NCBI RefSeq assembly: GCF_900101265.1
Contig: NZ_FMZS01000005.1
Span: 310,001 to 374,000 of the forward strand
Direction: 5' to 3'
DNA: 64,000 bases
DNA from: Massilia sp. PDC64
GTDB taxonomy: Bacteria; Pseudomonadota; Gammaproteobacteria; Burkholderiales; Burkholderiaceae_D
Shown here: positions 1 through 64,000 of the stretch, piece after piece
Position numbering within the stretch: the stretch's first letter is position 1
Layout: each line of letters begins with the position of its first letter
Program-made: the position numbers and the translations under genes
Notes under the pieces: model-generated
Databases searched by the model: none
The model's input: only the letters and a program-made list of their open reading frames with translations
What the model was told of the DNA's origin: nothing

Positions 1-459
1 GCTGACGGGGTGCGGGCGCATCAGGCCCAGGTCCAGTTCGCCCGCGTTCAGCGCTTCCACCTGCATCGTGCTGACGAGTTCCTTCAACGTCAGCGATACG
101 CCCGGCGAGCGCTCGCGCAGGCGGCGCACGACTTCCGGCAGCAGGCTGTAGCCGGACGCCGACGTGAAGCCGATGGCGAGGCTGCCCTGTTCGCCCTTCG
201 CGGCCCGGCGCGCGGCGAACATCGCTTCTTCCGCGATCCGGAGAATGCGCGCCGCTTCCGGAAAAAACGCCTTGCCGGCGGCCGTGAGCCTGACCGTGCG
301 GCTGTTGCGCTCGAGGAGCAGGGCGCCGACATGGTGTTCCAGCAGGCGGATCTGGCGGCTCAGCGGGGGCTGCGTCATGTTCAGGCGTTCCGCCGCGCGG
401 CTGAAATGCAATTCCTCGGCGACGGCGACGAAGCAGCGGAGCTGGCTGATCTCGAACAT
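1..459 (-). CDS. LysR-family regulator, N-terminal part (runs off the window)
   Basis: The frame opens with an ATG at 459 and runs open to base 1, giving 153 residues of a protein that normally has about 300. Residues 1-60 form a LysR winged helix-turn-helix, with FSRAAERLNMTQPPLSRQI as the recognition region. The start of the substrate-binding domain follows from about residue 90 (GSLAIGFTSASGYSLLPEV). The C-terminal half lies outside the window. It is divergent from the SDR gene at 569, the usual arrangement for a LysR regulator and its target, so control of that oxidoreductase is a reasonable inference. The inducer cannot be read from the sequence. Confidence 0.85.
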   Translation of the reverse strand, partial: MFEISQLRCFVAVAEELHFSRAAERLNMTQPPLSRQIRLLEHHVGALLLERNSRTVRLTAAGKAFFPEAARILRIAEEAMFAARRAAKGEQGSLAIGFTSASGYSLLPEVVRRLRERSPGVSLTLKELVSTMQVEALNAGELDLGLMRPHPVS

Positions 460-568
460 GGATATCCTGGGCGATGGTTGGCGACGATCGCGATTATGAC
501 CGATGCGCCGCCCATCCGGCCGCCCGTGGTATCGTCGTGCCGGATCGGGACAGGCACAGGAGGGAACC

Positions 569-1309
569 ATGGCTTTCGACCAGCGCGTCGCCATCGTCAC
601 CGGCGCGTCCGGCGGCATCGGCCGGGCCACCGTGCGGCGCCTGCTGCAGGACGGCGCCCGCGTGATGCTCGCCGGCCTGCACCAGGACCGCCTCGATGCC
701 ACTCGCGCCGACCTGGGCGAGGAGTTCGATCCCGCGCGCATGGCCACCATCGCGTGCGACGTGTCGCGCGAAGACCAGGTGATCGCTGCCGTGGATGCGA
801 CGATCCGGCAGTTCGGCGGCTGGGACTATGTCGTCAACAACGCGGGCACGATGCTGTTCAAGAAGATCGAGGAACAGACGGAGCAGGACTGGCGCGGCAT
901 CCTCGACGTCGACCTGCTGGGCGCCTTCTTCTTCACCAAGCAGGCTTTCCTGCGCATGCGCCGGGGCGGGGCCATCGTCAACGTGTCCAGCGTGCACGCG
1001 GTCGAGACCGAGCCCCTCGTCGCGCCGTATGCGGCCGCGAAGGCGGCCTTGCTGTCCCTCACGCGTTCGGCCGCGCTGGAGGGCAAGGCCAAGGGCATCC
1101 GCGTGAACGCCGTGCTGCCCGGCGCCGTCGACACGCCCATGTTGTGGGACAACCCGAACGTGAAGGCGGGCGTTGAAGTGATCGACAAGGCCGACGTGGG
1201 CGCGCCCGAGGATCTTGCCGCCGCCATCGCATTCCTCCTCACGGACGAGGCTCGCTTCGTCGATGGCGCGTCGCTGCGGGTCGATGGCGCGCGGCTGGCG
1301 CGGCTCTAG
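569..1309 (+). CDS. SDR-family oxidoreductase
   Basis: This is a 246-residue classical short-chain dehydrogenase/reductase. The cofactor motif TGASGGIG lies near residue 11, the NNAG motif near residue 90, and the catalytic Ser plus Tyr-x-x-x-Lys are in NVSSVHA and YAAAK. A C-terminal stretch (VDGASLRVDG) is typical of the family. I start at 569 because an AGGAGGG ribosome site sits just upstream; an in-frame extension to 503 has none and lacks family similarity. The LysR gene lies divergently 109 bases away. The substrate is unknown. Family members reduce or oxidise alcohols, sugars or ketones with NAD(P). Confidence 0.92.
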   Translation: MAFDQRVAIVTGASGGIGRATVRRLLQDGARVMLAGLHQDRLDATRADLGEEFDPARMATIACDVSREDQVIAAVDATIRQFGGWDYVVNNAGTMLFKKIEEQTEQDWRGILDVDLLGAFFFTKQAFLRMRRGGAIVNVSSVHAVETEPLVAPYAAAKAALLSLTRSAALEGKAKGIRVNAVLPGAVDTPMLWDNPNVKAGVEVIDKADVGAPEDLAAAIAFLLTDEARFVDGASLRVDGARLARL

Positions 1310-1312
1310 GAT

Positions 1313-3382
1313 CTACACGCCGTCGCTGTCCCCCGGGATCGTCTCGGGAAACCCGGAAATCGCCCGCGCGGCCTGCATGCCGCCCATGACGGCCGCCTCC
1401 ACGCAGCCGCAGTCCATCCCCGTCTTCAGCCAGTCGCCGGCCAGGTACAGGTTCGCGATACCCGTACCGTCCGTGGCGAGGCGCCGCGCCGTGCTGCCCG
1501 GCACGGACAGGATGTAGCGTTCGGCGGGATCGACGTTCGCGCGCCAGTACTGCCGGTCGAAGCGCGCCGGCCCTTCGGCATCCTGCGGGTCGACGAGCCA
1601 GTGCCACGGAAAGCCGCCGACGGCCGCGGGCCACAGCGCCTGGATGCGGTCGCGCAGGAGCGCCACGCCGTCGTCGTGCGCGCGGGCGGCCGCGCGGGCG
1701 GGAAAGCCCGTGTCGGACCGGGACGGCAGCCCGGCCTGCGGCATCGGTCCGCAGAAATACTGCACGCTGGCGGGGGCGGCGTTCGGCGGCCATGCCTCGG
1801 TGGCCAGAACCTGGGTCATGCCGGCCCACGTGTCGTAAGGCTTCTCGAACGCCGTGAGAATCGGTTCCTGGCCGTTCGGCGCAACTGTCCAGCCGAGGGC
1901 GTGCGTGTCGTGGTCCAGCCAGACCTGGCAGGCCTGCGTCGCGATCGTGCGCAGCGTCGCGACCGTGGCGCGCAGCGGGACGCTCACGTCCAGCAGGGCG
2001 GGCGCGGCCAGCGCGAGCGCATCGACGGGCAGGCCCGAGATCACGTGGTCGAAGTCGCGGCCGCGTACCAGGGTCGTTTGCGGCAGGTCCTTGCCCGTCG
2101 CCTCGCGGAACAGCGCCGGCCAGTCGCTCCACCACGATTCCAGGTCGACGTCGTGCGCCCGCAGCAGCGCGGCCTGGTCCGGGTCGAGCTGGCCGTAGTC
2201 CGGCCGGTTCGGCCAGCACGGCAAGCCTTTCACGTCGACGAGCGGCCGGTAGCCGCCTCCCGGCACGGTGGCCTGCACCGACATGCGGATCGCGCCGACC
2301 GCACCGCCTTCGGGCACGATCTCCTCGACGCGATGGAAGAACGCGAAGCGCACGCCGCGCCGCGCCAGCAGTTCGTACATGGGCGCGAACACGGCGTCGC
2401 CCATCCCCGCCTGCATGCGGTACATGACGCTGCCGCGGTAGGCGAAGCCGAGGCGCAGCATGGCGCGCAGTGCCGTCCCCGCTTCCACGCTGGGTCGTGC
2501 CGGGTCGCCGTCCTCGAACGCGAACAGCAGCGAATACATGCCCAGGACGGGCGCCGCGTTCACGGACAATTCCTGGTCGCCGCCATGGCGCGCCAGCCAC
2601 GCGCGGAAGTCCTCGCCGTTCACGGCGTCGAAGCCGCGCGTGAAGACGCGGTCGGCCAGCATGCCGCGCAGGACCGTCGTCGTGACGTTCAGCGCGATCA
2701 GCGCGCGCCGCGTCCCGTCGTCTTCGATGACGCGGGCGCCGGCGAGCGCGCACGGCTGCACGCGCTGTTCCACCCGCTCCAGCGCCTGGCGCAGGCGGCG
2801 CCGGTCGGTGTCGTCGTGCATGCGCGCGTCCGCGGGCAGCGCGCGCGCCTGCGCCACCAGGGCGTCGATCGATGCGTCGACGTCGGGCGCCATCTGTCCC
2901 GGCGCGGCGGCGCGCAGCTCGCTATGCCAGCGGGGCAGCCATTCGATGGCGGCCAGCGCCAGCTGCCACGGCGTGACGGGATCGAGCGCCGTGCCCGGTT
3001 CGCCGGGTCTGTGCGGAAGCACGAGGTGCCAGGGCCGCCAGTCGCCGTCGACGGCTTCGGCCAGCGCCACGTAGTCATGCGGCCGGAATGCCTGGTCCCA
3101 GCGGGCCAGCGGTGCATCGGCCGGGCGTTCCAGCTCGGCGTAGACGGCGCGGATCAGGGCGAACGCGTTCGCGTAACAGCCGAACCAGATGTGCAGGCCG
3201 TGTTCCTCGATGCGCTGGCCCAGCTGCGCATTGCGCCCGCTTGCGCCCTTGCCGCCGAGGCGCCAGCCCTGCTGGTAGACGGTGATCGCGTAGCGCTCGC
3301 GCCAGTCGGGCTTTGCGCTGAGGTAATAGGCGGCGGCCAGCGCGCCGGCGCCGCCGCCGAGGATGGCGATGTTCTGGGCCAT
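1313..3382 (-). CDS. FAD-dependent amine-oxidase/desaturase-like oxidoreductase
   Basis: This protein of 689 residues starts at 3382 (MAQNIAILGGG). A dinucleotide-binding fold opens it, with GGGAGALAAAYYLS. Next comes a variant of the second FAD signature, YQQGWRLGGKGASGRN, in which Gln occupies the position normally held by Glu. A HGLHIWFG segment and a C-terminal FAD-contacting region (NLYLAGDWLKTGMDCGCVEAAVMGG) match flavin amine-oxidase and phytoene-desaturase-like proteins. The size is well above that of a simple amine oxidase. It is convergent with the SDR gene, 3 bases apart. I cannot name the substrate; a carotenoid or other lipid-like substrate is possible from the fold class alone. 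Confidence 0.75.
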   Translation of the reverse strand: MAQNIAILGGGAGALAAAYYLSAKPDWRERYAITVYQQGWRLGGKGASGRNAQLGQRIEEHGLHIWFGCYANAFALIRAVYAELERPADAPLARWDQAFRPHDYVALAEAVDGDWRPWHLVLPHRPGEPGTALDPVTPWQLALAAIEWLPRWHSELRAAAPGQMAPDVDASIDALVAQARALPADARMHDDTDRRRLRQALERVEQRVQPCALAGARVIEDDGTRRALIALNVTTTVLRGMLADRVFTRGFDAVNGEDFRAWLARHGGDQELSVNAAPVLGMYSLLFAFEDGDPARPSVEAGTALRAMLRLGFAYRGSVMYRMQAGMGDAVFAPMYELLARRGVRFAFFHRVEEIVPEGGAVGAIRMSVQATVPGGGYRPLVDVKGLPCWPNRPDYGQLDPDQAALLRAHDVDLESWWSDWPALFREATGKDLPQTTLVRGRDFDHVISGLPVDALALAAPALLDVSVPLRATVATLRTIATQACQVWLDHDTHALGWTVAPNGQEPILTAFEKPYDTWAGMTQVLATEAWPPNAAPASVQYFCGPMPQAGLPSRSDTGFPARAAARAHDDGVALLRDRIQALWPAAVGGFPWHWLVDPQDAEGPARFDRQYWRANVDPAERYILSVPGSTARRLATDGTGIANLYLAGDWLKTGMDCGCVEAAVMGGMQAARAISGFPETIPGDSDGV

Positions 3383-3481
3383 GTGCTTCTCCGGTTGATG
3401 GGCAACCGGCCCAGTGTAGGGAGGGCGGACACGGTGCGTGTTCGCCCGGATCAATTTTCTAAATTGCTCCCCCGGACCAAT

Positions 3482-4780
3482 TTAGTGCCAGCGCACCGGC
3501 ATGAGCATCTTCGACCGGAACCAGCGCGCCAGCAAATTGCCGCACATCCGCACGAGGCCGAGGTGGCCCATCACGTGGCGCTGGTACGTGAGCCCGTACA
3601 TCGCCAGCGCGAACGGTCCCTTGACGTGCAGGTGGCGGTTGCCGATCGCCCGGCGCAGGATGCCCACCGCGCCCGCCTGTCCCAGCGACACGAGCGTGCC
3701 GTAGTCGCGGTACTGGAAGCCCGGCAGCGTGTCCGGCGCCTTGTGCGTCAGCAGCGTCGCCAGGTAGATCGCCTGCTGGCGCGCGGCCTGGGCGCTGGGC
3801 GGGGCCATCGCCGTCTTGTCCGGATTGAGCAGGGTGCAGCAATCGCCCATCGCGTGGATCTCCGGATCCGTCACGCTGCGCAGGCGGGAATCCACCACGA
3901 CCTGGTCGCTGCGGTTCAGCGCCACGTTCAGGCCCGTGCTGAAGCGCGGACCCTTCACGCCGGCCGCCCACACGGTGATCGCGGCGGGGAACACGCGGCC
4001 GTCCGTCGTGGTGACTTCGTCCTCGCGCACCTCGGCGATGGCGGTGTCGGTGCAGATCTCGATGCCCATCGCGCGCAGCTTGCGCACGGCCAGGTTCGAC
4101 GCCTGCGCATCCAGCGACGGCAGCACCTGCGGGCCGCGCTCGACGATGCGGATGTGCACCTGGTGGGGCGATTCGAGTCCCGCCAGGCCGTAGTGGGCCA
4201 GCGTGTCGACCGTGTGGCGCAGGTCGGCGGCCAGTTCGATGCCGGTCGGGCCGGCGCCGACGATGACGATGTCCAGCAGGGGCGCGCCGGCGTCCGTGCG
4301 GGCATTGCGGCGCCGTCCCGCCTGGGCGCACAGGCCGAGGAAGCGCTGGCGGAAGGCTTCTGCACCTTTCACGCTGTCGAGGGCCAGGCAGTGTTCCTGC
4401 GCGCCGGGGATGCCGAAGAAGTTCGTGACGGAGCCATAGGCCAGCACGAGGCGCTCGTAGTCGATCGTCGTGTGCGCATCGGGCGCGTCGTCGAACCTGC
4501 TGCGCACGGTCAGCGTGCGGCGGGCGCGGTCGACGTCGACGACTTCGCCGCAGACGAACGTGAAGTGGTTGTCGATGGCCTGGCGCGCATAGTCGATCAT
4601 GTGGTCGGCCGGGTCGATGGTGCCGGCGGCGACGGCGTGCAGCAGGGGTTTCCAGAAGTGGGTGGGTGCGCTGTCGATGAGGATCACGCGATCCCGGTGG
4701 CGCTCGCCGAGGCGGCGTCCCAGGCGGGTGGCGAGTTCGAGGCCGGCGACGCCGCCTCCGACGATGACGATGGACTGCAT
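3482..4780 (-). CDS. ndh: type II NADH:quinone oxidoreductase (NDH-2)
   Basis: This 432-residue flavoprotein has two Rossmann nucleotide sites, GGGVAGLE near residue 7 for FAD and GAGPTGIE near residue 180 for NADH. AMGDCC follows, and then APPSAQAARQQA, which is the AQxAxQ quinone-contacting motif of NDH-2. It would transfer electrons from NADH to quinone at the inner face of the cytoplasmic membrane without pumping protons. The start at 4780 has GGGAG upstream. The degenerate HAD gene lies just upstream on the same strand (gap about 110 bases) and a LysR regulator diverges beyond it, so this looks like a small LysR-controlled respiratory unit. Confidence 0.9.
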   Translation of the reverse strand: MQSIVIVGGGVAGLELATRLGRRLGERHRDRVILIDSAPTHFWKPLLHAVAAGTIDPADHMIDYARQAIDNHFTFVCGEVVDVDRARRTLTVRSRFDDAPDAHTTIDYERLVLAYGSVTNFFGIPGAQEHCLALDSVKGAEAFRQRFLGLCAQAGRRRNARTDAGAPLLDIVIVGAGPTGIELAADLRHTVDTLAHYGLAGLESPHQVHIRIVERGPQVLPSLDAQASNLAVRKLRAMGIEICTDTAIAEVREDEVTTTDGRVFPAAITVWAAGVKGPRFSTGLNVALNRSDQVVVDSRLRSVTDPEIHAMGDCCTLLNPDKTAMAPPSAQAARQQAIYLATLLTHKAPDTLPGFQYRDYGTLVSLGQAGAVGILRRAIGNRHLHVKGPFALAMYGLTYQRHVMGHLGLVRMCGNLLARWFRSKMLMPVRWH

Positions 4781-4889
4781 GGTGTGCTCCCTTCTTTTTC
4801 GAATCGATGGGACATCGGGGGCTCCCCGCGCCGCGCTGCATTCGCGCATCCGGCGGGAGCAGCGCCCCCCGGATGCCGGGAAGACTGCT

Positions 4890-5291
4890 TCAGTGGGTCG
4901 TGGTCTGCATCACTACCTTGCGCATGACGACCGCCTTGGGCGTGCGTACGCCGATGCGTGCGGTGCGGGCGGCGGCGATGGCGCGCGGCGACGTGGTCAC
5001 GGCCAGCGCGGCGTCGGGCTGTACGCCCAGCTGGTCCAGCACGACGGAGTACGGGGCCTTGTGGCCGCGCGCTTCGAAATCGGCGCCCGTCAGCACGACG
5101 GAAAAGATGTGGTGCGCGGTGTCGCCGAAGCGGCGGCGCAGCTGTTCGCCCGCCTGCTGGTGCGGCAGTTCGGAGATCAGGGCGCACGGCAGGCCGTCTT
5201 CGATCGCCTGGTCCAGCAGGCGCTCGGCGTCGGCGGGGATGCCCGTCGCACGGAATGCGGATAAGTCGAAGATGAACGCTTGTGCCGTCAT
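4890..5291 (-). CDS. small HAD-like protein with degenerate catalytic motifs
   Basis: This encodes 133 residues preceded by a good AAGGAG site. The start FIFDLSAF resembles HAD motif I with Asp9, but the second acidic residue (two positions on) is Ser. CALIS fits motif II, and Lys in GHKAPYSVVLDQLGV fits the motif III region. The motif IV acidic pair that binds magnesium is absent (ALAVTTSP). Phosphatase activity is therefore doubtful and a binding or regulatory role is possible. It lies upstream of ndh and divergent from the LysR gene at 5398. The protein is shorter than most HAD hydrolases because the cap domain is nearly missing. Confidence 0.7.
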   Translation of the reverse strand: MTAQAFIFDLSAFRATGIPADAERLLDQAIEDGLPCALISELPHQQAGEQLRRRFGDTAHHIFSVVLTGADFEARGHKAPYSVVLDQLGVQPDAALAVTTSPRAIAAARTARIGVRTPKAVVMRKVVMQTTTH

Positions 5292-5397
5292 GATGATCTC
5301 CTTTTGCAGGTCGTTGTCGCTTGAATTGTTTTTACTATACGGCTGGGCGGGATAAAATAAAAATAAATCTTTTTTAAAATCCAATAAGGAATCACTT

Positions 5398-6342
5398 ATG
5401 TATCCAGCCAGCTTCAAACAGCTGCAGGCGTTGATGCTCGTGGCGCGCCACCAGAGCGTGTCGCGCGCGGCGGAGGCGATGCACGTCACGCAGCCGGCCG
5501 TGTCGCTGCACCTGAAACAGCTGGAGGACGCGGCCGGCGTGCCGCTCACGCGCCGCCAGGGCCGCAACATCCAGATGACGGCGGCGGGCGAGCTGCTGGT
5601 GGGCTACGCGGAACGCATCCTGGGCCTGTGGGAAGAAGCGGGCGACGAGATCGCGGCGCTGAAGGGCGTCACGTCCGGTACCTTGCGCATCGGCGCCGTG
5701 ATGACGGCGGAGCACCTGCTGCCGCCGATGCTCGTGCGCTTCACGACGGGCCGCCCGCACGTGCGTATCAAGCTGCAGGTGGGTTCGCGCCCGGAGGTGA
5801 TCGGCATGCTGTCGCGCGACGAGATCGACCTCGCCATCATGGGCACGCCGCCGCGCGAATTCCCGACCAGCGCGAGCCGCTTTGCGCGCCACCCGATGGC
5901 GTTCTTCGTGGCGCCGGGCCATCCGCTGCTGGACAAGGAGAACGTGACCCTGGCCGACATCGCGGCCCACAACCTGCTCGTGCGCGAACGCGGCTCCGGC
6001 ACGCGCGCGGCGATCGAGCGCCGCTACGAGGAAGAGGGCGTGGCGCTCGCGATCGGGTCCGAGTTGTCGAGCAACGAGGCGATCAAGCAGATGACGGCGG
6101 CGGGTCTCGGCGTCGCCTTCCTGTCCGTCCATGCGTGCACGCTGGAAGTGCGCAACCGCCTGCTGTCCGTCCTGCCGGTGCCCGGCGTCGTCGTGCAGGG
6201 CGAGTGGCACGTGATGCACAAGGCGGCGCGCGCGATTCCGACGGTGGCCGCGTCGTTCCATGAATTCATGGTGGAGCACGGCCAGCAGGTCATTTCGGAC
6301 GAGCTGGAAAACCTGGCGTGGCCGCGCCGCGCCCCGGCCTGA
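5398..6342 (+). CDS. LysR-family transcriptional regulator
   Basis: This is a full-length 314-residue LysR protein. The helix-turn-helix covers residues 5-64 (SRAAEAMHVTQPAVSLHLKQLE), followed by the periplasmic-binding-protein-like effector domain (TLRIGAVMTAEHLLPPML). The wording of the effector domain resembles the CbbR/CysB-like side of the family, but the ligand cannot be assigned. A ribosome site AAGGA precedes the ATG. It diverges from the HAD/ndh pair across an AT-rich gap of about 105 bases, so those genes are its likely targets. Confidence 0.9.
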   Translation: MYPASFKQLQALMLVARHQSVSRAAEAMHVTQPAVSLHLKQLEDAAGVPLTRRQGRNIQMTAAGELLVGYAERILGLWEEAGDEIAALKGVTSGTLRIGAVMTAEHLLPPMLVRFTTGRPHVRIKLQVGSRPEVIGMLSRDEIDLAIMGTPPREFPTSASRFARHPMAFFVAPGHPLLDKENVTLADIAAHNLLVRERGSGTRAAIERRYEEEGVALAIGSELSSNEAIKQMTAAGLGVAFLSVHACTLEVRNRLLSVLPVPGVVVQGEWHVMHKAARAIPTVAASFHEFMVEHGQQVISDELENLAWPRRAPA

Positions 6343-6348
6343 CGGACG

Positions 6349-8145
6349 TCATTTGAATGGAAACGGCTGCGGCGGCGCGAAGAACATCTTCCCGACCTTC
6401 TGCAGGCTGGCGTTCAGTTCGATCCTGTTGATGTCCGCCGTCGCATCGATGGTCCATTCGCGAAACGCCGGACCGGACCAGGGGAACGCGGCCAGGCCGT
6501 TGCGGATTGCCTCGGGGGACAGGCCGGCGTCGAGCCGACGCTGCCAGTCGGCGGCCCAGGCCGCGGTGTACGGGTCGCGCAGGTTGCTGGCCATCGAGCG
6601 CAGCAGGTTGGCGGCCCTGACGCGGTCGCCGCGCCAGGCGTAGACAAGGGCCGCAGTACGGCCGAGGCCGCCAACGTCGCGGCTGCCGCGCCAGGCCGTC
6701 AGGACGTCGTCGATGGCGTCCTGGCCGGGATCGCCACCGGCGACGATGTCGACGCACAGCTTGCCGATTGCGGCGCCCGGCAGGGTGGGGGAGAGTTCGA
6801 CCGCGCGTGCGAAACGCCGGCGTGCCTCGGCCAGCCGCGTTGTCCGGTCGGCGCCGCCGCCTCCGGCCAGGTGCAGGTGGGCCAGGCCCGCCAGCAGATG
6901 CAGCTCCGCGTCGGCGTCGTCCTTGCGCAGCGCCGCGTCGAGGTAGGGCAGCGCGTCGGCGGGGCGGCCGGCGTAGATCAGCGCGCGGGCCACCGTGCGC
7001 TGCGCCAGCACGCTCACGGACGGACCCGGTGGCGGCGCGCCGTCGAGCACCCGTTCGATCGTCGCCTGCCGGGCCGCGTCGGACGGGCACGATTTCAGCG
7101 CGGCCTCGGCCAGCAGGTAGTCGGACGACGCTTCCGGCAGGACGTCGACGTTGACGACGGCGCGCGTCAGCCCGGGCCGATCGACGTGCAGCACCTGCAA
7201 GCCTTTCAGGCGGTAGCGCCACATCGCCGTCGACAGGTCGTCCACGCGGATGCCGAAGCTCCGCTCGAACGCCTGCACGGACGGCACGCCGTCATAGAAT
7301 GCCTTCAGGTAGGCGCCCAGGCGGCGCCGGTTGTCTTCCGACGACAGGGCATAGTGGACGAGCAGCCAGGAGCGCGCCGCGTACTCGACCTGCTGGCGCA
7401 AGCGGCCGTCGCCGCCCACGCCGGCGTTCTCGTTCTGTTCCAGCACGTCGCGGTAGTACAGCGCGTAACCGCCCATTTCCCCGTCCAGCAGGCTGAAGTA
7501 ACGGCCCAGGATGGTCGGCCAGCGGCCAACCGCCATCCGGGTGTCCGTGAAGCGCACGGTCGAAAAATAGTGCGCGAAACCGTCGATGAACCAGGTCGGG
7601 GCGCGCAGGTCGGTATGCCGGTACAGGAAATGCCGCGCATACGCCTCGACCAGGAAGGACAGGCTGACGTTCAGCGGATATCGGGCCAGCTTGTCGTTGT
7701 CGAGCGTGTCGATGCTCTCCAGCTGTGCACCGAATCCAGCCACGCCGTCGTTGCAGCTGCTGTAGACGCCGACGGTTTCCCGCGTCGGCGCACCAAGCCC
7801 GGCGCCCAGGCGGGCAAGGTCGTCGAAGCGCGCCGTGTAGTAGAGCGTGATCCTGCTTTCCGGCCCGCCGGTTCTCGTATAACCCTTCGTGTAGATGCGC
7901 AGCAGGTCGTCGAGCCGCTCCAGGTTGTCCAGCAGGCGCTGCGCTTCGTCCTGACTGGTATCGGAGTACAGGATCACGTGCTGGCTCTCCGCACGAAACC
8001 ATTTCGACGGGTTCCGCTGGGACGTGACGGTGATGCTCTGGATCCCATCCGAAGGGGAGGCGGCGATCGACCCGGCCGGCTCGGCACGGGCATTCAGGGC
8101 AAAGAGGAGGCCGGCGGTCGCCAGCGCGATGGAGCGGATCGACAT
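6349..8145 (-). CDS. secreted peptidase-MA-like protein with TPRs, apparently lacking the zinc site
   Basis: This protein of 598 residues has a signal peptide (residues 1-21, ending ALNARAEP). Residues 50-200 resemble the gluzincin fold in which HExxH is followed by a W..EGLAEY strand. Here the matching places read VEAYA (166-170) and WFIDGFAHYF (185-194), so the metal His residues appear to be missing. Residues of about 350-480 look like tetratricopeptide repeats (ARALIYAGRPADALPYLDAAL). The start at 8145 has AAGGG upstream and a clear signal peptide; an upstream in-frame start does not. It is probably a periplasmic or exported binding protein rather than an active protease. It is convergent with the LysR gene, 6 bases apart. 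Confidence 0.7.
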   Translation of the reverse strand: MSIRSIALATAGLLFALNARAEPAGSIAASPSDGIQSITVTSQRNPSKWFRAESQHVILYSDTSQDEAQRLLDNLERLDDLLRIYTKGYTRTGGPESRITLYYTARFDDLARLGAGLGAPTRETVGVYSSCNDGVAGFGAQLESIDTLDNDKLARYPLNVSLSFLVEAYARHFLYRHTDLRAPTWFIDGFAHYFSTVRFTDTRMAVGRWPTILGRYFSLLDGEMGGYALYYRDVLEQNENAGVGGDGRLRQQVEYAARSWLLVHYALSSEDNRRRLGAYLKAFYDGVPSVQAFERSFGIRVDDLSTAMWRYRLKGLQVLHVDRPGLTRAVVNVDVLPEASSDYLLAEAALKSCPSDAARQATIERVLDGAPPPGPSVSVLAQRTVARALIYAGRPADALPYLDAALRKDDADAELHLLAGLAHLHLAGGGGADRTTRLAEARRRFARAVELSPTLPGAAIGKLCVDIVAGGDPGQDAIDDVLTAWRGSRDVGGLGRTAALVYAWRGDRVRAANLLRSMASNLRDPYTAAWAADWQRRLDAGLSPEAIRNGLAAFPWSGPAFREWTIDATADINRIELNASLQKVGKMFFAPPQPFPFK

Positions 8146-8253
8146 GACAGGCCCTTTCTCGCGTGAGCCATGCCGGTGCACGGCCGGCAACGATTGTGAC
8201 ACAGTTTATGTACTTTATGTCAACGGAAAGCTTGCCAGACAGGCCATGCCTGT

Positions 8254-8288
8254 ATATACTCCGTATATGGATTGTATATGGAGTATAT
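8254..8288. promoter_or_regulatory. perfect inverted repeat over the parD-like start (putative operator)
   Basis: ATATACTCC (8254-8262) and GGAGTATAT (8280-8288) are exact 9-base inverted arms. The 17-base spacer itself carries two copies of GTATAT. The right arm contains the ribosome site GGAG and touches the first ATG. Binding of the ParD-like protein here would block its own translation unit, as antitoxins commonly do. That role is inference from position and symmetry. Confidence 0.6.
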
Positions 8289-8289
8289 G

Positions 8290-8499
8290 ATGGGTATCGT
8301 GAACATCGAGGAAGAACTGCACGACCAGATCCGCAAGGCGAGCACCGTGTCGTGCCGCTCGATCAATGCGCAGGCCGCGTTCTGGGTCCGCATCGGCATG
8401 CTGTGCGAACTGAATCCCACGCAGAGCTTCAACGAGATCATGGCGCGCGAGCTGCGCGCGGCGGGCGTCGTGCCGCAGGCGCTCAAGGTCGCGTCATGA
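8290..8499 (+). CDS. ParD-like antitoxin/DNA-binding protein
   Basis: This small protein of 69 residues begins MGIVNIEEELHDQI and looks like the ParD-like family (ribbon-helix-helix type; short N-terminal strand, then helices). Two adjacent ATGs lie at 8287 and 8290. I favour 8290 because GGAG at 8280-8283 is then 6 bases away. The stop codon overlaps the ATG of the methionine aminopeptidase gene (ATGA at 8496-8499), so the two are translationally coupled. No ParE toxin follows. An inverted repeat covers its ribosome site and probably mediates autoregulation. Confidence 0.75.
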   Translation: MGIVNIEEELHDQIRKASTVSCRSINAQAAFWVRIGMLCELNPTQSFNEIMARELRAAGVVPQALKVAS

Positions 8500-9263
8500 C
8501 CAAGCGGCCGGAGGAAATCGCGCTGATGGCGGCGGCCGGCAAGCTGCTGGCGGATGTGTTCGCGCAGCTGGACCAGCTGGATCTCGTCGGCATGTCGACG
8601 ATGCAGGTGAACGACCTCGTCGACGACTTCATCGTGAACACGCTCGGTGCGCGCCCGGCCAGCAAGGGCCAGTACGGCTATGCGTTCGCGCTGAACGCGT
8701 CACGCAACGACGTCGTGTGCCACGGCGTGCCGTCGCCGGCGGAGATCCTGCAGAGCGGCGACATCGTCAACTTCGACATCACGCTGGAAAAGAACGGCTA
8801 CATCGCCGACTCCAGCAAGACTTACCTCGTCGGCGACGTGGCGGCGCCGGCGCAGAAGCTCGTGCAGGTGACGTACGAAGCGATGTGGAAGGGCATCCGC
8901 GCCGTGCGCCCGGGCGCGCGGCTGGGCGACGTGGGGCATGCCATCGAACGGCATGCCCGCCGCCACGGCTATGCGGTCGTGCGCGAATACTGCGGGCACG
9001 GGATCGGGCGCGAGATGCACGAGCCGCCGCAGGTGCTGCACTGGGGCCGCCCGCGGACGGGCCTCGTGCTGCGCGAAGGGATGGTGTTCACGATCGAGCC
9101 GATGCTCAACGCGGGCCGCCACGCCGTGCGCACGGAGGACGACGGCTGGACCGTGCGTACGTGCGACGGCGCGCTGTCCGCGCAGTTCGAGCATACCGTG
9201 GCCGTGACGCGCAACGGCGTGCGCGTGCTGACCTTGCGGGCCGGGGAAAAGATGCCCGCCTGA
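8496..9263 (+). CDS. map: type I methionine aminopeptidase
   Basis: This protein of 255 residues has all five metal ligands of the pita-bread fold: Asp94 (VNFDIT), Asp105 (IADSS), His168 (CGHGIG), Glu201 (FTIEP) and Glu232 (FEHT). It removes the initiator Met from nascent proteins in the cytoplasm. The start overlaps the ParD-like stop codon by four bases, so expression depends on that gene. It is not next to rpsB, where the housekeeping map usually sits, so it is probably a second, paralogous copy. It ends 12 bases before the convergent chemoreceptor gene. Confidence 0.9.
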   Translation: MTKRPEEIALMAAAGKLLADVFAQLDQLDLVGMSTMQVNDLVDDFIVNTLGARPASKGQYGYAFALNASRNDVVCHGVPSPAEILQSGDIVNFDITLEKNGYIADSSKTYLVGDVAAPAQKLVQVTYEAMWKGIRAVRPGARLGDVGHAIERHARRHGYAVVREYCGHGIGREMHEPPQVLHWGRPRTGLVLREGMVFTIEPMLNAGRHAVRTEDDGWTVRTCDGALSAQFEHTVAVTRNGVRVLTLRAGEKMPA

Positions 9264-9275
9264 CGGGGCCCATGT

Positions 9276-10859
9276 TCACGCGGCCAGCCGGCGCTGGCGG
9301 TTCGGTGCGGCTTCCTCGATCTGGAAGATGTTCACGACCGCGGACAGTTCGACCGCCTGCATGCGCAGCGACTCCGCGGCCGCCGCCGCTTCCTCGACCA
9401 GCGACGCGTTCTGCATCGTCATCTCGTCCAGGTGCGAGATCGCGCTGTCCACGCGGCCGATGTCGGCCTGCTGCGACTTCGTCGCGCCGCTGATGCGGTC
9501 CATGATCTCGGTGACGCGCTGGACGCCGTCCACCACCTTGCGGATGGTCTCGCCCGCATGGCCCACGAGCGACGTGCCCGCGCCGACCTTCGCCACCGAA
9601 TCCTCGATCAGCGCCTTGATCTCTTTTGCCGCCGCAGCCGAGCGGTGCGCGAGGTTGCGCACTTCGCCCGCGACGACGGCGAAGCCGCGTCCCTGTTCGC
9701 CGGCGCGCGCCGCTTCCACCGCCGCGTTCAGGGCCAGGATGTTCGTCTGGAAGGCGATGCCGTCGATGACGGAAATGATGTCGACGATCTTGCGCGACGA
9801 TTCGTCGATCAGGTGCATCGTGGCGACGACCTGGTCGACCGCCGCGCCGCCTTCGACCGACACCGTCGATGCCGTGGTGGCCAGCGTGCTTGCCTGGCGC
9901 GCGTAGTCCGCGTTCTGGTGGACGGAGGCGACCAACTGCGCCATCGCGCCCGTGACCTGCTGGAGCGTCGCCGCCTGCGTCTCCGTGCGGCTGGACAGGT
10001 CGTTGTTCCCGCTCGCGATCTGGGACGAGGCCGACGCGATCGTCTCCGTGCCGGCCCTGACTTTCGCGACGATGTCCGACAGGCCGTGGCGCATCGCGTT
10101 CATCGCGTGGATCATGCTCGACGGCCCGGCGCGCGAGACGTCCACGTGGCACGTCAACTGGCCGTTCGCGATGGCTTGCGCCACCTCCGTGGCCTGCGCG
10201 GGCTCGCCGCCCAGCTGGCCGATCAGGCTGCGCACGATCACGACGCCGATGGCGGCGCACAGCACGGTCGCCACGATGCTGAGCGCGGTGATCCAGTAAC
10301 GCGCGCCTTTCGCCTCGTCGCTCGCCGCGGCGCTCATGGCCATGTTGTCATGCTGGATGCGCTTGAGCAGCATGTCCATGTCCGCGACGATCTGGCGGCG
10401 CAGCGGGCTGCATTCCTGCACGAGAAACTGGCCGTAACCGTCCATGTTGCCGGCGGTGCGGTAGGCGCGCGGCCGTTCCAGTTCGGTCGCCATCTTCAGC
10501 ATGCCCGCCTTGACCTTCGCATATTGTGGGTCGTTGCCCAGCACCCCATCCAGCTTGCCGAGCGCCGCCAGGTAGTCGGCCTTGAACGTGTCGACGAGGG
10601 CCAGTTCGCGCGCGGCCGCGGCATCGTCCTTGAACACGAAGGCATTGCGCGCTGCGATGCCGGTCTGGGCGAGTGCCTCGCGCGCCGCGTACAACGGTTC
10701 GAGTGCGCTGTTGCGCACGGCGTTCGCCTTTTGCAGCGCACCGTCGATGCTGTTGACCCGGGTGACGGAGAGAACGGACACGATCAGCGTGACCGACAGG
10801 ATGAGGGCGAATGCGACGTACAACTGGGTTGCAATCCCGATGCGTTTGAGGAAATTCAT
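9276..10859 (-). CDS. methyl-accepting chemotaxis protein
   Basis: This is a 527-residue chemoreceptor. It has an N-terminal membrane helix (about 11-32), a periplasmic four-helix-bundle-type sensor (about 33-185), a second membrane helix (about 190-212), a HAMP region, and a long cytoplasmic coiled coil. The highly conserved hairpin tip is [23 protein letters not shown]. It would signal to CheA/CheW at the cell pole. The C-terminus ends NRQRRLAA without a CheR-tethering pentapeptide, so it probably relies on other receptors for methylation assistance. No che genes are nearby. The ligand is unknown. Confidence 0.93.
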
Positions 10860-11077
10860 GATGTCTCCAGGCGTGTGTCGTCGACGAGGTGCCGTGCCCT
10901 CAGTTTAATCACATTTACTGTCTAATATTTTCCCGATGGAACTAAAAATCACGAATTATCACTTTTTGTTGTATTGACGAAACTGGGGGGCGAGTGCGGA
11001 TAAGATACGAGTCGAGTTGAATTGTGGAATTTGGTGTTTCTCGATGTTACTATTCGGGATTGATTCCTGGAGACAAC

Positions 11078-13123
11078 ATGTTTGCGCACCGGTTCCTGTT
11101 GGGCCTGCTGTTCCTGTGCCGGGCGGCCCTGGCCCATGCCGGCGATCCGCACGCCGACTTCGAGCGCGACCTTGCCGTCGTGCGCGAAGTGGCGTACGTC
11201 ACGCCGAAGGCCGCGCTGCGCCGGCTGGACGAACTGAAAGCGGGCCGCGACGGGCGCGAACTGGGCGAGGTGCTCGTCGTCGCGAGTCGCGCGCACTGGT
11301 GGCTGCGCGACAAGGACCGGGCACTCGACACCGCGCTCCAGGCGGAACGGATCGGGCGCGAAACGCACGACGACGTGCTGCTGGCCAGGGCGATGCTGAG
11401 CCATGCGTATGCGCTCTCGAAATTCGTGCACGACCAGCAGGCGGCGCGCCGCCTCATCGACAGCGCCGCGCGGCTCGCGGACAGCACGCAGGACACCCAT
11501 CTGCAGACCCAGGCCCTCGTCACGCGCGGCCTGCTGGCGGAGGAAGACGGCTACACCGCGGACAGCCTGGAATTCGTCACGCGCGCCGAGGCGGTAGCAA
11601 GGTCCGGCAACGACCCGGACGCGCTGGCGATGGCCCTGCGCGAGCGCGCGCGCCTGCTGGCCGGCGTCGGCAGCTACAAGGAAGCGCTGGCGCTCGCCGA
11701 CGAGATGATCCGCCTGGCCCGCGCGCGCGGGATCCCGGCCCAGCTGGCGTACGCGCGGCTGGCCGAATACGCGACGGCCGCGCGGGCCGGCCAGCCCCGG
11801 CGCGCGGAGACCGCGCTGCAGACCGCGGTGGACCTGCTCGACAAACTCGACGCGAAGGAACGGCTCCCGGTGCCGCTCGCGCATCTCGCGGCGATGTACG
11901 TCCAGGCGCGCCGCTATGGCGAGGCCGAACGGGCCGCCCGCAAGGCGCTGCGCATCGCGCGCGAGGTCGGCGACGACGACGCGATCCGGCTCGCGTCCTT
12001 CCAGGTCGGGATCATCGACATCTGCTTCCGCAACATCGCTGCCGGCCGCGCCACGGTCGACAAGGCGCTCGCGGGCCTGGCGAGCGACGACCAGTACGTG
12101 CCCATGCTCCTGCAGTACGGTCACGCGCTGAACCAGGTGGGCGAGGGCGACGTCGCGATGACCGTGTACGAAAAGGCGGGCGCCGTGTCGCTGGCCGCGT
12201 GGCGCAAGGAAAAGCAGCTGGCCTACGAAACGTTGCAGCGCGCGGTCGCCGACCAGAAGAAGCAGAACGACCTGGCCGCGCTGCACCACGACAGCATCCT
12301 CAAGGCCGCGGAGCTGCAGAACGTGCGACGCCTGCGCAGCCTGTGGGCGCTGGTCGCCGCGATCACGCTCGCCGCCGTCGTCGTCATCGCGCTGCTGTAC
12401 CGACGCGTCGCGAAGGCGAACAAATCGCTGCAGCAAAAGAACGAGCAGCTGTTCCTGCAAAGCACCCGCGATTCGCTGACGGGGCTCTTCAACCGGCATT
12501 ATTTCTACGAACAGGTCGTGCCGCATCACCACCGCAAGGCGGGCCCCGCGTCCGAACGGCGCGCCGGCGCGGAAGGGCGCACGGGCGGCGTGTTCCTGCT
12601 GATGGACGTCGACCGCTTCAAGTCCATCAACGACACCCTGGGCCACGGCGCAGGGGACGTCGTGCTGAAGAACGTGGCCGCGCGCCTGGGCGCCACCTTG
12701 CGCGAACAGGATGTGCTGGTGCGCTGGGGCGGCGAGGAATTCCTCGCCTACCTGCCCGGCATCGGCACGGACGAAGCCCGCCAGGTGTGCGCGCGCGTGC
12801 TCGCGGCCGTGGGCGGCACGCCGATCGCACTCGACGACCGCGCGCTCACGGTCACCATCTCCATCGGTTTCTGCCCGAAGTCCCTGAAGCCGGGCGACGT
12901 CGATCCGGACTGGGAACAGCTGGTCCACCTCGCCGACCTGTGCCTGTACGCGGCCAAGACGGGCGGGCGTAACCAGGCGGTGGGCATTGCGGACGCGGGC
13001 GGCCTCACGCCGGGCACGATCGCCGCGGCGGACGCGGACCTGCACAATGCGGCGGCCGAGGGACGCCTCGCGCTGCTGAACGCACGGGGACCGGTCGCGC
13101 CGCCAGCCCGCGCGGCCGCCTGA
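11078..13123 (+). CDS. TPR-containing membrane diguanylate cyclase
   Basis: This encodes 681 residues: a signal peptide (about 1-22), a long periplasmic region of TPR-like helices (about 30-415), a membrane helix (LWALVAAITLAAVVVIALLY), a short coiled coil, and a C-terminal GGDEF domain. The active-site loop reads GGEEF. RxxD (REQD), five residues upstream, is the inhibitory c-di-GMP site, so the enzyme should be active and product-inhibited. The start at 11078 has GGAG upstream and begins a signal peptide; a start 18 codons earlier has neither. It would make c-di-GMP from two GTP in response to a periplasmic cue sensed by the TPR region. Confidence 0.9.
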   Translation: MFAHRFLLGLLFLCRAALAHAGDPHADFERDLAVVREVAYVTPKAALRRLDELKAGRDGRELGEVLVVASRAHWWLRDKDRALDTALQAERIGRETHDDVLLARAMLSHAYALSKFVHDQQAARRLIDSAARLADSTQDTHLQTQALVTRGLLAEEDGYTADSLEFVTRAEAVARSGNDPDALAMALRERARLLAGVGSYKEALALADEMIRLARARGIPAQLAYARLAEYATAARAGQPRRAETALQTAVDLLDKLDAKERLPVPLAHLAAMYVQARRYGEAERAARKALRIAREVGDDDAIRLASFQVGIIDICFRNIAAGRATVDKALAGLASDDQYVPMLLQYGHALNQVGEGDVAMTVYEKAGAVSLAAWRKEKQLAYETLQRAVADQKKQNDLAALHHDSILKAAELQNVRRLRSLWALVAAITLAAVVVIALLYRRVAKANKSLQQKNEQLFLQSTRDSLTGLFNRHYFYEQVVPHHHRKAGPASERRAGAEGRTGGVFLLMDVDRFKSINDTLGHGAGDVVLKNVAARLGATLREQDVLVRWGGEEFLAYLPGIGTDEARQVCARVLAAVGGTPIALDDRALTVTISIGFCPKSLKPGDVDPDWEQLVHLADLCLYAAKTGGRNQAVGIADAGGLTPGTIAAADADLHNAAAEGRLALLNARGPVAPPARAAA

Positions 13124-13132
13124 CGGCCCGCG

Positions 13133-14038
13133 TCAGGACTCCCAGTAACCGGGCGTGTTATAGACCGCCTTCAGGTGGTCGATGAAATGCCGGATCTTCG
13201 CCGGCAAATAGCGCTGCTGCGGGAACACGGCCTGGATCGGGTAGTTCCCGACCGCGTACTCGTCCAGCACCGTCACCAGTTCGCCCCGTTTCAGCTCGGC
13301 CTGGATCTCCCACGTGGAGCGCCAGCCGATCCCGAGTCCCTGTTTCACCCAGGCGAACAGCAGCTCGCCGTCGTTGCACGCGAGGTCGCCGTCCACGCGC
13401 ACGGCGAACAGCTTGCCGTCGCGCTGGAACGTCCAGCCGCGCTGCTGGCCGCCCTGCAGGTTGAAGGCGAGGCAGTTGTGGCGCGCGAGGTCTTCCGGCG
13501 TGCGCGGCACGCCGTTGCGCTCGAAATAGTCGGGCGTGCCGCACACGACGCGCCGGTTCGGGAACAGCGGAATCGCCACGTAGTTCGGGTCCGTCACTTC
13601 GCCGATGCGGATCGACATGTCGTAGCCTTCGCGCACGAGGTCCACGACGCTGTCCGTGAAGTTGAACGACATCTTGAGTTCCGTGTGGATGGCGCGGAAG
13701 GCCGGCGCGTGCGGCGCCACGTGCTTGCGGCCGAACGCCGCCGGCGCCGACACCACCAGGTGGCCGCGCACCATGCTGCGGCCCGCGCTGATGCTGTTTT
13801 CCGTGATGTCGAAATCGCGCAGCAGCTGGCGGCACGGTTCGATGAACTGTTCGCCCAGCGCGGTGAGCGTCAGGCCACGTGTCGAGCGGTGCATCAGGCG
13901 CACGCCGAGGCGTTGTTCGAGGGCGTCCAGGCGCCGGCCCATGACGACGGGCGTCACGCCTTCCGCCAGCGCGGCGCCGGCGAAACTGCCTTTCTCGGTG
14001 ATGAGTACGAAACTGCGTATTTCCGTGTAGCGGTCCAT
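13133..14038 (-). CDS. LysR-family regulator, probable regulator of the gcl operon
   Basis: This 301-residue LysR protein has an N-terminal helix-turn-helix (GSFAGAALAEGVTPVVMGRRLDALE) and an effector domain of the large CrgA-like branch (RGHLVVSAPAAFGRKHVAPH). It diverges from gcl with 124 bases between the two starts. A 13-base palindrome, ATACTTAAAGTAT, lies 18 bases upstream of its own ATG and fits the T-N11-A LysR box. Control of gcl and neighbours by glyoxylate or a related metabolite is inference from this arrangement. Confidence 0.88.
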   Translation of the reverse strand: MDRYTEIRSFVLITEKGSFAGAALAEGVTPVVMGRRLDALEQRLGVRLMHRSTRGLTLTALGEQFIEPCRQLLRDFDITENSISAGRSMVRGHLVVSAPAAFGRKHVAPHAPAFRAIHTELKMSFNFTDSVVDLVREGYDMSIRIGEVTDPNYVAIPLFPNRRVVCGTPDYFERNGVPRTPEDLARHNCLAFNLQGGQQRGWTFQRDGKLFAVRVDGDLACNDGELLFAWVKQGLGIGWRSTWEIQAELKRGELVTVLDEYAVGNYPIQAVFPQQRYLPAKIRHFIDHLKAVYNTPGYWES

Positions 14039-14055
14039 GCCTTTTTATCCATTCA

Positions 14056-14068
14056 ATACTTAAAGTAT
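14056..14068. promoter_or_regulatory. LysR-type palindrome between the regulator and gcl
   Basis: ATACTT-A-AAGTAT is a perfect 13-base palindrome containing the T-N11-A pattern. It sits in the shared divergent promoter region. This is the likely primary binding site for the LysR protein encoded at 13133-14038. Confidence 0.5.
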
Positions 14069-14162
14069 CGACAGAGCCGATAATAGCAGCAATTCATCTT
14101 GCCGGGGGTTATGGCTATGCTGGGTCATCAGTCCAAGACTAACCATAGCAACGGAGGAGAAC

Positions 14163-15932
<1,770 letters not shown>

Positions 15933-15949
15933 AAGGTAAGGAGAAAGAC

Positions 15950-16729
15950 ATGCCAAGATTTGCTGCCAACCTGACGATGCTGTTCAACGAACTGCCGTTC
16001 CTCGACCGCTTCGAAGCGGCCCGTGACGCGGGGTTCAAGGGCGTCGAATACCTGTTCCCGTACGGGTTCGAAAAGGAAGCGCTGGCGGAACGCCTGCAGG
16101 AATTCGGCCTCACGCAGGTCCTGCACAACCTGCCGGCCGGCGACTGGGAAAAAGGTGAACGCGGCATCGCCGTGCTGCCGGGCCGCGAGGCCGAGTTCCG
16201 CGAAGGCGTCGCCCGCGCCATCGACTATGCGAAAGCGCTGAACTGCCGCCAGCTGAACTGCCTCGTCGGCATCGCGCCGGCCGGCGTCGACGAAGGCACC
16301 GTGCGCCGTACCCTCGTGGAAAACCTGCGCTACGCGGCGACGCAGCTCAAGCAGGCCGGCATCCGCCTGCTGATCGAGCCGATCAACACGTACGACATCC
16401 CGGGCTTTTATCTCAACACGACGGCGCAGGCGCTGGACCTGATCGAGTCGGTGGGCGCGGACAACCTGTTCGTCCAGTACGACGTCTACCACGCCCAGCG
16501 CACGGAAGGCGAACTGGCGAAGACGGTCGAGAAGCACCTGGCCCGCATCGCGCACATCCAGGTCGCGGACAACCCGGGCCGCAACGAGCCGGGCACGGGC
16601 GAGATCAATTATCCGTTCCTGTTCAAACACCTCGACCGCATCGGCTACGACGGCTGGATCGGCTGCGAGTACAAGCCGGCCGCGGACACCCGCGCGGGCC
16701 TGGACTGGATCGCCAAACTGGCTGGTTAA
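15950..16729 (+). CDS. hyi: hydroxypyruvate isomerase
   Basis: This is a 259-residue TIM-barrel protein of the xylose-isomerase-like superfamily (MPRFAANLTMLFNELPFLDRF). Metal and substrate residues occur in LLIEPINTYDIPGF, QYDVYHAQ and IGCEYKP. It interconverts hydroxypyruvate and tartronate semialdehyde. The start at 15950 follows AAGGAG, 17 bases after the gcl stop, which indicates one transcript. Its length matches E. coli Hyi. Confidence 0.96.
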   Translation: MPRFAANLTMLFNELPFLDRFEAARDAGFKGVEYLFPYGFEKEALAERLQEFGLTQVLHNLPAGDWEKGERGIAVLPGREAEFREGVARAIDYAKALNCRQLNCLVGIAPAGVDEGTVRRTLVENLRYAATQLKQAGIRLLIEPINTYDIPGFYLNTTAQALDLIESVGADNLFVQYDVYHAQRTEGELAKTVEKHLARIAHIQVADNPGRNEPGTGEINYPFLFKHLDRIGYDGWIGCEYKPAADTRAGLDWIAKLAG

Positions 16730-16753
16730 TCAATACACGCAAGGAGACACATC

Positions 16754-17647
16754 ATGGCAAACATCGGATTCATCGGCCTGGGCATCATGGGTGCCCCGAT
16801 GGCGGGACACCTCATCAACGACGGCCACACGCTGTTCACGAACACCGTCGGCCCGACCCCGTCGGCCCTCGTCGAAGCGGGCGCCCGCGTGTGCCTGAAC
16901 GGCGCGGAAGTGGCGTCGCAGGCGGACATCATCTTCATCATGGTCCCGGACACCCCGCAGGTGGACGAGGTCCTGTTCGGCAAGGACGGCGTCGCCTCGG
17001 CTCTTTCCGCCGGCAAGATCGTCGTCGACATGAGCTCGATCTCCCCGGTCGCCACGAAGGATTTCGCCAAGCGGATCAATGCGCTGGGCTGCGAATACCT
17101 GGATGCGCCGGTGTCCGGCGGCGAAGTGGGCGCCAAGGCCGCGAGCCTGACCATCATGGTCGGCGGCAGCGAGGCGGCGTTCGCGAAGGTCAAGCCGCTG
17201 TTCGAAAAGATGGGCAAGAACATCACGCTCGTCGGCGGTAACGGCGACGGCCAGATCACCAAGGTCGCCAACCAGATCATCGTGGCGCTGACGATCGAAG
17301 CCGTGGGCGAAGCGCTGCTGCTGGCCGCCAAGGCCGGCGCGGACCCGGCCCGCGTCCGCGAGGCGCTGATGGGCGGCTTTGCCAACTCGCGCATCCTCGA
17401 AGTGCATGGCGAACGCATGGTCAAGCGCACGTTCGCGCCGGGCTTCCGCATCGACCTGCACCGCAAGGACCTGAACCTGGCGCTGACCACGGGCCGCCAG
17501 CTGGGCGTCGCCCTGCCGAACACCGCCACTGCGCAGGAACTGTTCAACACCTGTGCTGCGCACGAAGGCGGCAGCTGGGACCATTCCGCGATGGTGCGCG
17601 CGCTGGAGATCATGTCGAACTTCGAGATCGGCCAGAAGCAGCAGTAA
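16754..17647 (+). CDS. glxR: tartronate semialdehyde reductase
   Basis: This 297-residue member of the beta-hydroxyacid dehydrogenase family has a Rossmann motif GLGIMGAPMAGHL at the N-terminus, the substrate signature DAPVSGGEVGA, and the catalytic Lys region TKVANQI. It reduces tartronate semialdehyde to D-glycerate with NAD(P)H. It sits 24 bases after hyi behind AAGGAG. Its stop codon shares a base with a possible upstream start of ttuD, so the operon is tight. Confidence 0.96.
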   Translation: MANIGFIGLGIMGAPMAGHLINDGHTLFTNTVGPTPSALVEAGARVCLNGAEVASQADIIFIMVPDTPQVDEVLFGKDGVASALSAGKIVVDMSSISPVATKDFAKRINALGCEYLDAPVSGGEVGAKAASLTIMVGGSEAAFAKVKPLFEKMGKNITLVGGNGDGQITKVANQIIVALTIEAVGEALLLAAKAGADPARVREALMGGFANSRILEVHGERMVKRTFAPGFRIDLHRKDLNLALTTGRQLGVALPNTATAQELFNTCAAHEGGSWDHSAMVRALEIMSNFEIGQKQQ

Positions 17648-17673
17648 TGACGGTGACCGGACAGGAGACTTTG

Positions 17674-18939
17674 ATGACCACGATGACCCCACGCGAACTG
17701 CTGGCCAGCATGTTCACCGCCGCCGTCGACGCGGCCCAGCCCGCGCTCTGCATTCCGCGCAACCTGCCGGCGCCGCCGAAAGGCCGCACGGTGGTGATCG
17801 GCGCCGGCAAGGCGTCCGCCGCGATGGCGCAGGCGCTGGAACGCAGCTGGCCAGGGCCGCTGTCGGGCCTCGTCGTCACGCGCTACGGTTATGCCGTGCC
17901 GTGCGAACGCATCGAGATCGTCGAAGCCGCCCATCCGGTCCCGGACGCCGCCGGCCGCGAAGCCGCCCAACGCATGCTGCGTACGGTACGCGGCCTGTCG
18001 GCGGACGACCTCGTGATCTGCCTGATCTCCGGCGGCGGCTCGGCGCTGCTGCCGCTGCCGGGCGAGGGCGTCACGCTGGAAGACAAGCAGGCGATCAACC
18101 GCGCGCTGCTCGCCTCCGGCGCCAGCATCACCGAAATGAACTGCGTGCGCCGCCACCTGTCCGCCATCAAGGGCGGCCGGCTGGCCGCGGCCTGCCACCC
18201 GGCGCGCGTCGTCAACCTCCTGATTTCCGACGTCCCGGGCGACAACCCGATGGACATCGCCTCCGGCCCGACCGTGGCCGACCCGACGACCTGCGCCGAC
18301 GCGCTGGAAGTCGTGCGCCGCTACGGGATCGACCTGCCGGCAGGTGCACGCCGCCTGCTGGAATCCGGTGACGGCGAAACCGTCAAGCCCGGCAACCGGC
18401 GCCTCGAACACGTCGAAACGCATATCGTCGCGTCGCCGCAGATGGCGCTGGAGGCGGCAGCGGACGTCGCACGCAAGGCCGGCGTCACCCCGCTGATCCT
18501 CGGCGACAGCATCGAAGGCGAAGCGCGCGACGTGGCCAAGGTCATGGCCGGCATCGCCCTGCAGGCGCGCCGCCACGGCCAGCCGGTGGCGGGACCGTGC
18601 GTGCTGCTGTCCGGCGGCGAGACGACCGTCACCATCCGCGGCAACGGCCGCGGGGGCCGCAACGTCGAATTCCTGCTGGCGCTTGCCGTCGCGCTGGACG
18701 GCGCACCCGGCATCCACGCGCTGGCCGGGGACACGGACGGCGTCGACGGTGCCGAGGAAATCGCCGGCGCGTTCGTCACGCCGGACACGCTGGCCCGCGG
18801 CTGGGAGCGGGGCCTGCCGCCCCGCGCGAGCCTCGACAACAACGATGCGCACACGTTCTTCCGGACGCTGGGCGATTCCCTCATCACGGGTCCGACCTTG
18901 ACCAACGTGAACGATTTCCGCGCGATTTTCGTGGCTTGA
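17674..18939 (+). CDS. ttuD: glycerate 2-kinase (MOFRL family, TtuD/GckA type)
   Basis: This encodes 421 residues. The N-terminal domain has VVIGAGKASAAMA and ISGGGSALLPLP. The C-terminal MOFRL domain has LSGGETTVTIRGNGRGGRN and AGDTDGVDG. Proteins of this family were once named hydroxypyruvate reductases but are glycerate kinases making 2-phosphoglycerate. I prefer the ATG at 17674, which follows ACAGGAG; an in-frame ATG at 17647 overlaps the glxR stop and has no ribosome site. It is the last gene of the operon before a strong terminator. Order and content match the gcl operon known in Pseudomonas putida. Confidence 0.93.
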   Translation: MTTMTPRELLASMFTAAVDAAQPALCIPRNLPAPPKGRTVVIGAGKASAAMAQALERSWPGPLSGLVVTRYGYAVPCERIEIVEAAHPVPDAAGREAAQRMLRTVRGLSADDLVICLISGGGSALLPLPGEGVTLEDKQAINRALLASGASITEMNCVRRHLSAIKGGRLAAACHPARVVNLLISDVPGDNPMDIASGPTVADPTTCADALEVVRRYGIDLPAGARRLLESGDGETVKPGNRRLEHVETHIVASPQMALEAAADVARKAGVTPLILGDSIEGEARDVAKVMAGIALQARRHGQPVAGPCVLLSGGETTVTIRGNGRGGRNVEFLLALAVALDGAPGIHALAGDTDGVDGAEEIAGAFVTPDTLARGWERGLPPRASLDNNDAHTFFRTLGDSLITGPTLTNVNDFRAIFVA

Positions 18940-18965
18940 GACGACCCGTATAAAGACTTCCCTTT

Positions 18966-19003
18966 AGCGGGTGCGCCGCGGCGGCGGCGTACCCGCTTTT
19001 TTT
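18966..19003 (+). terminator. intrinsic terminator after ttuD
   Basis: A 14-pair stem starts with AGCGGGT and ends with ACCCGCT. It contains one G-U pair, has a 4-base loop, and is followed by seven T residues. It ends the gcl-hyi-glxR-ttuD transcript and separates pyk from it. Confidence 0.9.
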
Positions 19004-19017
19004 ATTCCCACAGTCAG

Positions 19018-19060
19018 TCGGGGTCAGAGCCCACCCGCGAGCATCGGGCTCTGACCCCGA
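19018..19060. repeat. 15-base perfect inverted repeat in the pyk leader
   Basis: TCGGGGTCAGAGCCC (19018-19032) is repeated in inverse at 19046-19060 with a 13-base spacer. It lies 17 bases before the pyk start and has no T run. Similar GGGGTCAGAGCCC palindromes occur, as I recall, between genes of related genomes, so it may be a dispersed repeat rather than a pyk-specific element. It would fold into a stable hairpin in the mRNA leader. Confidence 0.75.
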
Positions 19061-19076
19061 AAATAAAGGATCCACC

Positions 19077-20507
19077 ATGTTACGTCAACGCCGTGCCCGT
19101 ATTCTCGCCACCCTCGGCCCCTCCAGTTCCACCCCCGACCAGATCTATGCGCTGGCACTGGCCGGCGCCGACGTCTTCCGTTTGAACTTCAGCCACGGCA
19201 GCCACGACGACCACGCCGCGCGCTACAACATCATCCGCAGCGTCGAGCGCGACATCGGCCGTCCCATCGGCGTGCTGATGGACTTGCAGGGACCGAAGCT
19301 GCGCGTGGGCCGCATGGCCGGCGGCAAGGCGATGCTGGAAACGGGCAGCCGCTTCCGCCTCGACCTCGATTCGACGGAAGGCGATGCCACGCGCGCCGGC
19401 ATGCCGCATCCCGAGATCTTCGCGGCGCTGCGTCCAGGGACGGACCTGCTGCTGGACGACGGCAAGCTGCGCCTGCGCGTGGACGCGTGCGGGCCCGACT
19501 TCGCCGAGACGACCGTGATGGCGGGCGGTGCGCTGTCCGACCGCAAGGGCGTCAACGTGCCCGGCGTCGTGCTGCCGATCTCCCCGCTGACGACGAAGGA
19601 CCGCGCCGACCTCGCGTTCGGCCTGGAACTGGGCGTGGACTGGGTCGCGCTGTCGTTCGTGCAGCGCCCCGAGGACATCGTCGAGGCGCGGAGCCTGATC
19701 GGCGACCGGGCGTGGATCATGGCCAAGCTGGAAAAGCCGGCCGCGATCGACGCGCTGGACGGCATCGTGGCGCTGGCGGACGGCATCATGGTCGCGCGCG
19801 GCGACCTCGGCGTGGAACTCCCGCCGCAACAGGTACCCGTGCTGCAGCGTCGCATCGTGCACGCGGCGCGCGCGGCCGGCCGCCCCGTCGTCGTCGCCAC
19901 GCAGATGCTGGAATCGATGACGGCCGCGCCCGTGCCCACGCGTGCCGAAGTGTCGGACGTCGCCACCGCCATCTACGAAGGCGCGGACGCCGTCATGCTG
20001 TCGGCGGAATCGGCGTCCGGCCAGTACCCGGTGCAATCGGTGGCCGTGATGGACAACGTGATCCGCGAAGTGGAGCAGGACCCGCGCTGGCGCGAAGGCC
20101 TGGATGCGAGCCACAAGCCGGCCGACAAGACGACGGCGGACGCCATCTGCTGCGCGCTGCGCCGCGTGACGAACCTCCTCGCGCCCGCCGCCACCGTCAC
20201 GTACACGGCGAGCGGCGCGACCTGTTTGCGCGCGAGCCGCGAGCGGCCCACGGCGCCCATCCTCGCGCTGACGCCGAAGACCGCCATCGCGCGCCGGCTG
20301 GCGCTCGTGTGGGGCGTCCACCCGGTGCCGTTCGAGGAAGCGGAAGGCTTCGACCGCATGGTGGCGGATGGCGTGGCGGCCGCGCGCTTCCACGGCCTGG
20401 CCGACGCAGGCGACGACGTCGTCGTGGTGGCGGGCTTCCCGTCCGGGCGTCCGGGCCGCACGAACCTGCTGCACGTCGTGCGCGTGGGCGAGGAGCCGGC
20501 CGTGTGA
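19077..20507 (+). CDS. pyk: pyruvate kinase
   Basis: This is a 476-residue pyruvate kinase. FRLNFSHGSHDDH near the N-terminus holds the nucleotide and metal residues. MAKLEKPAAIDALDGI with the downstream MVARGDLGVELP is the catalytic Lys and metal-binding signature, and the C-terminal allosteric domain is present. It converts PEP and ADP to pyruvate and ATP. Following ttuD, it would finish the route glyoxylate - glycerate - 2-phosphoglycerate - PEP - pyruvate (via enolase). It has AAGGA upstream but is separated from ttuD by a terminator, so it probably has its own promoter. Confidence 0.96.
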   Translation: MLRQRRARILATLGPSSSTPDQIYALALAGADVFRLNFSHGSHDDHAARYNIIRSVERDIGRPIGVLMDLQGPKLRVGRMAGGKAMLETGSRFRLDLDSTEGDATRAGMPHPEIFAALRPGTDLLLDDGKLRLRVDACGPDFAETTVMAGGALSDRKGVNVPGVVLPISPLTTKDRADLAFGLELGVDWVALSFVQRPEDIVEARSLIGDRAWIMAKLEKPAAIDALDGIVALADGIMVARGDLGVELPPQQVPVLQRRIVHAARAAGRPVVVATQMLESMTAAPVPTRAEVSDVATAIYEGADAVMLSAESASGQYPVQSVAVMDNVIREVEQDPRWREGLDASHKPADKTTADAICCALRRVTNLLAPAATVTYTASGATCLRASRERPTAPILALTPKTAIARRLALVWGVHPVPFEEAEGFDRMVADGVAAARFHGLADAGDDVVVVAGFPSGRPGRTNLLHVVRVGEEPAV

Positions 20508-20549
20508 TGATCTGGTAACGTAGCGTTTTGTCCACTCCTGGAGAAACGC

Positions 20550-21371
20550 ATGAAGACCCAGCTCGAAAAAGCGCAGGCGTTCGCCGACCTGCACCGCCGC
20601 GGCAACTGCTTCGTCATCCCGAACCCGTGGGACGCGGGATCGGCGAAGCTGCTGCAGCATCTGGGCTACCAGGCGCTGGCGGGCACCAGCGCCGGCTTCG
20701 CGTTCTCGAAGGCGAAGACGGATCCGACGATCACCATCGCGGAAATGCTGCCGCACCTGGCCGAACTGGCCGCCGCGACGGACCTGCCGCTGTCCGCCGA
20801 CCTGCAGTCCGGGTTCGGCGATTCGCCGGAAGACGCGGCCCGCACGATCGTCGAAGCGGCGGCGACGGGCATCGTGGGCGGTTCCATCGAGGACGCGACG
20901 GACGATCCGGCTGCGCCGCTGTACGACATCGGCCTCGCCACGGACCGCATCCGCGCGGCGGTGGAGGCGGCCCGCAGGCTCCCCTTCAAATTCATGCTGA
21001 CGGCGCGCGCGGAAAACTTCCGTGTCGGCCGCCCGGACCTGGCCGACACGATCCGCCGCTTGCAGGCTTACCAGGAAGCGGGTGCCGACGTGCTGTTCGC
21101 GCCGGGCATCGCGAAGCAGGAAGACATCGCGGCCGTCGTGCGCGCCGTCGACCGGCCCGTGAACTTCATGGCGGGCGCGCCGGGCCTGGGGCTTTCCGTC
21201 GCGGACCTGGCGGCGCTGGGCGTCACGCGCGTGAGCCTGGGCGCATCGCTCGCGCGGTCCGCGTACGGCGCGCTCGTGCGCGATGCGCGCGAGGTGCTGG
21301 AGCAGGGCACCTTTACGTATGCGGACGAGGCGTTGCCGGCGGCGGAGCTGAACCGCGTCTTCACGGCGTAG
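20550..21371 (+). CDS. isocitrate lyase/PEP mutase family protein
   Basis: This 273-residue TIM-barrel protein resembles the PEP mutase/isocitrate lyase superfamily (FVIPNPWDAGSAKLLQHLGYQALAGTSAG; PLSADLQSGFG; GGSIEDAT). The acidic residues that bind Mg are present in SADLQSGFG and SIED. Family members cleave or form C-C or P-C bonds in oxoacids. A GGAG site precedes the start. It lies 42 bases after pyk in the same direction with no terminator between, so co-transcription is possible. The exact reaction is unknown; oxaloacetate decarboxylase-like or 2-methylisocitrate lyase-like activities are candidates. Confidence 0.85.
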   Translation: MKTQLEKAQAFADLHRRGNCFVIPNPWDAGSAKLLQHLGYQALAGTSAGFAFSKAKTDPTITIAEMLPHLAELAAATDLPLSADLQSGFGDSPEDAARTIVEAAATGIVGGSIEDATDDPAAPLYDIGLATDRIRAAVEAARRLPFKFMLTARAENFRVGRPDLADTIRRLQAYQEAGADVLFAPGIAKQEDIAAVVRAVDRPVNFMAGAPGLGLSVADLAALGVTRVSLGASLARSAYGALVRDAREVLEQGTFTYADEALPAAELNRVFTA

Positions 21372-21376
21372 CGGTA

Positions 21377-22003
21377 TCAGGCCTGCATTGCGCCGAACTC
21401 CACGATCCCCAGCCGCGCCGCCAGGTGCATCAACCTGAAATCATTGTCCGCCCCCAGTTTCTGCCGCACGGATGTGAGGGTGTTCAGCACCGTCTTCGGG
21501 CTGACCGTGAGCTGGGCCGCGATGGCCGGCACGGATTCGCCGTGTACGAGCAGGCGCAGCATGTCGAACTCGCGCGGCGTCAGGCCGTCCAGTGGAGCCG
21601 GTGCTGCGGCCGCCGCCACGTCGGACGACAGCACGCGCGTGCCGCGCAGCACGGCGCGGATGCCGGCGATGAGTTCTTCCGGCTCGCTGCGCTTGGTGAG
21701 ATAGCCGTGCGCGCCCGCCTTCAGCGCCTGGCCGACGTGGCCGGCGCTGTCGTGCATCGACAGCACGAGCACCCGTAACGGCGGCAGGCGGGCGCGCATG
21801 CCGGCGATGGCTTCCAGGCCGCTGCTGCCTTTCAGGCTCAGGTCGACGACGGCGACGTCCGGGCGGACCTGCTGGACGAGCGCATTGGCTTCCGGCGCGC
21901 CGGCCGCTTCGCCGACGACGTCGAAATCGGGTTCGGCGGACAGGAGCCGGCGGTAGCCGCTGCGCACGACGGCATGGTCGTCGACGAGGACGATGCGGAT
22001 CAT
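21377..22003 (-). CDS. NarL/UhpA-type response regulator
   Basis: This encodes 208 residues. An N-terminal receiver domain (MIRIVLVDDHAVVRSGYRRLL) has phospho-acceptor Asp in VAVVDLSLKG and conserved Lys in YLTKRSEP. A C-terminal LuxR-type helix-turn-helix (LTPREFDMLRLLVHGESVPAIAAQLTVSPKTV) follows. Its start overlaps the end of the sensor kinase gene by four bases, so the two are cotranslated. The operon diverges from the TonB receptor at 23417, which is a likely target. Confidence 0.92.
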   Translation of the reverse strand: MIRIVLVDDHAVVRSGYRRLLSAEPDFDVVGEAAGAPEANALVQQVRPDVAVVDLSLKGSSGLEAIAGMRARLPPLRVLVLSMHDSAGHVGQALKAGAHGYLTKRSEPEELIAGIRAVLRGTRVLSSDVAAAAAPAPLDGLTPREFDMLRLLVHGESVPAIAAQLTVSPKTVLNTLTSVRQKLGADNDFRLMHLAARLGIVEFGAMQA

Positions 22004-23289
22004 GCCGGCACCTCGGCGGCCTGCGCCGCCGGCAGCGGCAACGTGGCCAGCAGGCGCAGGCCGCCGGCCGGGCCGGCCACGAGCCGCAACTGGCCGCCCG
22101 CCATGGCGATGCGTTCCGTGATGCCGAGCAGGCCGCCGTTCCACGTCGCGCCTTCCTGGGGCAGGCCGCGGCCGTCGTCGCGGATCTCCAGCACGAGGCC
22201 GCCGGTGCGCACGGCCAGCCGCACGACGCACAGCGACGCGCCGCTATGGCGCACGACGTTCGTGACGGCTTCCTGCACGACGCGGTAGACCGTCAGCGAC
22301 AGCAACTCGCCCACGTCCGGCAACTGCGTGGGCAGGTCGAGTTCGAAATCGATGTCCGTGTGGCGCGCGCGCCAGCCCAGCACGAGTTCGCGCAGGGTCT
22401 GTGCGAGGCCGGCCGCGTGCAGGCCGTGCGGCCGCAACGTCTTGAGCATCGCGCGCAACTGCTCACCGCACGTGCGGATCTCGCGCCGCAGGTCGGCCGC
22501 GCATTCGGCCACCGCGGCGCGCGTCAGCATGTTCGCATGGCGCGCGAGGTGCGTGGCGGTGACGTTCAGGGCCGTCAGCGTCTGGCCCATCTCGTCGTGC
22601 AGTTCGCGCGCCAGCACGCGCCGTTCGTCTTCCTGCACCGTGATCAGCTGGCGCGCCAGCGCGTGCTGCGCGCCGCGCGCTTCCGCCAGCGCGCGCGCGA
22701 GGTGGGCGATGGCTTCGGCCACGCGGCGGAATTCGCGCAGGGCGAACGCAGGCAGGGCGGGGTCGGGCTCGCCGCGCGCGAGGCGGTGCAGGCCCGCCTC
22801 GAGCGCGCGTACCGGCGACAGCGCCCGGTCGGCGCACCACCACGTCACGGCCAGGGTTGTACCGGAAAAGAACAACAGGGTGATCCAGATTTGCACAGTG
22901 TCGTGCAGGCGCTCGCCGATTTCGGATTCCGGATTCGGTGCGATGTAGAGCAGTTGCCCACCGATGCGGATCGCGCGCTCGCCGCGGTCGGGCGGGGCGA
23001 ATCCCAGCCAGGCGGGCAGCGGGTGCGCGGCACGCCGGGGCGGCGGGTCGTCCGCCGTGCGGATGCTCAGGTGGCGCAGGCCGGCGCCCGCGAGCAGGGC
23101 GCGTACGGCGCCCGCATCGCCTGCGCCGGCGCTGCCCGCGGCCACGAGCACGTTCACGAGGCGCGTGGACGCGTCTACCTCGGCACGGATGTCGCTCCGC
23201 AGGGAATACAGTTGTATCAGCGTGGTCATGGCCAGCAGGCTGCCCAACAGCAGGCCGAGCGAGCCGATGAGACGGCGGCGCAGGTCCAT
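22000..23289 (-). CDS. UhpB-type sensor histidine kinase
   Basis: This encodes 429 residues. Membrane helix 1 is at about 9-30, followed by a short periplasmic loop, and membrane helix 2 is at about 145-165. A HAMP-like linker precedes the HisKA_3 dimerisation helix with phospho-His in ERRVLARELHDEMGQTLTALN, and a HATPase domain follows (EAVTNVVRHSG, RDDGRGLPQEG). The start at 23289 has GAGGAGA upstream. It pairs with the response regulator gene that overlaps its 3' end, and faces the TonB receptor gene across 127 bases. Confidence 0.92.
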   Translation of the reverse strand: MDLRRRLIGSLGLLLGSLLAMTTLIQLYSLRSDIRAEVDASTRLVNVLVAAGSAGAGDAGAVRALLAGAGLRHLSIRTADDPPPRRAAHPLPAWLGFAPPDRGERAIRIGGQLLYIAPNPESEIGERLHDTVQIWITLLFFSGTTLAVTWWCADRALSPVRALEAGLHRLARGEPDPALPAFALREFRRVAEAIAHLARALAEARGAQHALARQLITVQEDERRVLARELHDEMGQTLTALNVTATHLARHANMLTRAAVAECAADLRREIRTCGEQLRAMLKTLRPHGLHAAGLAQTLRELVLGWRARHTDIDFELDLPTQLPDVGELLSLTVYRVVQEAVTNVVRHSGASLCVVRLAVRTGGLVLEIRDDGRGLPQEGATWNGGLLGITERIAMAGGQLRLVAGPAGGLRLLATLPLPAAQAAEVPA

Positions 23290-23416
23290 GGTCTCCTCGT
23301 CGTGTGTGGTTTGCCGTGGTGTACGCAACTTCCATACCAGTCGGGATTTTTTCCCTGTCGCCGAGGCGGCGGCGCTGGAATAGTTCATGCAAAAGAGAAC
23401 ACGAGGAGACATCGAC

Positions 23417-25627
23417 ATGAACAAGACCGCACTCGCCGCTGCCGTCGCGGCACTCTTTCACGGCATCGCCGCCGCCGACCCGGCGCCCGCCGTCGTCGAA
23501 ATCGTCGGCACGACCCCGCTGCAGGGCCTTGCCATCGCGCGCGAACGGATCGCGGCGAACGTGCAGGCCCTGGACGGCGACGACATGAACGATCCCGGCG
23601 CCGCCACGTTGCCGGACGCCCTGAAACGCCGCCTGGGCAGCGTGTTCGTCAACGAGATCCAGGGCAATCCGTTCCAGCCGGACGTCAGCTACCGCGGCTT
23701 CACGGCATCGCCGCTGCTCGGCACGCCGCAGGGATTGTCCGTCTACGTGGACGGCGTGCGCATGAATCAACCGTTCGGCGACGTCGTCAGCTGGGACCTG
23801 ATCCCGCGCGCGGCCATCTCCACCCTGAGCCTGATGCCGGGCTCGAATCCGCTGTTCGGCCTGAACACGCTGGGTGGCGCGCTGGTCGTCCGCACGAGGG
23901 ATGGCCTGCACGACCCGGGCAGCAGCGTGCAGGTGCAGGCGGGCAGCCACGGCCGCGGCGAAGCCGTGTTCGAGCACGGCGGCCACGACGATCGCGGCCT
24001 GCATTGGTATGTCACGGGTACGGCGTTCCGCGACGGCGGCTGGCGCGACGAATCGCCCACGCGCCTCGGCCAGCTGTTCGGCAAGGTCGGGTGGCACGAC
24101 GGCGTCGCGGACGTCGCGGCGAGCATCGCACTGGCCGGGAGCCGCCTGGCCGGCAACGGACTTCAGGAGGCGCGGCTGCTCGACCGGGATTACGCAAGCG
24201 TCTACACGAAGCCCGACGTGACGCGCAACCGCGCCGCGCTGCTCAACGTGACGGGCAGCCGCAAGTTGGCGGACGACGTGCTGTTGTCCGGGAACGCCTA
24301 CTACCGCCACATCCGCACGACCACGTTCAACGGCGACCTGAACGACGATGACGACGAGCCGTGGAATGGCCTCGTCAACCGCACCGCGAGCACCCAGACG
24401 AACCATGGGCTGGGTGGACAGGCGGAGTTCGGCGGCCGGCTGACGGTCGGCGCGGCGTACGACGCGAGCCGCGCGGACTTCCGCCAGAGCGCGTACGACG
24501 GCGTCGTCGCTCCGGACCGGAGCGTCACGCAAGTGGACGAGATCGACGACATGGCCGTCGACCTCGTCGGCCGCACGCGCACGTGGAGCATCTTCGCGAC
24601 CGACACGATTCCGCTGCGCGACGACCTGCATGTGACCCTGTCCGGCCGCTACAACCGGACGTCGGTCCACAACCGCGACCGCGTCCATCCGGGCGGCGGC
24701 AGCGGCTCGCTCGACGGCGACCACCATTACGGCCGGTTCAATCCGGCACTGGGCATCACTTGGTCGCCGACGCGGGCATTCAATGCGTATGCCGGCTACG
24801 ACGAAGGAAGCCGCACGCCGACCGCCGTGGAACTGGGCTGCGCCGATCCGGCGAATCCGTGCAAGCTGCCGAACGCGATGGCGGGCGATCCGCCTTTGAA
24901 GCAGGTCGTCACGCGCACGTGGGAGGCCGGTGCCAGGGGCAGGATCGGCAGGATGCACTGGAACGCCAGCGTGTTCCGCGCGACGAACGACGACGACATC
25001 CTGTTCGTGGCGGACGACGCGGCGGGCTTTGGCTACTTCCGCAACTTCGGCAGGACACGGCGCCAGGGCGTCGAGGCGGGCGTCGACGGCCGTGCCGGAC
25101 CGGTGATCCTGTCGGCGCACTACACGTACCTGCACGCGACATTCGCGAGCGGCGAGACGGTGGGCGGCGCAGGCAACAGCAGCGCGGACGCGGACGGCAA
25201 TATCGCGATCCGGCCCGGCGACCGCATTCCGCTCATTCCGCGCCACGTGTTCAAGGCGCGCGCCGAATGGCAAATCACGCCGGCGTGGTCGGCGGAAATG
25301 GGGGTGATGGCGGTGTCGGATGCGACGGCGCGCGGCAACGAGAACGGCCTGCACCGTCCGGACGGCGCGGATTACCTGGGCCGCGGCGCCACGCCGGGCC
25401 ATGCCGTGTTCGACCTCGGCACGGCGTTCCAGGCGACGCCGCGCCTGCGCGTGTTCGCCCAGGTGGACAACCTGTTCGACCGCCGCTACGCGACGGCGTC
25501 GCAGCTCGGTACGACCGGGTTCGACGGGGAGGGCGCCTTCGTCGCGCATGATCGCGTCCACTCGACCTTCTACGCGCCGGGTGCGCCGCGTACCGTACGC
25601 GCGGGCGTGCGCTACACCTTTGACTGA
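23417..25627 (+). CDS. TonB-dependent outer-membrane receptor
   Basis: This protein of 736 residues has a signal peptide MNKTALAAAVAALFHGIAAA. A plug domain follows (ATLPDALKRRLGSVFVNEIQGN; LSVYVDGVRMNQPFGD; NTLGGALVV), then a 22-strand-type barrel ending in FTFD-like VRYTFD with terminal aromatic/acid. It would import an outer-membrane-impermeant nutrient using ExbBD-TonB energy. The start at 23417 follows GAGGAGA. It is divergent from a two-component system, which suggests extracytoplasmic ligand-dependent induction. The ligand cannot be named; no siderophore synthesis genes are adjacent. Confidence 0.93.
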   Translation: MNKTALAAAVAALFHGIAAADPAPAVVEIVGTTPLQGLAIARERIAANVQALDGDDMNDPGAATLPDALKRRLGSVFVNEIQGNPFQPDVSYRGFTASPLLGTPQGLSVYVDGVRMNQPFGDVVSWDLIPRAAISTLSLMPGSNPLFGLNTLGGALVVRTRDGLHDPGSSVQVQAGSHGRGEAVFEHGGHDDRGLHWYVTGTAFRDGGWRDESPTRLGQLFGKVGWHDGVADVAASIALAGSRLAGNGLQEARLLDRDYASVYTKPDVTRNRAALLNVTGSRKLADDVLLSGNAYYRHIRTTTFNGDLNDDDDEPWNGLVNRTASTQTNHGLGGQAEFGGRLTVGAAYDASRADFRQSAYDGVVAPDRSVTQVDEIDDMAVDLVGRTRTWSIFATDTIPLRDDLHVTLSGRYNRTSVHNRDRVHPGGGSGSLDGDHHYGRFNPALGITWSPTRAFNAYAGYDEGSRTPTAVELGCADPANPCKLPNAMAGDPPLKQVVTRTWEAGARGRIGRMHWNASVFRATNDDDILFVADDAAGFGYFRNFGRTRRQGVEAGVDGRAGPVILSAHYTYLHATFASGETVGGAGNSSADADGNIAIRPGDRIPLIPRHVFKARAEWQITPAWSAEMGVMAVSDATARGNENGLHRPDGADYLGRGATPGHAVFDLGTAFQATPRLRVFAQVDNLFDRRYATASQLGTTGFDGEGAFVAHDRVHSTFYAPGAPRTVRAGVRYTFD

Positions 25628-25631
25628 GCGA

Positions 25632-26540
25632 TCACACCCACAGCCGGTACATCCAGAACGATTCGTCCTCGGCGAAGCGGCGTGCGAATTCCGCCGGCGT
25701 GAAGCCCGTGATGCGGCGCACGGCGCGCGTCATGTGGGCCTGGTCGGCGAAGCCTTCGTCCAGCGCCATCGTGGCCCAGTCGAACGGCTGGCCGGCATCG
25801 TGGCGGTCGCGCGCCGCGAAGAACAGGCCTTCCGTGCGCACGATGGACTGCCATTCGCGCAGCGAGCGGCCGCTGAACGACTTGATGCGGCGCTCGACGT
25901 GGCGCGGGCTGTGCTCGCGCCGCCATTCGTGGGCCTGCCACGCGAGGCGCTCGACCCAGTTGCGGCCGAGCTGGCGCAGCGAGGGCTGGTCCGTGTCGCG
26001 GCCGCGCAGCGCCTGCCAGCGGCGTGCGAGATGGTGTTCGAACACGCCGACCATGTCCTCGTCGCGGCTGGCGAGCAACGCGTCCCACATGGGTGTCCAT
26101 TCGGGGCCCATGACGTCGGCGGCGGGGACGAAGCGGTCCTGCACGCGCGCGAGGTCCAGGCCGAACAGCGCCTGCGCGGCATCTGCCTGGAACAGCGCCA
26201 TGCAGCCGCAGCCCGTCGTCGGCGCCCATGATGTGGTGGGATGCGCCTGCGTGCCGGCGACGACGCACGCCGTGCCGAACGGACGCCACACGGCGGCGCC
26301 ACCCTCCATCCGGACCTTGCCCGCGTCGATGTCGCGGTACCAGGACAGCGACACGAGCGGCGACGACGGGAAGTGCGACAGGCGCTGGGCGTCGGTCAGG
26401 GTCAGGTTGCGGACGTCGCGCCCGACGACGGCGACCAGTGCGCCCTGCAGCGACGCCGGCGGGAGGCGCAGCCAGTCGGTCGGTGGGCCGTCGGGCGCGG
26501 CGCGCGGCGCACGCGTCAGCGGATCGGGGCAGCGCGTCAT
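25632..26540 (-). CDS. AraC-family transcriptional regulator
   Basis: This 302-residue protein has a C-terminal AraC double helix-turn-helix (about 195-290). ALDEGFADQAHMTRAVRRITGFTPAEFARRF is the second helix-turn-helix and signature. The N-terminal part (about 30-160) is a small-ligand sensor of the type with a conserved GCG near GCGCMALFQAD. Its ATG overlaps the stop of the MocR gene by four bases, so the two regulators are cotranslated. It is convergent with the TonB receptor, 4 bases apart. Confidence 0.88.
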   Translation of the reverse strand: MTRCPDPLTRAPRAAPDGPPTDWLRLPPASLQGALVAVVGRDVRNLTLTDAQRLSHFPSSPLVSLSWYRDIDAGKVRMEGGAAVWRPFGTACVVAGTQAHPTTSWAPTTGCGCMALFQADAAQALFGLDLARVQDRFVPAADVMGPEWTPMWDALLASRDEDMVGVFEHHLARRWQALRGRDTDQPSLRQLGRNWVERLAWQAHEWRREHSPRHVERRIKSFSGRSLREWQSIVRTEGLFFAARDRHDAGQPFDWATMALDEGFADQAHMTRAVRRITGFTPAEFARRFAEDESFWMYRLWV

Positions 26541-28009
26541 ACGCCCAGTGCCGACAGACCCGGCTCCTTGATGGCGGGCGCCGGCGGCGGACTCCCGAGC
26601 TGCGCGGCGGCCAGTGCGCCGAGCGTGGCGATGGCCCCTTCGACCCGGGCATCCCACCCATGGCCGAAGTTCAGGCGGATGCAGTTGCGGAACTCGCCGC
26701 GCGCGGAAAACATCGGGCCCGGCGCCACGCTGATGTTGCGGAGGCACGCATCCCGCTGCAGCGCCAGCGTGTCGACGCCGGCCGGGAACTCCACCCAGAG
26801 GAAGTAGCCGCCTTCCGGCCGGCTGGCCTTGGTGCCGGGCGGGAAATGGCGCTGCACGGCGCAGGACATCGCGGCCTGCTGCAGTGCCAGCGTGTGGCGC
26901 AGCTGGCGCAGGTGGCGGTCGTAGCCGCCGCGCGCGAGGTAGTCGGACAGTCCTTCCTGCACGGGCGCCGCGACGGCCAGCGTGCGCGTGAGCTTCAGGC
27001 GCGCCACCCGCTCGCGGAATCGTCCCGGCAGGGCCCAGCCCAGGCGGTAGCCGGGCGCGAGGCATTTCGAGAACGAAGAACAGTGCAGCACGAGCCCTTC
27101 CTGGTCGAAGGCCTTGGCCGGCAGCGGCCGGCGCGCGCCGAAATACAGTTCGCCGTACACGTCGTCCTCGATCAGCGGGATGCCCCGGGCGGCGAGCAGG
27201 TCGACGAGCGCGCGCTTGTTCTCGTCCGGCATCAGGCTGCCGAGCGGGTTCTGAAAATTCGTCATGATCCAGCAGGCGGCCGGCTTGTCGGCAGCGAGCG
27301 CCTGGGCGAGGCGGTCCAGGTCGAGGCCGCCGCGCGGGCAGGACGGCACCTCGATGGCGCGCAGTCCCAGGTTTTCCAGTGCCTGCAGGGCGCCGTAGAA
27401 CGTGGGCGATTCGACGATCACGGCGTCGCCGGGCTGCGTCACCGCCTGCAGGCACAGGTTCAGCGCCTCCAGCGCGCCGTTCGTGATGACGACGTCGTCC
27501 GGCTGAACGAGCGCGCCGTCCGCCAGGTAGCGCGTCGCGATCTGGCGGCGCAGGGTGGCGCTGCCGGGCGTGATGTCGTCCACCGTCGACCACGGGTCCA
27601 TGGTTTCCGCACCCCGCGCCAGCGAGCGGGCCAGGCGCGGCAGCGGATACAGCAGCGGGCTGGGAAAGGCCGAGGCCAGAGGCACGACGTCGCGCGACTT
27701 GACCGAGTCCAGGATCGAGAACACGAGATCGTTGATCCGCACGGGCAGCGACCCGGTGCTGCACTTGCTGTGGATGACCGGTTCGGGCGGCAGGCTCGCG
27801 TTCCCGGCCGTCACGTAATAGCCGGACCGCTCGCGCGCCCGGATCAGGCCCTGCGCCTCGAGCAGGTAATAGGCTTCGAACACGGTCGACACGGAGACGC
27901 CCCGGCTCGTACTGATCTGGCGCACCGACGGCAGGCGGTCGCCGACGTCCAGCATGCCGCTCCTGATCGACGTGGCGATCTCTTCCGCCAGGAGCTCGTA
28001 ACGCTTCAT
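26537..28009 (-). CDS. MocR/PdxR-type GntR regulator with aminotransferase domain
   Basis: This encodes 490 residues. The N-terminal GntR winged helix-turn-helix (1-75) has GDRLPSVRQISTSRGVSVSTV. The remainder is a class I aminotransferase-like domain (about 100-480) whose PLP-binding Lys is in CSSFSKCLAPGYRLGW. Such proteins sense PLP or an amino compound and regulate a nearby divergent operon. The divergent neighbour here is the PAS-GGDEF gene; the overlapping downstream neighbour is an AraC regulator. The target is uncertain. Confidence 0.93.
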   Translation of the reverse strand: MKRYELLAEEIATSIRSGMLDVGDRLPSVRQISTSRGVSVSTVFEAYYLLEAQGLIRARERSGYYVTAGNASLPPEPVIHSKCSTGSLPVRINDLVFSILDSVKSRDVVPLASAFPSPLLYPLPRLARSLARGAETMDPWSTVDDITPGSATLRRQIATRYLADGALVQPDDVVITNGALEALNLCLQAVTQPGDAVIVESPTFYGALQALENLGLRAIEVPSCPRGGLDLDRLAQALAADKPAACWIMTNFQNPLGSLMPDENKRALVDLLAARGIPLIEDDVYGELYFGARRPLPAKAFDQEGLVLHCSSFSKCLAPGYRLGWALPGRFRERVARLKLTRTLAVAAPVQEGLSDYLARGGYDRHLRQLRHTLALQQAAMSCAVQRHFPPGTKASRPEGGYFLWVEFPAGVDTLALQRDACLRNISVAPGPMFSARGEFRNCIRLNFGHGWDARVEGAIATLGALAAAQLGSPPPAPAIKEPGLSALGV

Positions 28010-28096
28010 TGGATCCCTTCAGTCTGCATCTGATATGGAAAAACTGATTGCAACTGAATCTGTTTTATGACGGCAAGGTGGCCAATAATCCTCACC

Positions 28097-28123
28097 ATGG
28101 CCTTTTTCGATTCAGCTCAATGA
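28097..28123 (+). other. possible 8-codon upstream ORF before the PAS-GGDEF gene
   Basis: An ATG at 28097 starts a frame of eight codons ending TGA at 28121-28123, seven bases before the PAS-GGDEF start, which itself lacks a clear ribosome site. Reinitiation could couple the two. No good ribosome site precedes the short frame either, so support is weak. Confidence 0.2.
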
Positions 28124-28130
28124 ACATACC

Positions 28131-29447
28131 ATGTCGACATCATCCGTAGCAATTTTTTCAAGCTCAGGCATTCCCTCCGATGGGGCGGGACGGCTCGCCC
28201 GACTGGAAGACGAGCTCGCAATCGCCCGCGCGGCCCTCGACGGCAGTGCCGAAGGTGTGGTGGTCGTCGACACGAGGAACTGGCGGGTGCGCCAGATCAA
28301 TGCGGCGGCACTCGTCATGCTCGAGCTGGACGGTGCCGCGCCGCCGGGCATCGGCTTCGACGCCATCTGCCGGCGCCTGCGCACGGAGGACGGCAGCACG
28401 CCGACGCCCGCCGCGCTGCTGCTGGCACCGCCCGAGGACGGCGCCTATCACTATGTACGCGGCGACGGCGTCAGCGTCCCGATCGGGCTGCGCGCCACCC
28501 GTGCGCGCGCCGCCGGGCGCGACCTGCTCGTCGTGGCGCTGCGCGACGCGAGCGCGCGGATGCGCACGGCCAGCGAGCTGGGTGCCGCCAGCACCCGCTG
28601 CGGCATCACGTTCAGCCAGGCGGCGATCGGCCTCGCGCACGTGACCCTGGATGGCCGCTGGAGCCGCGTGAACGCGCGGCTCGCGGCCATCGTGGGCTAC
28701 ACGGAAGACGAGCTGCTGGCAATGACGGTGCAGCAGACGACCCACCCGGACGACAGCGGCAACGATGCGGTCGCGTACCGGCGCCTGCTGGACGGCGAGA
28801 TCCCCTACACGACGCGCGAGAAGCGCTACGTGAGGAAGGACGGGACGCCGGTCTGGGTCAGCGTCAACAGCTCGCTCGCGCGCGGCGCCGACGGCACGCC
28901 CCAGTATTTCATCGCGATGGTGGAAGACATCACGGAACGCAAGCGGTCGGAGCGCCGCATCCGCTACCTGGCCACGCATGACGCCATGACGGGCCTGCCC
29001 AACCGCGCCGGCCTGCAGCACCACCTGGATGGCGCTCTGCGCGCCGCGCGCACGAGCGGCCTGCGTGTCGGCGTCGCGTTCGTCGACATGGACAAGCTCA
29101 AACAGATCAACGATACGCAAGGCCACGAGGCGGGCGATCTGGCCATCGTCGAGCTGGCGCGCCAGCTCAGGCGCCAGGTGCGCGGTGAGGACATGGTCGC
29201 GCGCATCGGGGGCGACGAATTCGTGATCGTGCTGTCCGACGTCGCTACCCGCGCGGACGTCGCCGCCATCCTCGACCGCGTCGTCGGCGCGCCGGCCGCC
29301 GCCGCGTGCAGCATCGGCGTCAGCGTGTTCCCCGACGACGGCGACGACGCGCGCACCCTGATCCGCCACGCCGACTTGGCCATGTACCGCGCCAAGCAGG
29401 CCGGCGGCGCCGGCTACGCATTCTTTCACTCCACGGACATCCCATGA
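28131..29447 (+). CDS. PAS-domain diguanylate cyclase
   Basis: This encodes 438 residues without an evident membrane helix. A first PAS-like segment covers about 35-140 (AEGVVVVDTRNWRVRQINAAAL). A second PAS/PAC unit lies at about 155-270 (GYTEDELLAMTVQQTTHPDD; YFIAMVEDITERKRSERRI). The GGDEF domain covers 275-435 with intact RIGGDEF. RxxD (RGED), five residues upstream, forms the inhibitory site. It is therefore a likely active, product-inhibited c-di-GMP synthase sensing a cytoplasmic signal. The stop overlaps the start of the EAL gene. Confidence 0.92.
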   Translation: MSTSSVAIFSSSGIPSDGAGRLARLEDELAIARAALDGSAEGVVVVDTRNWRVRQINAAALVMLELDGAAPPGIGFDAICRRLRTEDGSTPTPAALLLAPPEDGAYHYVRGDGVSVPIGLRATRARAAGRDLLVVALRDASARMRTASELGAASTRCGITFSQAAIGLAHVTLDGRWSRVNARLAAIVGYTEDELLAMTVQQTTHPDDSGNDAVAYRRLLDGEIPYTTREKRYVRKDGTPVWVSVNSSLARGADGTPQYFIAMVEDITERKRSERRIRYLATHDAMTGLPNRAGLQHHLDGALRAARTSGLRVGVAFVDMDKLKQINDTQGHEAGDLAIVELARQLRRQVRGEDMVARIGGDEFVIVLSDVATRADVAAILDRVVGAPAAAACSIGVSVFPDDGDDARTLIRHADLAMYRAKQAGGAGYAFFHSTDIP

Positions 29448-30196
29448 CCCACGACTCCCTTGACGACATACTGTGCGGCGAACGGCTGACGGCCGTGTTC
29501 CAGCCGATCGCCGGCAGCCGCGACCTCGACATCGTCGGGTACGAAGGCCTGATCCGGGGCCCGGCCGGTTCGCCGCTGGAGACGCCGGCGGCGCTGTTCG
29601 CCGCCGCCCGCGCCGCCGGCCGCCAGGCCGAGCTGGAGCGGGCCTGCCTGCGCACCGTGTGGTCGCGCTTCGCCGCGCTGGCCTTGCCGGGCCGGCTGTT
29701 CGCGAACACCAGTGCGGCGACCCTGCTGGCGCCCCGCGCGCTCGCCGGCGAGCTGGCCGGACTCGGCATCGACGGCAGCCGGGTTGCCATCGAGCTCACC
29801 GAGGAACAGGCGGTGGGCGATCATGCCCGCCTGCGCCGGGTGGCGCGCCGGCTCGGCCGGCACGGTTTCACGTTCGCGATCGACGACCTGGGCGCCGGGT
29901 ATGCTTCGCTGCGCCTGTGGCTCGAACTGCGGCCGGACTGGGTCAAGATCGACATGGTGTTCGTGCGCGGCATCGACCGCGATCCGGTGCGGCAGGCCTT
30001 CCTGGCCGCGATCCGCGACATCGCGCGTGCCTGCGGCACCCGGGTGATCGCGGAAGGCGTCGAGACAGAAGGGGAGCTGGCCGCCGTGCGCGCGCTCGGC
30101 ATCGACCACGTGCAGGGCTATTACCTCGCGCGGCCGTCCGCCGTGCCGCCGCGCGTGCTGCGCGCTGCCGGCGAGGTCGAAAAGCGCGCCGCCTGA
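29444..30196 (+). CDS. EAL-domain c-di-GMP phosphodiesterase
   Basis: This 250-residue stand-alone EAL protein starts in a four-base overlap with the diguanylate cyclase gene. The signature reads EGLIR (Glu34) instead of EALLR. The other catalytic residues are kept: Asn87 (ANTS), Glu116 (AIELT), Asp146-Asp147 (IDDLGAGY), Lys167 (VKID), and the Glu-x-x-Glu of IAEGVETEGEL. Activity is likely. The pair acts like a split GGDEF-EAL protein, made together but able to act apart. Its last 76 bases overlap the convergent LysR gene on the other strand. Confidence 0.9.
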   Translation: MTHDSLDDILCGERLTAVFQPIAGSRDLDIVGYEGLIRGPAGSPLETPAALFAAARAAGRQAELERACLRTVWSRFAALALPGRLFANTSAATLLAPRALAGELAGLGIDGSRVAIELTEEQAVGDHARLRRVARRLGRHGFTFAIDDLGAGYASLRLWLELRPDWVKIDMVFVRGIDRDPVRQAFLAAIRDIARACGTRVIAEGVETEGELAAVRALGIDHVQGYYLARPSAVPPRVLRAAGEVEKRAA

Positions 30197-31071
30197 TCGC
30201 TGGCAATCGCCTCCCACAGCGCCTGCGCCACGGGCCCGTGCGGCACGTCGGCGCGGCGCGCCGCCACGAGCGTCTCCACGCTGCCCGGCAGGTGCCGGCC
30301 CGCGATCGACACGAGCTTCCCGCTGCGCAGTTCCTTCTCCACGAGGAAGCGGGGCAGGTGGCCCCACGCGAGGCCGTGCAGGATCACGTCCTTCTTCGTG
30401 GCCTGGTCCGGCACCGTGCACTGGTGCGCGCCGGCGATCATGAAGTGATCCTTGCCCGGCCCGTGGCGCGCCGTGTCGCGGATGACGGCCTGCGTGCTGG
30501 CGCGCAGGTCGTCCGGCTTCACGCTCCTGCGGGTCGTGGCGAGGAAGCCGGGCGCCATCACGGGCACGAACGCCACCTTGCCCAGCACGATGGATTCGAT
30601 GCGCGGATCGTGCGCGTCGACGCCGTGGACGATCAGGTCCGCCTCGCCGTCGAGCAGCCTTTCCACCGGACCGCCGACCGCTTCCAGCGCCAGGTGCAGG
30701 CGCGTGCCCGTATGACGGGCGAAGAAGCGGCTGAGCAGCGCGAGCATCGGGCCCGGCGGACAGAAGTCGCCCAGCACGATGCGCAGGTCGCTTTCCTGGC
30801 CCATCGCCAGCTGCGTGGCGTAGCGGCGCAGGCCCTGCATCTCGTGCAGGATCGCCTGCGCCCGGTGGTGGAAAGCGCGGCCCGCCGCGGTCGGGCGCAC
30901 GCGGTAGCCCGTGCGGTCGAGCAGGTCGATGCCGAGCTGGCGCTCCAGTTTCGCCACCGCCGCGAACACGGCCGGGTGCGAGCGGTGTAGCGCCCGCGCG
31001 GCCGCTTCAAATCCGCCGTGCGTGACGACGGCGTCGAAGCTTTGCAACTCCTGCAGGGTGAAGTCGTGCAT
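30121..31071 (-). CDS. LysR-family regulator
   Basis: This encodes 316 residues with a helix-turn-helix near residues 15-60 (GGFEAAARALHRSHPAVFAAVAKLE) and an effector domain from about 95. It carries a long C-terminal tail (RFSTSPAARSTRGGTADGRAR) beyond the usual end of the fold. That tail is encoded over the 3' end of the convergent EAL gene, an antisense overlap of 76 bases. The divergent neighbour is the enol-lactonase-like hydrolase (95 bases between starts), its probable target. Confidence 0.87.
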   Translation of the reverse strand: MHDFTLQELQSFDAVVTHGGFEAAARALHRSHPAVFAAVAKLERQLGIDLLDRTGYRVRPTAAGRAFHHRAQAILHEMQGLRRYATQLAMGQESDLRIVLGDFCPPGPMLALLSRFFARHTGTRLHLALEAVGGPVERLLDGEADLIVHGVDAHDPRIESIVLGKVAFVPVMAPGFLATTRRSVKPDDLRASTQAVIRDTARHGPGKDHFMIAGAHQCTVPDQATKKDVILHGLAWGHLPRFLVEKELRSGKLVSIAGRHLPGSVETLVAARRADVPHGPVAQALWEAIASDQAARFSTSPAARSTRGGTADGRAR

Positions 31072-31166
31072 GTCGGCTCCGTCTACAAAGATTGACGGAA
31101 TATTGTAATTTCATTTGACGGCGCACCGTCCTACGATGGCTCCATCGCAACGACATGGAGAACATC

Positions 31167-31961
31167 ATGCTGCAATCCTTCATACTCGGCGACGGCACGC
31201 CGCTCGCGTATCGCCTCGATGGCGACGCCACGGCACCCGTGCTCGTCCTGTCCAACTCGATCGCGACGGACCACACGATGTGGGACGACAACGTGGCCGC
31301 CTTCGCCCGCCACTTCCGCGTGCTGCGCTACGACATGCGCGGCCACGGGGATTCCGGCGCGCCGGCCGGTGCATATTCCATCGACCGGCTCGGCCGCGAC
31401 GTGCTGGAGCTGATGAACCACCTCGGGATCGAACGCGCGCACTTCCTCGGCCTGTCGCTGGGCGGCTTCGTCGGCCAGTGGCTGGGCGTGACCGCGCCGG
31501 AACGCATCGACCGGCTCGTCCTCAGCAATACGGCGCCGCACCTGGGGCCGGCCCGCTATTTCGACGCGCAGATCGCGGCCCTGCGCGAGCGCGCGCCGAT
31601 GGACGCGGTGGCCGAGACCTTCCTCGGCAACTGGTTCCCGGCCGCGCTGCGGGAAGAGAACGGTCCCACGATGCGGCGCTTCCGCGCGATGATCCTGAGG
31701 ACGTCGCCGCACGGCCTCGCGGGCGCGTTCGCCGCCGTGCGCGACGCCGACCTGCGCCGGCCCATCGCGCTGATCGACCGGCCCACGCTCGTCGTCGGCG
31801 GCGACCACGACACGGTCACCTTGCCGGAGCACAGCCGCCAGATCGCGGCCGCGGTGCCGGGTGCGCAGCTGGCGATGCTGCCGGCGGTGCACCTGCCGAA
31901 CGTGGAGATGCCGCGCGCGTACGAAGAGACGGTGCTGCGCTTCCTGCGCGCCGAAAGGTAA
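31167..31961 (+). CDS. alpha/beta hydrolase, 3-oxoadipate enol-lactonase-like
   Basis: This 264-residue alpha/beta-hydrolase resembles PcaD (SNSIATDHTMWDDNV; RYDMRGHGDSGAP). The nucleophile is Ser in GLSLGG, Asp is in GGDHDTVT, and His is in AVHLPNVE. I start at 31167, which has GGAG at the right distance; the ATG four codons earlier has none. PcaD hydrolyses 3-oxoadipate enol-lactone in the beta-ketoadipate path, but no other pca genes are here, so a related ester or lactone substrate is possible. It is probably controlled by the divergent LysR protein. Confidence 0.85.
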   Translation: MLQSFILGDGTPLAYRLDGDATAPVLVLSNSIATDHTMWDDNVAAFARHFRVLRYDMRGHGDSGAPAGAYSIDRLGRDVLELMNHLGIERAHFLGLSLGGFVGQWLGVTAPERIDRLVLSNTAPHLGPARYFDAQIAALRERAPMDAVAETFLGNWFPAALREENGPTMRRFRAMILRTSPHGLAGAFAAVRDADLRRPIALIDRPTLVVGGDHDTVTLPEHSRQIAAAVPGAQLAMLPAVHLPNVEMPRAYEETVLRFLRAER

Positions 31962-31975
31962 GCGGCCCGGGACCC

Positions 31976-33832
31976 TCAGCGTGCGCCGGCCCGCGCGCGG
32001 TAATGATCCGCGAGCACGCCGAACGCTTCCTTGCGGACGCCTGTCTCGGACAACAGGCCCTTGCGGTTCCAGCCGTTCTGGAAGACCGGGTGTTCGCGCC
32101 GCGGCGACTGGAAGTCCTTCAGGACCCAGGGCGACATGCCGCGCAGCGTGGGCAGCTGCGCCGCCATCGCCAGCGTCTTGCGGTAGTACTCGGCCTGGTA
32201 CTCTTCGCTGAACTTCCTGTGCGCGGGGTCGTGGTAGCCGGCCAGCGCATCGGCGCCGAATTCCGACAGGATCAGCGGACGATCCGCCGGCAGCGACCAT
32301 TTCAGACGCGGCAGCGCATCCAGCGTGTCGTCGCCGTACCAGCCCGCATAGGTGTTGACGGCGAGGACGTCCAGCTTGTCCATCAGCGGGTCGTCGATGA
32401 CGGTGACGTCCTCGTCCCCGATCTTGCGGCGCTTCACGAGCAGCGCCGCCGACACGAGGCGCGTCGGATCGAGCGCGCGCACGTTGTCGGCCATCGCGGC
32501 GTGGAAGCGTGTACGCGCCTCCGACACGGGCGTCTCGTTACCGACGCTCCACAGCACGACGGACGCGCGGTTGCGGTCGCGATAAATCGTCTCCGCCTGC
32601 ATGGCGAGCGCCTTGCGCAGCACGGCGGGGTTGTCCCAATCGACGGTCCAGTAGACCGGGATCTCGCTCCAGACGAGCAGGCCGATCTCGTCGGCCAGGC
32701 GCAACGTCGTTTCCGAGTGCGGATAATGGGACAGCCGGACATAGTTGCCGTGCAGGCCGTGCTTGATCTCGTGCAGCAGCGCCCGTGCGTTCGGTTCCGT
32801 CATGTTGCGCGCGGGCCGGGCACCGAATTCCTCCTCGTGCATCGACACCCCGCGCAGAAAGACGGGCCTGCCGTTCAACAGGATCTGGTTGCCCTGTACG
32901 GCGATCGTGCGAAAGCCGATCCGGTCGCGCACCGCGTCGCCGGCGGCCGTAAAGCGCACGTCGTACAAGGTCGGGCTGTCCGGCGACCAGCGCGCGAGCG
33001 CCGGCGGGGCGGCGATGTCGAACACGGCGCGCCCGTGCGTGTCCGTGACGGCCGTGGCGCGCGCAATGGTGCCGATGGCGACGTCCACCGCCTGGCCGGC
33101 GGCCCGCGGTCCCTGGAGTTGGACCTCGCCCGTGATCCGGCCATTCGTGCCGAGGCCCAGCGTGGCGTCGTCGATGAACGTCGCGGGCGTATAGACCAGC
33201 CGCACGGGCCGGGTGATGCCGCCGTACAGGTCCCAGTCGGTGATGGCGGTCGGGATGGATTGCGCGTCGTGCGCGGAGTCGACGCCGACGGTCAGGCGGT
33301 TCTCGCCCCCGCGCAGTGCGTCGGTCACGTCGAGCACGAACGGCGTGAAGCCGCCTTCGTGGCGCCCGATCTCCTTGCCGTTGAGGTACACGTACGCACG
33401 ATAGTTCACCGCTTCGAAGCGCAGGAAGGCGCGGCCGCTGCCCGGCGCGCGTGCCGTGAATTTGCGCTGGAACCAGATCAGCCCGTCGTAGTAGCGCAGT
33501 TCCGGCGTGGCGGCATTCCAGCCCCCCGGGATGGCCATCTGCGGCCCGCGGTCGAGGTCGAACTCGAAGAAGTCCGTACCGCCCCGCGCTTCGACCGCGG
33601 CCACGTCCAGGTCGCGGTAACGCTGCATGCGCGATTTGGCGACCCAGCCGTTGATGTCGGTGAGGCCCGTCTTGTACAGGTCTTTCGAATACGTCCACTG
33701 GCCGGACAGGTCCTGGCCGTCGCGGTACGGCGCACCGGTAAGCAGCACGGCCGGGCGCAACGGCGGGGACGCGGGGCCGGCCCCGGCCGCGCAGGCCAGC
33801 ACCAGCAACAGGACGGAAATGAACAGCTTCAT
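31976..33832 (-). CDS. glycoside hydrolase family 2 (beta-glucuronidase/galactosidase-like), exported
   Basis: This encodes 618 residues with a signal peptide (about 1-18). The sugar-binding domain (about 40-215) has YDGLIWFQRKF and DLYGGITRPV. An immunoglobulin-like domain follows (about 215-315), and the TIM barrel (about 316-610) has acid/base Glu433 in WSVGNETP and nucleophile Glu524 in ILSEFGAD. It hydrolyses beta-linked uronic or galactosyl units in the periplasm. The gene begins 12 bases after the TonB receptor stop on the same strand. The pair looks like a small polysaccharide or glycoside uptake-and-cleavage unit. Confidence 0.92.
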   Translation of the reverse strand: MKLFISVLLLVLACAAGAGPASPPLRPAVLLTGAPYRDGQDLSGQWTYSKDLYKTGLTDINGWVAKSRMQRYRDLDVAAVEARGGTDFFEFDLDRGPQMAIPGGWNAATPELRYYDGLIWFQRKFTARAPGSGRAFLRFEAVNYRAYVYLNGKEIGRHEGGFTPFVLDVTDALRGGENRLTVGVDSAHDAQSIPTAITDWDLYGGITRPVRLVYTPATFIDDATLGLGTNGRITGEVQLQGPRAAGQAVDVAIGTIARATAVTDTHGRAVFDIAAPPALARWSPDSPTLYDVRFTAAGDAVRDRIGFRTIAVQGNQILLNGRPVFLRGVSMHEEEFGARPARNMTEPNARALLHEIKHGLHGNYVRLSHYPHSETTLRLADEIGLLVWSEIPVYWTVDWDNPAVLRKALAMQAETIYRDRNRASVVLWSVGNETPVSEARTRFHAAMADNVRALDPTRLVSAALLVKRRKIGDEDVTVIDDPLMDKLDVLAVNTYAGWYGDDTLDALPRLKWSLPADRPLILSEFGADALAGYHDPAHRKFSEEYQAEYYRKTLAMAAQLPTLRGMSPWVLKDFQSPRREHPVFQNGWNRKGLLSETGVRKEAFGVLADHYRARAGAR

Positions 33833-33844
33833 GGCGCGGCTCCG

Positions 33845-36133
33845 TCAGAACTCGTACTTGACGCGCACGCCGACATAGCGCTGCGAATTGCGCGGCAACA
33901 GCTGGGACAGGACGTGGCTGCCGCTGTAGAAGCTGTAGTTGTCGCCGATGAAGGTCGAATAGCTTTTGTCGAACAGGTTGTTCACGTACAGCGTGACTTT
34001 CAGGTTGTGCGACGCGTCGTCCAGCGCGATGCTGCCGTTGACGATGCCGTAGCCGCCCTGGACGGTCAGCGGATTGCTGGACAGGTCGAAACTCGTCGGG
34101 GACTGGTACTGGTAGTTCAGGTTGGCCGTGCCGCTGTAGCGATCGCCGGCGGGGAAGTAATAAGTCCCGCCCATGTTCAGCTTCACGCGCGGCGCGTTCG
34201 CCAGGCGCTTGCCCGCGAGGTCCTGCACCGTCGCGTTGCCCAGCGCGACGCAGCCCTGCGCGGCCGTCTGGCCCGGATAGCAGTTCGCGTTCGGGAAGCG
34301 GGTGATGGTGGCGTCGACCCAGGCCAGCGACCCTTCGAGCAGCAACGTGTTGACGGGTTTGCCCGTCACCTCCAGTTCCGCCCCGCGCGTACGCAGCGCG
34401 CCCACGTTGGTGACGACGTTGGTCGTCAGGTTGGTGCCGGGGTCCAGCCGGCGCGACTGCGCCTGGAAGTCCTTGTAATCCGTGTCGAACAGGGCGGCGT
34501 TTACCTGCAGGCGGTTCTGCAGGAAGCGGCTCTTCAGGCCCAGTTCCCATGCGCGCGACGTTTCCGGCGCGACGGGCTGGCGTGCCCGCGACGCGTCGAA
34601 CCCCGTCGAGACGTCGTAGCCAGCACCCTTGTACCCCGTCGCGAAGGAGCCGTAGACCATCACGCCCCTGGACAGATCGTGCTGCAGGGCGATCTTGCCC
34701 GTCACTGCGTCGTCGCTGCTCGCGCCCGCCCAGGTGACCGGCGTCGTGGGCACGCGATTGGTGAAGCGCACGTCGATGCGCTCCCGGTTGAACCGCACGC
34801 CCGCGTTCACGCGTGTGGCCGGTGTGAAGCGGTATTCGGCCTGGCCGAATGCCGCGACGGCTTCGTTGCCCGTGCTCGCGTCCCAGTCGGCCACCGAATA
34901 GGCGGGGCCGCGGACGAAGGCGCGGTCGTTGTGCGTCTTCGCGTAGTACAGGCCACCCAGGTAGTTGAACACGCCTTCCCCGTTGGACGTCAGGCGCAGC
35001 TCCTGGGTGAACATGCGCGAGTGGTATGGGCCGCTCCCGGTGATCCCGCCGTGGCGCGCGCCCTTCGTGATCGCGCCCACCAGGTCGAGGTCGGTGAGGT
35101 CGTAGTCGCTCACCAGGTTGAATTTCCAGTCCTGGTACGTGCTGACGGACGTCAGCGTGTGCCGGTCCAGTTTCCAGTTCAGGGTGCCGCTCAGGCTCGC
35201 CGCCTCGTTGTGCGCGTAGCCGGGATCGTCCATGCGCACGTTACGGTTGTCCGGACCAGGCGTCACGCCCGCGAGGGCCGGCGCGATGGGCACGAGGTTC
35301 TGCTGCCTGGCGCCCGCGGGCACGGAGAGGAAGGTCGTGACCGGGCCTTCCGTGTGGCGCATGTTGTAGTCCGCGATGAGTTTTCCCTGCAGCGTTGCGG
35401 TCGGCTTGAAGTCGAGGCGCGCGCGCAGTCCCTTGCTGCGGTCGCCGTTCAGGTCTGCACCCGTCGTCAGGTTCCTGATCTCGCCGTCGCGCCGCCCCGC
35501 GTAGGCGTTCAGCCGGTATCCGGTCGTCCCCGTCAGCGGACCCGAGATCCCGGCCTCGACACGGCGCTCGTGGTCGCTCGTCACGCTGACCTGGCCATGG
35601 CCTTCGAGCTCCCGGGCCGATTCCTTGGTGACGATATTGATCACGCCCGCCGACGAGTTCTTGCCGAACAGCGTACCCTGCGGACCGCGCAAGACCTCGA
35701 CGCGGGCGATGTCGCTCAGGTTGGAAAAGGCCTGCAGCTGCTGGATGACGGGCACGTCGTCCACGATGACGGATACGGCGGATTCAATGCCGATGCTGTA
35801 GGCGAACGTGCCGACGCCGCGCAGCGTGATGTTGCTGTTGTTCGGATTCTGGCTGATGGTCAGCGACGGGGCCACGCGGGTCAGGTCGCTGAAGTCGATG
35901 ATCTGCTGGTTTTCGATGGCGCGCTCGTCGACCGTGCTCACGGCGACCGGCACGTCCTGCATGGACTGCGCACGCTTCTGGGCCGTGACGACGACGGTCT
36001 GCAATCCCTGTTCGGGACCGGCCGTGCCGTTCTGTGCCAGGACCGGCAGCGCGTGCGTGCCCAGTGCCGCGAGCGCGGCGGCGCGGGCGATGGCGGTCGT
36101 GACGGGGCGGCCGCTGGAAAAGGTGGAACTCAT
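33845..36133 (-). CDS. TonB-dependent receptor coupled to the GH2 enzyme
   Basis: This 762-residue receptor has a signal sequence ending PVLAQNG and a TonB box-like segment (LQTVVVTAQKRAQSMQDVPVAVS). Plug motifs follow (NSNITLRGVGTFAY; VEVLRGPQGTLFGKNSSAGVINIVT), and the barrel ends in VRVKYEF with terminal Phe. It has AGGAGACAAG before its ATG. It sits directly upstream of the GH2 gene and downstream of the GntR gene. The likely ligand is the oligosaccharide or glycoside that the GH2 enzyme cuts; this is inference from context. Confidence 0.93.
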   Translation of the reverse strand: MSSTFSSGRPVTTAIARAAALAALGTHALPVLAQNGTAGPEQGLQTVVVTAQKRAQSMQDVPVAVSTVDERAIENQQIIDFSDLTRVAPSLTISQNPNNSNITLRGVGTFAYSIGIESAVSVIVDDVPVIQQLQAFSNLSDIARVEVLRGPQGTLFGKNSSAGVINIVTKESARELEGHGQVSVTSDHERRVEAGISGPLTGTTGYRLNAYAGRRDGEIRNLTTGADLNGDRSKGLRARLDFKPTATLQGKLIADYNMRHTEGPVTTFLSVPAGARQQNLVPIAPALAGVTPGPDNRNVRMDDPGYAHNEAASLSGTLNWKLDRHTLTSVSTYQDWKFNLVSDYDLTDLDLVGAITKGARHGGITGSGPYHSRMFTQELRLTSNGEGVFNYLGGLYYAKTHNDRAFVRGPAYSVADWDASTGNEAVAAFGQAEYRFTPATRVNAGVRFNRERIDVRFTNRVPTTPVTWAGASSDDAVTGKIALQHDLSRGVMVYGSFATGYKGAGYDVSTGFDASRARQPVAPETSRAWELGLKSRFLQNRLQVNAALFDTDYKDFQAQSRRLDPGTNLTTNVVTNVGALRTRGAELEVTGKPVNTLLLEGSLAWVDATITRFPNANCYPGQTAAQGCVALGNATVQDLAGKRLANAPRVKLNMGGTYYFPAGDRYSGTANLNYQYQSPTSFDLSSNPLTVQGGYGIVNGSIALDDASHNLKVTLYVNNLFDKSYSTFIGDNYSFYSGSHVLSQLLPRNSQRYVGVRVKYEF

Positions 36134-36220
36134 CTTGTCTCCTAGAATGGACCGACGCGACAGGTGGCGGCGGTTATGTATTGGCGCGCTAATATTTTAG
36201 TGTGCATGCGGCCGCGTTAT

Positions 36221-36260
36221 GCCGTCTCAAACGATCAACTGCGCGATTAGTTGAGGCGGC
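36221..36260 (-). repeat. overlapping hairpins in the TonB receptor leader
   Basis: GCCGTCTCAA (36221-36230) pairs with TTGAGGCGGC (36251-36260) with one mismatch. TCAACT (36235-36240) can instead pair with AGTTGA (36249-36254). The two stems share bases and exclude each other. They lie in the 161-base gap between the GntR and receptor genes. Confidence 0.35.
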
Positions 36261-36294
36261 GGAGCGCCGGGCCCGGCGCGCCAGGGAGGAGAGG

Positions 36295-36990
36295 TTACGC
36301 CACGTAGTCGGGGTATTTGTCGCGCAGGACGCGCAGCTCGGACAGGGTGCCCGACAGGTGCGCCCGCACCGCGGCATGCGCCGCGGCCTGGTCGCCGGCG
36401 CCGATCGCGCGGGCGATGGCGTCGTGTTCGGCGATGATCGACTGGGCCTTGTTGTTCAGCGGCAGATGGAGACGGCGCAGCCGATCCAGGTTGCCGCTCA
36501 GGTTGCGGATCACCGTCCACAGGTCGTCCATGTCGGCCGCGCCATACAGTTTCTTGTGGAAGTTCTGGTCCGCCGTCGTGAAGCTGTCGAGGTCGCGCGT
36601 CTTGAGGCCGAGGCGCTGCTGGGCGACGAGGGCCAGCAGCGATTTCTCGAGGTCCGGATCGGGCCGTTCCGCCAGCACGTGGACGATCTCCAGTTCGATC
36701 GCCAGGCGTGCGAAATGCGCCTGCCGCGCCGAGTCCAGGTCGACGCTGCGCACGCGGGTGAGATGCTGGGGAAAGACTTCGACGAGGCGCTCGTCGTCCA
36801 GGCGGGTGAGCGCGTCGCGAATCGGCGTCTGGGAAACGCCGAAGTAGCCGACCAGCTCGTTGCGCGGCAGGACCGTGCCTGGCTTCAGGGTCAGCGTCAC
36901 GATCATCTCGCGCAGATGTTCGTAGACCTGGATGGTGGCGCTTCGAGATCGATCGAGCCTGAAACTGCCGGGCAGCTGTGAAAGATCCAT
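36295..36990 (-). CDS. GntR-family (FadR/FCD) regulator
   Basis: This encodes 231 residues. The N-terminal winged helix-turn-helix has VLPRNELVGYFGVSQTPIRDALTRLDDE. The C-terminal all-helical FCD ligand domain has Asp and His metal-type residues (TADQNFHKKLYGAA; EHDAIARAIGAGD; AVRAHL). It starts at 36990 (MDLSQLPGSF). It precedes the TonB receptor/GH2 pair on the same strand and probably represses it until a sugar-acid effector binds, as is common for FCD regulators of uronate use. Confidence 0.9.
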   Translation of the reverse strand: MDLSQLPGSFRLDRSRSATIQVYEHLREMIVTLTLKPGTVLPRNELVGYFGVSQTPIRDALTRLDDERLVEVFPQHLTRVRSVDLDSARQAHFARLAIELEIVHVLAERPDPDLEKSLLALVAQQRLGLKTRDLDSFTTADQNFHKKLYGAADMDDLWTVIRNLSGNLDRLRRLHLPLNNKAQSIIAEHDAIARAIGAGDQAAAHAAVRAHLSGTLSELRVLRDKYPDYVA

Positions 36991-37039
36991 GAATCGGGAA
37001 GAGGTGACAAACCCCGATCTTATCACGCCGCCGCGCGCA

Positions 37040-38248
37040 TCAGGCCCGTGCGGCCTCCCCGCGTATCGCCGCCCACGCCGCGCGCGCCAGCAACACGTCC
37101 GACACCAGCGCCACGCCGAGTGCGCCCGCGCCAATCTCCATCAGCACCCGGTGGTCGCCCCCGGTCGCCGCGAACAGCCAGGAGTAGGCGTAGCCGGCGA
37201 GCGCCTGGAACAGGGCGAAGATCGTCGTCGCCCGGCTCCACGCGGCGCCCTGCGCGGGCACGTCCTGCGGCAAGGTGTGGCGGATGCGGCCGAGGGTCAG
37301 CGGGACGATGCCGGGCGGGTAGGTGCCGATGACGAACGTGGCCGCGAGCAGGCCGCCCAGGTCGTGCACGAGGACCAGCACGGCCGCGGCGACGATCTGC
37401 AGGACGAGTGCGATGCGCGTCGCGGTACCGATCCCGAACCGGTCGCCCAGCATGCCGTACAACATCGGCCCGGCCGTCGCGCCGATGCCGTAGACGACCC
37501 AGAACAGTGCCGCCGTGTGCGTGCCCATGTGCAGGCCGCGGGCCACGTAGTCGACGAGGAATACCATCATCGGCACGAGGCCGAGGGCCTTCAGCGCGTA
37601 CTGCGCATAAATCAGCTTCAGCGCGAAACCGGCGTGCGCGGGCGCGCGGCCGCCGCCTGCCGCGGGCGTGGCGGCAGCGGCTTGCGGCCACCAGCGCCAG
37701 CTGGCGACGGTAAGCAGCAACGACAGTACGCCGAGCCCGACCCACGTGGCGGCGAGCCCCTCGTTCAGCAGCAGGGGCACGACCGTGCCCGAGGCCGCGA
37801 TGCCAAGCCCGAGACCCAGGAAGATGGCGCCGCTGGCCACGCCGCGGCGTTCCGGCGGCACATGCGGCAGGATACTCAGCGCGGCCAGCACCATGATGAT
37901 GCCGCCGGAGAGTCCCGACAGGAAGCGCCAGCCGAAGAACCAGGCGACGGACAGGGGCAGGGCGCACGCGAAGAACGCGAGCGAGGCGAGCGCCATCATC
38001 AGTTGCAGGGTGCGCCGGCTGCCCAGGCGCGCGGCGAGAGGCCGGCCCGCCAGCGCGCCGGCCAGGTAGCCGACCAGGTTGGCGGCGCCGAGGAATACGA
38101 CGTCCTGCGCGGCGAACCAGTGCGCCTCGATCAGCGGCGGGATCAGGGGCGTGTAGGCGAAACGGGCGAGGCCGATGCCGACGAGGCTCGCGCACAGTCC
38201 GGCGAGGATGGCGCGCGTGGCGGCGGCGCGGTCGAGAGGGGTGTCCAT
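37040..38248 (-). CDS. MFS transporter, YbfB/YjiJ-like
   Basis: This 402-residue transporter has about 12 hydrophobic helices. It begins MDTPLDRAAATRAILAG and carries GIGLARFAYTPLIPPLI and LVGYLAGALAGRPLAARLGSRR, the loop 2-3 MFS signature. These features match the YbfB/YjiJ group of uncharacterised efflux-like carriers. AAGGATCCACC precedes the ATG at 38248. It is divergent from a TetR repressor across a short region carrying two operator-like palindromes, so it is probably a TetR-controlled exporter. The substrate is unknown. Confidence 0.9.
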   Translation of the reverse strand: MDTPLDRAAATRAILAGLCASLVGIGLARFAYTPLIPPLIEAHWFAAQDVVFLGAANLVGYLAGALAGRPLAARLGSRRTLQLMMALASLAFFACALPLSVAWFFGWRFLSGLSGGIIMVLAALSILPHVPPERRGVASGAIFLGLGLGIAASGTVVPLLLNEGLAATWVGLGVLSLLLTVASWRWWPQAAAATPAAGGGRAPAHAGFALKLIYAQYALKALGLVPMMVFLVDYVARGLHMGTHTAALFWVVYGIGATAGPMLYGMLGDRFGIGTATRIALVLQIVAAAVLVLVHDLGGLLAATFVIGTYPPGIVPLTLGRIRHTLPQDVPAQGAAWSRATTIFALFQALAGYAYSWLFAATGGDHRVLMEIGAGALGVALVSDVLLARAAWAAIRGEAARA

Positions 38249-38273
38249 GGTGGATCCTTGTTGTTGGCTCATG

Positions 38274-38309
38274 TTTGACAGGTTAGTCAAACTTGACAGG
38301 GCTGTCAAG
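38274..38309. promoter_or_regulatory. two abutting 18-base palindromes (TetR operators)
   Basis: TTTGAC-N6-GTCAAA (38274-38291) is followed at once by CTTGACAG-GG-CTGTCAAG (38292-38309). Both share TTGAC/GTCAA half-sites. They occupy the divergent MFS/TetR promoter region, and the second covers the -35 box of the TetR promoter. These are probably the binding sites of the TetR protein at 38329. Confidence 0.75.
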
Positions 38310-38321
38310 GATGGCGATAAT
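38293..38321 (+). promoter_or_regulatory. sigma70-type promoter of the tetR gene, predicts leaderless mRNA
   Basis: TTGACA (38293-38298), a 17-base spacer and GATAAT (38316-38321) form a near-consensus promoter. Transcription would begin about seven bases on, at the ATG at 38329, giving an mRNA without a 5' leader. No ribosome site precedes that ATG. Confidence 0.65.
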
Positions 38322-38328
38322 CCGGTCC

Positions 38329-38916
38329 ATGGCAGGCACAAAACAATTCGATGAAGACGAGGTGCTCGACCGCGCGATGCTGCTGTTCTGGCGGCGCGGT
38401 TTCGGCGCCACGTCCATGCAGGACATCGCCCAGGCGACCGGTGTCCTGCGCGGTTCGCTGTACCACGCGTACGGCGACAAGCAGGCGTTGTTCCTGCGCG
38501 TGTTCGGGCGTTACCGGACATGGTTCCTCGCGAGCCTGCGCGCGGCGCTGGACGCGCCCACGGCCGAGGAAGCGCTGCGGCGCTACCTGCGCTTCGCGAT
38601 CGAGACAATCACGGCGGTCGACGACGACGAGGTGACGCGCGGCTGCCTGACGACGAAGACGGCGACGGACGAGACGGCGATGGACGATGCGATCCGGGCC
38701 GCGTTGCGCGGCCTGCTGGACGACGTGCAGCAGGCTCTGACGGACCGCCTGGCGCAGCCCGACGCCGCGGGCCGGCTCGCGCTGCCGCCCGCCGCGGCCG
38801 CGCGCTTCATCACGACGACGACGCGCGGCATGGTCGTGCTGGAGCGCGTGTACCGCGACGTCGCGCAACTGGAAGCCGTCGCGGACGATCTGCTGCGGCT
38901 GATGTTCCCGCGCTAG
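38329..38916 (+). CDS. TetR-family repressor
   Basis: This encodes 195 residues with the N-terminal TetR helix-turn-helix (FGATSMQDIAQATGVLRGSLYHAYGDKQALF) and a helical ligand domain (about 75-195). In-frame starts exist at 38293 (TTG), 38311 and 38329. I choose 38329 because the promoter at 38293-38321 would place the transcript start there. The gene faces the MFS exporter and likely represses both genes through the tandem palindromes. Confidence 0.85.
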   Translation: MAGTKQFDEDEVLDRAMLLFWRRGFGATSMQDIAQATGVLRGSLYHAYGDKQALFLRVFGRYRTWFLASLRAALDAPTAEEALRRYLRFAIETITAVDDDEVTRGCLTTKTATDETAMDDAIRAALRGLLDDVQQALTDRLAQPDAAGRLALPPAAAARFITTTTRGMVVLERVYRDVAQLEAVADDLLRLMFPR

Positions 38917-39504
38917 TCAGCTGAGGTCGTGCAGGTCCTTGCCGAGGGCCGGCCCCAGCGTGAATTCGCTGAACGCCACTTCCAGCCCGGCGCGCTGCGG
39001 CGTGCAGCACATCGGTCCCACGAGATAGCGCGGCGCGGCCGGGAAGGGCGCCAGGCGCAGCATCGGCCACGTGACGCCATCGGCCGAGTATTGGACGCGG
39101 ACGACGCCGGCGCCGACCGTCACGCGCAGCCAGAAACCGTCATCGAACGGCGGGGCCGGTGCGACGGCCCAGTCGGACACCCCGTTCGTCAGCACGGTGC
39201 TGAGCAGCGGCTGGCCGTCCGAGAACTCGACCCCCACCTTGATCCATTGCGTCTCGTCGATGCGGACCATGAGGCCCGCCTGGTCGTACAGCGCCGCGAA
39301 TGCCGCGCGCACGCGTACCTGCGCCGTGAACCCGTCGGCGGCGGGCGCGCCGAAGAAGTGGCCGTTGTCGCGGATGAAGCCATAGCTCGTGATCCGCCAG
39401 AAATCCGTGTTCTCTCCCGTGACGACGGAGAGCGTGCCACCGTCGATGCGGTGCACGGGCGGTTCGTTGTGCCAGGCGCAGTGGGCAAAGGGTGTGGTAT
39501 CCAT
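38917..39504 (-). CDS. DUF1349-type (concanavalin-like) protein
   Basis: This 195-residue cytoplasmic protein (no signal peptide) resembles the DUF1349 family: TDFWRITSYGFIRDNGHFFG, LMVRIDETQWIKVGVEF, and a C-terminal FSEFTLGPALG. The fold is predicted to be a lectin-like beta sandwich; the function is unknown. It lies 22 bases downstream of the sensor-kinase gene on the same strand, so the two are probably cotranscribed. It ends at the stop codon of the convergent TetR gene. Confidence 0.8.
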   Translation of the reverse strand: MDTTPFAHCAWHNEPPVHRIDGGTLSVVTGENTDFWRITSYGFIRDNGHFFGAPAADGFTAQVRVRAAFAALYDQAGLMVRIDETQWIKVGVEFSDGQPLLSTVLTNGVSDWAVAPAPPFDDGFWLRVTVGAGVVRVQYSADGVTWPMLRLAPFPAAPRYLVGPMCCTPQRAGLEVAFSEFTLGPALGKDLHDLS

Positions 39505-39526
39505 GTCGTTATCCTTGGGTGGGTGG

Positions 39527-42478
39527 TCAGGCGTACGCGATCGGTGCCGGCACGCGCAGCGTCCACGTCGTGCCGTCGCCGGGCGCCGTCCGGACCGTCA
39601 GCGTCGCGCCCAGCGTACGGGCGCGCTCGCGCATCCCGGGGATGCCCCAGTGACCGGTACGGCCATGGTCGGCTTCGACGTCGTCCGGCAGGCCGACACC
39701 GTCGTCGGCGACCGTCACGACCAGGGCCGACGGGGCGTACTGCAGCGTGACGTCGACCTGGCGTGCCCGTGCGTGCCTGAACGCGTTCCATAACGCTTCG
39801 CGGCCGATGGCGAAGGCTTCGTCGGCCGCGGATTCGCACAGGCTGCGCGCCCGCCCGTCCTCGTCCAGGCGGAAGGCGATCCCGCCATCGCGCGCGAGCG
39901 GTTCGGCGAAACGGCGCAGCGCGCCGGCCAGGTCGGCATCGGGCACGGCGGTCGAACGCAGGCCGGCCACGCGGTCGCGGCCCTCGGCCACCACGCCGTT
40001 GGCACGTGCCAGGGCCGCTTCCAGCGGGGCGCGCGCCTCCGCCGTCAGGCGGCTGGCCGTGCTCCAGAACACCAGCATCAATCCCTGGATCGACTGCAGC
40101 AGCGTGTCGTGCAGTTCGCGCGCGATGCGTTCGCGTTCCGCGACCCGTTCGTTCATGCGGAGTGCCAGCCGGCGCGCGGTCCGGCGCATCCAGAACAGCT
40201 GCAGCCGCCACGCGACGCACACCGCCGCCACGACGCACAGGACGCGGAACCAGGTCATCTGCGTCAGGCGCGGCGCGATGTCGAACGCGAAGCTCGCGCC
40301 GGTTGTGTTCCACACGCCGTCGTCGTTCGACGCGAGCACCTGGAAGCGGTAGCGGCCCGGCCCGAGATTGGTGTAATGGGCGGAACGTTCGCCCCCTTCG
40401 CGCCAGTCGTGGTCGACGCCGTCGAGCCGGTAGCGAAAGGCCACGCGTCCGGGTTCGCGGTAGGTCAGCGCGCTGAATTCGATGTCCAGTGCCTCCGTCC
40501 CCGCGGGCAGGCGCATCCCGTCGCGCGCGTCGAATGCGGTCGTGCCGGACTTCAGGCCCGTGACGACGACGGGCGGCACCAGTGTATTGCGCGGCAGCGC
40601 GGCCGGGTCGAATCCGTAGACGCCGCCGACCGTCGTGAACCACAGCGTGCCGTCGTCGCTGCGCACGGCGGAAGGCACCGGGACGGGGGGCCCCGCGGTG
40701 CCGCGCAGGCCGTCGCGGTAATCGATCCGGCCGTAGCCGACCGGGTAGCCGGGTTCGCGCAGCGCCCGTTGCAGTTCCGCCGGGGCGATGCTGGAAATGC
40801 CGCCGGCGCCGTTGAGCCACAGCGTGCCGTCCCGCGCGAACACCATGCCCGTGATGCCCGTGAACGGTTCGCCGTTGCGCCCCGTGACGGGTGTGAAGCG
40901 CGTGCCGTCGAAGTGCGCGATGCCGTTTTCCCCGCCCACCCACGCGCCGTCGTCCGCGGGCAGGATCTGGATGACGGTACCGACGGCGAGACCGTCCGCG
41001 CGGCCGTAGTGCCTGACCTTGCCGCCCTCCAGGACGGCCAGGTCGTCGCCGACGGACCCGAACCACACGCGCCCGCGCCGGTCCGCGGCGACGGTCGCCG
41101 CCGCGTACGCCGCCAGTTCCGTGCTGCCGCCGCCGCCGACCAGCCGCCCGTCGCGCCAGGCGGCGACGCCGCGCCGTCCCAGCGCCAGCCAGAGCGTGCC
41201 GGCGCTGTCCTGCGCCATCGCGTAGAAGGTCGCCGGCCCCTCGATGCCCGGATGCAGGCGGCGCCAGCGCGACCCGTCCGCGGGCACCGACCACAGGCCG
41301 TTGAAGCCGCCCGCCCACACGTCGCCGGCGGGACCCCGGTGCAGCGCGGTGATCGTGTCGTTGATGCCGGTGCGCGCGGGACTGTTGTCGCGCGCGGCGC
41401 CGCCCGGGCCGGGCAGGAAGGCGCGGCCCGCCCACACGCCGGCACCCGCGCCGCCCGCGAGCGGCAGTGCATCCGACATGGCATCGCCGGACAGCGCCTC
41501 CGCCCGCACGCGCGGCGCGTGGAAACGGTCCAGGCCACTCTCGGTCCCGATCCAGACGTTCCGTTCGCGGTCTTCGAACACGGCTTGCACCTTGCGTCCG
41601 GACAGCCCGTGCTCGGCCCACATGCGGTGGATGCGCGCCGGGCCGCCCGCGCCGGTGCCGCGCAGGATGCCGGCGCCGTCCGCCACCCAGGCGTAGCCGT
41701 CGCGGTCGAACGCGTACAGCGTGGCGCCGCGCGGAAAATCCAGGGGCGCCGCGCGGCCGCGCGTCGGGCCGCGCAGCATGACCATGCGGGGGCGCGCTTC
41801 GTCCGTCGCCCAGATGCTGCCGTCCGGGTGGCGCACGAGCGGCAGGAAGGTCGACAGGGAAGCCCGGCGCTCGAACCGGGTGCCGCCCTTCGGCAGCGCG
41901 AAGACGCCGGCGGCGCCCGCGGCCCACAGCATGCCGTCGTCGTCGACCAGCATGGAAACGAACGCACTGTCGGGCACCCCGAGCGCCGGGTCGCAGGGCC
42001 GCCAGCGCCCGTCGGGGCCGAGGACGAGCAGGCCGCGGCCGGTGGCGAGCCACAGCCGGCCCGTGGCGTCGCGCGCGGCGGAGAAGACGGTGCCCGCCGG
42101 TCCGCCGTCCTTGCCGGGCGGGTAGTGGCGCATCCGGCCGTCCGCCATCAGGCTCACGCCGCCATACCTGTAGCCGACCCACATCACGCCGTCGGGCAGC
42201 ACGCCGACGCCGGCCACGTTCGACGACAGCGGCGCCTGTGCACCCGCGGCGCGCAGGAAGTGCACGCCGTCGAACCGGTACAGGCCCGACGCGCTGCCGA
42301 TCCAGATCCAGCCGTCGGGCGTCTGCGCGATGCCGCCGATGTTGGACGGCGCGCCTTCGCGGGCCGTCCAGCTGGCGTGCGGCAGCTCGATCACGGGCGC
42401 CTTGTCCAGCGGCGCCGCGCGGACGGTGAGGATGCAGGCAGCGGCGAGTGCCGCCGCCGGTCGAAGGATGAACGTCAT
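39527..42478 (-). CDS. large Y_Y_Y-type sensor histidine kinase
   Basis: This encodes 983 residues. After a signal peptide (about 1-20), a beta-propeller of repeats like DGWIWIGSASGLYRFDG spans about 30-640. A Y_Y_Y domain follows (FRYRLDGVDHDWREGG; NLGPGRYRFQVLASNDDGVW), then a membrane helix (about 725-745). The HisKA_3 helix has ERERIARELHDTLLQSIQG, and the HATPase domain has DDGVGLPDD. The ATG at 42478 lies where the predicted promoter would start the transcript. No response regulator is adjacent, so its partner must be elsewhere. Related sensors detect extracellular carbohydrates or other ligands. Confidence 0.9.
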   Translation of the reverse strand: MTFILRPAAALAAACILTVRAAPLDKAPVIELPHASWTAREGAPSNIGGIAQTPDGWIWIGSASGLYRFDGVHFLRAAGAQAPLSSNVAGVGVLPDGVMWVGYRYGGVSLMADGRMRHYPPGKDGGPAGTVFSAARDATGRLWLATGRGLLVLGPDGRWRPCDPALGVPDSAFVSMLVDDDGMLWAAGAAGVFALPKGGTRFERRASLSTFLPLVRHPDGSIWATDEARPRMVMLRGPTRGRAAPLDFPRGATLYAFDRDGYAWVADGAGILRGTGAGGPARIHRMWAEHGLSGRKVQAVFEDRERNVWIGTESGLDRFHAPRVRAEALSGDAMSDALPLAGGAGAGVWAGRAFLPGPGGAARDNSPARTGINDTITALHRGPAGDVWAGGFNGLWSVPADGSRWRRLHPGIEGPATFYAMAQDSAGTLWLALGRRGVAAWRDGRLVGGGGSTELAAYAAATVAADRRGRVWFGSVGDDLAVLEGGKVRHYGRADGLAVGTVIQILPADDGAWVGGENGIAHFDGTRFTPVTGRNGEPFTGITGMVFARDGTLWLNGAGGISSIAPAELQRALREPGYPVGYGRIDYRDGLRGTAGPPVPVPSAVRSDDGTLWFTTVGGVYGFDPAALPRNTLVPPVVVTGLKSGTTAFDARDGMRLPAGTEALDIEFSALTYREPGRVAFRYRLDGVDHDWREGGERSAHYTNLGPGRYRFQVLASNDDGVWNTTGASFAFDIAPRLTQMTWFRVLCVVAAVCVAWRLQLFWMRRTARRLALRMNERVAERERIARELHDTLLQSIQGLMLVFWSTASRLTAEARAPLEAALARANGVVAEGRDRVAGLRSTAVPDADLAGALRRFAEPLARDGGIAFRLDEDGRARSLCESAADEAFAIGREALWNAFRHARARQVDVTLQYAPSALVVTVADDGVGLPDDVEADHGRTGHWGIPGMRERARTLGATLTVRTAPGDGTTWTLRVPAPIAYA

Positions 42479-42485
42479 TCCCGAC

Positions 42486-42515
42486 AGTATAAAAGCTGTC
42501 ACTTCGGAATGACAA
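42486..42515 (-). promoter_or_regulatory. promoter of the sensor kinase gene, predicts leaderless mRNA
   Basis: On the minus strand TTGTCA (42515-42510), 18 bases, then TATACT (42491-42486) resemble a sigma70 promoter. The start point would fall at or next to the ATG at 42478, again with no room for a ribosome site. A GTG at 42502 in the same frame lies inside the promoter. Confidence 0.45.
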
Positions 42516-42576
42516 CTCGCCGTCGATGTCGTTTCCGTTCAATACCGCGCCGCGCACCCGTTCGAGAATGCCAGTC

Positions 42577-43995
42577 ATGAAAACGACCACGCCCCCCACC
42601 TGCCCATTCCACGCCGGTGCCGCGAGCAGCGCGCCGGCCTCCCATCCACCCGGCACCTGGCCTCCGGGACCGCCATCCGGCCTGACGGGCTGGCGCTTCC
42701 TGCGTGCGATGTCGCGCGACCTGCTCGGCGCCTTGTCCGGCTGGCGCGACGCGTACGGCGGCATGGTGCACCTGCGGATCTGGCCCGAACACCAGATCGT
42801 CGTCACCGACCCCGAACGGGTGCGCGAACTGCTCGTCGAGCATCACGACGCGCTGGTGCGCTGGGAGCGCGCCGTCGAGGTGTTCGCGCAGGTGCATGGC
42901 CACAGCGCCCTCACGTCGGAGGGCGCCGCGTGGCGCACGAAGCGGCACGCGCTGCAGCCCGCGTTCACGCCGAAGGCCGTGCAGGCCTTCCTGCCCGCCA
43001 TGGCCGCCGCCGCCGACGCGGCCTACGCCAGGTGGCCGCAGGCCGATGCCGCGTGGCCGATCGAGAGCGCGTTCACCTCGCTGGGCATGGACGTGATCAT
43101 GCGCATGACGTTTTCCAGCGGGGCGACGGCCGACACGCGCGACGCCGAATGGGCCGTGCACCAGCTGAGCGTCGCGGGGGCTGCGGAGATGTACTGGCCC
43201 AGGAGCTGGCCCGACTGGATGCCATGGAAGGCGAAGAAACGCCGCGCGCTCGCGACGCTCGACCGGCTGATCGACGGCCACGTGCGGGCACGCATGGAGA
43301 TGCCGCAGGCCGAATGGCCGCAGGACCTGCTGACGCGCCTGCTGGCGCTGCACGTCGCCGATCCCGCCACGTGGCCCCTGAAGGCGGTGCGCGACGAATG
43401 CATGTCGACGTTCCTCGCGGGCCACGAGACGACGGCCGCGACCCTGACGTGGTGGTCGTGGTGCATGGCATCGAATCCGTCCGCGCAGGCGGCCGCGCGC
43501 GCGGAGGTCGACGCCGTGCTGCAGGGGAGAAGCCCTGCGGCCGCCGACCTGCCCGCGCTGGACTACCTGGGCCGCACGTTGCAGGAGACCCTGCGCCTGT
43601 ATCCCGCCGCGCCCGTGCTCATCACGCGCCGGGCGGTGCGGCCGATCACGCTGGGCGGCTGGCAGCTGCCCGCACGGACGATGTTCGGCATACCCGTGCA
43701 CCTGATGCACCACGACGCGCGCTGGTTCCCGGAACCGGACGCGTTCCGCCCCGACCGGTTCGCGTCCGGCGCGCCGCCGATTCCGCGCGGCGCCTTCATG
43801 CCGTTCGGGACGGGGCCGCGCGTGTGCCTCGGCCAGCATCTCGCGCTGGCGGAAATGACCCTGCTGGCCGCGATGTTCCTGCAGCGATACAGGGTCGACG
43901 TGCCGGCCGGGATGGCGCCGCCGAAGCCGCTCTTCAACATCACGCTGAGGCCGGAAACGCCGCTGACGCTGCGGCTGACCGCGCGCCCCCGATGA
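42577..43995 (+). CDS. cytochrome P450
   Basis: This 472-residue P450 contains every core motif: I-helix AGHETTA (281-287), K-helix Glu337-x-x-Arg340 (ETLR), and the heme loop FMPFGTGPRVCLGQ with ligand Cys417. It begins with a CPFHAG segment and has no membrane anchor. I use the ATG at 42577; ATGs at 42526 and 42568 are in frame and cannot be excluded because none has a clear ribosome site. The gene overlaps the following membrane-protein gene by four bases (ATGA). It is divergent from the sensor kinase. The substrate is unknown; similarity is to broad bacterial fatty-acid or terpenoid hydroxylases. Confidence 0.92.
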   Translation: MKTTTPPTCPFHAGAASSAPASHPPGTWPPGPPSGLTGWRFLRAMSRDLLGALSGWRDAYGGMVHLRIWPEHQIVVTDPERVRELLVEHHDALVRWERAVEVFAQVHGHSALTSEGAAWRTKRHALQPAFTPKAVQAFLPAMAAAADAAYARWPQADAAWPIESAFTSLGMDVIMRMTFSSGATADTRDAEWAVHQLSVAGAAEMYWPRSWPDWMPWKAKKRRALATLDRLIDGHVRARMEMPQAEWPQDLLTRLLALHVADPATWPLKAVRDECMSTFLAGHETTAATLTWWSWCMASNPSAQAAARAEVDAVLQGRSPAAADLPALDYLGRTLQETLRLYPAAPVLITRRAVRPITLGGWQLPARTMFGIPVHLMHHDARWFPEPDAFRPDRFASGAPPIPRGAFMPFGTGPRVCLGQHLALAEMTLLAAMFLQRYRVDVPAGMAPPKPLFNITLRPETPLTLRLTARPR

Positions 43996-44582
43996 TCGCG
44001 CCGCGTCGCGTGCACCGGACCGCGGGCGCCGTGCTCGCGGTCTTCCTGGCACTGCACGTGGCCAATCACCTGGCGGCGCTGGCCGGCGTCGACGCGCACA
44101 TCCGCTTCATGGACGCTGCGCGGCACGTGGTCCGGCAGCCCATCATGGAAGCGGTCCTGCTGCTGGGCGTCGTGCTGCAGGCGGCGAGCGGCCTGCGCAT
44201 GCTGTGGGCGGGACGGCAGCGGCGGCGTGGCGCGCTCGCGTGGCTCCAGGCGGGATCGGGCGCGTACATCGCGCTGTTCCTCGCGATCCACGTGGTGGCC
44301 GTGCTGGCGGGACGGATGAGCGGGCTCGATACAAATTTCTATTTTGCGGCGGCCGGGCTGCACGTGTGGCCGTTCGTGCTGTTCTTCGTGCCTTATTATT
44401 TTCTCGCGGTGGCGGCGCTGTTCGTGCACGTCGGGTGTGCGCTGCGGCGGGGCGGCGCGGTCGTCGCGGCGTTTTCCGCGGTCGGGATCGTCGTTGCGGG
44501 GCTGATCGTGGCGACGCTGATGGGGATGGTGGTGCCCGTCGAGATACCGGCGCGTTATCTCGCGACGTTCGCGGGACCATGA
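43992..44582 (+). CDS. five-helix membrane protein rich in membrane His, coupled to the P450
   Basis: This 196-residue protein has hydrophobic helices at about 11-31, 51-71, 87-107, 124-146 and 156-180. His residues lie inside helices: His22 and His26 in helix 1 (LHVANHL), His100 in helix 3, and His124 and His146 in helix 4. This pattern resembles di-heme cytochrome b subunits of succinate-dehydrogenase type, without being a clear member. A conserved-looking loop reads GLDTNFYFAAAG. Its ATG overlaps the P450 stop, which implies joint production. It could deliver electrons to the P450 from quinol; that is speculation. Confidence 0.75.
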   Translation: MIAPRRVHRTAGAVLAVFLALHVANHLAALAGVDAHIRFMDAARHVVRQPIMEAVLLLGVVLQAASGLRMLWAGRQRRRGALAWLQAGSGAYIALFLAIHVVAVLAGRMSGLDTNFYFAAAGLHVWPFVLFFVPYYFLAVAALFVHVGCALRRGGAVVAAFSAVGIVVAGLIVATLMGMVVPVEIPARYLATFAGP

Positions 44583-44605
44583 AAAACGGGCGCCGGAGCG
44601 CCCGT
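44582..44605 (-). terminator. intrinsic terminator for the minus-strand purine operon
   Basis: ACGGGCGC and GCGCCCGT (44586-44593, 44598-44605) form an 8-pair stem with a 4-base loop. On the minus strand the stem is followed by five T residues. It lies 25 bases past the stop of the M20 gene. Confidence 0.75.
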
Positions 44606-44630
44606 CCGCCATGAAGGCTTGGAGGAAGTC

Positions 44631-45878
44631 TTAATCCAGCAGGTCGAACAGCGTGCGCGCAACGACCTTGGTCGCGCGGCGCAGGTCTTCCAGGTCGATG
44701 TGCTCGTCGGCGCGCTTGGCGTTGCTCTCGCCGACCGTGCGCGGGCCGCAGCCGTACAGCACAGCCGGGACGCCCGCTTCGCCGAACAGGCGCGCGTCCG
44801 TGTACAGCGGCGTGCCGGCCGCGCCGATCTCTTCGCCGAACAGGCTCGTCGCATGGCGCGACAGGGCATCGACCAGCGGACGGTTGCCGTCCAGCGGCTG
44901 CAGCGCATTCGCCAGCAGTATGCGCTTGATCTCGATGGTGATGCCCTGGCTGTCGGCGACGGCATCCTGGATCACCTTGCGGATGGTCGCTTCGACTTCC
45001 GCCGGATTCTCTTCCGGGATCATGCGGCGGTCGAGCTTCAGCACGACCTTGCCCGGCACGACGTTCGTGTTGGTGCCACCTTCGATCAGGCCCACGTTCA
45101 GGTACGGGTGGTTGATGCCCTTGACCTGGCTCTTCACCTTTTTGTATTGCGTGTTCTGGTCGTACAGTGCGACGAGGATGCGGGTCGCGGCCTGCAGCGC
45201 GTCGACGCCCGTTTCCGGCACCGCGGCATGGCCCATCTTGCCGTGGACCGTCACTTCCATCTGCAGGCAACCGTTGTGTGCGGTGACGACCTGGTAGCTG
45301 AAGCCCGCGGCGATCAGCAGGTCGGGCTTGACGAGGCCTTGCTGCAGCAGCCAGCCCGGACCCAGTTCGCCGCCGAATTCCTCGTCATAGGTGAAATACA
45401 GTTCGACGCCGCCTTTCAGCGGGGCGCCCAGCGCTTCCAGGGCGCGCGTCGCGAACGTAAAAGTGGCGAAATCGCATTTGCTGACGGCGGCGGCGCGGCC
45501 GAACAGCTGGCCGTCAACGACTTCGCCGCCGTACGGGTCGTGCGTCCAGCCTTCGCCCGGCGGCACCACGTCGCCGTGTGCATTCAGCGCGACGGTGCGA
45601 CCCGGGCCGTACTTGCGGCGCACGATCAGGTTCGTGATCGTCTCCAGGCCGGCGGCCTTCACGCTCGGTGCGGGGACCGCGTGCTTCTCGGCCTCGAAGC
45701 CGAAGTCTTTCAGCAGGTCGGCCGTGCGCTCGGCGTGCGGCGCGTTGTTGCCCGGCGGAGTGTCCGTCGGCACGCGCACGAGCTCCTGCAGGAAGCGCAC
45801 CTCCTCGTCGAAGTGGGCATCGATCCAGGCGTCGAGGGCCTCGTAGGGGGCGGCGGTTCTATTATCGGTCGTGGTCAT
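44631..45878 (-). CDS. M20-family amidohydrolase/deacetylase (ArgE/DapE-like)
   Basis: This 415-residue zinc hydrolase has the first metal motif in LNAHGDVVPPGEGW and the catalytic Glu pair in YFTYDEEFGGE. A dimerisation domain follows (HGKMGHAAVPETGV), and the last ligand region contains LYGCGPRTVGESNAKRADEHIDLEDL. It follows the UraD-AllC gene by one base, so it is part of the purine operon. Plant ureidoglycolate amidohydrolase is also an M20 enzyme, and this protein might fill that otherwise absent step here. Its sequence is closer to ArgE/DapE than to AllC, so a peptide or acyl-amino-acid substrate remains possible. Confidence 0.85.
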   Translation of the reverse strand: MTTTDNRTAAPYEALDAWIDAHFDEEVRFLQELVRVPTDTPPGNNAPHAERTADLLKDFGFEAEKHAVPAPSVKAAGLETITNLIVRRKYGPGRTVALNAHGDVVPPGEGWTHDPYGGEVVDGQLFGRAAAVSKCDFATFTFATRALEALGAPLKGGVELYFTYDEEFGGELGPGWLLQQGLVKPDLLIAAGFSYQVVTAHNGCLQMEVTVHGKMGHAAVPETGVDALQAATRILVALYDQNTQYKKVKSQVKGINHPYLNVGLIEGGTNTNVVPGKVVLKLDRRMIPEENPAEVEATIRKVIQDAVADSQGITIEIKRILLANALQPLDGNRPLVDALSRHATSLFGEEIGAAGTPLYTDARLFGEAGVPAVLYGCGPRTVGESNAKRADEHIDLEDLRRATKVVARTLFDLLD

Positions 45879-45879
45879 G

Positions 45880-47652
45880 TCAGAATTCCGTGGCGAGTTG
45901 GTCGAGAAGGGTTTGGAAAGCCCGGACGCACAGTTCGGTGTCGTCGTTGGTGATGGATTCGAGCGGGTTGTGGCTGATGCCGGCGTTCAGTCCGCGCAGG
46001 AACAGCATGGCCTGCGGCAGGATGTCGTGGATCTTCATCGCGTCGTGGCCGGCGCCGCTGGGCATGCGGAAGACGGGCAGGCCCAGCGTCTCGACGGCGC
46101 GTTCCCAGCGCTGGCGCCATTCGGTGGCGCAGGGCGCGGCGGCGGCGCGCATCGTTTCCTCGATCGTGTACTGCAGGCCGCGGCGGGCGCAGATCGCGGC
46201 GAGTTCCGCCAGGATGTCGTTGGCGGCGGCATCGCGCACCTCGTTCGTCGTGGCGCGCACGTCCAGCGAGAACTTCGCGCGGCCCGGCACGACGTTGATC
46301 GAGCCGTTCGGCACTTCCAGCATGCCGACGGTGGCGACGAGGTCCGGCGCGGCGCCGCCGCGCTTCTCGGCGAACAGCACCAGCTCGGCGGCCGCAGCGG
46401 CCGCGTCGCGGCGCATCGTCATGGGCGTCGTGCCCGCATGGCTGGCGACGCCGACGATCTCGCCGACGAACCGCACGCTGCCGTTGATGGAGGTGACCAC
46501 GCCCAGCGGCAGGTCGAGGTCGTTCAGCACGGGACCCTGCTCGATGTGCGTCTCGACGAAGCCGAGGTAGCGGGACGGGTCGCGCTTCAGCGCCGCGATG
46601 TCGTCCACGTTCAGGCCCGCATTGGCGATGGCCTCGCGCATCGTGATGCCGTCCGCATCCTTCTGGTCGAGCCACGCCGTGTCGAACCCGCCGCACAGGG
46701 CGCCCGAGCCGAGGAATACGGCTTTATAGCGCTGGCCTTCCTCTTCCGCGAAGCCGACGACTTCGATCCCGTAGGACAGGCGCTTGCCCTGGCGGTGCAG
46801 TTCGCGCACGCAGGCCATCGGCACGAGAATGCCCAGGCGGCCGTCGTACTTGCCGCCGTTGCGCACCGTGTCGTAGTGCGAACCGGTCAGCAGGCGCTTG
46901 GCAGAAGGATCGGCGCCGTGATAGATGCCGACCACGTTGCCGACGGCGTCGATGCTCACCTCGTCGAAGCCGCAGTCCGCGCGCATCCATGCGGCCAGCT
47001 GGGCGGCCGTCGCGCGGTGGGCGTCCGTCAGGTAGGTCACGCACAGCTCGCCGCGCTCGGCGTAACCGGGTTCGCTGTGGACGGCCAGCTGCTCGTGCCA
47101 GTCCCACACGAGATTGCCGAGCACGGGCTCCTGGCCGAACTTGTCGTCCAGTCGGATCTCGGCGATGCGGTGGATGTTGCGCAGCGCTTCCGCGAACTCG
47201 AAGTCCGGACCGTTGGCGAGACGCCGTGCGAACGTGGCGATGATCTCCGCCTTCTGCAGGCCCAGGCCGCGCGGGCCGCGCACGGCGAGGATGAACGGGA
47301 AGCCGAACTTCGCGTTGTAATCGGCGTTCAGCTTCTGGATGGTCGCGAATTCCTCCGGCGTGCAATTCGTCAGGCCGGCCTTGTTCTGCTCGTTCGTCGA
47401 TTCCGCCGTCAGCGATTTCGCCACCATCGCCTTGCCCGCGAGTTCCGGGTGGGCGCGGATCAGGCCCAGTTGTTCTTCACGCGACGCTTCGCGCACGGCT
47501 TCCACGAGGCCGCGCTTCAGCTGCGCCAGCGTGGCGAACGGGCGCCTGGTCCAGGCGCGCGCCGCGATCCACGGCGAGTGTTCATAGACGCCGTCGAGCA
47601 GGGCAGTGAAGCCCGCCTCGTCGGCGGCGTTGAGTGTCTCCAGGGTTAACAT
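45880..47652 (-). CDS. uraD-allC: OHCU decarboxylase - allantoate amidohydrolase fusion
   Basis: This single 590-residue protein has two enzymes. Residues 1 to about 165 are OHCU decarboxylase (EHSPWIAARAW; IRAHPELAGKAM; FILAVRGPRGL), which makes S-allantoin from OHCU. Residues of about 175-590 are the M20 allantoate amidohydrolase. Its zinc residues are in GSHYDTV, YDGRLG, AEEEGQRY, VETHIEQGP and SGAGHDAM. It releases ammonia and CO2 from allantoate to give ureidoglycine. The order in the chain skips allantoinase, which is encoded just upstream by puuE (4-base gap). The start at 47652 begins the UraD domain. Confidence 0.95.
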   Translation of the reverse strand: MLTLETLNAADEAGFTALLDGVYEHSPWIAARAWTRRPFATLAQLKRGLVEAVREASREEQLGLIRAHPELAGKAMVAKSLTAESTNEQNKAGLTNCTPEEFATIQKLNADYNAKFGFPFILAVRGPRGLGLQKAEIIATFARRLANGPDFEFAEALRNIHRIAEIRLDDKFGQEPVLGNLVWDWHEQLAVHSEPGYAERGELCVTYLTDAHRATAAQLAAWMRADCGFDEVSIDAVGNVVGIYHGADPSAKRLLTGSHYDTVRNGGKYDGRLGILVPMACVRELHRQGKRLSYGIEVVGFAEEEGQRYKAVFLGSGALCGGFDTAWLDQKDADGITMREAIANAGLNVDDIAALKRDPSRYLGFVETHIEQGPVLNDLDLPLGVVTSINGSVRFVGEIVGVASHAGTTPMTMRRDAAAAAAELVLFAEKRGGAAPDLVATVGMLEVPNGSINVVPGRAKFSLDVRATTNEVRDAAANDILAELAAICARRGLQYTIEETMRAAAAPCATEWRQRWERAVETLGLPVFRMPSGAGHDAMKIHDILPQAMLFLRGLNAGISHNPLESITNDDTELCVRAFQTLLDQLATEF

Positions 47653-47656
47653 TGTT

Positions 47657-48601
47657 TTACTCCCACGCGAATGCGGTGTCGGGGTTGTAGGGATGGACGC
47701 TCTTCCAGTGGCGCGCGATGTCGACGCGGCGCGCGACCCACACGCGGTCGTGCTGTTCGATGTAGTCCAGGAAGCGCTGCAGCGCGCGGAAGCGTCCCGG
47801 ACGGCCCAGCAGGCGGCAGTGCATGCCGATGGACAGGATCGACGGGCGCTCGCCGCCTTCCTGGTAGTGCACGTCGAACGCGTCGCGCAGGTAGGACAGG
47901 AACGGGTCGCCGTGCGAAAAGCCCTGGGGCAGGGCGAAGCGCATGTCGTTCGCATCCAGGGTGTATGGCACGACCAGTTGCGGCGCCTGCGTACCGTCCG
48001 TCTTGCGCACCTTCAGCCAGAACGGCAGATCGTCGCCGTAATAGTCGCTGTCGTATTCGAAGCCGCCGTAGTCGGCGACGAGGCGGCGCGTGTTGGGGCT
48101 GTCGCGGCCCGTGTACCAGCCGAGGGCCCGTTCGCCCGTCAGGCGTTCGATGGCTTCCATGCCGCGTGCCATGTCCGCGCGTTCCGTCGCTTCGTCCACG
48201 TTCTGGTAGCTGATCCACCGGTAGCCGTGGCAGGCGATCTCGTGGCCCAGTTCCTTGAACGCGGCCGTCACGTCCGGGCTGCGCTCGAGGGCCATGCCGA
48301 CGCCGAAGATCGTCAGCGGCAGGCCGCGCTTTTCGAATTCGCGCAGGATGCGCCAGACGCCCACGCGCGAACCGTATTCGTAGATGCTTTCCATCGACAG
48401 GTGGCGGGCGGGGAAGGACGCCGGGTTGAACATCTCGGACAGGAACTGCTCACTGCCGGCGTCGCCGTGCAGCACGCTGTTCTCGCCGCCTTCTTCGTAA
48501 TTCAGGACGAACTGCACGGCGACGCGGGCGCGGCCCGGCCAGTCGGCGTACGGTTGCTCGCGGCCGTAGCCGGCGAGGTCACGTGGATAGTGCTGGGTCA
48601 T
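47657..48601 (-). CDS. puuE: allantoinase, PuuE type
   Basis: This 314-residue protein has a polysaccharide-deacetylase (NodB-like) fold, not the amidohydrolase fold of AllB. Hallmarks are YPRDLAGYGREQPYADWPG, VQFVLNYEEGGENSVLHGD, and the closing segment HYQEGGERPSILSIGMHCRLLGRPGR. PuuE hydrolyses allantoin to allantoate. It is first in the minus-strand catabolic operon puuE, uraD-allC, M20, and lies 13 bases after the GntR gene. Confidence 0.96.
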   Translation of the reverse strand: MTQHYPRDLAGYGREQPYADWPGRARVAVQFVLNYEEGGENSVLHGDAGSEQFLSEMFNPASFPARHLSMESIYEYGSRVGVWRILREFEKRGLPLTIFGVGMALERSPDVTAAFKELGHEIACHGYRWISYQNVDEATERADMARGMEAIERLTGERALGWYTGRDSPNTRRLVADYGGFEYDSDYYGDDLPFWLKVRKTDGTQAPQLVVPYTLDANDMRFALPQGFSHGDPFLSYLRDAFDVHYQEGGERPSILSIGMHCRLLGRPGRFRALQRFLDYIEQHDRVWVARRVDIARHWKSVHPYNPDTAFAWE

Positions 48602-48614
48602 GGTGGGTCTTTCT

Positions 48615-49346
48615 TCACGGGTGAAGGATGTCGGCCAGGTCCACGCGCTGCGGATCGAGGTGCAGGTTGTGCTGGACGTTGGCCAGGTGTTTCGAGACGA
48701 GGCGCACGGCCGCCTTGACGTCGCGCTTTTCGAACGCGTCGACGATGGCCACGTGCTCATCGAGAGATTCTTCCGCCGACTGCGACGACTGGCGCATCAG
48801 CGCGATCAGCGAGGAGCGCGTCAGGAGTTCGGACAGCATCTGCACGAGCACCTGGTTGCCGAGCATCTGCGCCAGCACGAGGTGGAAATCGCCCAGCAGG
48901 CGCGTGCGACCCGGCACTTCGGCGTTGTTGACGGCCGCGCGTTCCAGTTCCAGGTGTTCGCGCAGCTGTTTGATCTGGGCGTCCGTGATCGTGGCGCACA
49001 GCTGTTTCGTGACGGCCGTCTCAAGGATGGCGCGCACTTCGAACACGTCGTTCGCTTCCTCGGCCGTGGGCGTGGCGACGAACGCGCCGCGCGCCGGTTC
49101 CAGTACGACGAGGCGGTCGCGCGACAGCTGATTGAACGCCTGGCGCACGACGGTACGCGATACCTTGAAGATGTCGCCGATCTTCTGTTCGGACAGCTTC
49201 GTGCCCGGCATCAGGCGGCGCTCGGCGATCGCGGTGGTGATGGAATCCACGATGCGCTGCGTGGCGCTGCCGGACGGCGCGGTCGCGGGCGTATCATGGT
49301 CCGGCGTCAGGGGGACGATCTTCAGGGGTTGGCGGGCTCGGCTCAT
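48615..49346 (-). CDS. GntR-family (FCD) regulator of purine catabolism
   Basis: This 243-residue FadR-type regulator has a helix-turn-helix at about 30-95 (GTKLSEQKIGDIFKVSRTVVRQAFNQLSRD) and a helical FCD domain with metal-type His residues (LLGDFHLVLAQMLGN; DEHVAIVDAF). I start at MSRARQPLK (49346); the upstream in-frame extension runs through the operator. It is divergent from uraH and heads the puuE operon. A perfect palindrome with GTATAC core lies between the two starts, and a related GTATAC lies before puuD. It is thus the likely local repressor. Confidence 0.88.
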   Translation of the reverse strand: MSRARQPLKIVPLTPDHDTPATAPSGSATQRIVDSITTAIAERRLMPGTKLSEQKIGDIFKVSRTVVRQAFNQLSRDRLVVLEPARGAFVATPTAEEANDVFEVRAILETAVTKQLCATITDAQIKQLREHLELERAAVNNAEVPGRTRLLGDFHLVLAQMLGNQVLVQMLSELLTRSSLIALMRQSSQSAEESLDEHVAIVDAFEKRDVKAAVRLVSKHLANVQHNLHLDPQRVDLADILHP

Positions 49347-49368
49347 GGTCACGGAAAACAATAAGTGA

Positions 49369-49396
49369 TTGACATCGTGTCTGAAGTGTATACACT
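49369..49396 (+). promoter_or_regulatory. uraH promoter overlapped by the operator
   Basis: TTGACA (49369-49374), a 16-base spacer and TACACT (49391-49396) form a sigma70-type promoter for uraH. The -10 box lies within the palindrome at 49384-49397, so a bound regulator would occlude RNA polymerase. Confidence 0.55.
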
Positions 49397-49397
49397 T
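49384..49397. promoter_or_regulatory. GntR operator palindrome
   Basis: AAGTGTATACACTT is a perfect 14-base palindrome with the GTATAC core typical of FCD-type GntR operators. A second partial copy, AAGTGTAT, occurs at 49418-49425. Both lie in the gntR-uraH divergent region. Confidence 0.7.
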
Positions 49398-49474
49398 TTC
49401 GAAAAAAAGAAAACACAAAGTGTATGCAATTCGCAGTTTTCACATTTACTTCAATCAACAAGAAAGGAAAACAG

Positions 49475-49834
49475 ATGGGACACCTCAGCACCCACGTGCT
49501 CGATACGATGAACGGCTGCCCGGCCGCCGGCATGCGCGTGACGCTCGAAGCGCTCGACCATGACGGCACCGCCCGCACGATCAAGACGCTCACCCTCAAC
49601 AGCGACGGCCGCAACGACGGCGGTCCGCTGCTGAACGCGGAGACGATGGCGGTCGGCCGCTATCGCCTCACGTTTGCCGTAGCGGCGTACTTCCGCGAGA
49701 AGGGCGTGGACCTGCCCGAGCCGGCCTTCCTCGACGTCGTACCGCTGGAATTCGGCATCGCCGACGCAGCCGGCCACTACCACGTGCCGCTGCTCGTCAG
49801 CCCGTGGTCGTATTCCACGTATCGTGGCTCGTAA
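49475..49834 (+). CDS. uraH: 5-hydroxyisourate hydrolase
   Basis: This 119-residue transthyretin-like protein starts MGHLSTHVLDTMNGCPAAGM and ends with the family signature YRGS, both needed for the active site. It opens 5-hydroxyisourate, the urate oxidase product, to OHCU. AAAGGA precedes the ATG; a 17-codon upstream extension has no family similarity. The length is normal for a bacterial cytoplasmic HIU hydrolase. Confidence 0.97.
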   Translation: MGHLSTHVLDTMNGCPAAGMRVTLEALDHDGTARTIKTLTLNSDGRNDGGPLLNAETMAVGRYRLTFAVAAYFREKGVDLPEPAFLDVVPLEFGIADAAGHYHVPLLVSPWSYSTYRGS

Positions 49835-49884
49835 GCACGGAGCGTTGTTTTTCTCATAAAGTCATACCCTTTTTCAAAAAGATC

Positions 49885-49890
49885 GTATAC
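49885..49890. promoter_or_regulatory. second GTATAC core, in the puuD leader
   Basis: The 204-base gap before puuD contains TCGTATACAG, which shares the GTATAC core with the operator at 49384-49397 but lacks the outer symmetry. It may be a weaker site for the same GntR protein. I see no riboswitch in this leader. Confidence 0.3.
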
Positions 49891-50038
49891 AGTTGTTGTG
49901 TCGCCGCGGAGCACATCGGCACCCGGGCCCAGCCCGACGCCGGTGGTTGCGATGATTTGCCCCTCACAGAGCCCGCTGTGGTGATGGGACAGCCTGGTGC
50001 GTCGTCTGCGCCATGCTTCCTTTGTATTAGAGGCTCTC

Positions 50039-51283
50039 ATGGAATCCTATTTGCTCGACTGGGTGAATTTGCTGTTGCGCTGGACCCACGTCATCACCGC
50101 GATCGCCTGGATCGGCGCATCGTTCTACTTCGTCTTCCTCGATAACTCCCTGACCAAGCCGACGGCGCCCGACCTCGTCGAAAAAGGCGTCGACGGCGAA
50201 CTGTGGGCCGTGCACGGCGGTGGCTTCTACCATCCGCAGAAATACCTCGTCGCCCCGAAACAGATGCCCGAAGGCCTGCACTGGTTCTACTGGGAGAGTT
50301 ACGCCACGTGGCTGTCCGGTTTCGGTCTCTTTACAGTGCTGTATCTGTTCAATGCCGGCACCTTCATGGTCGACAAGCAGGTGCACGACTGGTCGGCCGG
50401 TGCCGCCGTCGGTACCGCGCTGGGCTTCCTCGTCGCGTTCTGGCTCGTCTACGACACCATCTGCCGCACGTTCGGCCGCAAGAAGAACGGCGACGCCATC
50501 GTCGGCGCCATCATCTTCGCGTTCGTCGTGTTCGCATCCTGGCTCGCGTGCCAGCTGTACGCCGGCCGCGCCGCCTTCCTGCTGGTGGGCGCAATGCTCG
50601 CCACGTCGATGAGCGCCAACGTGTTCTTCTGGATCATCCCGGGCCAGCGCAAGGTCGTCGCACAGCTGAAGGCCGGCCAGCCGGTCGACCCGATCTACGG
50701 CTGGCGCGCCAAGCAGCGCAGCGTCCACAATACGTATTTCACGCTGCCGGTGCTGTTCGCGATGCTGTCCAACCACTACGGCTGGCTGTACTCGGGTGAG
50801 CACAACTGGGTCGTGCTGGTCCTCATGATGCTGACCGGCGCCCTGATCCGCCAGAGCTTCGTCGCCCGCCACAAGGCGCTGGTGCACGGCAAGCGCGTGC
50901 CGTGGGAATTCGCTGGCTTCGGCGTGGCCGCGATGCTGGGCCTCGTCGTCTACCTGACCCCGAAACCCGAGGCCGACCTGCCGGTCATCGCATCCGCCGC
51001 CCCTGTGAACAGCGCCGCGGCCGCCGGCGCCACCGCGCAGAACGTCAGCTTCGACCAGGTGAAAGGCGTCGTCGCCCAGCGTTGCGCGATGTGCCACTCG
51101 GCCGCCATGCCGAGCAAGGGCATCTCGTTCGATTCGCCCGACTCGATCAAGCGTCACGCCCAGCAGATGTACCAGCAGGCCGTCGTGACCAAGCAGATGC
51201 CCCTGAATAACGCCACCCAGATCACGCCCGATGAGCGCAATCTCATCAAGCGTTGGTACGAAGAGGGCGCCCCCATCAACTGA
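50039..51283 (+). CDS. puuD: membrane-bound urate oxidase with cytochrome c domain
   Basis: This encodes 414 residues. About eight membrane helices cover residues 5-320 (LLLRWTHVITAIAWIGASFYFVFLD is helix 1). A C-terminal cytochrome c domain has the heme site CAMCH at 349-353 and an axial Met probably in TKQMPLNNAT. PuuD oxidises urate to 5-hydroxyisourate and sends the electrons to the respiratory chain rather than to oxygen as in soluble uricase, so no hydrogen peroxide is made. AGAGG precedes the ATG. It lies between uraH and the permease in the same direction. Confidence 0.96.
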   Translation: MESYLLDWVNLLLRWTHVITAIAWIGASFYFVFLDNSLTKPTAPDLVEKGVDGELWAVHGGGFYHPQKYLVAPKQMPEGLHWFYWESYATWLSGFGLFTVLYLFNAGTFMVDKQVHDWSAGAAVGTALGFLVAFWLVYDTICRTFGRKKNGDAIVGAIIFAFVVFASWLACQLYAGRAAFLLVGAMLATSMSANVFFWIIPGQRKVVAQLKAGQPVDPIYGWRAKQRSVHNTYFTLPVLFAMLSNHYGWLYSGEHNWVVLVLMMLTGALIRQSFVARHKALVHGKRVPWEFAGFGVAAMLGLVVYLTPKPEADLPVIASAAPVNSAAAAGATAQNVSFDQVKGVVAQRCAMCHSAAMPSKGISFDSPDSIKRHAQQMYQQAVVTKQMPLNNATQITPDERNLIKRWYEEGAPIN

Positions 51284-51295
51284 CCCGTTGTACCC

Positions 51296-51327
51296 TGTCC
51301 GCCGGTCCGCATGAGGACCGCCGGACA
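51296..51327. repeat. hairpin after puuD
   Basis: TGTCCGCCGGTCC and GGACCGCCGGACA are 13-base inverted arms with one mismatch and a 6-base loop. No T run follows, so it is not a classic terminator and may protect the mRNA end or attenuate reading into the permease gene. Confidence 0.6.
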
Positions 51328-51391
51328 CGCTCGCGCGCCCGGCCCAGGCAGCCGGCACGTGGCGGGCGGCATGCTTCTTAGGTTTCGAACG

Positions 51392-51422
51392 CAGTCCAGC
51401 AGTCCAGCAGTTCCGCAGTTCA
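51392..51422. repeat. tandem octamers before the permease gene
   Basis: CAGTCCAG occurs twice in direct succession, followed by the related CAGTTCCG and CAGTTCA. The run ends about 22 bases before the permease ATG. It may be slippage-derived; no function is evident. Confidence 0.5.
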
Positions 51423-51444
51423 TAAAAACATTCAGGAGACAAGC

Positions 51445-52974
51445 ATGAACCAGCCGTCCCGCCACCCGGTGGACGAACGGTTGCCGCTCGCGCGCCTCGG
51501 TGCGCTCGGGTTGCAGCACGTCCTCGTCATGTACGCCGGCGCCATCGCCGTCCCCCTCATCGTGGGACGCGCACTGAAACTCCCGCCCGAACAGGTCAGC
51601 ATGCTGATCTCGGCCGACCTGTTTTGCTGCGGTATCGTGACACTCATCCAATCCCTTGGCCTGACATCGTGGTTCGGCATCCGCCTGCCCGTGATGATGG
51701 GCGTGACCTTCGCGGCCGTCGGCCCGATGGTCGCCATCGCGAATGCGGTTCCCGGCGTCGACGGGGCCCGTGCGATCTTCGGTGCCGGCATCGGCGCCGG
51801 TGCCGTGGCGCTGCTGATCGCGCCCCTGATGAGCCGGTTGCTGCGGTTCTTCCCGCCCGTCGTCACGGGCACCATCATCCTGATCATCGGCGTGACGCTG
51901 ATGCGCGTCGGCGTGGGCTGGGCGATGGGCGGCCCGGAAAACACGGCGCAGAGCGTCGACACGGTCAAGCTGGCCGCGATGGTCGACACGGCCCGCGCCA
52001 GTGCCGCGCAGGCGGCAGCCGCGCTGCCGCCCGGTGCCGAGGCTCCGGCGCTGAAGCTGGCCGGCCCCGTGCCGATGACGCCGAACCCCAACTACGGCGC
52101 GCTCGATCACCTGGGCATCGCGGCGTTCGTGCTGGCCGTCGTGCTGTGCCTCGTCCGGTTCTGCCGCGGCTTCCTGGCCAACATCTCCGTCCTGCTGGGC
52201 ATCGTGGCCGGCTGCGTCGTCACGTTCGCGCTGGGCGAGATGAACTTCGACAAGGTGGGCAAGGCCGCGTGGTTCCAGCTCGTGACGCCGCTGGCGTTCG
52301 GTACGCCCACGTTCGACCTGGTCATGATCGTCACGTTCTCCGTCGTCATGATCGTGGTGATGATCGAGTCGGCCGGCATGTTCCTCGCGCTCTCCGAATT
52401 GACGGGCAAGGACGTGGACCGCAAACAGCTCGCCGCGGGCCTGCGCACGGACGGCCTGGGCACGCTGATCGGCGGCCTGCTGAACACCTTCCCGCACACG
52501 AGCTTCTCGCAGAATGTGGGCCTCGTCGCCGTCACGGGCGTGAAAAGCCGCTGGGTGTGCGTGGCGGGCGGCTGCATCATGATCGTGCTGGGCATGCTGC
52601 CGAAGATGGCGGCGCTCGTGGAAGCGATCCCGCAGTTCGTGCTGGGCGGCGCGGGTCTTGTCATGTTCGGTATGGTTGCCGCAGCAGGCATCCGCATCCT
52701 GACGCGCGTGGACTTCCGGAACAACCGCTACAACCTGTATATTGTCGCCCTGTCGATCGGCTTCGGCCTGATCCCGCTGGTGGCACCCCGCTGGGCCCAA
52801 CAGATGGCCCACAGCCTGCATCCGTTGCTGGAGTCGGGCATCCTGCTGACCGCCGTCGCCGCGGTCGCACTGAACCTCTTCTTCAACGGTACCCGCGACA
52901 TCCCTGCCGAGAATCATGGAGACGCGGGCGCCACCAACAACCACCCACCAATCGTCCAAGGGAGCAAAGCATGA
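51445..52974 (+). CDS. NCS2-family purine permease (urate/xanthine)
   Basis: This 509-residue permease of the nucleobase-ascorbate transporter family has about 14 membrane segments. The hallmarks are LGLQHVLVMYAGAIAVPLIVG near the start, IESAGMFLALSELTGKDVD (the TM8 region with substrate Glu), and the NAT motif region TFPHTSFSQNVGLVAVTGVKSR. Proton-coupled uptake of urate or xanthine across the inner membrane fits the context. The stop overlaps the start of the porin-like gene by four bases. Confidence 0.93.
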   Translation: MNQPSRHPVDERLPLARLGALGLQHVLVMYAGAIAVPLIVGRALKLPPEQVSMLISADLFCCGIVTLIQSLGLTSWFGIRLPVMMGVTFAAVGPMVAIANAVPGVDGARAIFGAGIGAGAVALLIAPLMSRLLRFFPPVVTGTIILIIGVTLMRVGVGWAMGGPENTAQSVDTVKLAAMVDTARASAAQAAAALPPGAEAPALKLAGPVPMTPNPNYGALDHLGIAAFVLAVVLCLVRFCRGFLANISVLLGIVAGCVVTFALGEMNFDKVGKAAWFQLVTPLAFGTPTFDLVMIVTFSVVMIVVMIESAGMFLALSELTGKDVDRKQLAAGLRTDGLGTLIGGLLNTFPHTSFSQNVGLVAVTGVKSRWVCVAGGCIMIVLGMLPKMAALVEAIPQFVLGGAGLVMFGMVAAAGIRILTRVDFRNNRYNLYIVALSIGFGLIPLVAPRWAQQMAHSLHPLLESGILLTAVAAVALNLFFNGTRDIPAENHGDAGATNNHPPIVQGSKA

Positions 52975-53813
52975 AAAAAACCGTCCTGACCATGGCGCTG
53001 TGCGCGTGCGCGGCAACGTCCGTCCAGGCCGCGGAATGGAGCGACACGTCGATCGGCTACCGTACCGGCAGCCGTTTCCGCGAGCCGTTCAACGCCAACG
53101 AAATCCACAAGGACATCATCGACATCAACCACGTGAGCGGTTATGCCTACGGCACGAACTTCTTCAACCTGGACGTCCTGCTGTCGAACAAGACCGACCC
53201 GTCGGCGCCGGGCGCCAGCTCGGGCGCGCAGGAGTTCTACCTCGTGTACCGCAACACGATCTCGCTGGGCAAGGTGAGCGGCAAGGAATTCGCCTACGGT
53301 CCCGTGAGCGACGTGGGCCTGACGCTCGGCTTCGACGCCAACACGAAGGACGATGCCGGCTACAACTCGAAGAAGCGCATGCTCGTCGTCGGCCCGACGC
53401 TGGCCTTCAAGGTGCCCGGCCTGCTGAACGTGGGTATCTACGGCCTGTGGGAGAGCAACGCGCCGAACAACGAATTCACGCAGACGAGCGTCTCGCGCTA
53501 CCGCTACGACACGCACCCGATGCTGGGCGCCGTGTGGGCGTTCCCGATCGGCGCCTCCGGCTGGTCGTGGGAAGGCTTCGCGAACTGGATCGCATCGAAG
53601 GGCAAGGACGAATTCGGCAACCAGACGGCGCCGGAAACGAACATCGACATGCAGCTGCTGTACGACCTGGGCCCGCTGCTGGGCGCCAAGCCGAAGACCT
53701 TCCGCGCCGGCGTCGCCTATCAATACTGGCACAACAAGTTCGGCAACGACAGCAAGCGCGTGCCGGGCGCCTCGGCCAGCACGCCGATGGTCAAGGCGGA
53801 GTACCACTTCTAA
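52971..53813 (+). CDS. Tsx-like outer-membrane nucleoside/purine channel
   Basis: This 280-residue protein has a signal peptide (MKKTVLTMALCACAATSVQA). A 12-strand-type barrel follows, with WSDTSIGYRTGSRFREPFN at its start and MVKAEYHF at its C-terminus, which matches the Tsx/OmpK nucleoside channel family. Its start overlaps the permease stop (ATGA). Together the two genes would carry purines through both membranes. A strong terminator follows. Confidence 0.9.
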   Translation: MKKTVLTMALCACAATSVQAAEWSDTSIGYRTGSRFREPFNANEIHKDIIDINHVSGYAYGTNFFNLDVLLSNKTDPSAPGASSGAQEFYLVYRNTISLGKVSGKEFAYGPVSDVGLTLGFDANTKDDAGYNSKKRMLVVGPTLAFKVPGLLNVGIYGLWESNAPNNEFTQTSVSRYRYDTHPMLGAVWAFPIGASGWSWEGFANWIASKGKDEFGNQTAPETNIDMQLLYDLGPLLGAKPKTFRAGVAYQYWHNKFGNDSKRVPGASASTPMVKAEYHF

Positions 53814-53821
53814 GGAAGACG

Positions 53822-53843
53822 GGACGGCACGGCGGTGCCGTCC
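53822..53843. repeat. perfect hairpin after the Tsx-like gene
   Basis: GGACGGCAC and GTGCCGTCC are exact 9-base arms with a GGCG loop. It has no T run and stands just before the true terminator, so it may act as a stabilising or pausing stem. Confidence 0.6.
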
Positions 53844-53855
53844 GGTCGCTGCCAC

Positions 53856-53890
53856 CGGCGCGCTTGCCTTCGGGCGGCGCGCCGTTTTTT
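53856..53890 (+). terminator. intrinsic terminator of the purine uptake operon
   Basis: CGGCGCGC and GCGCGCCG form an 8-pair stem. The 13-base loop has a small inner stem, and six T residues follow. The T run reaches the stop codon of the convergent lipoprotein gene. Confidence 0.88.
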
Positions 53891-54893
53891 ATTCGAAGCT
53901 CCACACGTACTGCACGGGCGACCATTTTTCCGCGGGCACGCCCGCGGACGTGCCCGGAGTGAAGCGGTAGCGGGAGAGGGCGGCCAGCGCGGCCTGGTCC
54001 AGTGCCGGGTAGCCCGACGACGACCGGATCTCGGCCTTCCGGATGGCGCCGTCGACGCCGACCAGGAAGTTCAGCTTGACCGTTCCCGTGTGCTTCGCCC
54101 GCACCTCGTCCGATGGATAGGCCGGCCTGTCGCATGTCCTGAAATCGATCAGGGCGGGCCTGTTGGCCGGATCCGGCGACGCCACCCGCACCGTGCCGGT
54201 CTTCTGGCCGAGCCAGGACGCGAGGGTGTCCGCATCATCGACGCGCCCCATGGCAGCGACGAGCCTGCCCTGCGGGTCGAACAACGCCAGCGAGGGATAG
54301 GCATCGATACCGATCTGTTTTGCCAGCTGGTCCCCGCCCGTCGCGACGGGCCAGGCGAAGCGGTTCGTGTCCGCGAACGTCCTGGCGTCGGCATCGCTGT
54401 CGGCCGTTACCGCGAGCAGGTTGAGGTCCTTGCGGCGCTCGGCCAGGGCATTCAGCCGCGGGACGTCCGCCGCCGACGCCGCCGACGCGGCCGTATAGAA
54501 GTTGACGAGGGTGTAGCGGCCCTCGAGGGCCTTGTTGTCGACCGGCGTGCCATCCAGGCGCGTCAAACGGAACCGGGGCCACGCCTCGCCGATCTTGAGC
54601 CCGTTGAACGCATGATAATTCGCCGGACGCAAGCGCAAGGTCACATCCCGCGCGCGGTCGTCGCGCGCCCTGGTGACCAAAAATTGCCGGGACCGCGAGA
54701 CCTGCGCCACGAACTCGGGCGCGCTCATCGGCTGGCCATGCTCGTCGACGTAGTTGATATTGTCCACGGGGCCGACGCCCTGGCGGGCAAGCGCGTCGGC
54801 CAGGGACGGCGGAACGGCCGCCGGCTGCGTCGCACAGCCGGCAAGGGCGGCAAATCCGAGAACGCCCAGGGACATCGTGAAGTTGGTTTTCAT
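53889..54893 (-). CDS. lipoprotein with thioredoxin-like fold and TonB C-terminal domain
   Basis: This encodes 334 residues. A lipobox (LAGC, Cys20) directs it to the membrane. Residues of about 103-230 resemble TlpA/AhpC thioredoxin folds (KALEGRYTLVNFYTAAS; cis-Pro in AYPSLALFDPQGR), but the CxxC site is replaced by AASAAS (residues 135-140). Residues of about 256-334 are a TonB C-terminal domain (GTVKLNFLVGVDGAIRKAEI; ALDQAALAALSRYRFTPG). The combination suggests a periplasmic binding or scaffold protein with no redox function. It stands alone, convergent with the purine uptake operon. Confidence 0.8.
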   Translation of the reverse strand: MKTNFTMSLGVLGFAALAGCATQPAAVPPSLADALARQGVGPVDNINYVDEHGQPMSAPEFVAQVSRSRQFLVTRARDDRARDVTLRLRPANYHAFNGLKIGEAWPRFRLTRLDGTPVDNKALEGRYTLVNFYTAASAASAADVPRLNALAERRKDLNLLAVTADSDADARTFADTNRFAWPVATGGDQLAKQIGIDAYPSLALFDPQGRLVAAMGRVDDADTLASWLGQKTGTVRVASPDPANRPALIDFRTCDRPAYPSDEVRAKHTGTVKLNFLVGVDGAIRKAEIRSSSGYPALDQAALAALSRYRFTPGTSAGVPAEKWSPVQYVWSFE

Positions 54894-55028
54894 GATCACC
54901 GCGGAGTGTTGGCCAGCACCCAGTGTATTTGCAATATTGCCGAGATTGCAAGCAATTGTTGCGAACACAGGTGGACTTGGGTGTATCCTGTCGGCCCGCG
55001 CAGATGCGTGAACGGGAGGAGCACATCG

Positions 55029-55715
55029 ATGGCGACATATGTATTGGTGCCCGGAGGCTGGCACGGAGGCTGGGCGTTCGACGCCGTCGCACGCCGCCTG
55101 GAGGACGCCGGGCACGAGGTTGTGGCCCTGACCCTGTCCGGCCTGGACGGCGGCCCGGCTGCGGGCGTGAACCTCGACCGCCATATCGCCGACGTCGTCG
55201 CCGCGATCGAAACGGCAACAGGGCCCGTCGTCCTCGCCGCGCACTCGTACGGCGGCATGGTCATCGCGGGCGCGGCGGATCGGGCGCCGTCGCGCGTCGC
55301 GGCGCTCGTGTTCGTGGACGCCTACGTGCCCGACGACGGCGATTCCGTGTGGTCGCTCACGATCCCGCGCTACCACGACTTCTTCATTGCCGGCGCCGCG
55401 GCCGACGGCCTGACTTGCGCGCCGCCGCCTCATCTCGATGCGCGCTGCCGGCCGCATCCCCTCGCGACGTTTGTCCAGGCGATCCGGCTGACGGGGGCAT
55501 GGCGCCGGGTCGGCACGAAGATCCACGTCGCCGCGACCGGCTGGGAAGGCAACCCGTTCGTCGAGTTGAACGAACGCCTGCGTGCCGATCCCGCATGGCG
55601 CACCCACCACATCGACTGCGCACACGACGTGCCACGCCTGGCGCCCGCGGCGCTGGCCGACATTCTTCTCGACGCCGCGCCGTTACGCCAAGGAGACCAC
55701 GATGCAGACACATGA
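55029..55715 (+). CDS. alpha/beta hydrolase (HNL/esterase-like)
   Basis: This 228-residue hydrolase begins MATYVLVPGGWHGGWAFD and has nucleophile Ser in AAHSYGG and catalytic His in IDCAHDVP near the C-terminus. This layout is that of the salicylate-esterase/hydroxynitrile-lyase-like branch. GGGAGGAG precedes the ATG. The last 14 bases overlap the start of the FAD monooxygenase gene, so they act as one unit, perhaps hydrolysing an ester or ring product of the oxygenase. Confidence 0.85.
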   Translation: MATYVLVPGGWHGGWAFDAVARRLEDAGHEVVALTLSGLDGGPAAGVNLDRHIADVVAAIETATGPVVLAAHSYGGMVIAGAADRAPSRVAALVFVDAYVPDDGDSVWSLTIPRYHDFFIAGAAADGLTCAPPPHLDARCRPHPLATFVQAIRLTGAWRRVGTKIHVAATGWEGNPFVELNERLRADPAWRTHHIDCAHDVPRLAPAALADILLDAAPLRQGDHDADT

Positions 55716-57141
55716 GCATGACGTGATCATCGTGGGCGGTGGCCCCACGGGCCTGATGCTGGCCGCGGAACTGGCCCTCGCAGGCGTGGACGCGGTCGTC
55801 GTCGAGCGCAAGCCGACGCAGGCCCGCGTGGGCGACCGCGCGGGCGGCCTGCACGCGCGCACGCTCGAGATACTCGACCAGCGGGGCATTGTCGACCGGT
55901 TCCTCGCCGAAGGCAAGACGCACCCGCGGGTCAGTTTTCACGCCGCCCTCGACATCAGCGACTTCCCGACCCGGCACAACTACCTGCTCGCGCTGCCGCA
56001 GGAAAAGACGGAACGCCTGCTCGCGGCATGGGCGGACGAGTTGAATGTGCGGATTGTCCGCGACCGCGACGTGGACGGCATCGAATGCGACGCGGACGGC
56101 GTCGACGTCACGACGACGCAGGGTGCGCGCATGCGGGCGCGCTGGCTGGTCGGCTGCGACGGTGGCCGCAGCCGCATCCGCAAGCTGGCCGGCATCGGCT
56201 TTCCCGGCTGGGATGCGTCCACGAGCTGGATCATCGCCGAGGTCAGGATGACGGAGAAGCCGGTGCTCGGCTTCCACGAGGACGCGTCGGGCCGCCATGC
56301 GATGTCGATGCTCGAGGATGGCGTAACGGTCGGCGTCGTGCTGGCGGGACGCGACCCGCAGGCGGCCGGCGAGCCGTCGCTGGACGAAGTCGCCGCCGGC
56401 CTGAACGCCATCTACGGGACGGATTTCGGCGTCCACTCGCCCACGTGGCTGTCGCGCTTCAGCGATGCCGTGCGCCAGGCGGACCGCTACCGCAACGGCC
56501 GCATCCTGCTGGCCGGAGACGCCGCGCACATCCACCCGCCGCTGGGCGGGCAGGGCCTGAACCTCGGCGTGCAGGATGCCGTCAACCTCGGATGGAAGCT
56601 GGCGCAGGTCGTCAAAGGTGTTTCGCCGGACTCGCTGCTCGACACGTACCAGGCCGAGCGCCATCCCGCCGCCGCGCGCGTGCTGCGCAACACGATCGCG
56701 CAGGGCGTGCTGCGGCGACCGGACGACCGCACACCCGTGCTGGGCGAATTCGTCGCGGAGATGCTCGCGATGGACGAACCGCGCAAGCGCTTTGGCGCGA
56801 TGATCGCCGGGCTGGACATCCGCTACGACCTCGGCGAGGGCCACCCGCTGCTCGGCCGGCGCATGCCCGACCTGGACATCGTGACGGCCGCCGGGCCGAC
56901 GCGCGTCTACGCGCTGCTGCACGAGGCGCGACCCGTGTTGCTGAACTTCGCCGCGACCTATGCCGCCGACCGTGTGCAGCGGGTCGACGCGACGACGGAC
57001 GGCGTCTGCGAACTGCCCGTCGTGGGCGCGGTGCCGCTGCCCGCCGCGGTCCTCGTGCGGCCGGACGGCCACGTGGCGTGGGCGGGCGACGGCGGCGCCG
57101 AGGGCCTGCGCGCCGCCGTCGCCGCGTGGTTCGGCGCCTGA
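55702..57141 (+). CDS. FAD-dependent aromatic monooxygenase
   Basis: This 479-residue group A flavoprotein hydroxylase has the N-terminal FAD motif GGGPTGLMLAAELALAG, the DG motif region WLVGCDGGRSRIR, and the GD motif ILLAGDAAHIHPPLGGQGLNLG. A C-terminal thioredoxin-like extension lacking cysteines (about 395-479) is usual for the phenol-hydroxylase/RdmE-like branch, which includes rifampicin and tetracycline modifying enzymes. It hydroxylates an aromatic or polyketide-like substrate with NAD(P)H and oxygen. AAGGAG precedes the ATG at 55702. The physiological substrate is unknown. Confidence 0.92.
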   Translation: MQTHEHDVIIVGGGPTGLMLAAELALAGVDAVVVERKPTQARVGDRAGGLHARTLEILDQRGIVDRFLAEGKTHPRVSFHAALDISDFPTRHNYLLALPQEKTERLLAAWADELNVRIVRDRDVDGIECDADGVDVTTTQGARMRARWLVGCDGGRSRIRKLAGIGFPGWDASTSWIIAEVRMTEKPVLGFHEDASGRHAMSMLEDGVTVGVVLAGRDPQAAGEPSLDEVAAGLNAIYGTDFGVHSPTWLSRFSDAVRQADRYRNGRILLAGDAAHIHPPLGGQGLNLGVQDAVNLGWKLAQVVKGVSPDSLLDTYQAERHPAAARVLRNTIAQGVLRRPDDRTPVLGEFVAEMLAMDEPRKRFGAMIAGLDIRYDLGEGHPLLGRRMPDLDIVTAAGPTRVYALLHEARPVLLNFAATYAADRVQRVDATTDGVCELPVVGAVPLPAAVLVRPDGHVAWAGDGGAEGLRAAVAAWFGA

Positions 57142-57173
57142 CCGGTGCAATGCGCGCCCCGCGTGGGGGCGGC

Positions 57174-57212
57174 CGCACCATGGCGGCGAGCGGCCTCGCC
57201 ATAAATGGTGCG
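57174..57212. repeat. two-tier inverted repeat upstream of the FNT channel gene
   Basis: CGCACCAT (57174-57181) and ATGGTGCG (57205-57212) enclose GGCGAG (57185-57190) and CTCGCC (57195-57200) with a CGGC loop. The structure lies in the 241-base gap between the monooxygenase and the channel gene and is not followed by a T run. Confidence 0.5.
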
Positions 57213-57382
57213 CCGCTGCACCAGCAGGCGGCGCCGGCACGATCGCGGTGCGCGGGCGCCGGTGAGAATCGCCCCGTTCCGATGCGGGCCCGCTTTTTGC
57301 ATAACTCCCCGTGACGGCGCATGCGACGCCGGATCACCGATCAATCACGCCGCCTCACGGGCGGCCCCTAGGGAGTATTTTC

Positions 57383-58195
57383 ATGGCGTACCTGGTGCCT
57401 TCTGAATTCGTGACCAAGATGGTCGACGCGGGCGAATCCAAGATCTACATGTCCACGCGCGATGCGCTGATCCGCGCCTACATGGCCGGTGCCATCCTCG
57501 CCCTGTCGGCGGTGTTCGCCGTCAGCTGCTCGGTGGCGACGGGCGTGCCGCTGATCGGCGCTCTGCTGTTCCCGGTCGGCTTCTGCATGCTGTACCTGCT
57601 CGGCTTCGACCTGCTGACCGGCGTGTTCGTCCTGACGCCGCTCGCACTCATCGACAAGCGGCCCGGCGTCACGCTGCCGCGCGTGATCAAGCACTGGGGC
57701 ATCGTCTTCGCCGGTAACTTCCTCGGCGCGCTCACCGTGGCCTTCCTGATGTCGTATATCTTCACGTTCGGCTACCACACGGACGGCGGCGTGCTGGCCA
57801 AGACGATCGGTACGATCGGCGAGAAGCGCACGCTCGGCTACGCGGAATACGGCTTCGCCGGCATGGTGACCCTGTTCATCCGCGGCATGCTGTGCAACTG
57901 GATGGTGTCGACGGGCGTCGTCGGCGCCATGATCTCGACGACCGTCGGCGGCAAGGTCATCGCCATGTGGATGCCCGTGATGCTGTTCTTCGCGATGGCG
58001 TTCGAACACTCGGTGGTGAACATGTTCCTGTTCCCGTTCGGGATCCTGACGGGCGCGCACTTTACCTTCCTCGACTACCTGATCTGGAACGAGATCCCGA
58101 CCGTGCTGGGCAACCTCGTCGGCGGCCTCGCGTTCACGGGCCTCACGCTGTACTCGACGCACGTGAAGACGGCGCCGAAGCGCTCGTTCAACTGA
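57383..58195 (+). CDS. formate/nitrite transporter (FNT) family channel
   Basis: This 270-residue pentameric-channel protein has six membrane helices. The FNT signature appears in AYLVPSEFVTKMVDAGESK, VIKHWGIVFAGNFLGAL and IRGMLCNWMV. The central His needed for gating or proton relay is in FEHSVVNMF. It carries formate or nitrite across the inner membrane. GGGAG precedes the ATG at 57383. The gene is followed 25 bases later by the phosphatase-kinase fusion, an arrangement seen, as far as I recall, in nitrate/nitrite assimilation clusters, so nitrite is the better guess. Confidence 0.93.
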   Translation: MAYLVPSEFVTKMVDAGESKIYMSTRDALIRAYMAGAILALSAVFAVSCSVATGVPLIGALLFPVGFCMLYLLGFDLLTGVFVLTPLALIDKRPGVTLPRVIKHWGIVFAGNFLGALTVAFLMSYIFTFGYHTDGGVLAKTIGTIGEKRTLGYAEYGFAGMVTLFIRGMLCNWMVSTGVVGAMISTTVGGKVIAMWMPVMLFFAMAFEHSVVNMFLFPFGILTGAHFTFLDYLIWNEIPTVLGNLVGGLAFTGLTLYSTHVKTAPKRSFN

Positions 58196-58220
58196 TCCAG
58201 GCGACGCGGGCCAGCGGTAC

Positions 58221-59957
58221 ATGTCGCAACCATTGACGCTGTCCGTCGGCCAGCACACGGACCGGGGCCGCAAGGCCGTCAACCAGGACTGCCACGGCGT
58301 CGTGATCCCGCACGCGCCGCTCGCCTCGACGAAGGGCGCGGCGCTCGCGCTGGCCGACGGCATCAGCAGCAGCGCCGTCAGCCACGTCGCCAGCGCCACC
58401 GCCGTCGCGGCCTTCCTCGACGATTACTACGCCACGGCCGACGCGTGGTCGGTCAGGACGTCCGCCGAGCGCGTGCTCGCCGCCGTCAACGCCTGGCTGT
58501 ACGCCCACACGCGGCAAGGCCAGGACCGCACCGACCAGGACTGCGGCCATGTCTGCACGTTCTCCGCGCTCGTCATCAAATCGAACACGGCTCATCTGTT
58601 CCACGTCGGCGACGCGCGCATCTACCGCGTCCACGCGGGCGGGCAGGGCGCCAGCCTGGAGCAGCTGACGACCGACCACCGCGTGTGGGTGTCGCCCGAG
58701 CGCAGCTACCTGAGCCGCGCGCTCGGTGTGCAGGACCGGGTCGAGATCGACTACCGCACCGTTGCGCTGGAGGCGGGCGACCTGTTCATGCTGGCGACGG
58801 ACGGCGTGTACGAGCACGTGACGGGCGCCGACGTGCACGCCGCGCTGCAGGACGCGCCGGACCTCGATGCGGCCGCGCGCCGCCTCGTCGAGCGCGCGCT
58901 CGCCAACGGCAGCGCGGACAATCTCACCGTGCAGCTCGTGCGCATCGAATCGCTGCAGGCGCGCGAGGCGTCGGAACTGCTGCGCCAGATGGCGGACCTG
59001 CCGCTGCCGCCGCTGCTGGCCCCGCGCGCGGAGATCGACGGCTACCGCATCGTGCGCGAGGTGCACGGCAGCAGCCGCAGCCACGTCTACCTCGCCGAGG
59101 ACCCGGACAGCGGCGCGCACGTCATCCTCAAGATGCCCTCCATCGACCTCGCCGGCGACCGCGCCTACATGGAGCGGTTCGTGATGGAAGAGTGGATCAT
59201 GGGGCGCGTGCGCAGTCCCCATGTCGTCAAGCCCGCCGCGCCGGCGCGGCGCCGCAGCCATGTCTACGTGGCGGCCGAATACATCGAGGGCGTCACCCTG
59301 GCGCAGTGGCTGCGCAGCCAGCCGCGGCCCGGCCTGGACGCCGTGCGGCGCATCGTCGACCAGGTGGCGAAAGGCCTGCGCGCGTTCCACCGCCTCGAGA
59401 TGCTGCACCAGGACGTGCGGCCGGAAAACGTCATGATCGACGCGGACGGCAACGCGCGCATCATCGACTTCGGGTCGGTCAGCGTGGCCGGCGTCGTCGA
59501 GATGGCGCACCATGACGCCGACTGGACCCTGCAGGGTGCCGCGCTGTACGCCGCGCCCGAGTACTTCCTCGGCGAGCGCGGGACCGTGCGCTCGGACGTG
59601 TTCGCGCTCGGCGTGCTCACGTATTTCATGCTGACGGGCGAACTGCCGTACGGCGTCGAGATTCCGCGCGCGAACGGACGCGCGGCGCAGCGCCGCCTCG
59701 TGTACACGTCCGCGCGCGAACACGATCCGTCGCTACCGGGCTGGGTGGACGCGGCGCTGCACAAGGCGCTGCAGATCGATCCGCGCCGGCGCTACGAGGA
59801 CGTCGCGGAATTCGTGTATGACCTGCAGCATCCGAACAGCGCGTTTGCGAAACACGCGCACATGCCGCTGATCGAGCGGAGCCCGCTGCTGTTCTGGAAG
59901 GCGGTGTCGTTCGGGCTGGGGCTGGCGCTGGTGGCGGACCTGGCCTTGCGAACGTAA
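58221..59957 (+). CDS. fused PP2C phosphatase and Ser/Thr protein kinase, membrane-anchored
   Basis: This encodes 578 residues. The N-terminal PP2C phosphatase (1 to about 245) keeps its metal Asp residues: Asp23, Asp46-Gly47, Asp194-Gly195 and Asp233-Asn234. A Hanks-type kinase (about 274-535) has Lys304 (VILK), HQD 396-398 with catalytic Asp398, Asn403, DFG 416-418 and APE 445-447. The glycine loop is weak (VHGSSRSHVY). A membrane helix lies at 557-575. One protein can thus add and remove phosphate. It is coupled to the FNT channel gene and may tune nitrite uptake or assimilation; targets are unknown. Confidence 0.92.
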   Translation: MSQPLTLSVGQHTDRGRKAVNQDCHGVVIPHAPLASTKGAALALADGISSSAVSHVASATAVAAFLDDYYATADAWSVRTSAERVLAAVNAWLYAHTRQGQDRTDQDCGHVCTFSALVIKSNTAHLFHVGDARIYRVHAGGQGASLEQLTTDHRVWVSPERSYLSRALGVQDRVEIDYRTVALEAGDLFMLATDGVYEHVTGADVHAALQDAPDLDAAARRLVERALANGSADNLTVQLVRIESLQAREASELLRQMADLPLPPLLAPRAEIDGYRIVREVHGSSRSHVYLAEDPDSGAHVILKMPSIDLAGDRAYMERFVMEEWIMGRVRSPHVVKPAAPARRRSHVYVAAEYIEGVTLAQWLRSQPRPGLDAVRRIVDQVAKGLRAFHRLEMLHQDVRPENVMIDADGNARIIDFGSVSVAGVVEMAHHDADWTLQGAALYAAPEYFLGERGTVRSDVFALGVLTYFMLTGELPYGVEIPRANGRAAQRRLVYTSAREHDPSLPGWVDAALHKALQIDPRRRYEDVAEFVYDLQHPNSAFAKHAHMPLIERSPLLFWKAVSFGLGLALVADLALRT

Positions 59958-59993
59958 CGCCTGCCCTCGCGGGCCTGCGTGAATCTTCTCCTG

Positions 59994-60620
59994 TTACTTG
60001 GGCGGCATGTGAAACACAGCCTGATCGATCGACTGGTCGGTGCGAATGTTCTTGCGTACTTCTTCGCTCCTGGTCCGATGCCTGACGATTTTTCGCAGCA
60101 GCAGGTCCGAGGCGCCGAACCACAACGTCACACGACCGCCCCCGGGATGAATGCCGGTGATGCGGCCGCAATAATCGCCATGGAATTCGCGCGACCGACG
60201 AAATCGCGGCCGGTTCAGCATTGACAGTGAAAACCCTCCAACGCATTCGAGCAAGAGGTTGCCGATGGTGTGGGCAGTGCCTTTGGAAATCCCGGTTGCT
60301 CCAGCGACGGCGAGGCCGAGGTTTTCTTCGATGTCGTTCCTTCTTACAGAGCCATCGTGTTCGACGCGAAAGTACGCTGTCGTTCCATCGCTACCAATGA
60401 CTACCTTGGTGACCAGATGACGCAGTGGCGGATAGGGATGAGGTCTTGAGAACTGAAACCGAAAGAGACCTGGTCGCGAAAACTGCGTCTCGAACCAGCA
60501 TTCATCGGGGCGAGTCGACCCTTCCCGGCGCACGTAGCCTTCGTCTGCATAACTGTCCAGCATACGGTAGCGGGCGGCGATTGCGGCAATGCACTCGCGA
60601 GCGTTGTTATACGTTGGCAT
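59994..60620 (-). CDS. hypothetical protein, LolA/DUF2092-like wording
   Basis: This encodes 208 residues if the ATG at 60620 (MPTYNNARECIAAIAARY) is used; an in-frame GTG at 60662 is an alternative, and neither has a good ribosome site. The chain reads like a one-domain half-barrel: SYADEGYVRR, ECWFETQFSRPGLFRFQF, FHGDYCGRITGIHPGGGRVTLWFG, LLLRKIVRHRTRSEE. That pattern recalls LolA-like or DUF2092 proteins, but no lipobox or export signal is present. GC content is below that of its neighbours. It belongs to the accessory patch 60.0-61.5 kb. Confidence 0.6.
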   Translation of the reverse strand: MPTYNNARECIAAIAARYRMLDSYADEGYVRREGSTRPDECWFETQFSRPGLFRFQFSRPHPYPPLRHLVTKVVIGSDGTTAYFRVEHDGSVRRNDIEENLGLAVAGATGISKGTAHTIGNLLLECVGGFSLSMLNRPRFRRSREFHGDYCGRITGIHPGGGRVTLWFGASDLLLRKIVRHRTRSEEVRKNIRTDQSIDQAVFHMPPK

Positions 60621-60828
60621 GGAATGCGGGTGGGAAAGGTATGGTAAGCAGAGGCACTTCACGACCGCGCCATTGAAATCTCATTATTTAGTCGCAGCAG
60701 ACGACTGCTTCTGGCCGATCTCAGCCGTTCAAGCCAGCATAGCAGGTTGCCGAGCTCGAAAAATCACGGACAGTCACGGCAGTCCGCTGCCGACCCATAG
60801 CGGAACTAGCCGTTTCCCAAAAGCGGCC
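60621..60828. other. gene-free accessory stretch beside attC
   Basis: I see no convincing coding frame, RNA gene or terminator here. The stretch is less GC-rich than the surrounding genes. Together with the attC it looks like decayed accessory DNA between two minus-strand genes. Confidence 0.5.
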
Positions 60829-60888
60829 GCTCAACACCTGAGTTAAGTCGTGCCGCGAAGCGGCGTTGGTATGAACGGACTTTTAGGC
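60829..60888 (-). repeat. integron attC-like recombination site (aadA type, 60 bases)
   Basis: Read on the minus strand, the site begins GCCTAAA (60888-60882, like R'' RYYYAAC, last base different). It contains the central AACGCCGCTTCGCGGC and ACTTAACTC, and ends with a full GTTGAGC (60835-60829), which fits the GTTRRRY crossover core. It aligns without gaps to the 60-base attC of aadA cassettes as I remember it. It starts 11 bases after the stop of the minus-strand gene 60899-61246, exactly where a cassette attC belongs. No integrase gene is in the window. Confidence 0.75.
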
Positions 60889-60898
60889 CCCTGCCGAG

Positions 60899-61246
60899 TC
60901 ACCAGATCTCCACGGTAGCCGTAAAGTCGCCTGGGTCGTGTGCGCGTATGACTACGGAAGATGGGACGAAGCTGCGGCCTTTATACCGTGGCTCCGCGGC
61001 GTATTGCGTAATCTTTCCCTGTTGAGCGAGTGGCATAACAGTGCCGAGGTCGATCTTTTGCTTCTGCTCCGCTGCCCAAGCAGGCACGAACACAACATTC
61101 ATTCCTTCTGCCGGACCGCCAAATTCTCCTGGCATAAGCAGCATAGGTACCAGTCGGCCATCTGCTGCAGCGGCCTGGACCTTTTCCCGCGAGTCCAATG
61201 CCGAAAAGTCCGGGCCGGCCTGCTTCTTCTTGAACCAACTGAGCAT
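60899..61246 (-). CDS. hypothetical protein, candidate integron gene cassette
   Basis: This encodes 115 residues starting MLSWFKKKQ behind a clear AGGAG (TAGGAGACTTTG before the ATG at 61246). The chain contains SALDSREKVQAAAADGRLVPMLLMPGEFGGP and VNVVF-like beta segments (GMNVVFVPAWAAEQK), with no known motif that I recognise and no signal peptide. An attC site starts 11 bases after its stop in the correct orientation. A short gene closed by attC and carrying its own ribosome site is the standard form of a gene cassette. The function is unknown. Confidence 0.7.
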   Translation of the reverse strand: MLSWFKKKQAGPDFSALDSREKVQAAAADGRLVPMLLMPGEFGGPAEGMNVVFVPAWAAEQKQKIDLGTVMPLAQQGKITQYAAEPRYKGRSFVPSSVVIRAHDPGDFTATVEIW

Positions 61247-61273
61247 CAAAGTCTCCTATGGGATCTCACTGAT

Positions 61274-61453
61274 ATGAACAGCCAGTGTCCGGTATGCACC
61301 GAGCCTGTCCGCTATGGTTTTGTGAACGACTCCTTCTGCCCGGAATCGGGCGTTTGTCAAAGCTCAGTGTACGACTTTTGTTGCTATAAGGCAAATAAAC
61401 GGTTTCGTCAGAGATACTCAATACCAGTTGAGTATTTCGACTCTGTTTTCTAA
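61274..61453 (+). CDS. small Cys-rich hypothetical protein
   Basis: This is a possible 59-residue protein (MNSQCPVCTEPVRYGF) with a CxxC pair at residues 5 and 8, then Cys22, Cys28 and a Cys-Cys pair near residue 36, in the style of a small zinc-binding protein. It diverges from the cassette gene by 27 bases. GC content is near 47 percent, much below the neighbours. The ribosome site is weak (GGGA, 8 bases off). It may be real or may be a chance frame in AT-richer DNA. Confidence 0.35.
   Translation: MNSQCPVCTEPVRYGFVNDSFCPESGVCQSSVYDFCCYKANKRFRQRYSIPVEYFDSVF
61414..61435. repeat. perfect 8-base inverted repeat at the edge of the accessory patch
   Basis: ATACTCAA and TTGAGTAT with a 6-base spacer, extendable to 11 pairs with one G-U, lie in the last codons of the small Cys-rich frame. 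It could be a terminator-like stem or a boundary relic; no long T run follows on either strand. Confidence 0.5.
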
Positions 61454-61505
61454 TGCCGGCAATTTCTGACATGAATGATATGGCCGAGGACGCGGCCGCC
61501 GTGAG

Positions 61506-62126
61506 CTATGGCGTTACGGTCAATCGGCCGAACACTTCCGCGAACGCCCGTCCTGCGGCCTCCGCCCTCGGCGCCCCGACATCGAACGTGCATCCGCGTA
61601 GCGCCGGCGCCGCCGCAAGGCCGGCCTGCGCCAGCATGTGCTCCGCGCGCAGCGCGCCCAGCATCCCGTCCAGCATGACGTTCTGCATATCGAGTGCCGC
61701 ATTGTCCGTGTGCCCGGCATCGAGCACGCTGGGTGCGAACGCCATCGACACGGCGCCGTAGCGGATCGCCTCGCGCATCGCCACGCGGCAGGCGCGCCGC
61801 AACATCTCGCCGTCCAGCTGCGCCGGATCGCCCATGCCGATCACCAGCACGGCGCGCGGCACCACGGCGGGCGGGGGCGATGTGATGAGCAGCGTCTCCA
61901 GCGGCTGCGCGCGGAATGCGCCGGCCGCGCGCAGGCGCGACAGGTGCCCGCCGAGCGCCTGGTCCAGGGCCAACAGGCCGCCGCTCATGCCGCCTTCCAT
62001 TTCGTGCTCGAACATGCAGGCGACGCTGAAGTCGACGTCGGCGCGGGACGGGCCCCAGGCCACGACGTCGAAGACGACGCCGTCAAAGGTGCCGATGGGC
62101 AGGCGGAGGGGAGAGGTATCGCTCAT
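61506..62126 (-). CDS. M17 leucyl-aminopeptidase N-domain-like protein without peptidase domain
   Basis: This 206-residue protein matches the macro-like N-terminal domain of M17 aminopeptidases (DFSVACMFEHEMEGGMSGGLLALDQALGGHLSRLRAAGAFRA; VLVIGMGDPAQLDGEMLRRAC). It ends where the zinc peptidase domain would begin. No frame for the catalytic domain follows, since the next DNA downstream is the unrelated accessory patch. It may be a stand-alone regulator/binding domain or the remains of a truncated pepA-like gene. It is divergent from the BASS transporter gene. Confidence 0.75.
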   Translation of the reverse strand: MSDTSPLRLPIGTFDGVVFDVVAWGPSRADVDFSVACMFEHEMEGGMSGGLLALDQALGGHLSRLRAAGAFRAQPLETLLITSPPPAVVPRAVLVIGMGDPAQLDGEMLRRACRVAMREAIRYGAVSMAFAPSVLDAGHTDNAALDMQNVMLDGMLGALRAEHMLAQAGLAAAPALRGCTFDVGAPRAEAAGRAFAEVFGRLTVTP

Positions 62127-62226
62127 GGTGGCGCAATGCTACTCCTGATCGCGCCGAGCCGCACCGGCCGAAGGTCAGGGCGGCGGACATATAATGTCGG
62201 ACCCATCAGACCAGGAGACCCACCGC

Positions 62227-63156
62227 GTGAACGTCATCGAAAAAGCCAGCGCCTTCGTCGGCAAGACCTTCTCGTTGTGGGTCCTCCTGTTTGCCGCCCT
62301 CGGATTCTTCGCGCCGCAGGCGTTCGTCGGGTATAAAACGTGGATCGCGCCGCTGCTGGGCATCGTCATGTTCGGCATGGGGCTGACCCTGTCCACGGAA
62401 GACTTCCGCGACGTGTTCCGGCGGCCGAAGGACGTGGCCATCGGCGTGGTCGGGCATTACCTCATCATGCCGGGGATCGCGTACGTGCTCGCCATCGCGC
62501 TGCGCCTGCCGCCGGAGATCGCGGTCGGCGTGATCCTCGTCGGCTGCTGCCCCAGCGGCACCGCGTCCAACGTGATGACGTTCCTGTCGCGCGGCGACGT
62601 GGCGCTCGGCGTGTCGATTGGGGCAGTGTCCACGCTGATCGCGCCGTTCGCCACGCCGGCGCTCGTGTCGCTGCTGGCGGGCGCGTGGATGCACATTAAT
62701 ACGACGTCCCTGTTCATGGACATCGTGCAGGTCGTGATCCTGCCGATCGCGCTGGGCATCGTGGCGAAAACCCTGTTCCGGCGCCAGGCCGCGGCCAGCG
62801 TGAAGGCGCTGCCGCTCGTGTCCACCGTGGCCATCGTGCTGATCATCGCGATCATCGTCGCGCTGAACCAGTCGAAACTGCTGACGAACGGCCTGCTGAT
62901 GTTCGCCGCGGTCATCCTGCACAACCTGCTGGGCTTCGCGCTCGGCTACCTGTTCGCGCGCGTGTTCGGCATGGACCTCGCCAAGCGCAAGGCCGTGATG
63001 TTCGAGACGGGGATGCAGAATTCTGGTCTCGGCGCCGCGCTGGCGGCCGCGCATTTCAGCCCGCTGGCGGCCGTGCCGAGCGCGTTGTTCAGCGTGTGGC
63101 ACAACCTGTCCGGATCCGCGCTGGCAACGTGGTTTGCCCGCAAGGACGACAAGTAG
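62227..63156 (+). CDS. BASS-family transporter (bile acid:sodium symporter/PanS-like)
   Basis: This 309-residue carrier has about ten membrane helices. Key segments are VMFGMGLTLSTEDF, GCCPSGTASNVMTFLSRGD (the crossover with conserved Pro/Gly and Asn) and FETGMQNSGLGAALAAAHF (the second crossover with Glu and Gln). It imports an organic anion such as pantoate or a keto acid with sodium. I choose the GTG at 62227 because AGGAG lies eight bases before it; an ATG at 62194 sits inside a TATAAT-like box. Confidence 0.9.
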   Translation: MNVIEKASAFVGKTFSLWVLLFAALGFFAPQAFVGYKTWIAPLLGIVMFGMGLTLSTEDFRDVFRRPKDVAIGVVGHYLIMPGIAYVLAIALRLPPEIAVGVILVGCCPSGTASNVMTFLSRGDVALGVSIGAVSTLIAPFATPALVSLLAGAWMHINTTSLFMDIVQVVILPIALGIVAKTLFRRQAAASVKALPLVSTVAIVLIIAIIVALNQSKLLTNGLLMFAAVILHNLLGFALGYLFARVFGMDLAKRKAVMFETGMQNSGLGAALAAAHFSPLAAVPSALFSVWHNLSGSALATWFARKDDK

Positions 63157-63234
63157 AGCCAGGGCAAGCGTGCACGGCCGGGTCGCGACTCCAGGATATA
63201 CTCGGCTCCGCCCGAGAATCGAAAGGAGAGCGGC

Positions 63235-64000
63235 GTGGCCAAGCGCCCCGGAATCTTTCCCACCTTTTTCCTGTCCGGTTTCGAATGCTCCACCTTCCTG
63301 TGGGGGAAGGAGCGCGTCCGCCGCAACCTGGTGGCGGAAACGGGACATGACCGCCATGCGGCCGAGGACTACGCGGGCCTGGCGCGCCTCGGCATCGCCG
63401 TCGCGCGCGAAGGCATTCCGTGGCCCCTGGTGGACAAGGGCGGCCGCTACGATTTTTCCGGCGTCGACCCGTACATCGCCGCGATGAACGCGGCCAAGGT
63501 CATCCCGATCTGGGACCTGTGCCACTACGGCTACCCGGACGATCTCGATCCGTTTTCCGATGCGTTCGTGGACCGGTTCGCCGCTTACTGCCGCGCGGCG
63601 GCCGAATACGTGGTGCCGAAGGTGCGCGGTCCGCACTTCTTCACGCCCATCAACGAGATCACCTTCTACTCGTTCTGCGGCGGCGAATGGGGCTGGGCGG
63701 CGCCGTACCGCTGCACGCGCGACGATCGGATGCGCCTGCGGCTGGCGCTGTGCCGCGCGGCGATCGCGGGCGTGAAGGCGATCCGGGAAGTCGACCCGGA
63801 TGCGCGCATGGTGCATGTCGATCCTCTGGTGCGCGTCGTCGCGCCGCGCGACCGTCCCGACCAGGTCGAGGCCGCGCGCCGCGAAACCGAAGTCGACACC
63901 TTCCTCGCCTGGGACATCCTGTATGGCCGCGAGCATCCGGAATTCGGCGGCGCGCCCGAGGTGCTGGACATCGTGGGCGCGAATTCGTATTCGTTCGGGC
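63235..64000 (+). CDS. GH1-like beta-glucosidase family protein, N-terminal part (runs off the window)
   Basis: A GTG at 63235 with AAAGGAGAG upstream opens a frame that is still open at base 64000, giving about 255 residues. The text FFLSGFECSTFLWGKERVRRNLV, IPIWDLCHYGYPDDLDPF and FFTPINEITFYSFCGGEWGW matches the GH1-like TIM barrel, with acid/base Glu in PINE. The catalytic nucleophile would lie past the window. Family members cleave beta-glycosides, but this divergent group is often of unknown substrate. It begins 78 bases after the BASS gene with no terminator between. Confidence 0.8.
   Translation, partial: MAKRPGIFPTFFLSGFECSTFLWGKERVRRNLVAETGHDRHAAEDYAGLARLGIAVAREGIPWPLVDKGGRYDFSGVDPYIAAMNAAKVIPIWDLCHYGYPDDLDPFSDAFVDRFAAYCRAAAEYVVPKVRGPHFFTPINEITFYSFCGGEWGWAAPYRCTRDDRMRLRLALCRAAIAGVKAIREVDPDARMVHVDPLVRVVAPRDRPDQVEAARRETEVDTFLAWDILYGREHPEFGGAPEVLDIVGANSYSFG

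Follow-up and report, generated by a model that had tools for sequence, protein, structure and literature searches.

The cores of integron attC sites follow the consensus GTTRRRY for R' and RYYYAAC for R''. IntegronFinder 2.0 by default requires two attC sites for a CALIN (PMC9024848), and a further paper (PMC12901181, citing Loot et al. 2024) reports that cassettes can insert at attG sites. The locus considered here lies in a window of 64,000 nucleotides, the whole stretch of Massilia sp. PDC64 DNA that was analysed, for which the original prediction was a solitary attC cassette in a chromosome without a local integrase. A real attC does lie behind a gene of unknown function, and no IntI was detected; however, gene and site sit between the cores of another repeat, and a two-gene piece of a repeat array is a better description of the low-GC 1.5 kb than a lone integron cassette. 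It is likely that this segment is a fragment of an integron-like, non-integron system, which carries the attC cassette as cargo and at whose cores a short recombinase would act. Such a recombinase probably helps Massilia to collect single genes in a row.

The predicted aadA-type attC was borne out on the minus strand (Table 1), and is the only attC site found in the window. Its R'' begins about 10 bases beyond the stop codon of the 115-residue ORF (gene 1), which, as proposed, has its own ribosome site (AGGAGACTT ahead of the ATG). The crossover core R' is intact and fits the consensus, while the last base of R'' is A where the consensus has C. Over 59 bp the window site shares 84.7% identity with the attC of the aadB cassette. 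When an 801-base query around the site was compared by blastn with 72,556 plasmid records (7.3 billion bases), 2,467 of these matched, with a best E of 1e-10; the 20 matches listed of the 2,467 all fall at query positions 612-717, that is, attC and about 45 bases behind it. A search of Rfam at gathering scores gave no matches, and a loose attC pattern applied to the whole source genome found 11 places, as against 60 for a control pattern.

The weak arm pairing and the age suspected in the original prediction are both reflected in the fold. As single-stranded DNA, the bottom strand of the window site reaches -9.1 kcal/mol (z -0.8) compared with -16.0 kcal/mol (z -3.2) for the aadB attC, and it does not form a stable hairpin. 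Because it folds less well than its aadB relative and its R'' ends in A, the site, a genuine attC, looks decayed. The best score for the integron integrase model TIGR02249 in the source genome (7.5 Mb in 36 contigs) is 83.9 bits, below the cut-off of 265, in agreement with the absence of an integrase in the original prediction. Among 36 other genomes of the genus searched, one (G030) passes this cut-off; its true integron integrase gene (G030:C1:383641-384582, locus L006) is broken by an internal TAG.

Table 1. Features of the low-GC segment, with positions counted from the first base of the window
Feature	Position	Strand	Sequence or basis
attC site of aadA/aadB type, apparently decayed	60829-60889	minus	GGCCTAAAAGTCCGTTCATACCAACGCCGCTTCGCGGCACGACTTAACTCAGGTGTTGAGC; R'' GCCTAAA, R' GTTGAGC; aadB match, fold
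Gene 1, 115-residue protein, function unknown	60899-61246 including stop	minus	ATG at 61246; ORF list
Gene 2, 222-residue ORF (208 from ATG at 60620), function unknown	59994-60662	minus	ORF list
Full 105-bp repeat	60701-60806	minus	Left and right core on either side of an interior with TGCTATGCT; model R1, of which this copy is part, gives 96.4 bits
Left core of repeat	60789-60805	minus	TTCCGCTATGGGTCGGC; matrix 22.0 bits, 0/300 shuffles
Right core of repeat	60701-60726	minus	GGCTGAGATCGGCCAGAAGCAGTCGT; matrix 38.2 bits, 0/300 shuffles; copy in training set
Right core alone, array start	61326-61351	minus	GCCCGATTCCGGGCAGAAGGAGTCGT; matrix 16.9 bits, reached in 1/300 shuffles
Stretch absent from congeners G009, G069 and G070	about 59958-61525		Flank comparison

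Overlooked in the original prediction were a 105-bp repeat and a half copy of it. Read along the minus strand, the order in the window is right core, gene 1, attC, 22 bp, left core, interior, right core and gene 2; a matrix scan found no left core behind gene 2. Aligned copies show the architecture GTCCGCTTnGGGTCGGTTCCGGCC, an interior with GGCAACCTGCTATGCTG, then CGGCCGnGnTCGGCCAGAAGCGGnCGTT. In general form the left core, behind one gene, is GTCCGCTTnGGGTCG and the right core, before the next, is TCGGCCAnAAGCGGACnTT, and a conserved extended -10-like sequence lies in the interior. Right behind the half copy, the plus strand carries another core-like sequence (61307-61323, GTCCGCTATGGTTTTGT, 10.5 bits, a score reached in about 5% of shuffles), which may be what remains of a unit that was nested there or has been lost. 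A flank resembling that behind the window attC also follows the last attC of Tn402-type integrons (L010 1562-1606, L011 1559-1603), where the attC is succeeded by about 22 bp and then by GGGTCG at the same distance as in the window, with the left-core-like sequence GCTCTGGGTCG; scored as a left core, this flank is weak (E 0.41).

The repeat is widespread in the genus. Some match to the whole insert was found in 43 of 62 Massilia genomes, and nearly all the places listed correspond to about 60691-60812, behind the attC. With a covariance model built from 32 copies, the window copy included, repeats were detected in 59 of the 62 genomes, with up to 56 copies in one and 13 in the source genome. 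The same arrays also contain shorter versions, about 66 bp long, and the overall range is 66-111 bp. Named records with copies include M. aurea, M. rhizosphaerae, Oxalobacteraceae sp. CFBP 13730 and Janthinobacterium. A class-wide search with the Massilia model found the repeat in nine of 369 genomes, counting the source genome, outside which the matches are mostly short divergent relatives; the model does not gauge the true spread. Long inverted ends are present in the repeats, and the possibility that the 105-bp repeat is itself a new attC was considered and rejected. The arms pair in the 32 full copies without co-variation (81.6% of cells paired vs 81.3% after shuffling), and RNAalifold found no structure across all 37 rows, half copies included. 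The lack of arm co-variation argues against an attC-like site folded from a single strand, and fits two double-stranded cores that are exchanged separately.

The predicted fall in GC was confirmed, with values of 0.52-0.58 at 60.0-61.5 kb and 0.63-0.73 on both sides. The right-hand flanking gene was found in nine congeners, two of which match one flank only. Amongst the seven with both flanks placed, three (G009, G069 and G070) have an empty locus in which the flanks are about 25 bp apart, and the other four carry different genes there. The stretch missing from the three takes in gene 2 as well as gene 1 and the attC. The original prediction had to reckon with gene 1 and its flank being conserved in relatives; this was not seen, the gene occurring in none of 60 relatives, and a search of the genome-contig collection with the 115-residue protein gave no match. 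From these comparisons gene 1 looks like a strain-specific gain, and the whole low-GC segment looks like a recent one. At the same insertion locus in four other congeners (L065, L068, L069 and L070) the genes differ, with ORFs that, named from their letters, are flavin oxidoreductase-like in three and TnpB-like in one; given this variety, the locus may be a general hotspot.

No match to the gene 1 protein was found in Pfam, NCBIfam, PHROGs or PADLOC, and a single-sequence AlphaFold prediction of its structure was too poor to use (mean pLDDT 44). Plasmid records yielded one relative (50% identity), on a Cupriavidus oxalaticus plasmid, and inspection by eye of the 160 bases before and 260 behind this relative found no attC and no core. 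For gene 2, searched without its last five residues, there was no Pfam family above cut-off and no plasmid match.

Elsewhere in Massilia, the repeats delimit arrays of single genes. In 39 non-overlapping loci, chosen for holding repeats or recombinase, 148 copies exceed 35 bits, and all 98 pairs of neighbours less than 3 kb apart have the same orientation; an earlier count in which some loci were duplicated gave 101/101. The stretches between repeats have a median length of 590 bp and a GC of 0.51 (100 stretches, some duplicated). In 79 of these 100 the longest ORF runs in the sense direction, and for 54 of these the stop lies no more than 60 bases from the repeat that follows. The cargo is diverse: 93 proteins, amongst them the two of the window and one recombinase copy, match 62 Pfam families, of which ten, including GNAT, SUKH, TonB C-terminal and esterase, are represented by two or three proteins and others, such as Imm33-like, BrnA and LprI, by one. 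An attC-like pattern precedes four repeats, that of the window included, against 1.25 expected from shuffles; none of the other array loci examined has an attC of the aadA/aadB type. A larger array in the source genome (G000:C17:192812-194693; L054 3300-6100) contains four copies of the repeat, separated by small genes.

A candidate enzyme is encoded at L104 (17038-17658), where a 207-residue ORF lies between two repeat sets that point away from each other. The protein is a tyrosine recombinase that matches Pfam PF00589 only and falls below every NCBIfam cut-off. The nearest PDB structures are XerC-like 4a8e and XerH 5jjv (E about 6e-7), and a likeness to FimB/FimE is seen in a score of 24.3 bits with the invertase model PRK09871. 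The active-site residues R58, K86, H181 and Y190, the last being the catalytic tyrosine, are invariant in 20 members and H155 and R158 nearly so, while one Massilia copy (L176) is broken in the active-site region. The recombinase was found in 13 of the 62 genomes of the genus, and was not found in the source genome. Of 18 congener recombinase loci, 16 have a repeat match within 4 kb and 11 have a strong one (>40 bits). The two that lack any match within 4 kb are L179, cut off by the end of its contig, and L187, whose nearest copy is 6.2 kb away. A lone right half stands about 100 bp before the recombinase gene and diverging from it in L180, L181 and L189, and in L183 and L185 a right part follows the gene at a distance of 37 and 46 bp, respectively; all of these are weak (16-27 bits).

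Outwith the genus, the short recombinase was detected in 57 of 398 genomes of a phylum sample (E 1e-40) and in 366 of the 72,556 plasmid records. From 36 recombinase loci beyond Massilia, 40 gene ends were readable. The stop codon is often followed by a hairpin and then by sequence like CCGGCCAGAAGCGGACTT. A matrix derived from Massilia array repeats only was applied to 160-base windows and compared with 2,160 random windows from the same loci: 16 of the 40 downstream windows and none of the 40 upstream reached at least the 99th percentile (Mann-Whitney p 1e-16 downstream, 0.17 upstream), leaving 24 gene ends below it. A strict core pattern was present in 13/40 downstream vs 1/40 upstream. This enrichment indicates that the right core of the arrays accompanies the short recombinase. 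The gene tables of four annotated plasmids show no obvious repeat array behind the recombinase gene, so the enzyme may also occur without arrays. In another member of the phylum (L205), three single-palindrome core relatives of 30-40 bp follow the recombinase at 10268, 11567 and 12302, with gene-like spacing; this is a simpler form of the same arrangement.

The same cassette was found in different species and in different arrays. In clean cases, identity sets in at the right core that precedes the gene and ends at a core behind it. That shared by L055 and L180 ends in GTCCGCTTTGGGTCGG, with divergence after, and L103 and L179 have the same end point though the repeat is 111 bp long in one copy and 66 bp in the other; L061 and L104 behave likewise. 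Of 31 shared blocks (36 less five IS-like ones), 14 start at a right core, compared with 6.7% of random points, and for 17 the end falls at a core of either kind, compared with 9.9%. The remaining 17 starts and 14 ends lie away from cores, partly because related repeats lengthen the alignments. With narrower windows and all 36 blocks, 13 starts coincide with a right core (random 9.7%) and five ends with a left core (2.7%). The blocks include within-genome pairs, and one pair enters twice (L101/L104 and L104/L123). Recombinase loci of different species are also alike up to the core and unlike behind it (L180/L181 and L104/L186). In repeats around shared cassettes, identity is 0.90-0.94 at positions 1-12 downstream vs 0.49-0.59 for random pairings, and 0.98 at positions 91-96 upstream vs 0.81; with eight usable pairs, this profile is supportive but small.

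These results bear on three other explanations. It seems unlikely that gene 1 and its attC are a plain integron cassette, inserted by a visiting IntI at an attG-like chromosomal site, with the repeat unrelated. The attC is real, the source genome has no IntI above cut-off and PMC12901181 offers a precedent for such insertion, but the congeners lack the whole 1.5 kb including gene 2 and the repeats, no GTTRRRY boundary is visible by eye ahead of gene 1, and a half repeat stands there as well. An accidental likeness to attC, with no integron relict at all, is extremely improbable; although R'' deviates and the fold is weak, an E of 1e-10 in 7.3 billion bases of plasmid records, with a match collinear along the site, shows that chance is not the source of the likeness.

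The repeats might instead be MITE- or REP-like elements spread by transposition, with the recombinase a plasmid resolvase that is nearby by chance. Long inverted ends, the many copies and the frequency of the recombinase on plasmids (the 366 records above) would suit such elements, yet none of the 98 neighbouring pairs is opposed, about one gene lies between repeats, a core goes with the recombinase gene beyond the genus and block ends favour cores, so that this explanation appears very doubtful. The gap between the distribution of the repeats (59/62 congeners) and that of the recombinase (13/62) speaks against the reading preferred here, namely a fragment of an integron-like array. The same is true of the block starts and ends away from cores, the weak right halves next to the recombinase in Massilia, the gene ends below the 99th percentile, the four plasmids with no obvious array and the left core not found behind gene 2.

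If that reading is correct, a recombinase consisting of the catalytic domain only would join directly oriented cores of like kind. Exchange between two right cores would move a gene with the repeat that follows it, exchange between two left cores would take the gene along with the interior, and the two exchanges combined would transfer nothing but the gene. An attI-like entry site would be provided by the core next to the recombinase gene, and single genes could be captured, excised and shuffled by recombination at cores. The conserved TGCTATGCT suggests that the interior supplies a promoter, and each gene may bring or receive one. Gene 1 and its attC would be an integron cassette that entered the array as cargo, where the attC would have decayed because the genome has no IntI. 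The arrays of the source genome, which lack the short recombinase, would be the counterpart of CALIN.

On balance, we lean slightly towards a broader proposal: a second, independent capture system in the Pseudomonadota, which would combine a catalytic-domain-only recombinase and its core with two-core, promoter-bearing repeats, work without IntI, attI or attC, and exchange cargo with integrons, the attC unit of the window being one such transfer. No description of a system of this kind was recognised in a literature search covering titles and the beginnings of abstracts, with most subscription journals and bioRxiv outside its coverage. One core string turns up in one unrelated plant paper. If the proposal is true, integrons are not the sole natural device that gathers single genes into an ordered array. 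Numerous small genes to which no function is assigned, in Massilia and possibly also in other carriers of the recombinase, could then be recognised as mobile cargo, and a route for cassettes out of integrons would become visible.

Amongst known systems, the short tyrosine recombinases of the Xer and FimB types share the catalytic fold of the Massilia enzyme, for which, unlike them, neither dif-like use nor an invertible switch was seen. The window resembles a CALIN or single attC in having an attC without a neighbouring integron integrase, but it has one attC, below the default of two, and this sits inside another type of array. The differences from integrons are that the recombinase of the Massilia arrays has 207 residues and a catalytic domain only (30.8 vs 265 bits for TIGR02249), and that the repeats have two cores, arms that do not co-vary, a promoter-like interior and no attC features. 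The likenesses are that the arrays consist of single-gene units in one orientation, with short recombination-type sites between them and diverse cargo, and that a tyrosine recombinase gene adjoins a putative site. Although two tested defining features of integrons, IntI and attC between the genes, fail in the Massilia arrays, their design is integron-like.
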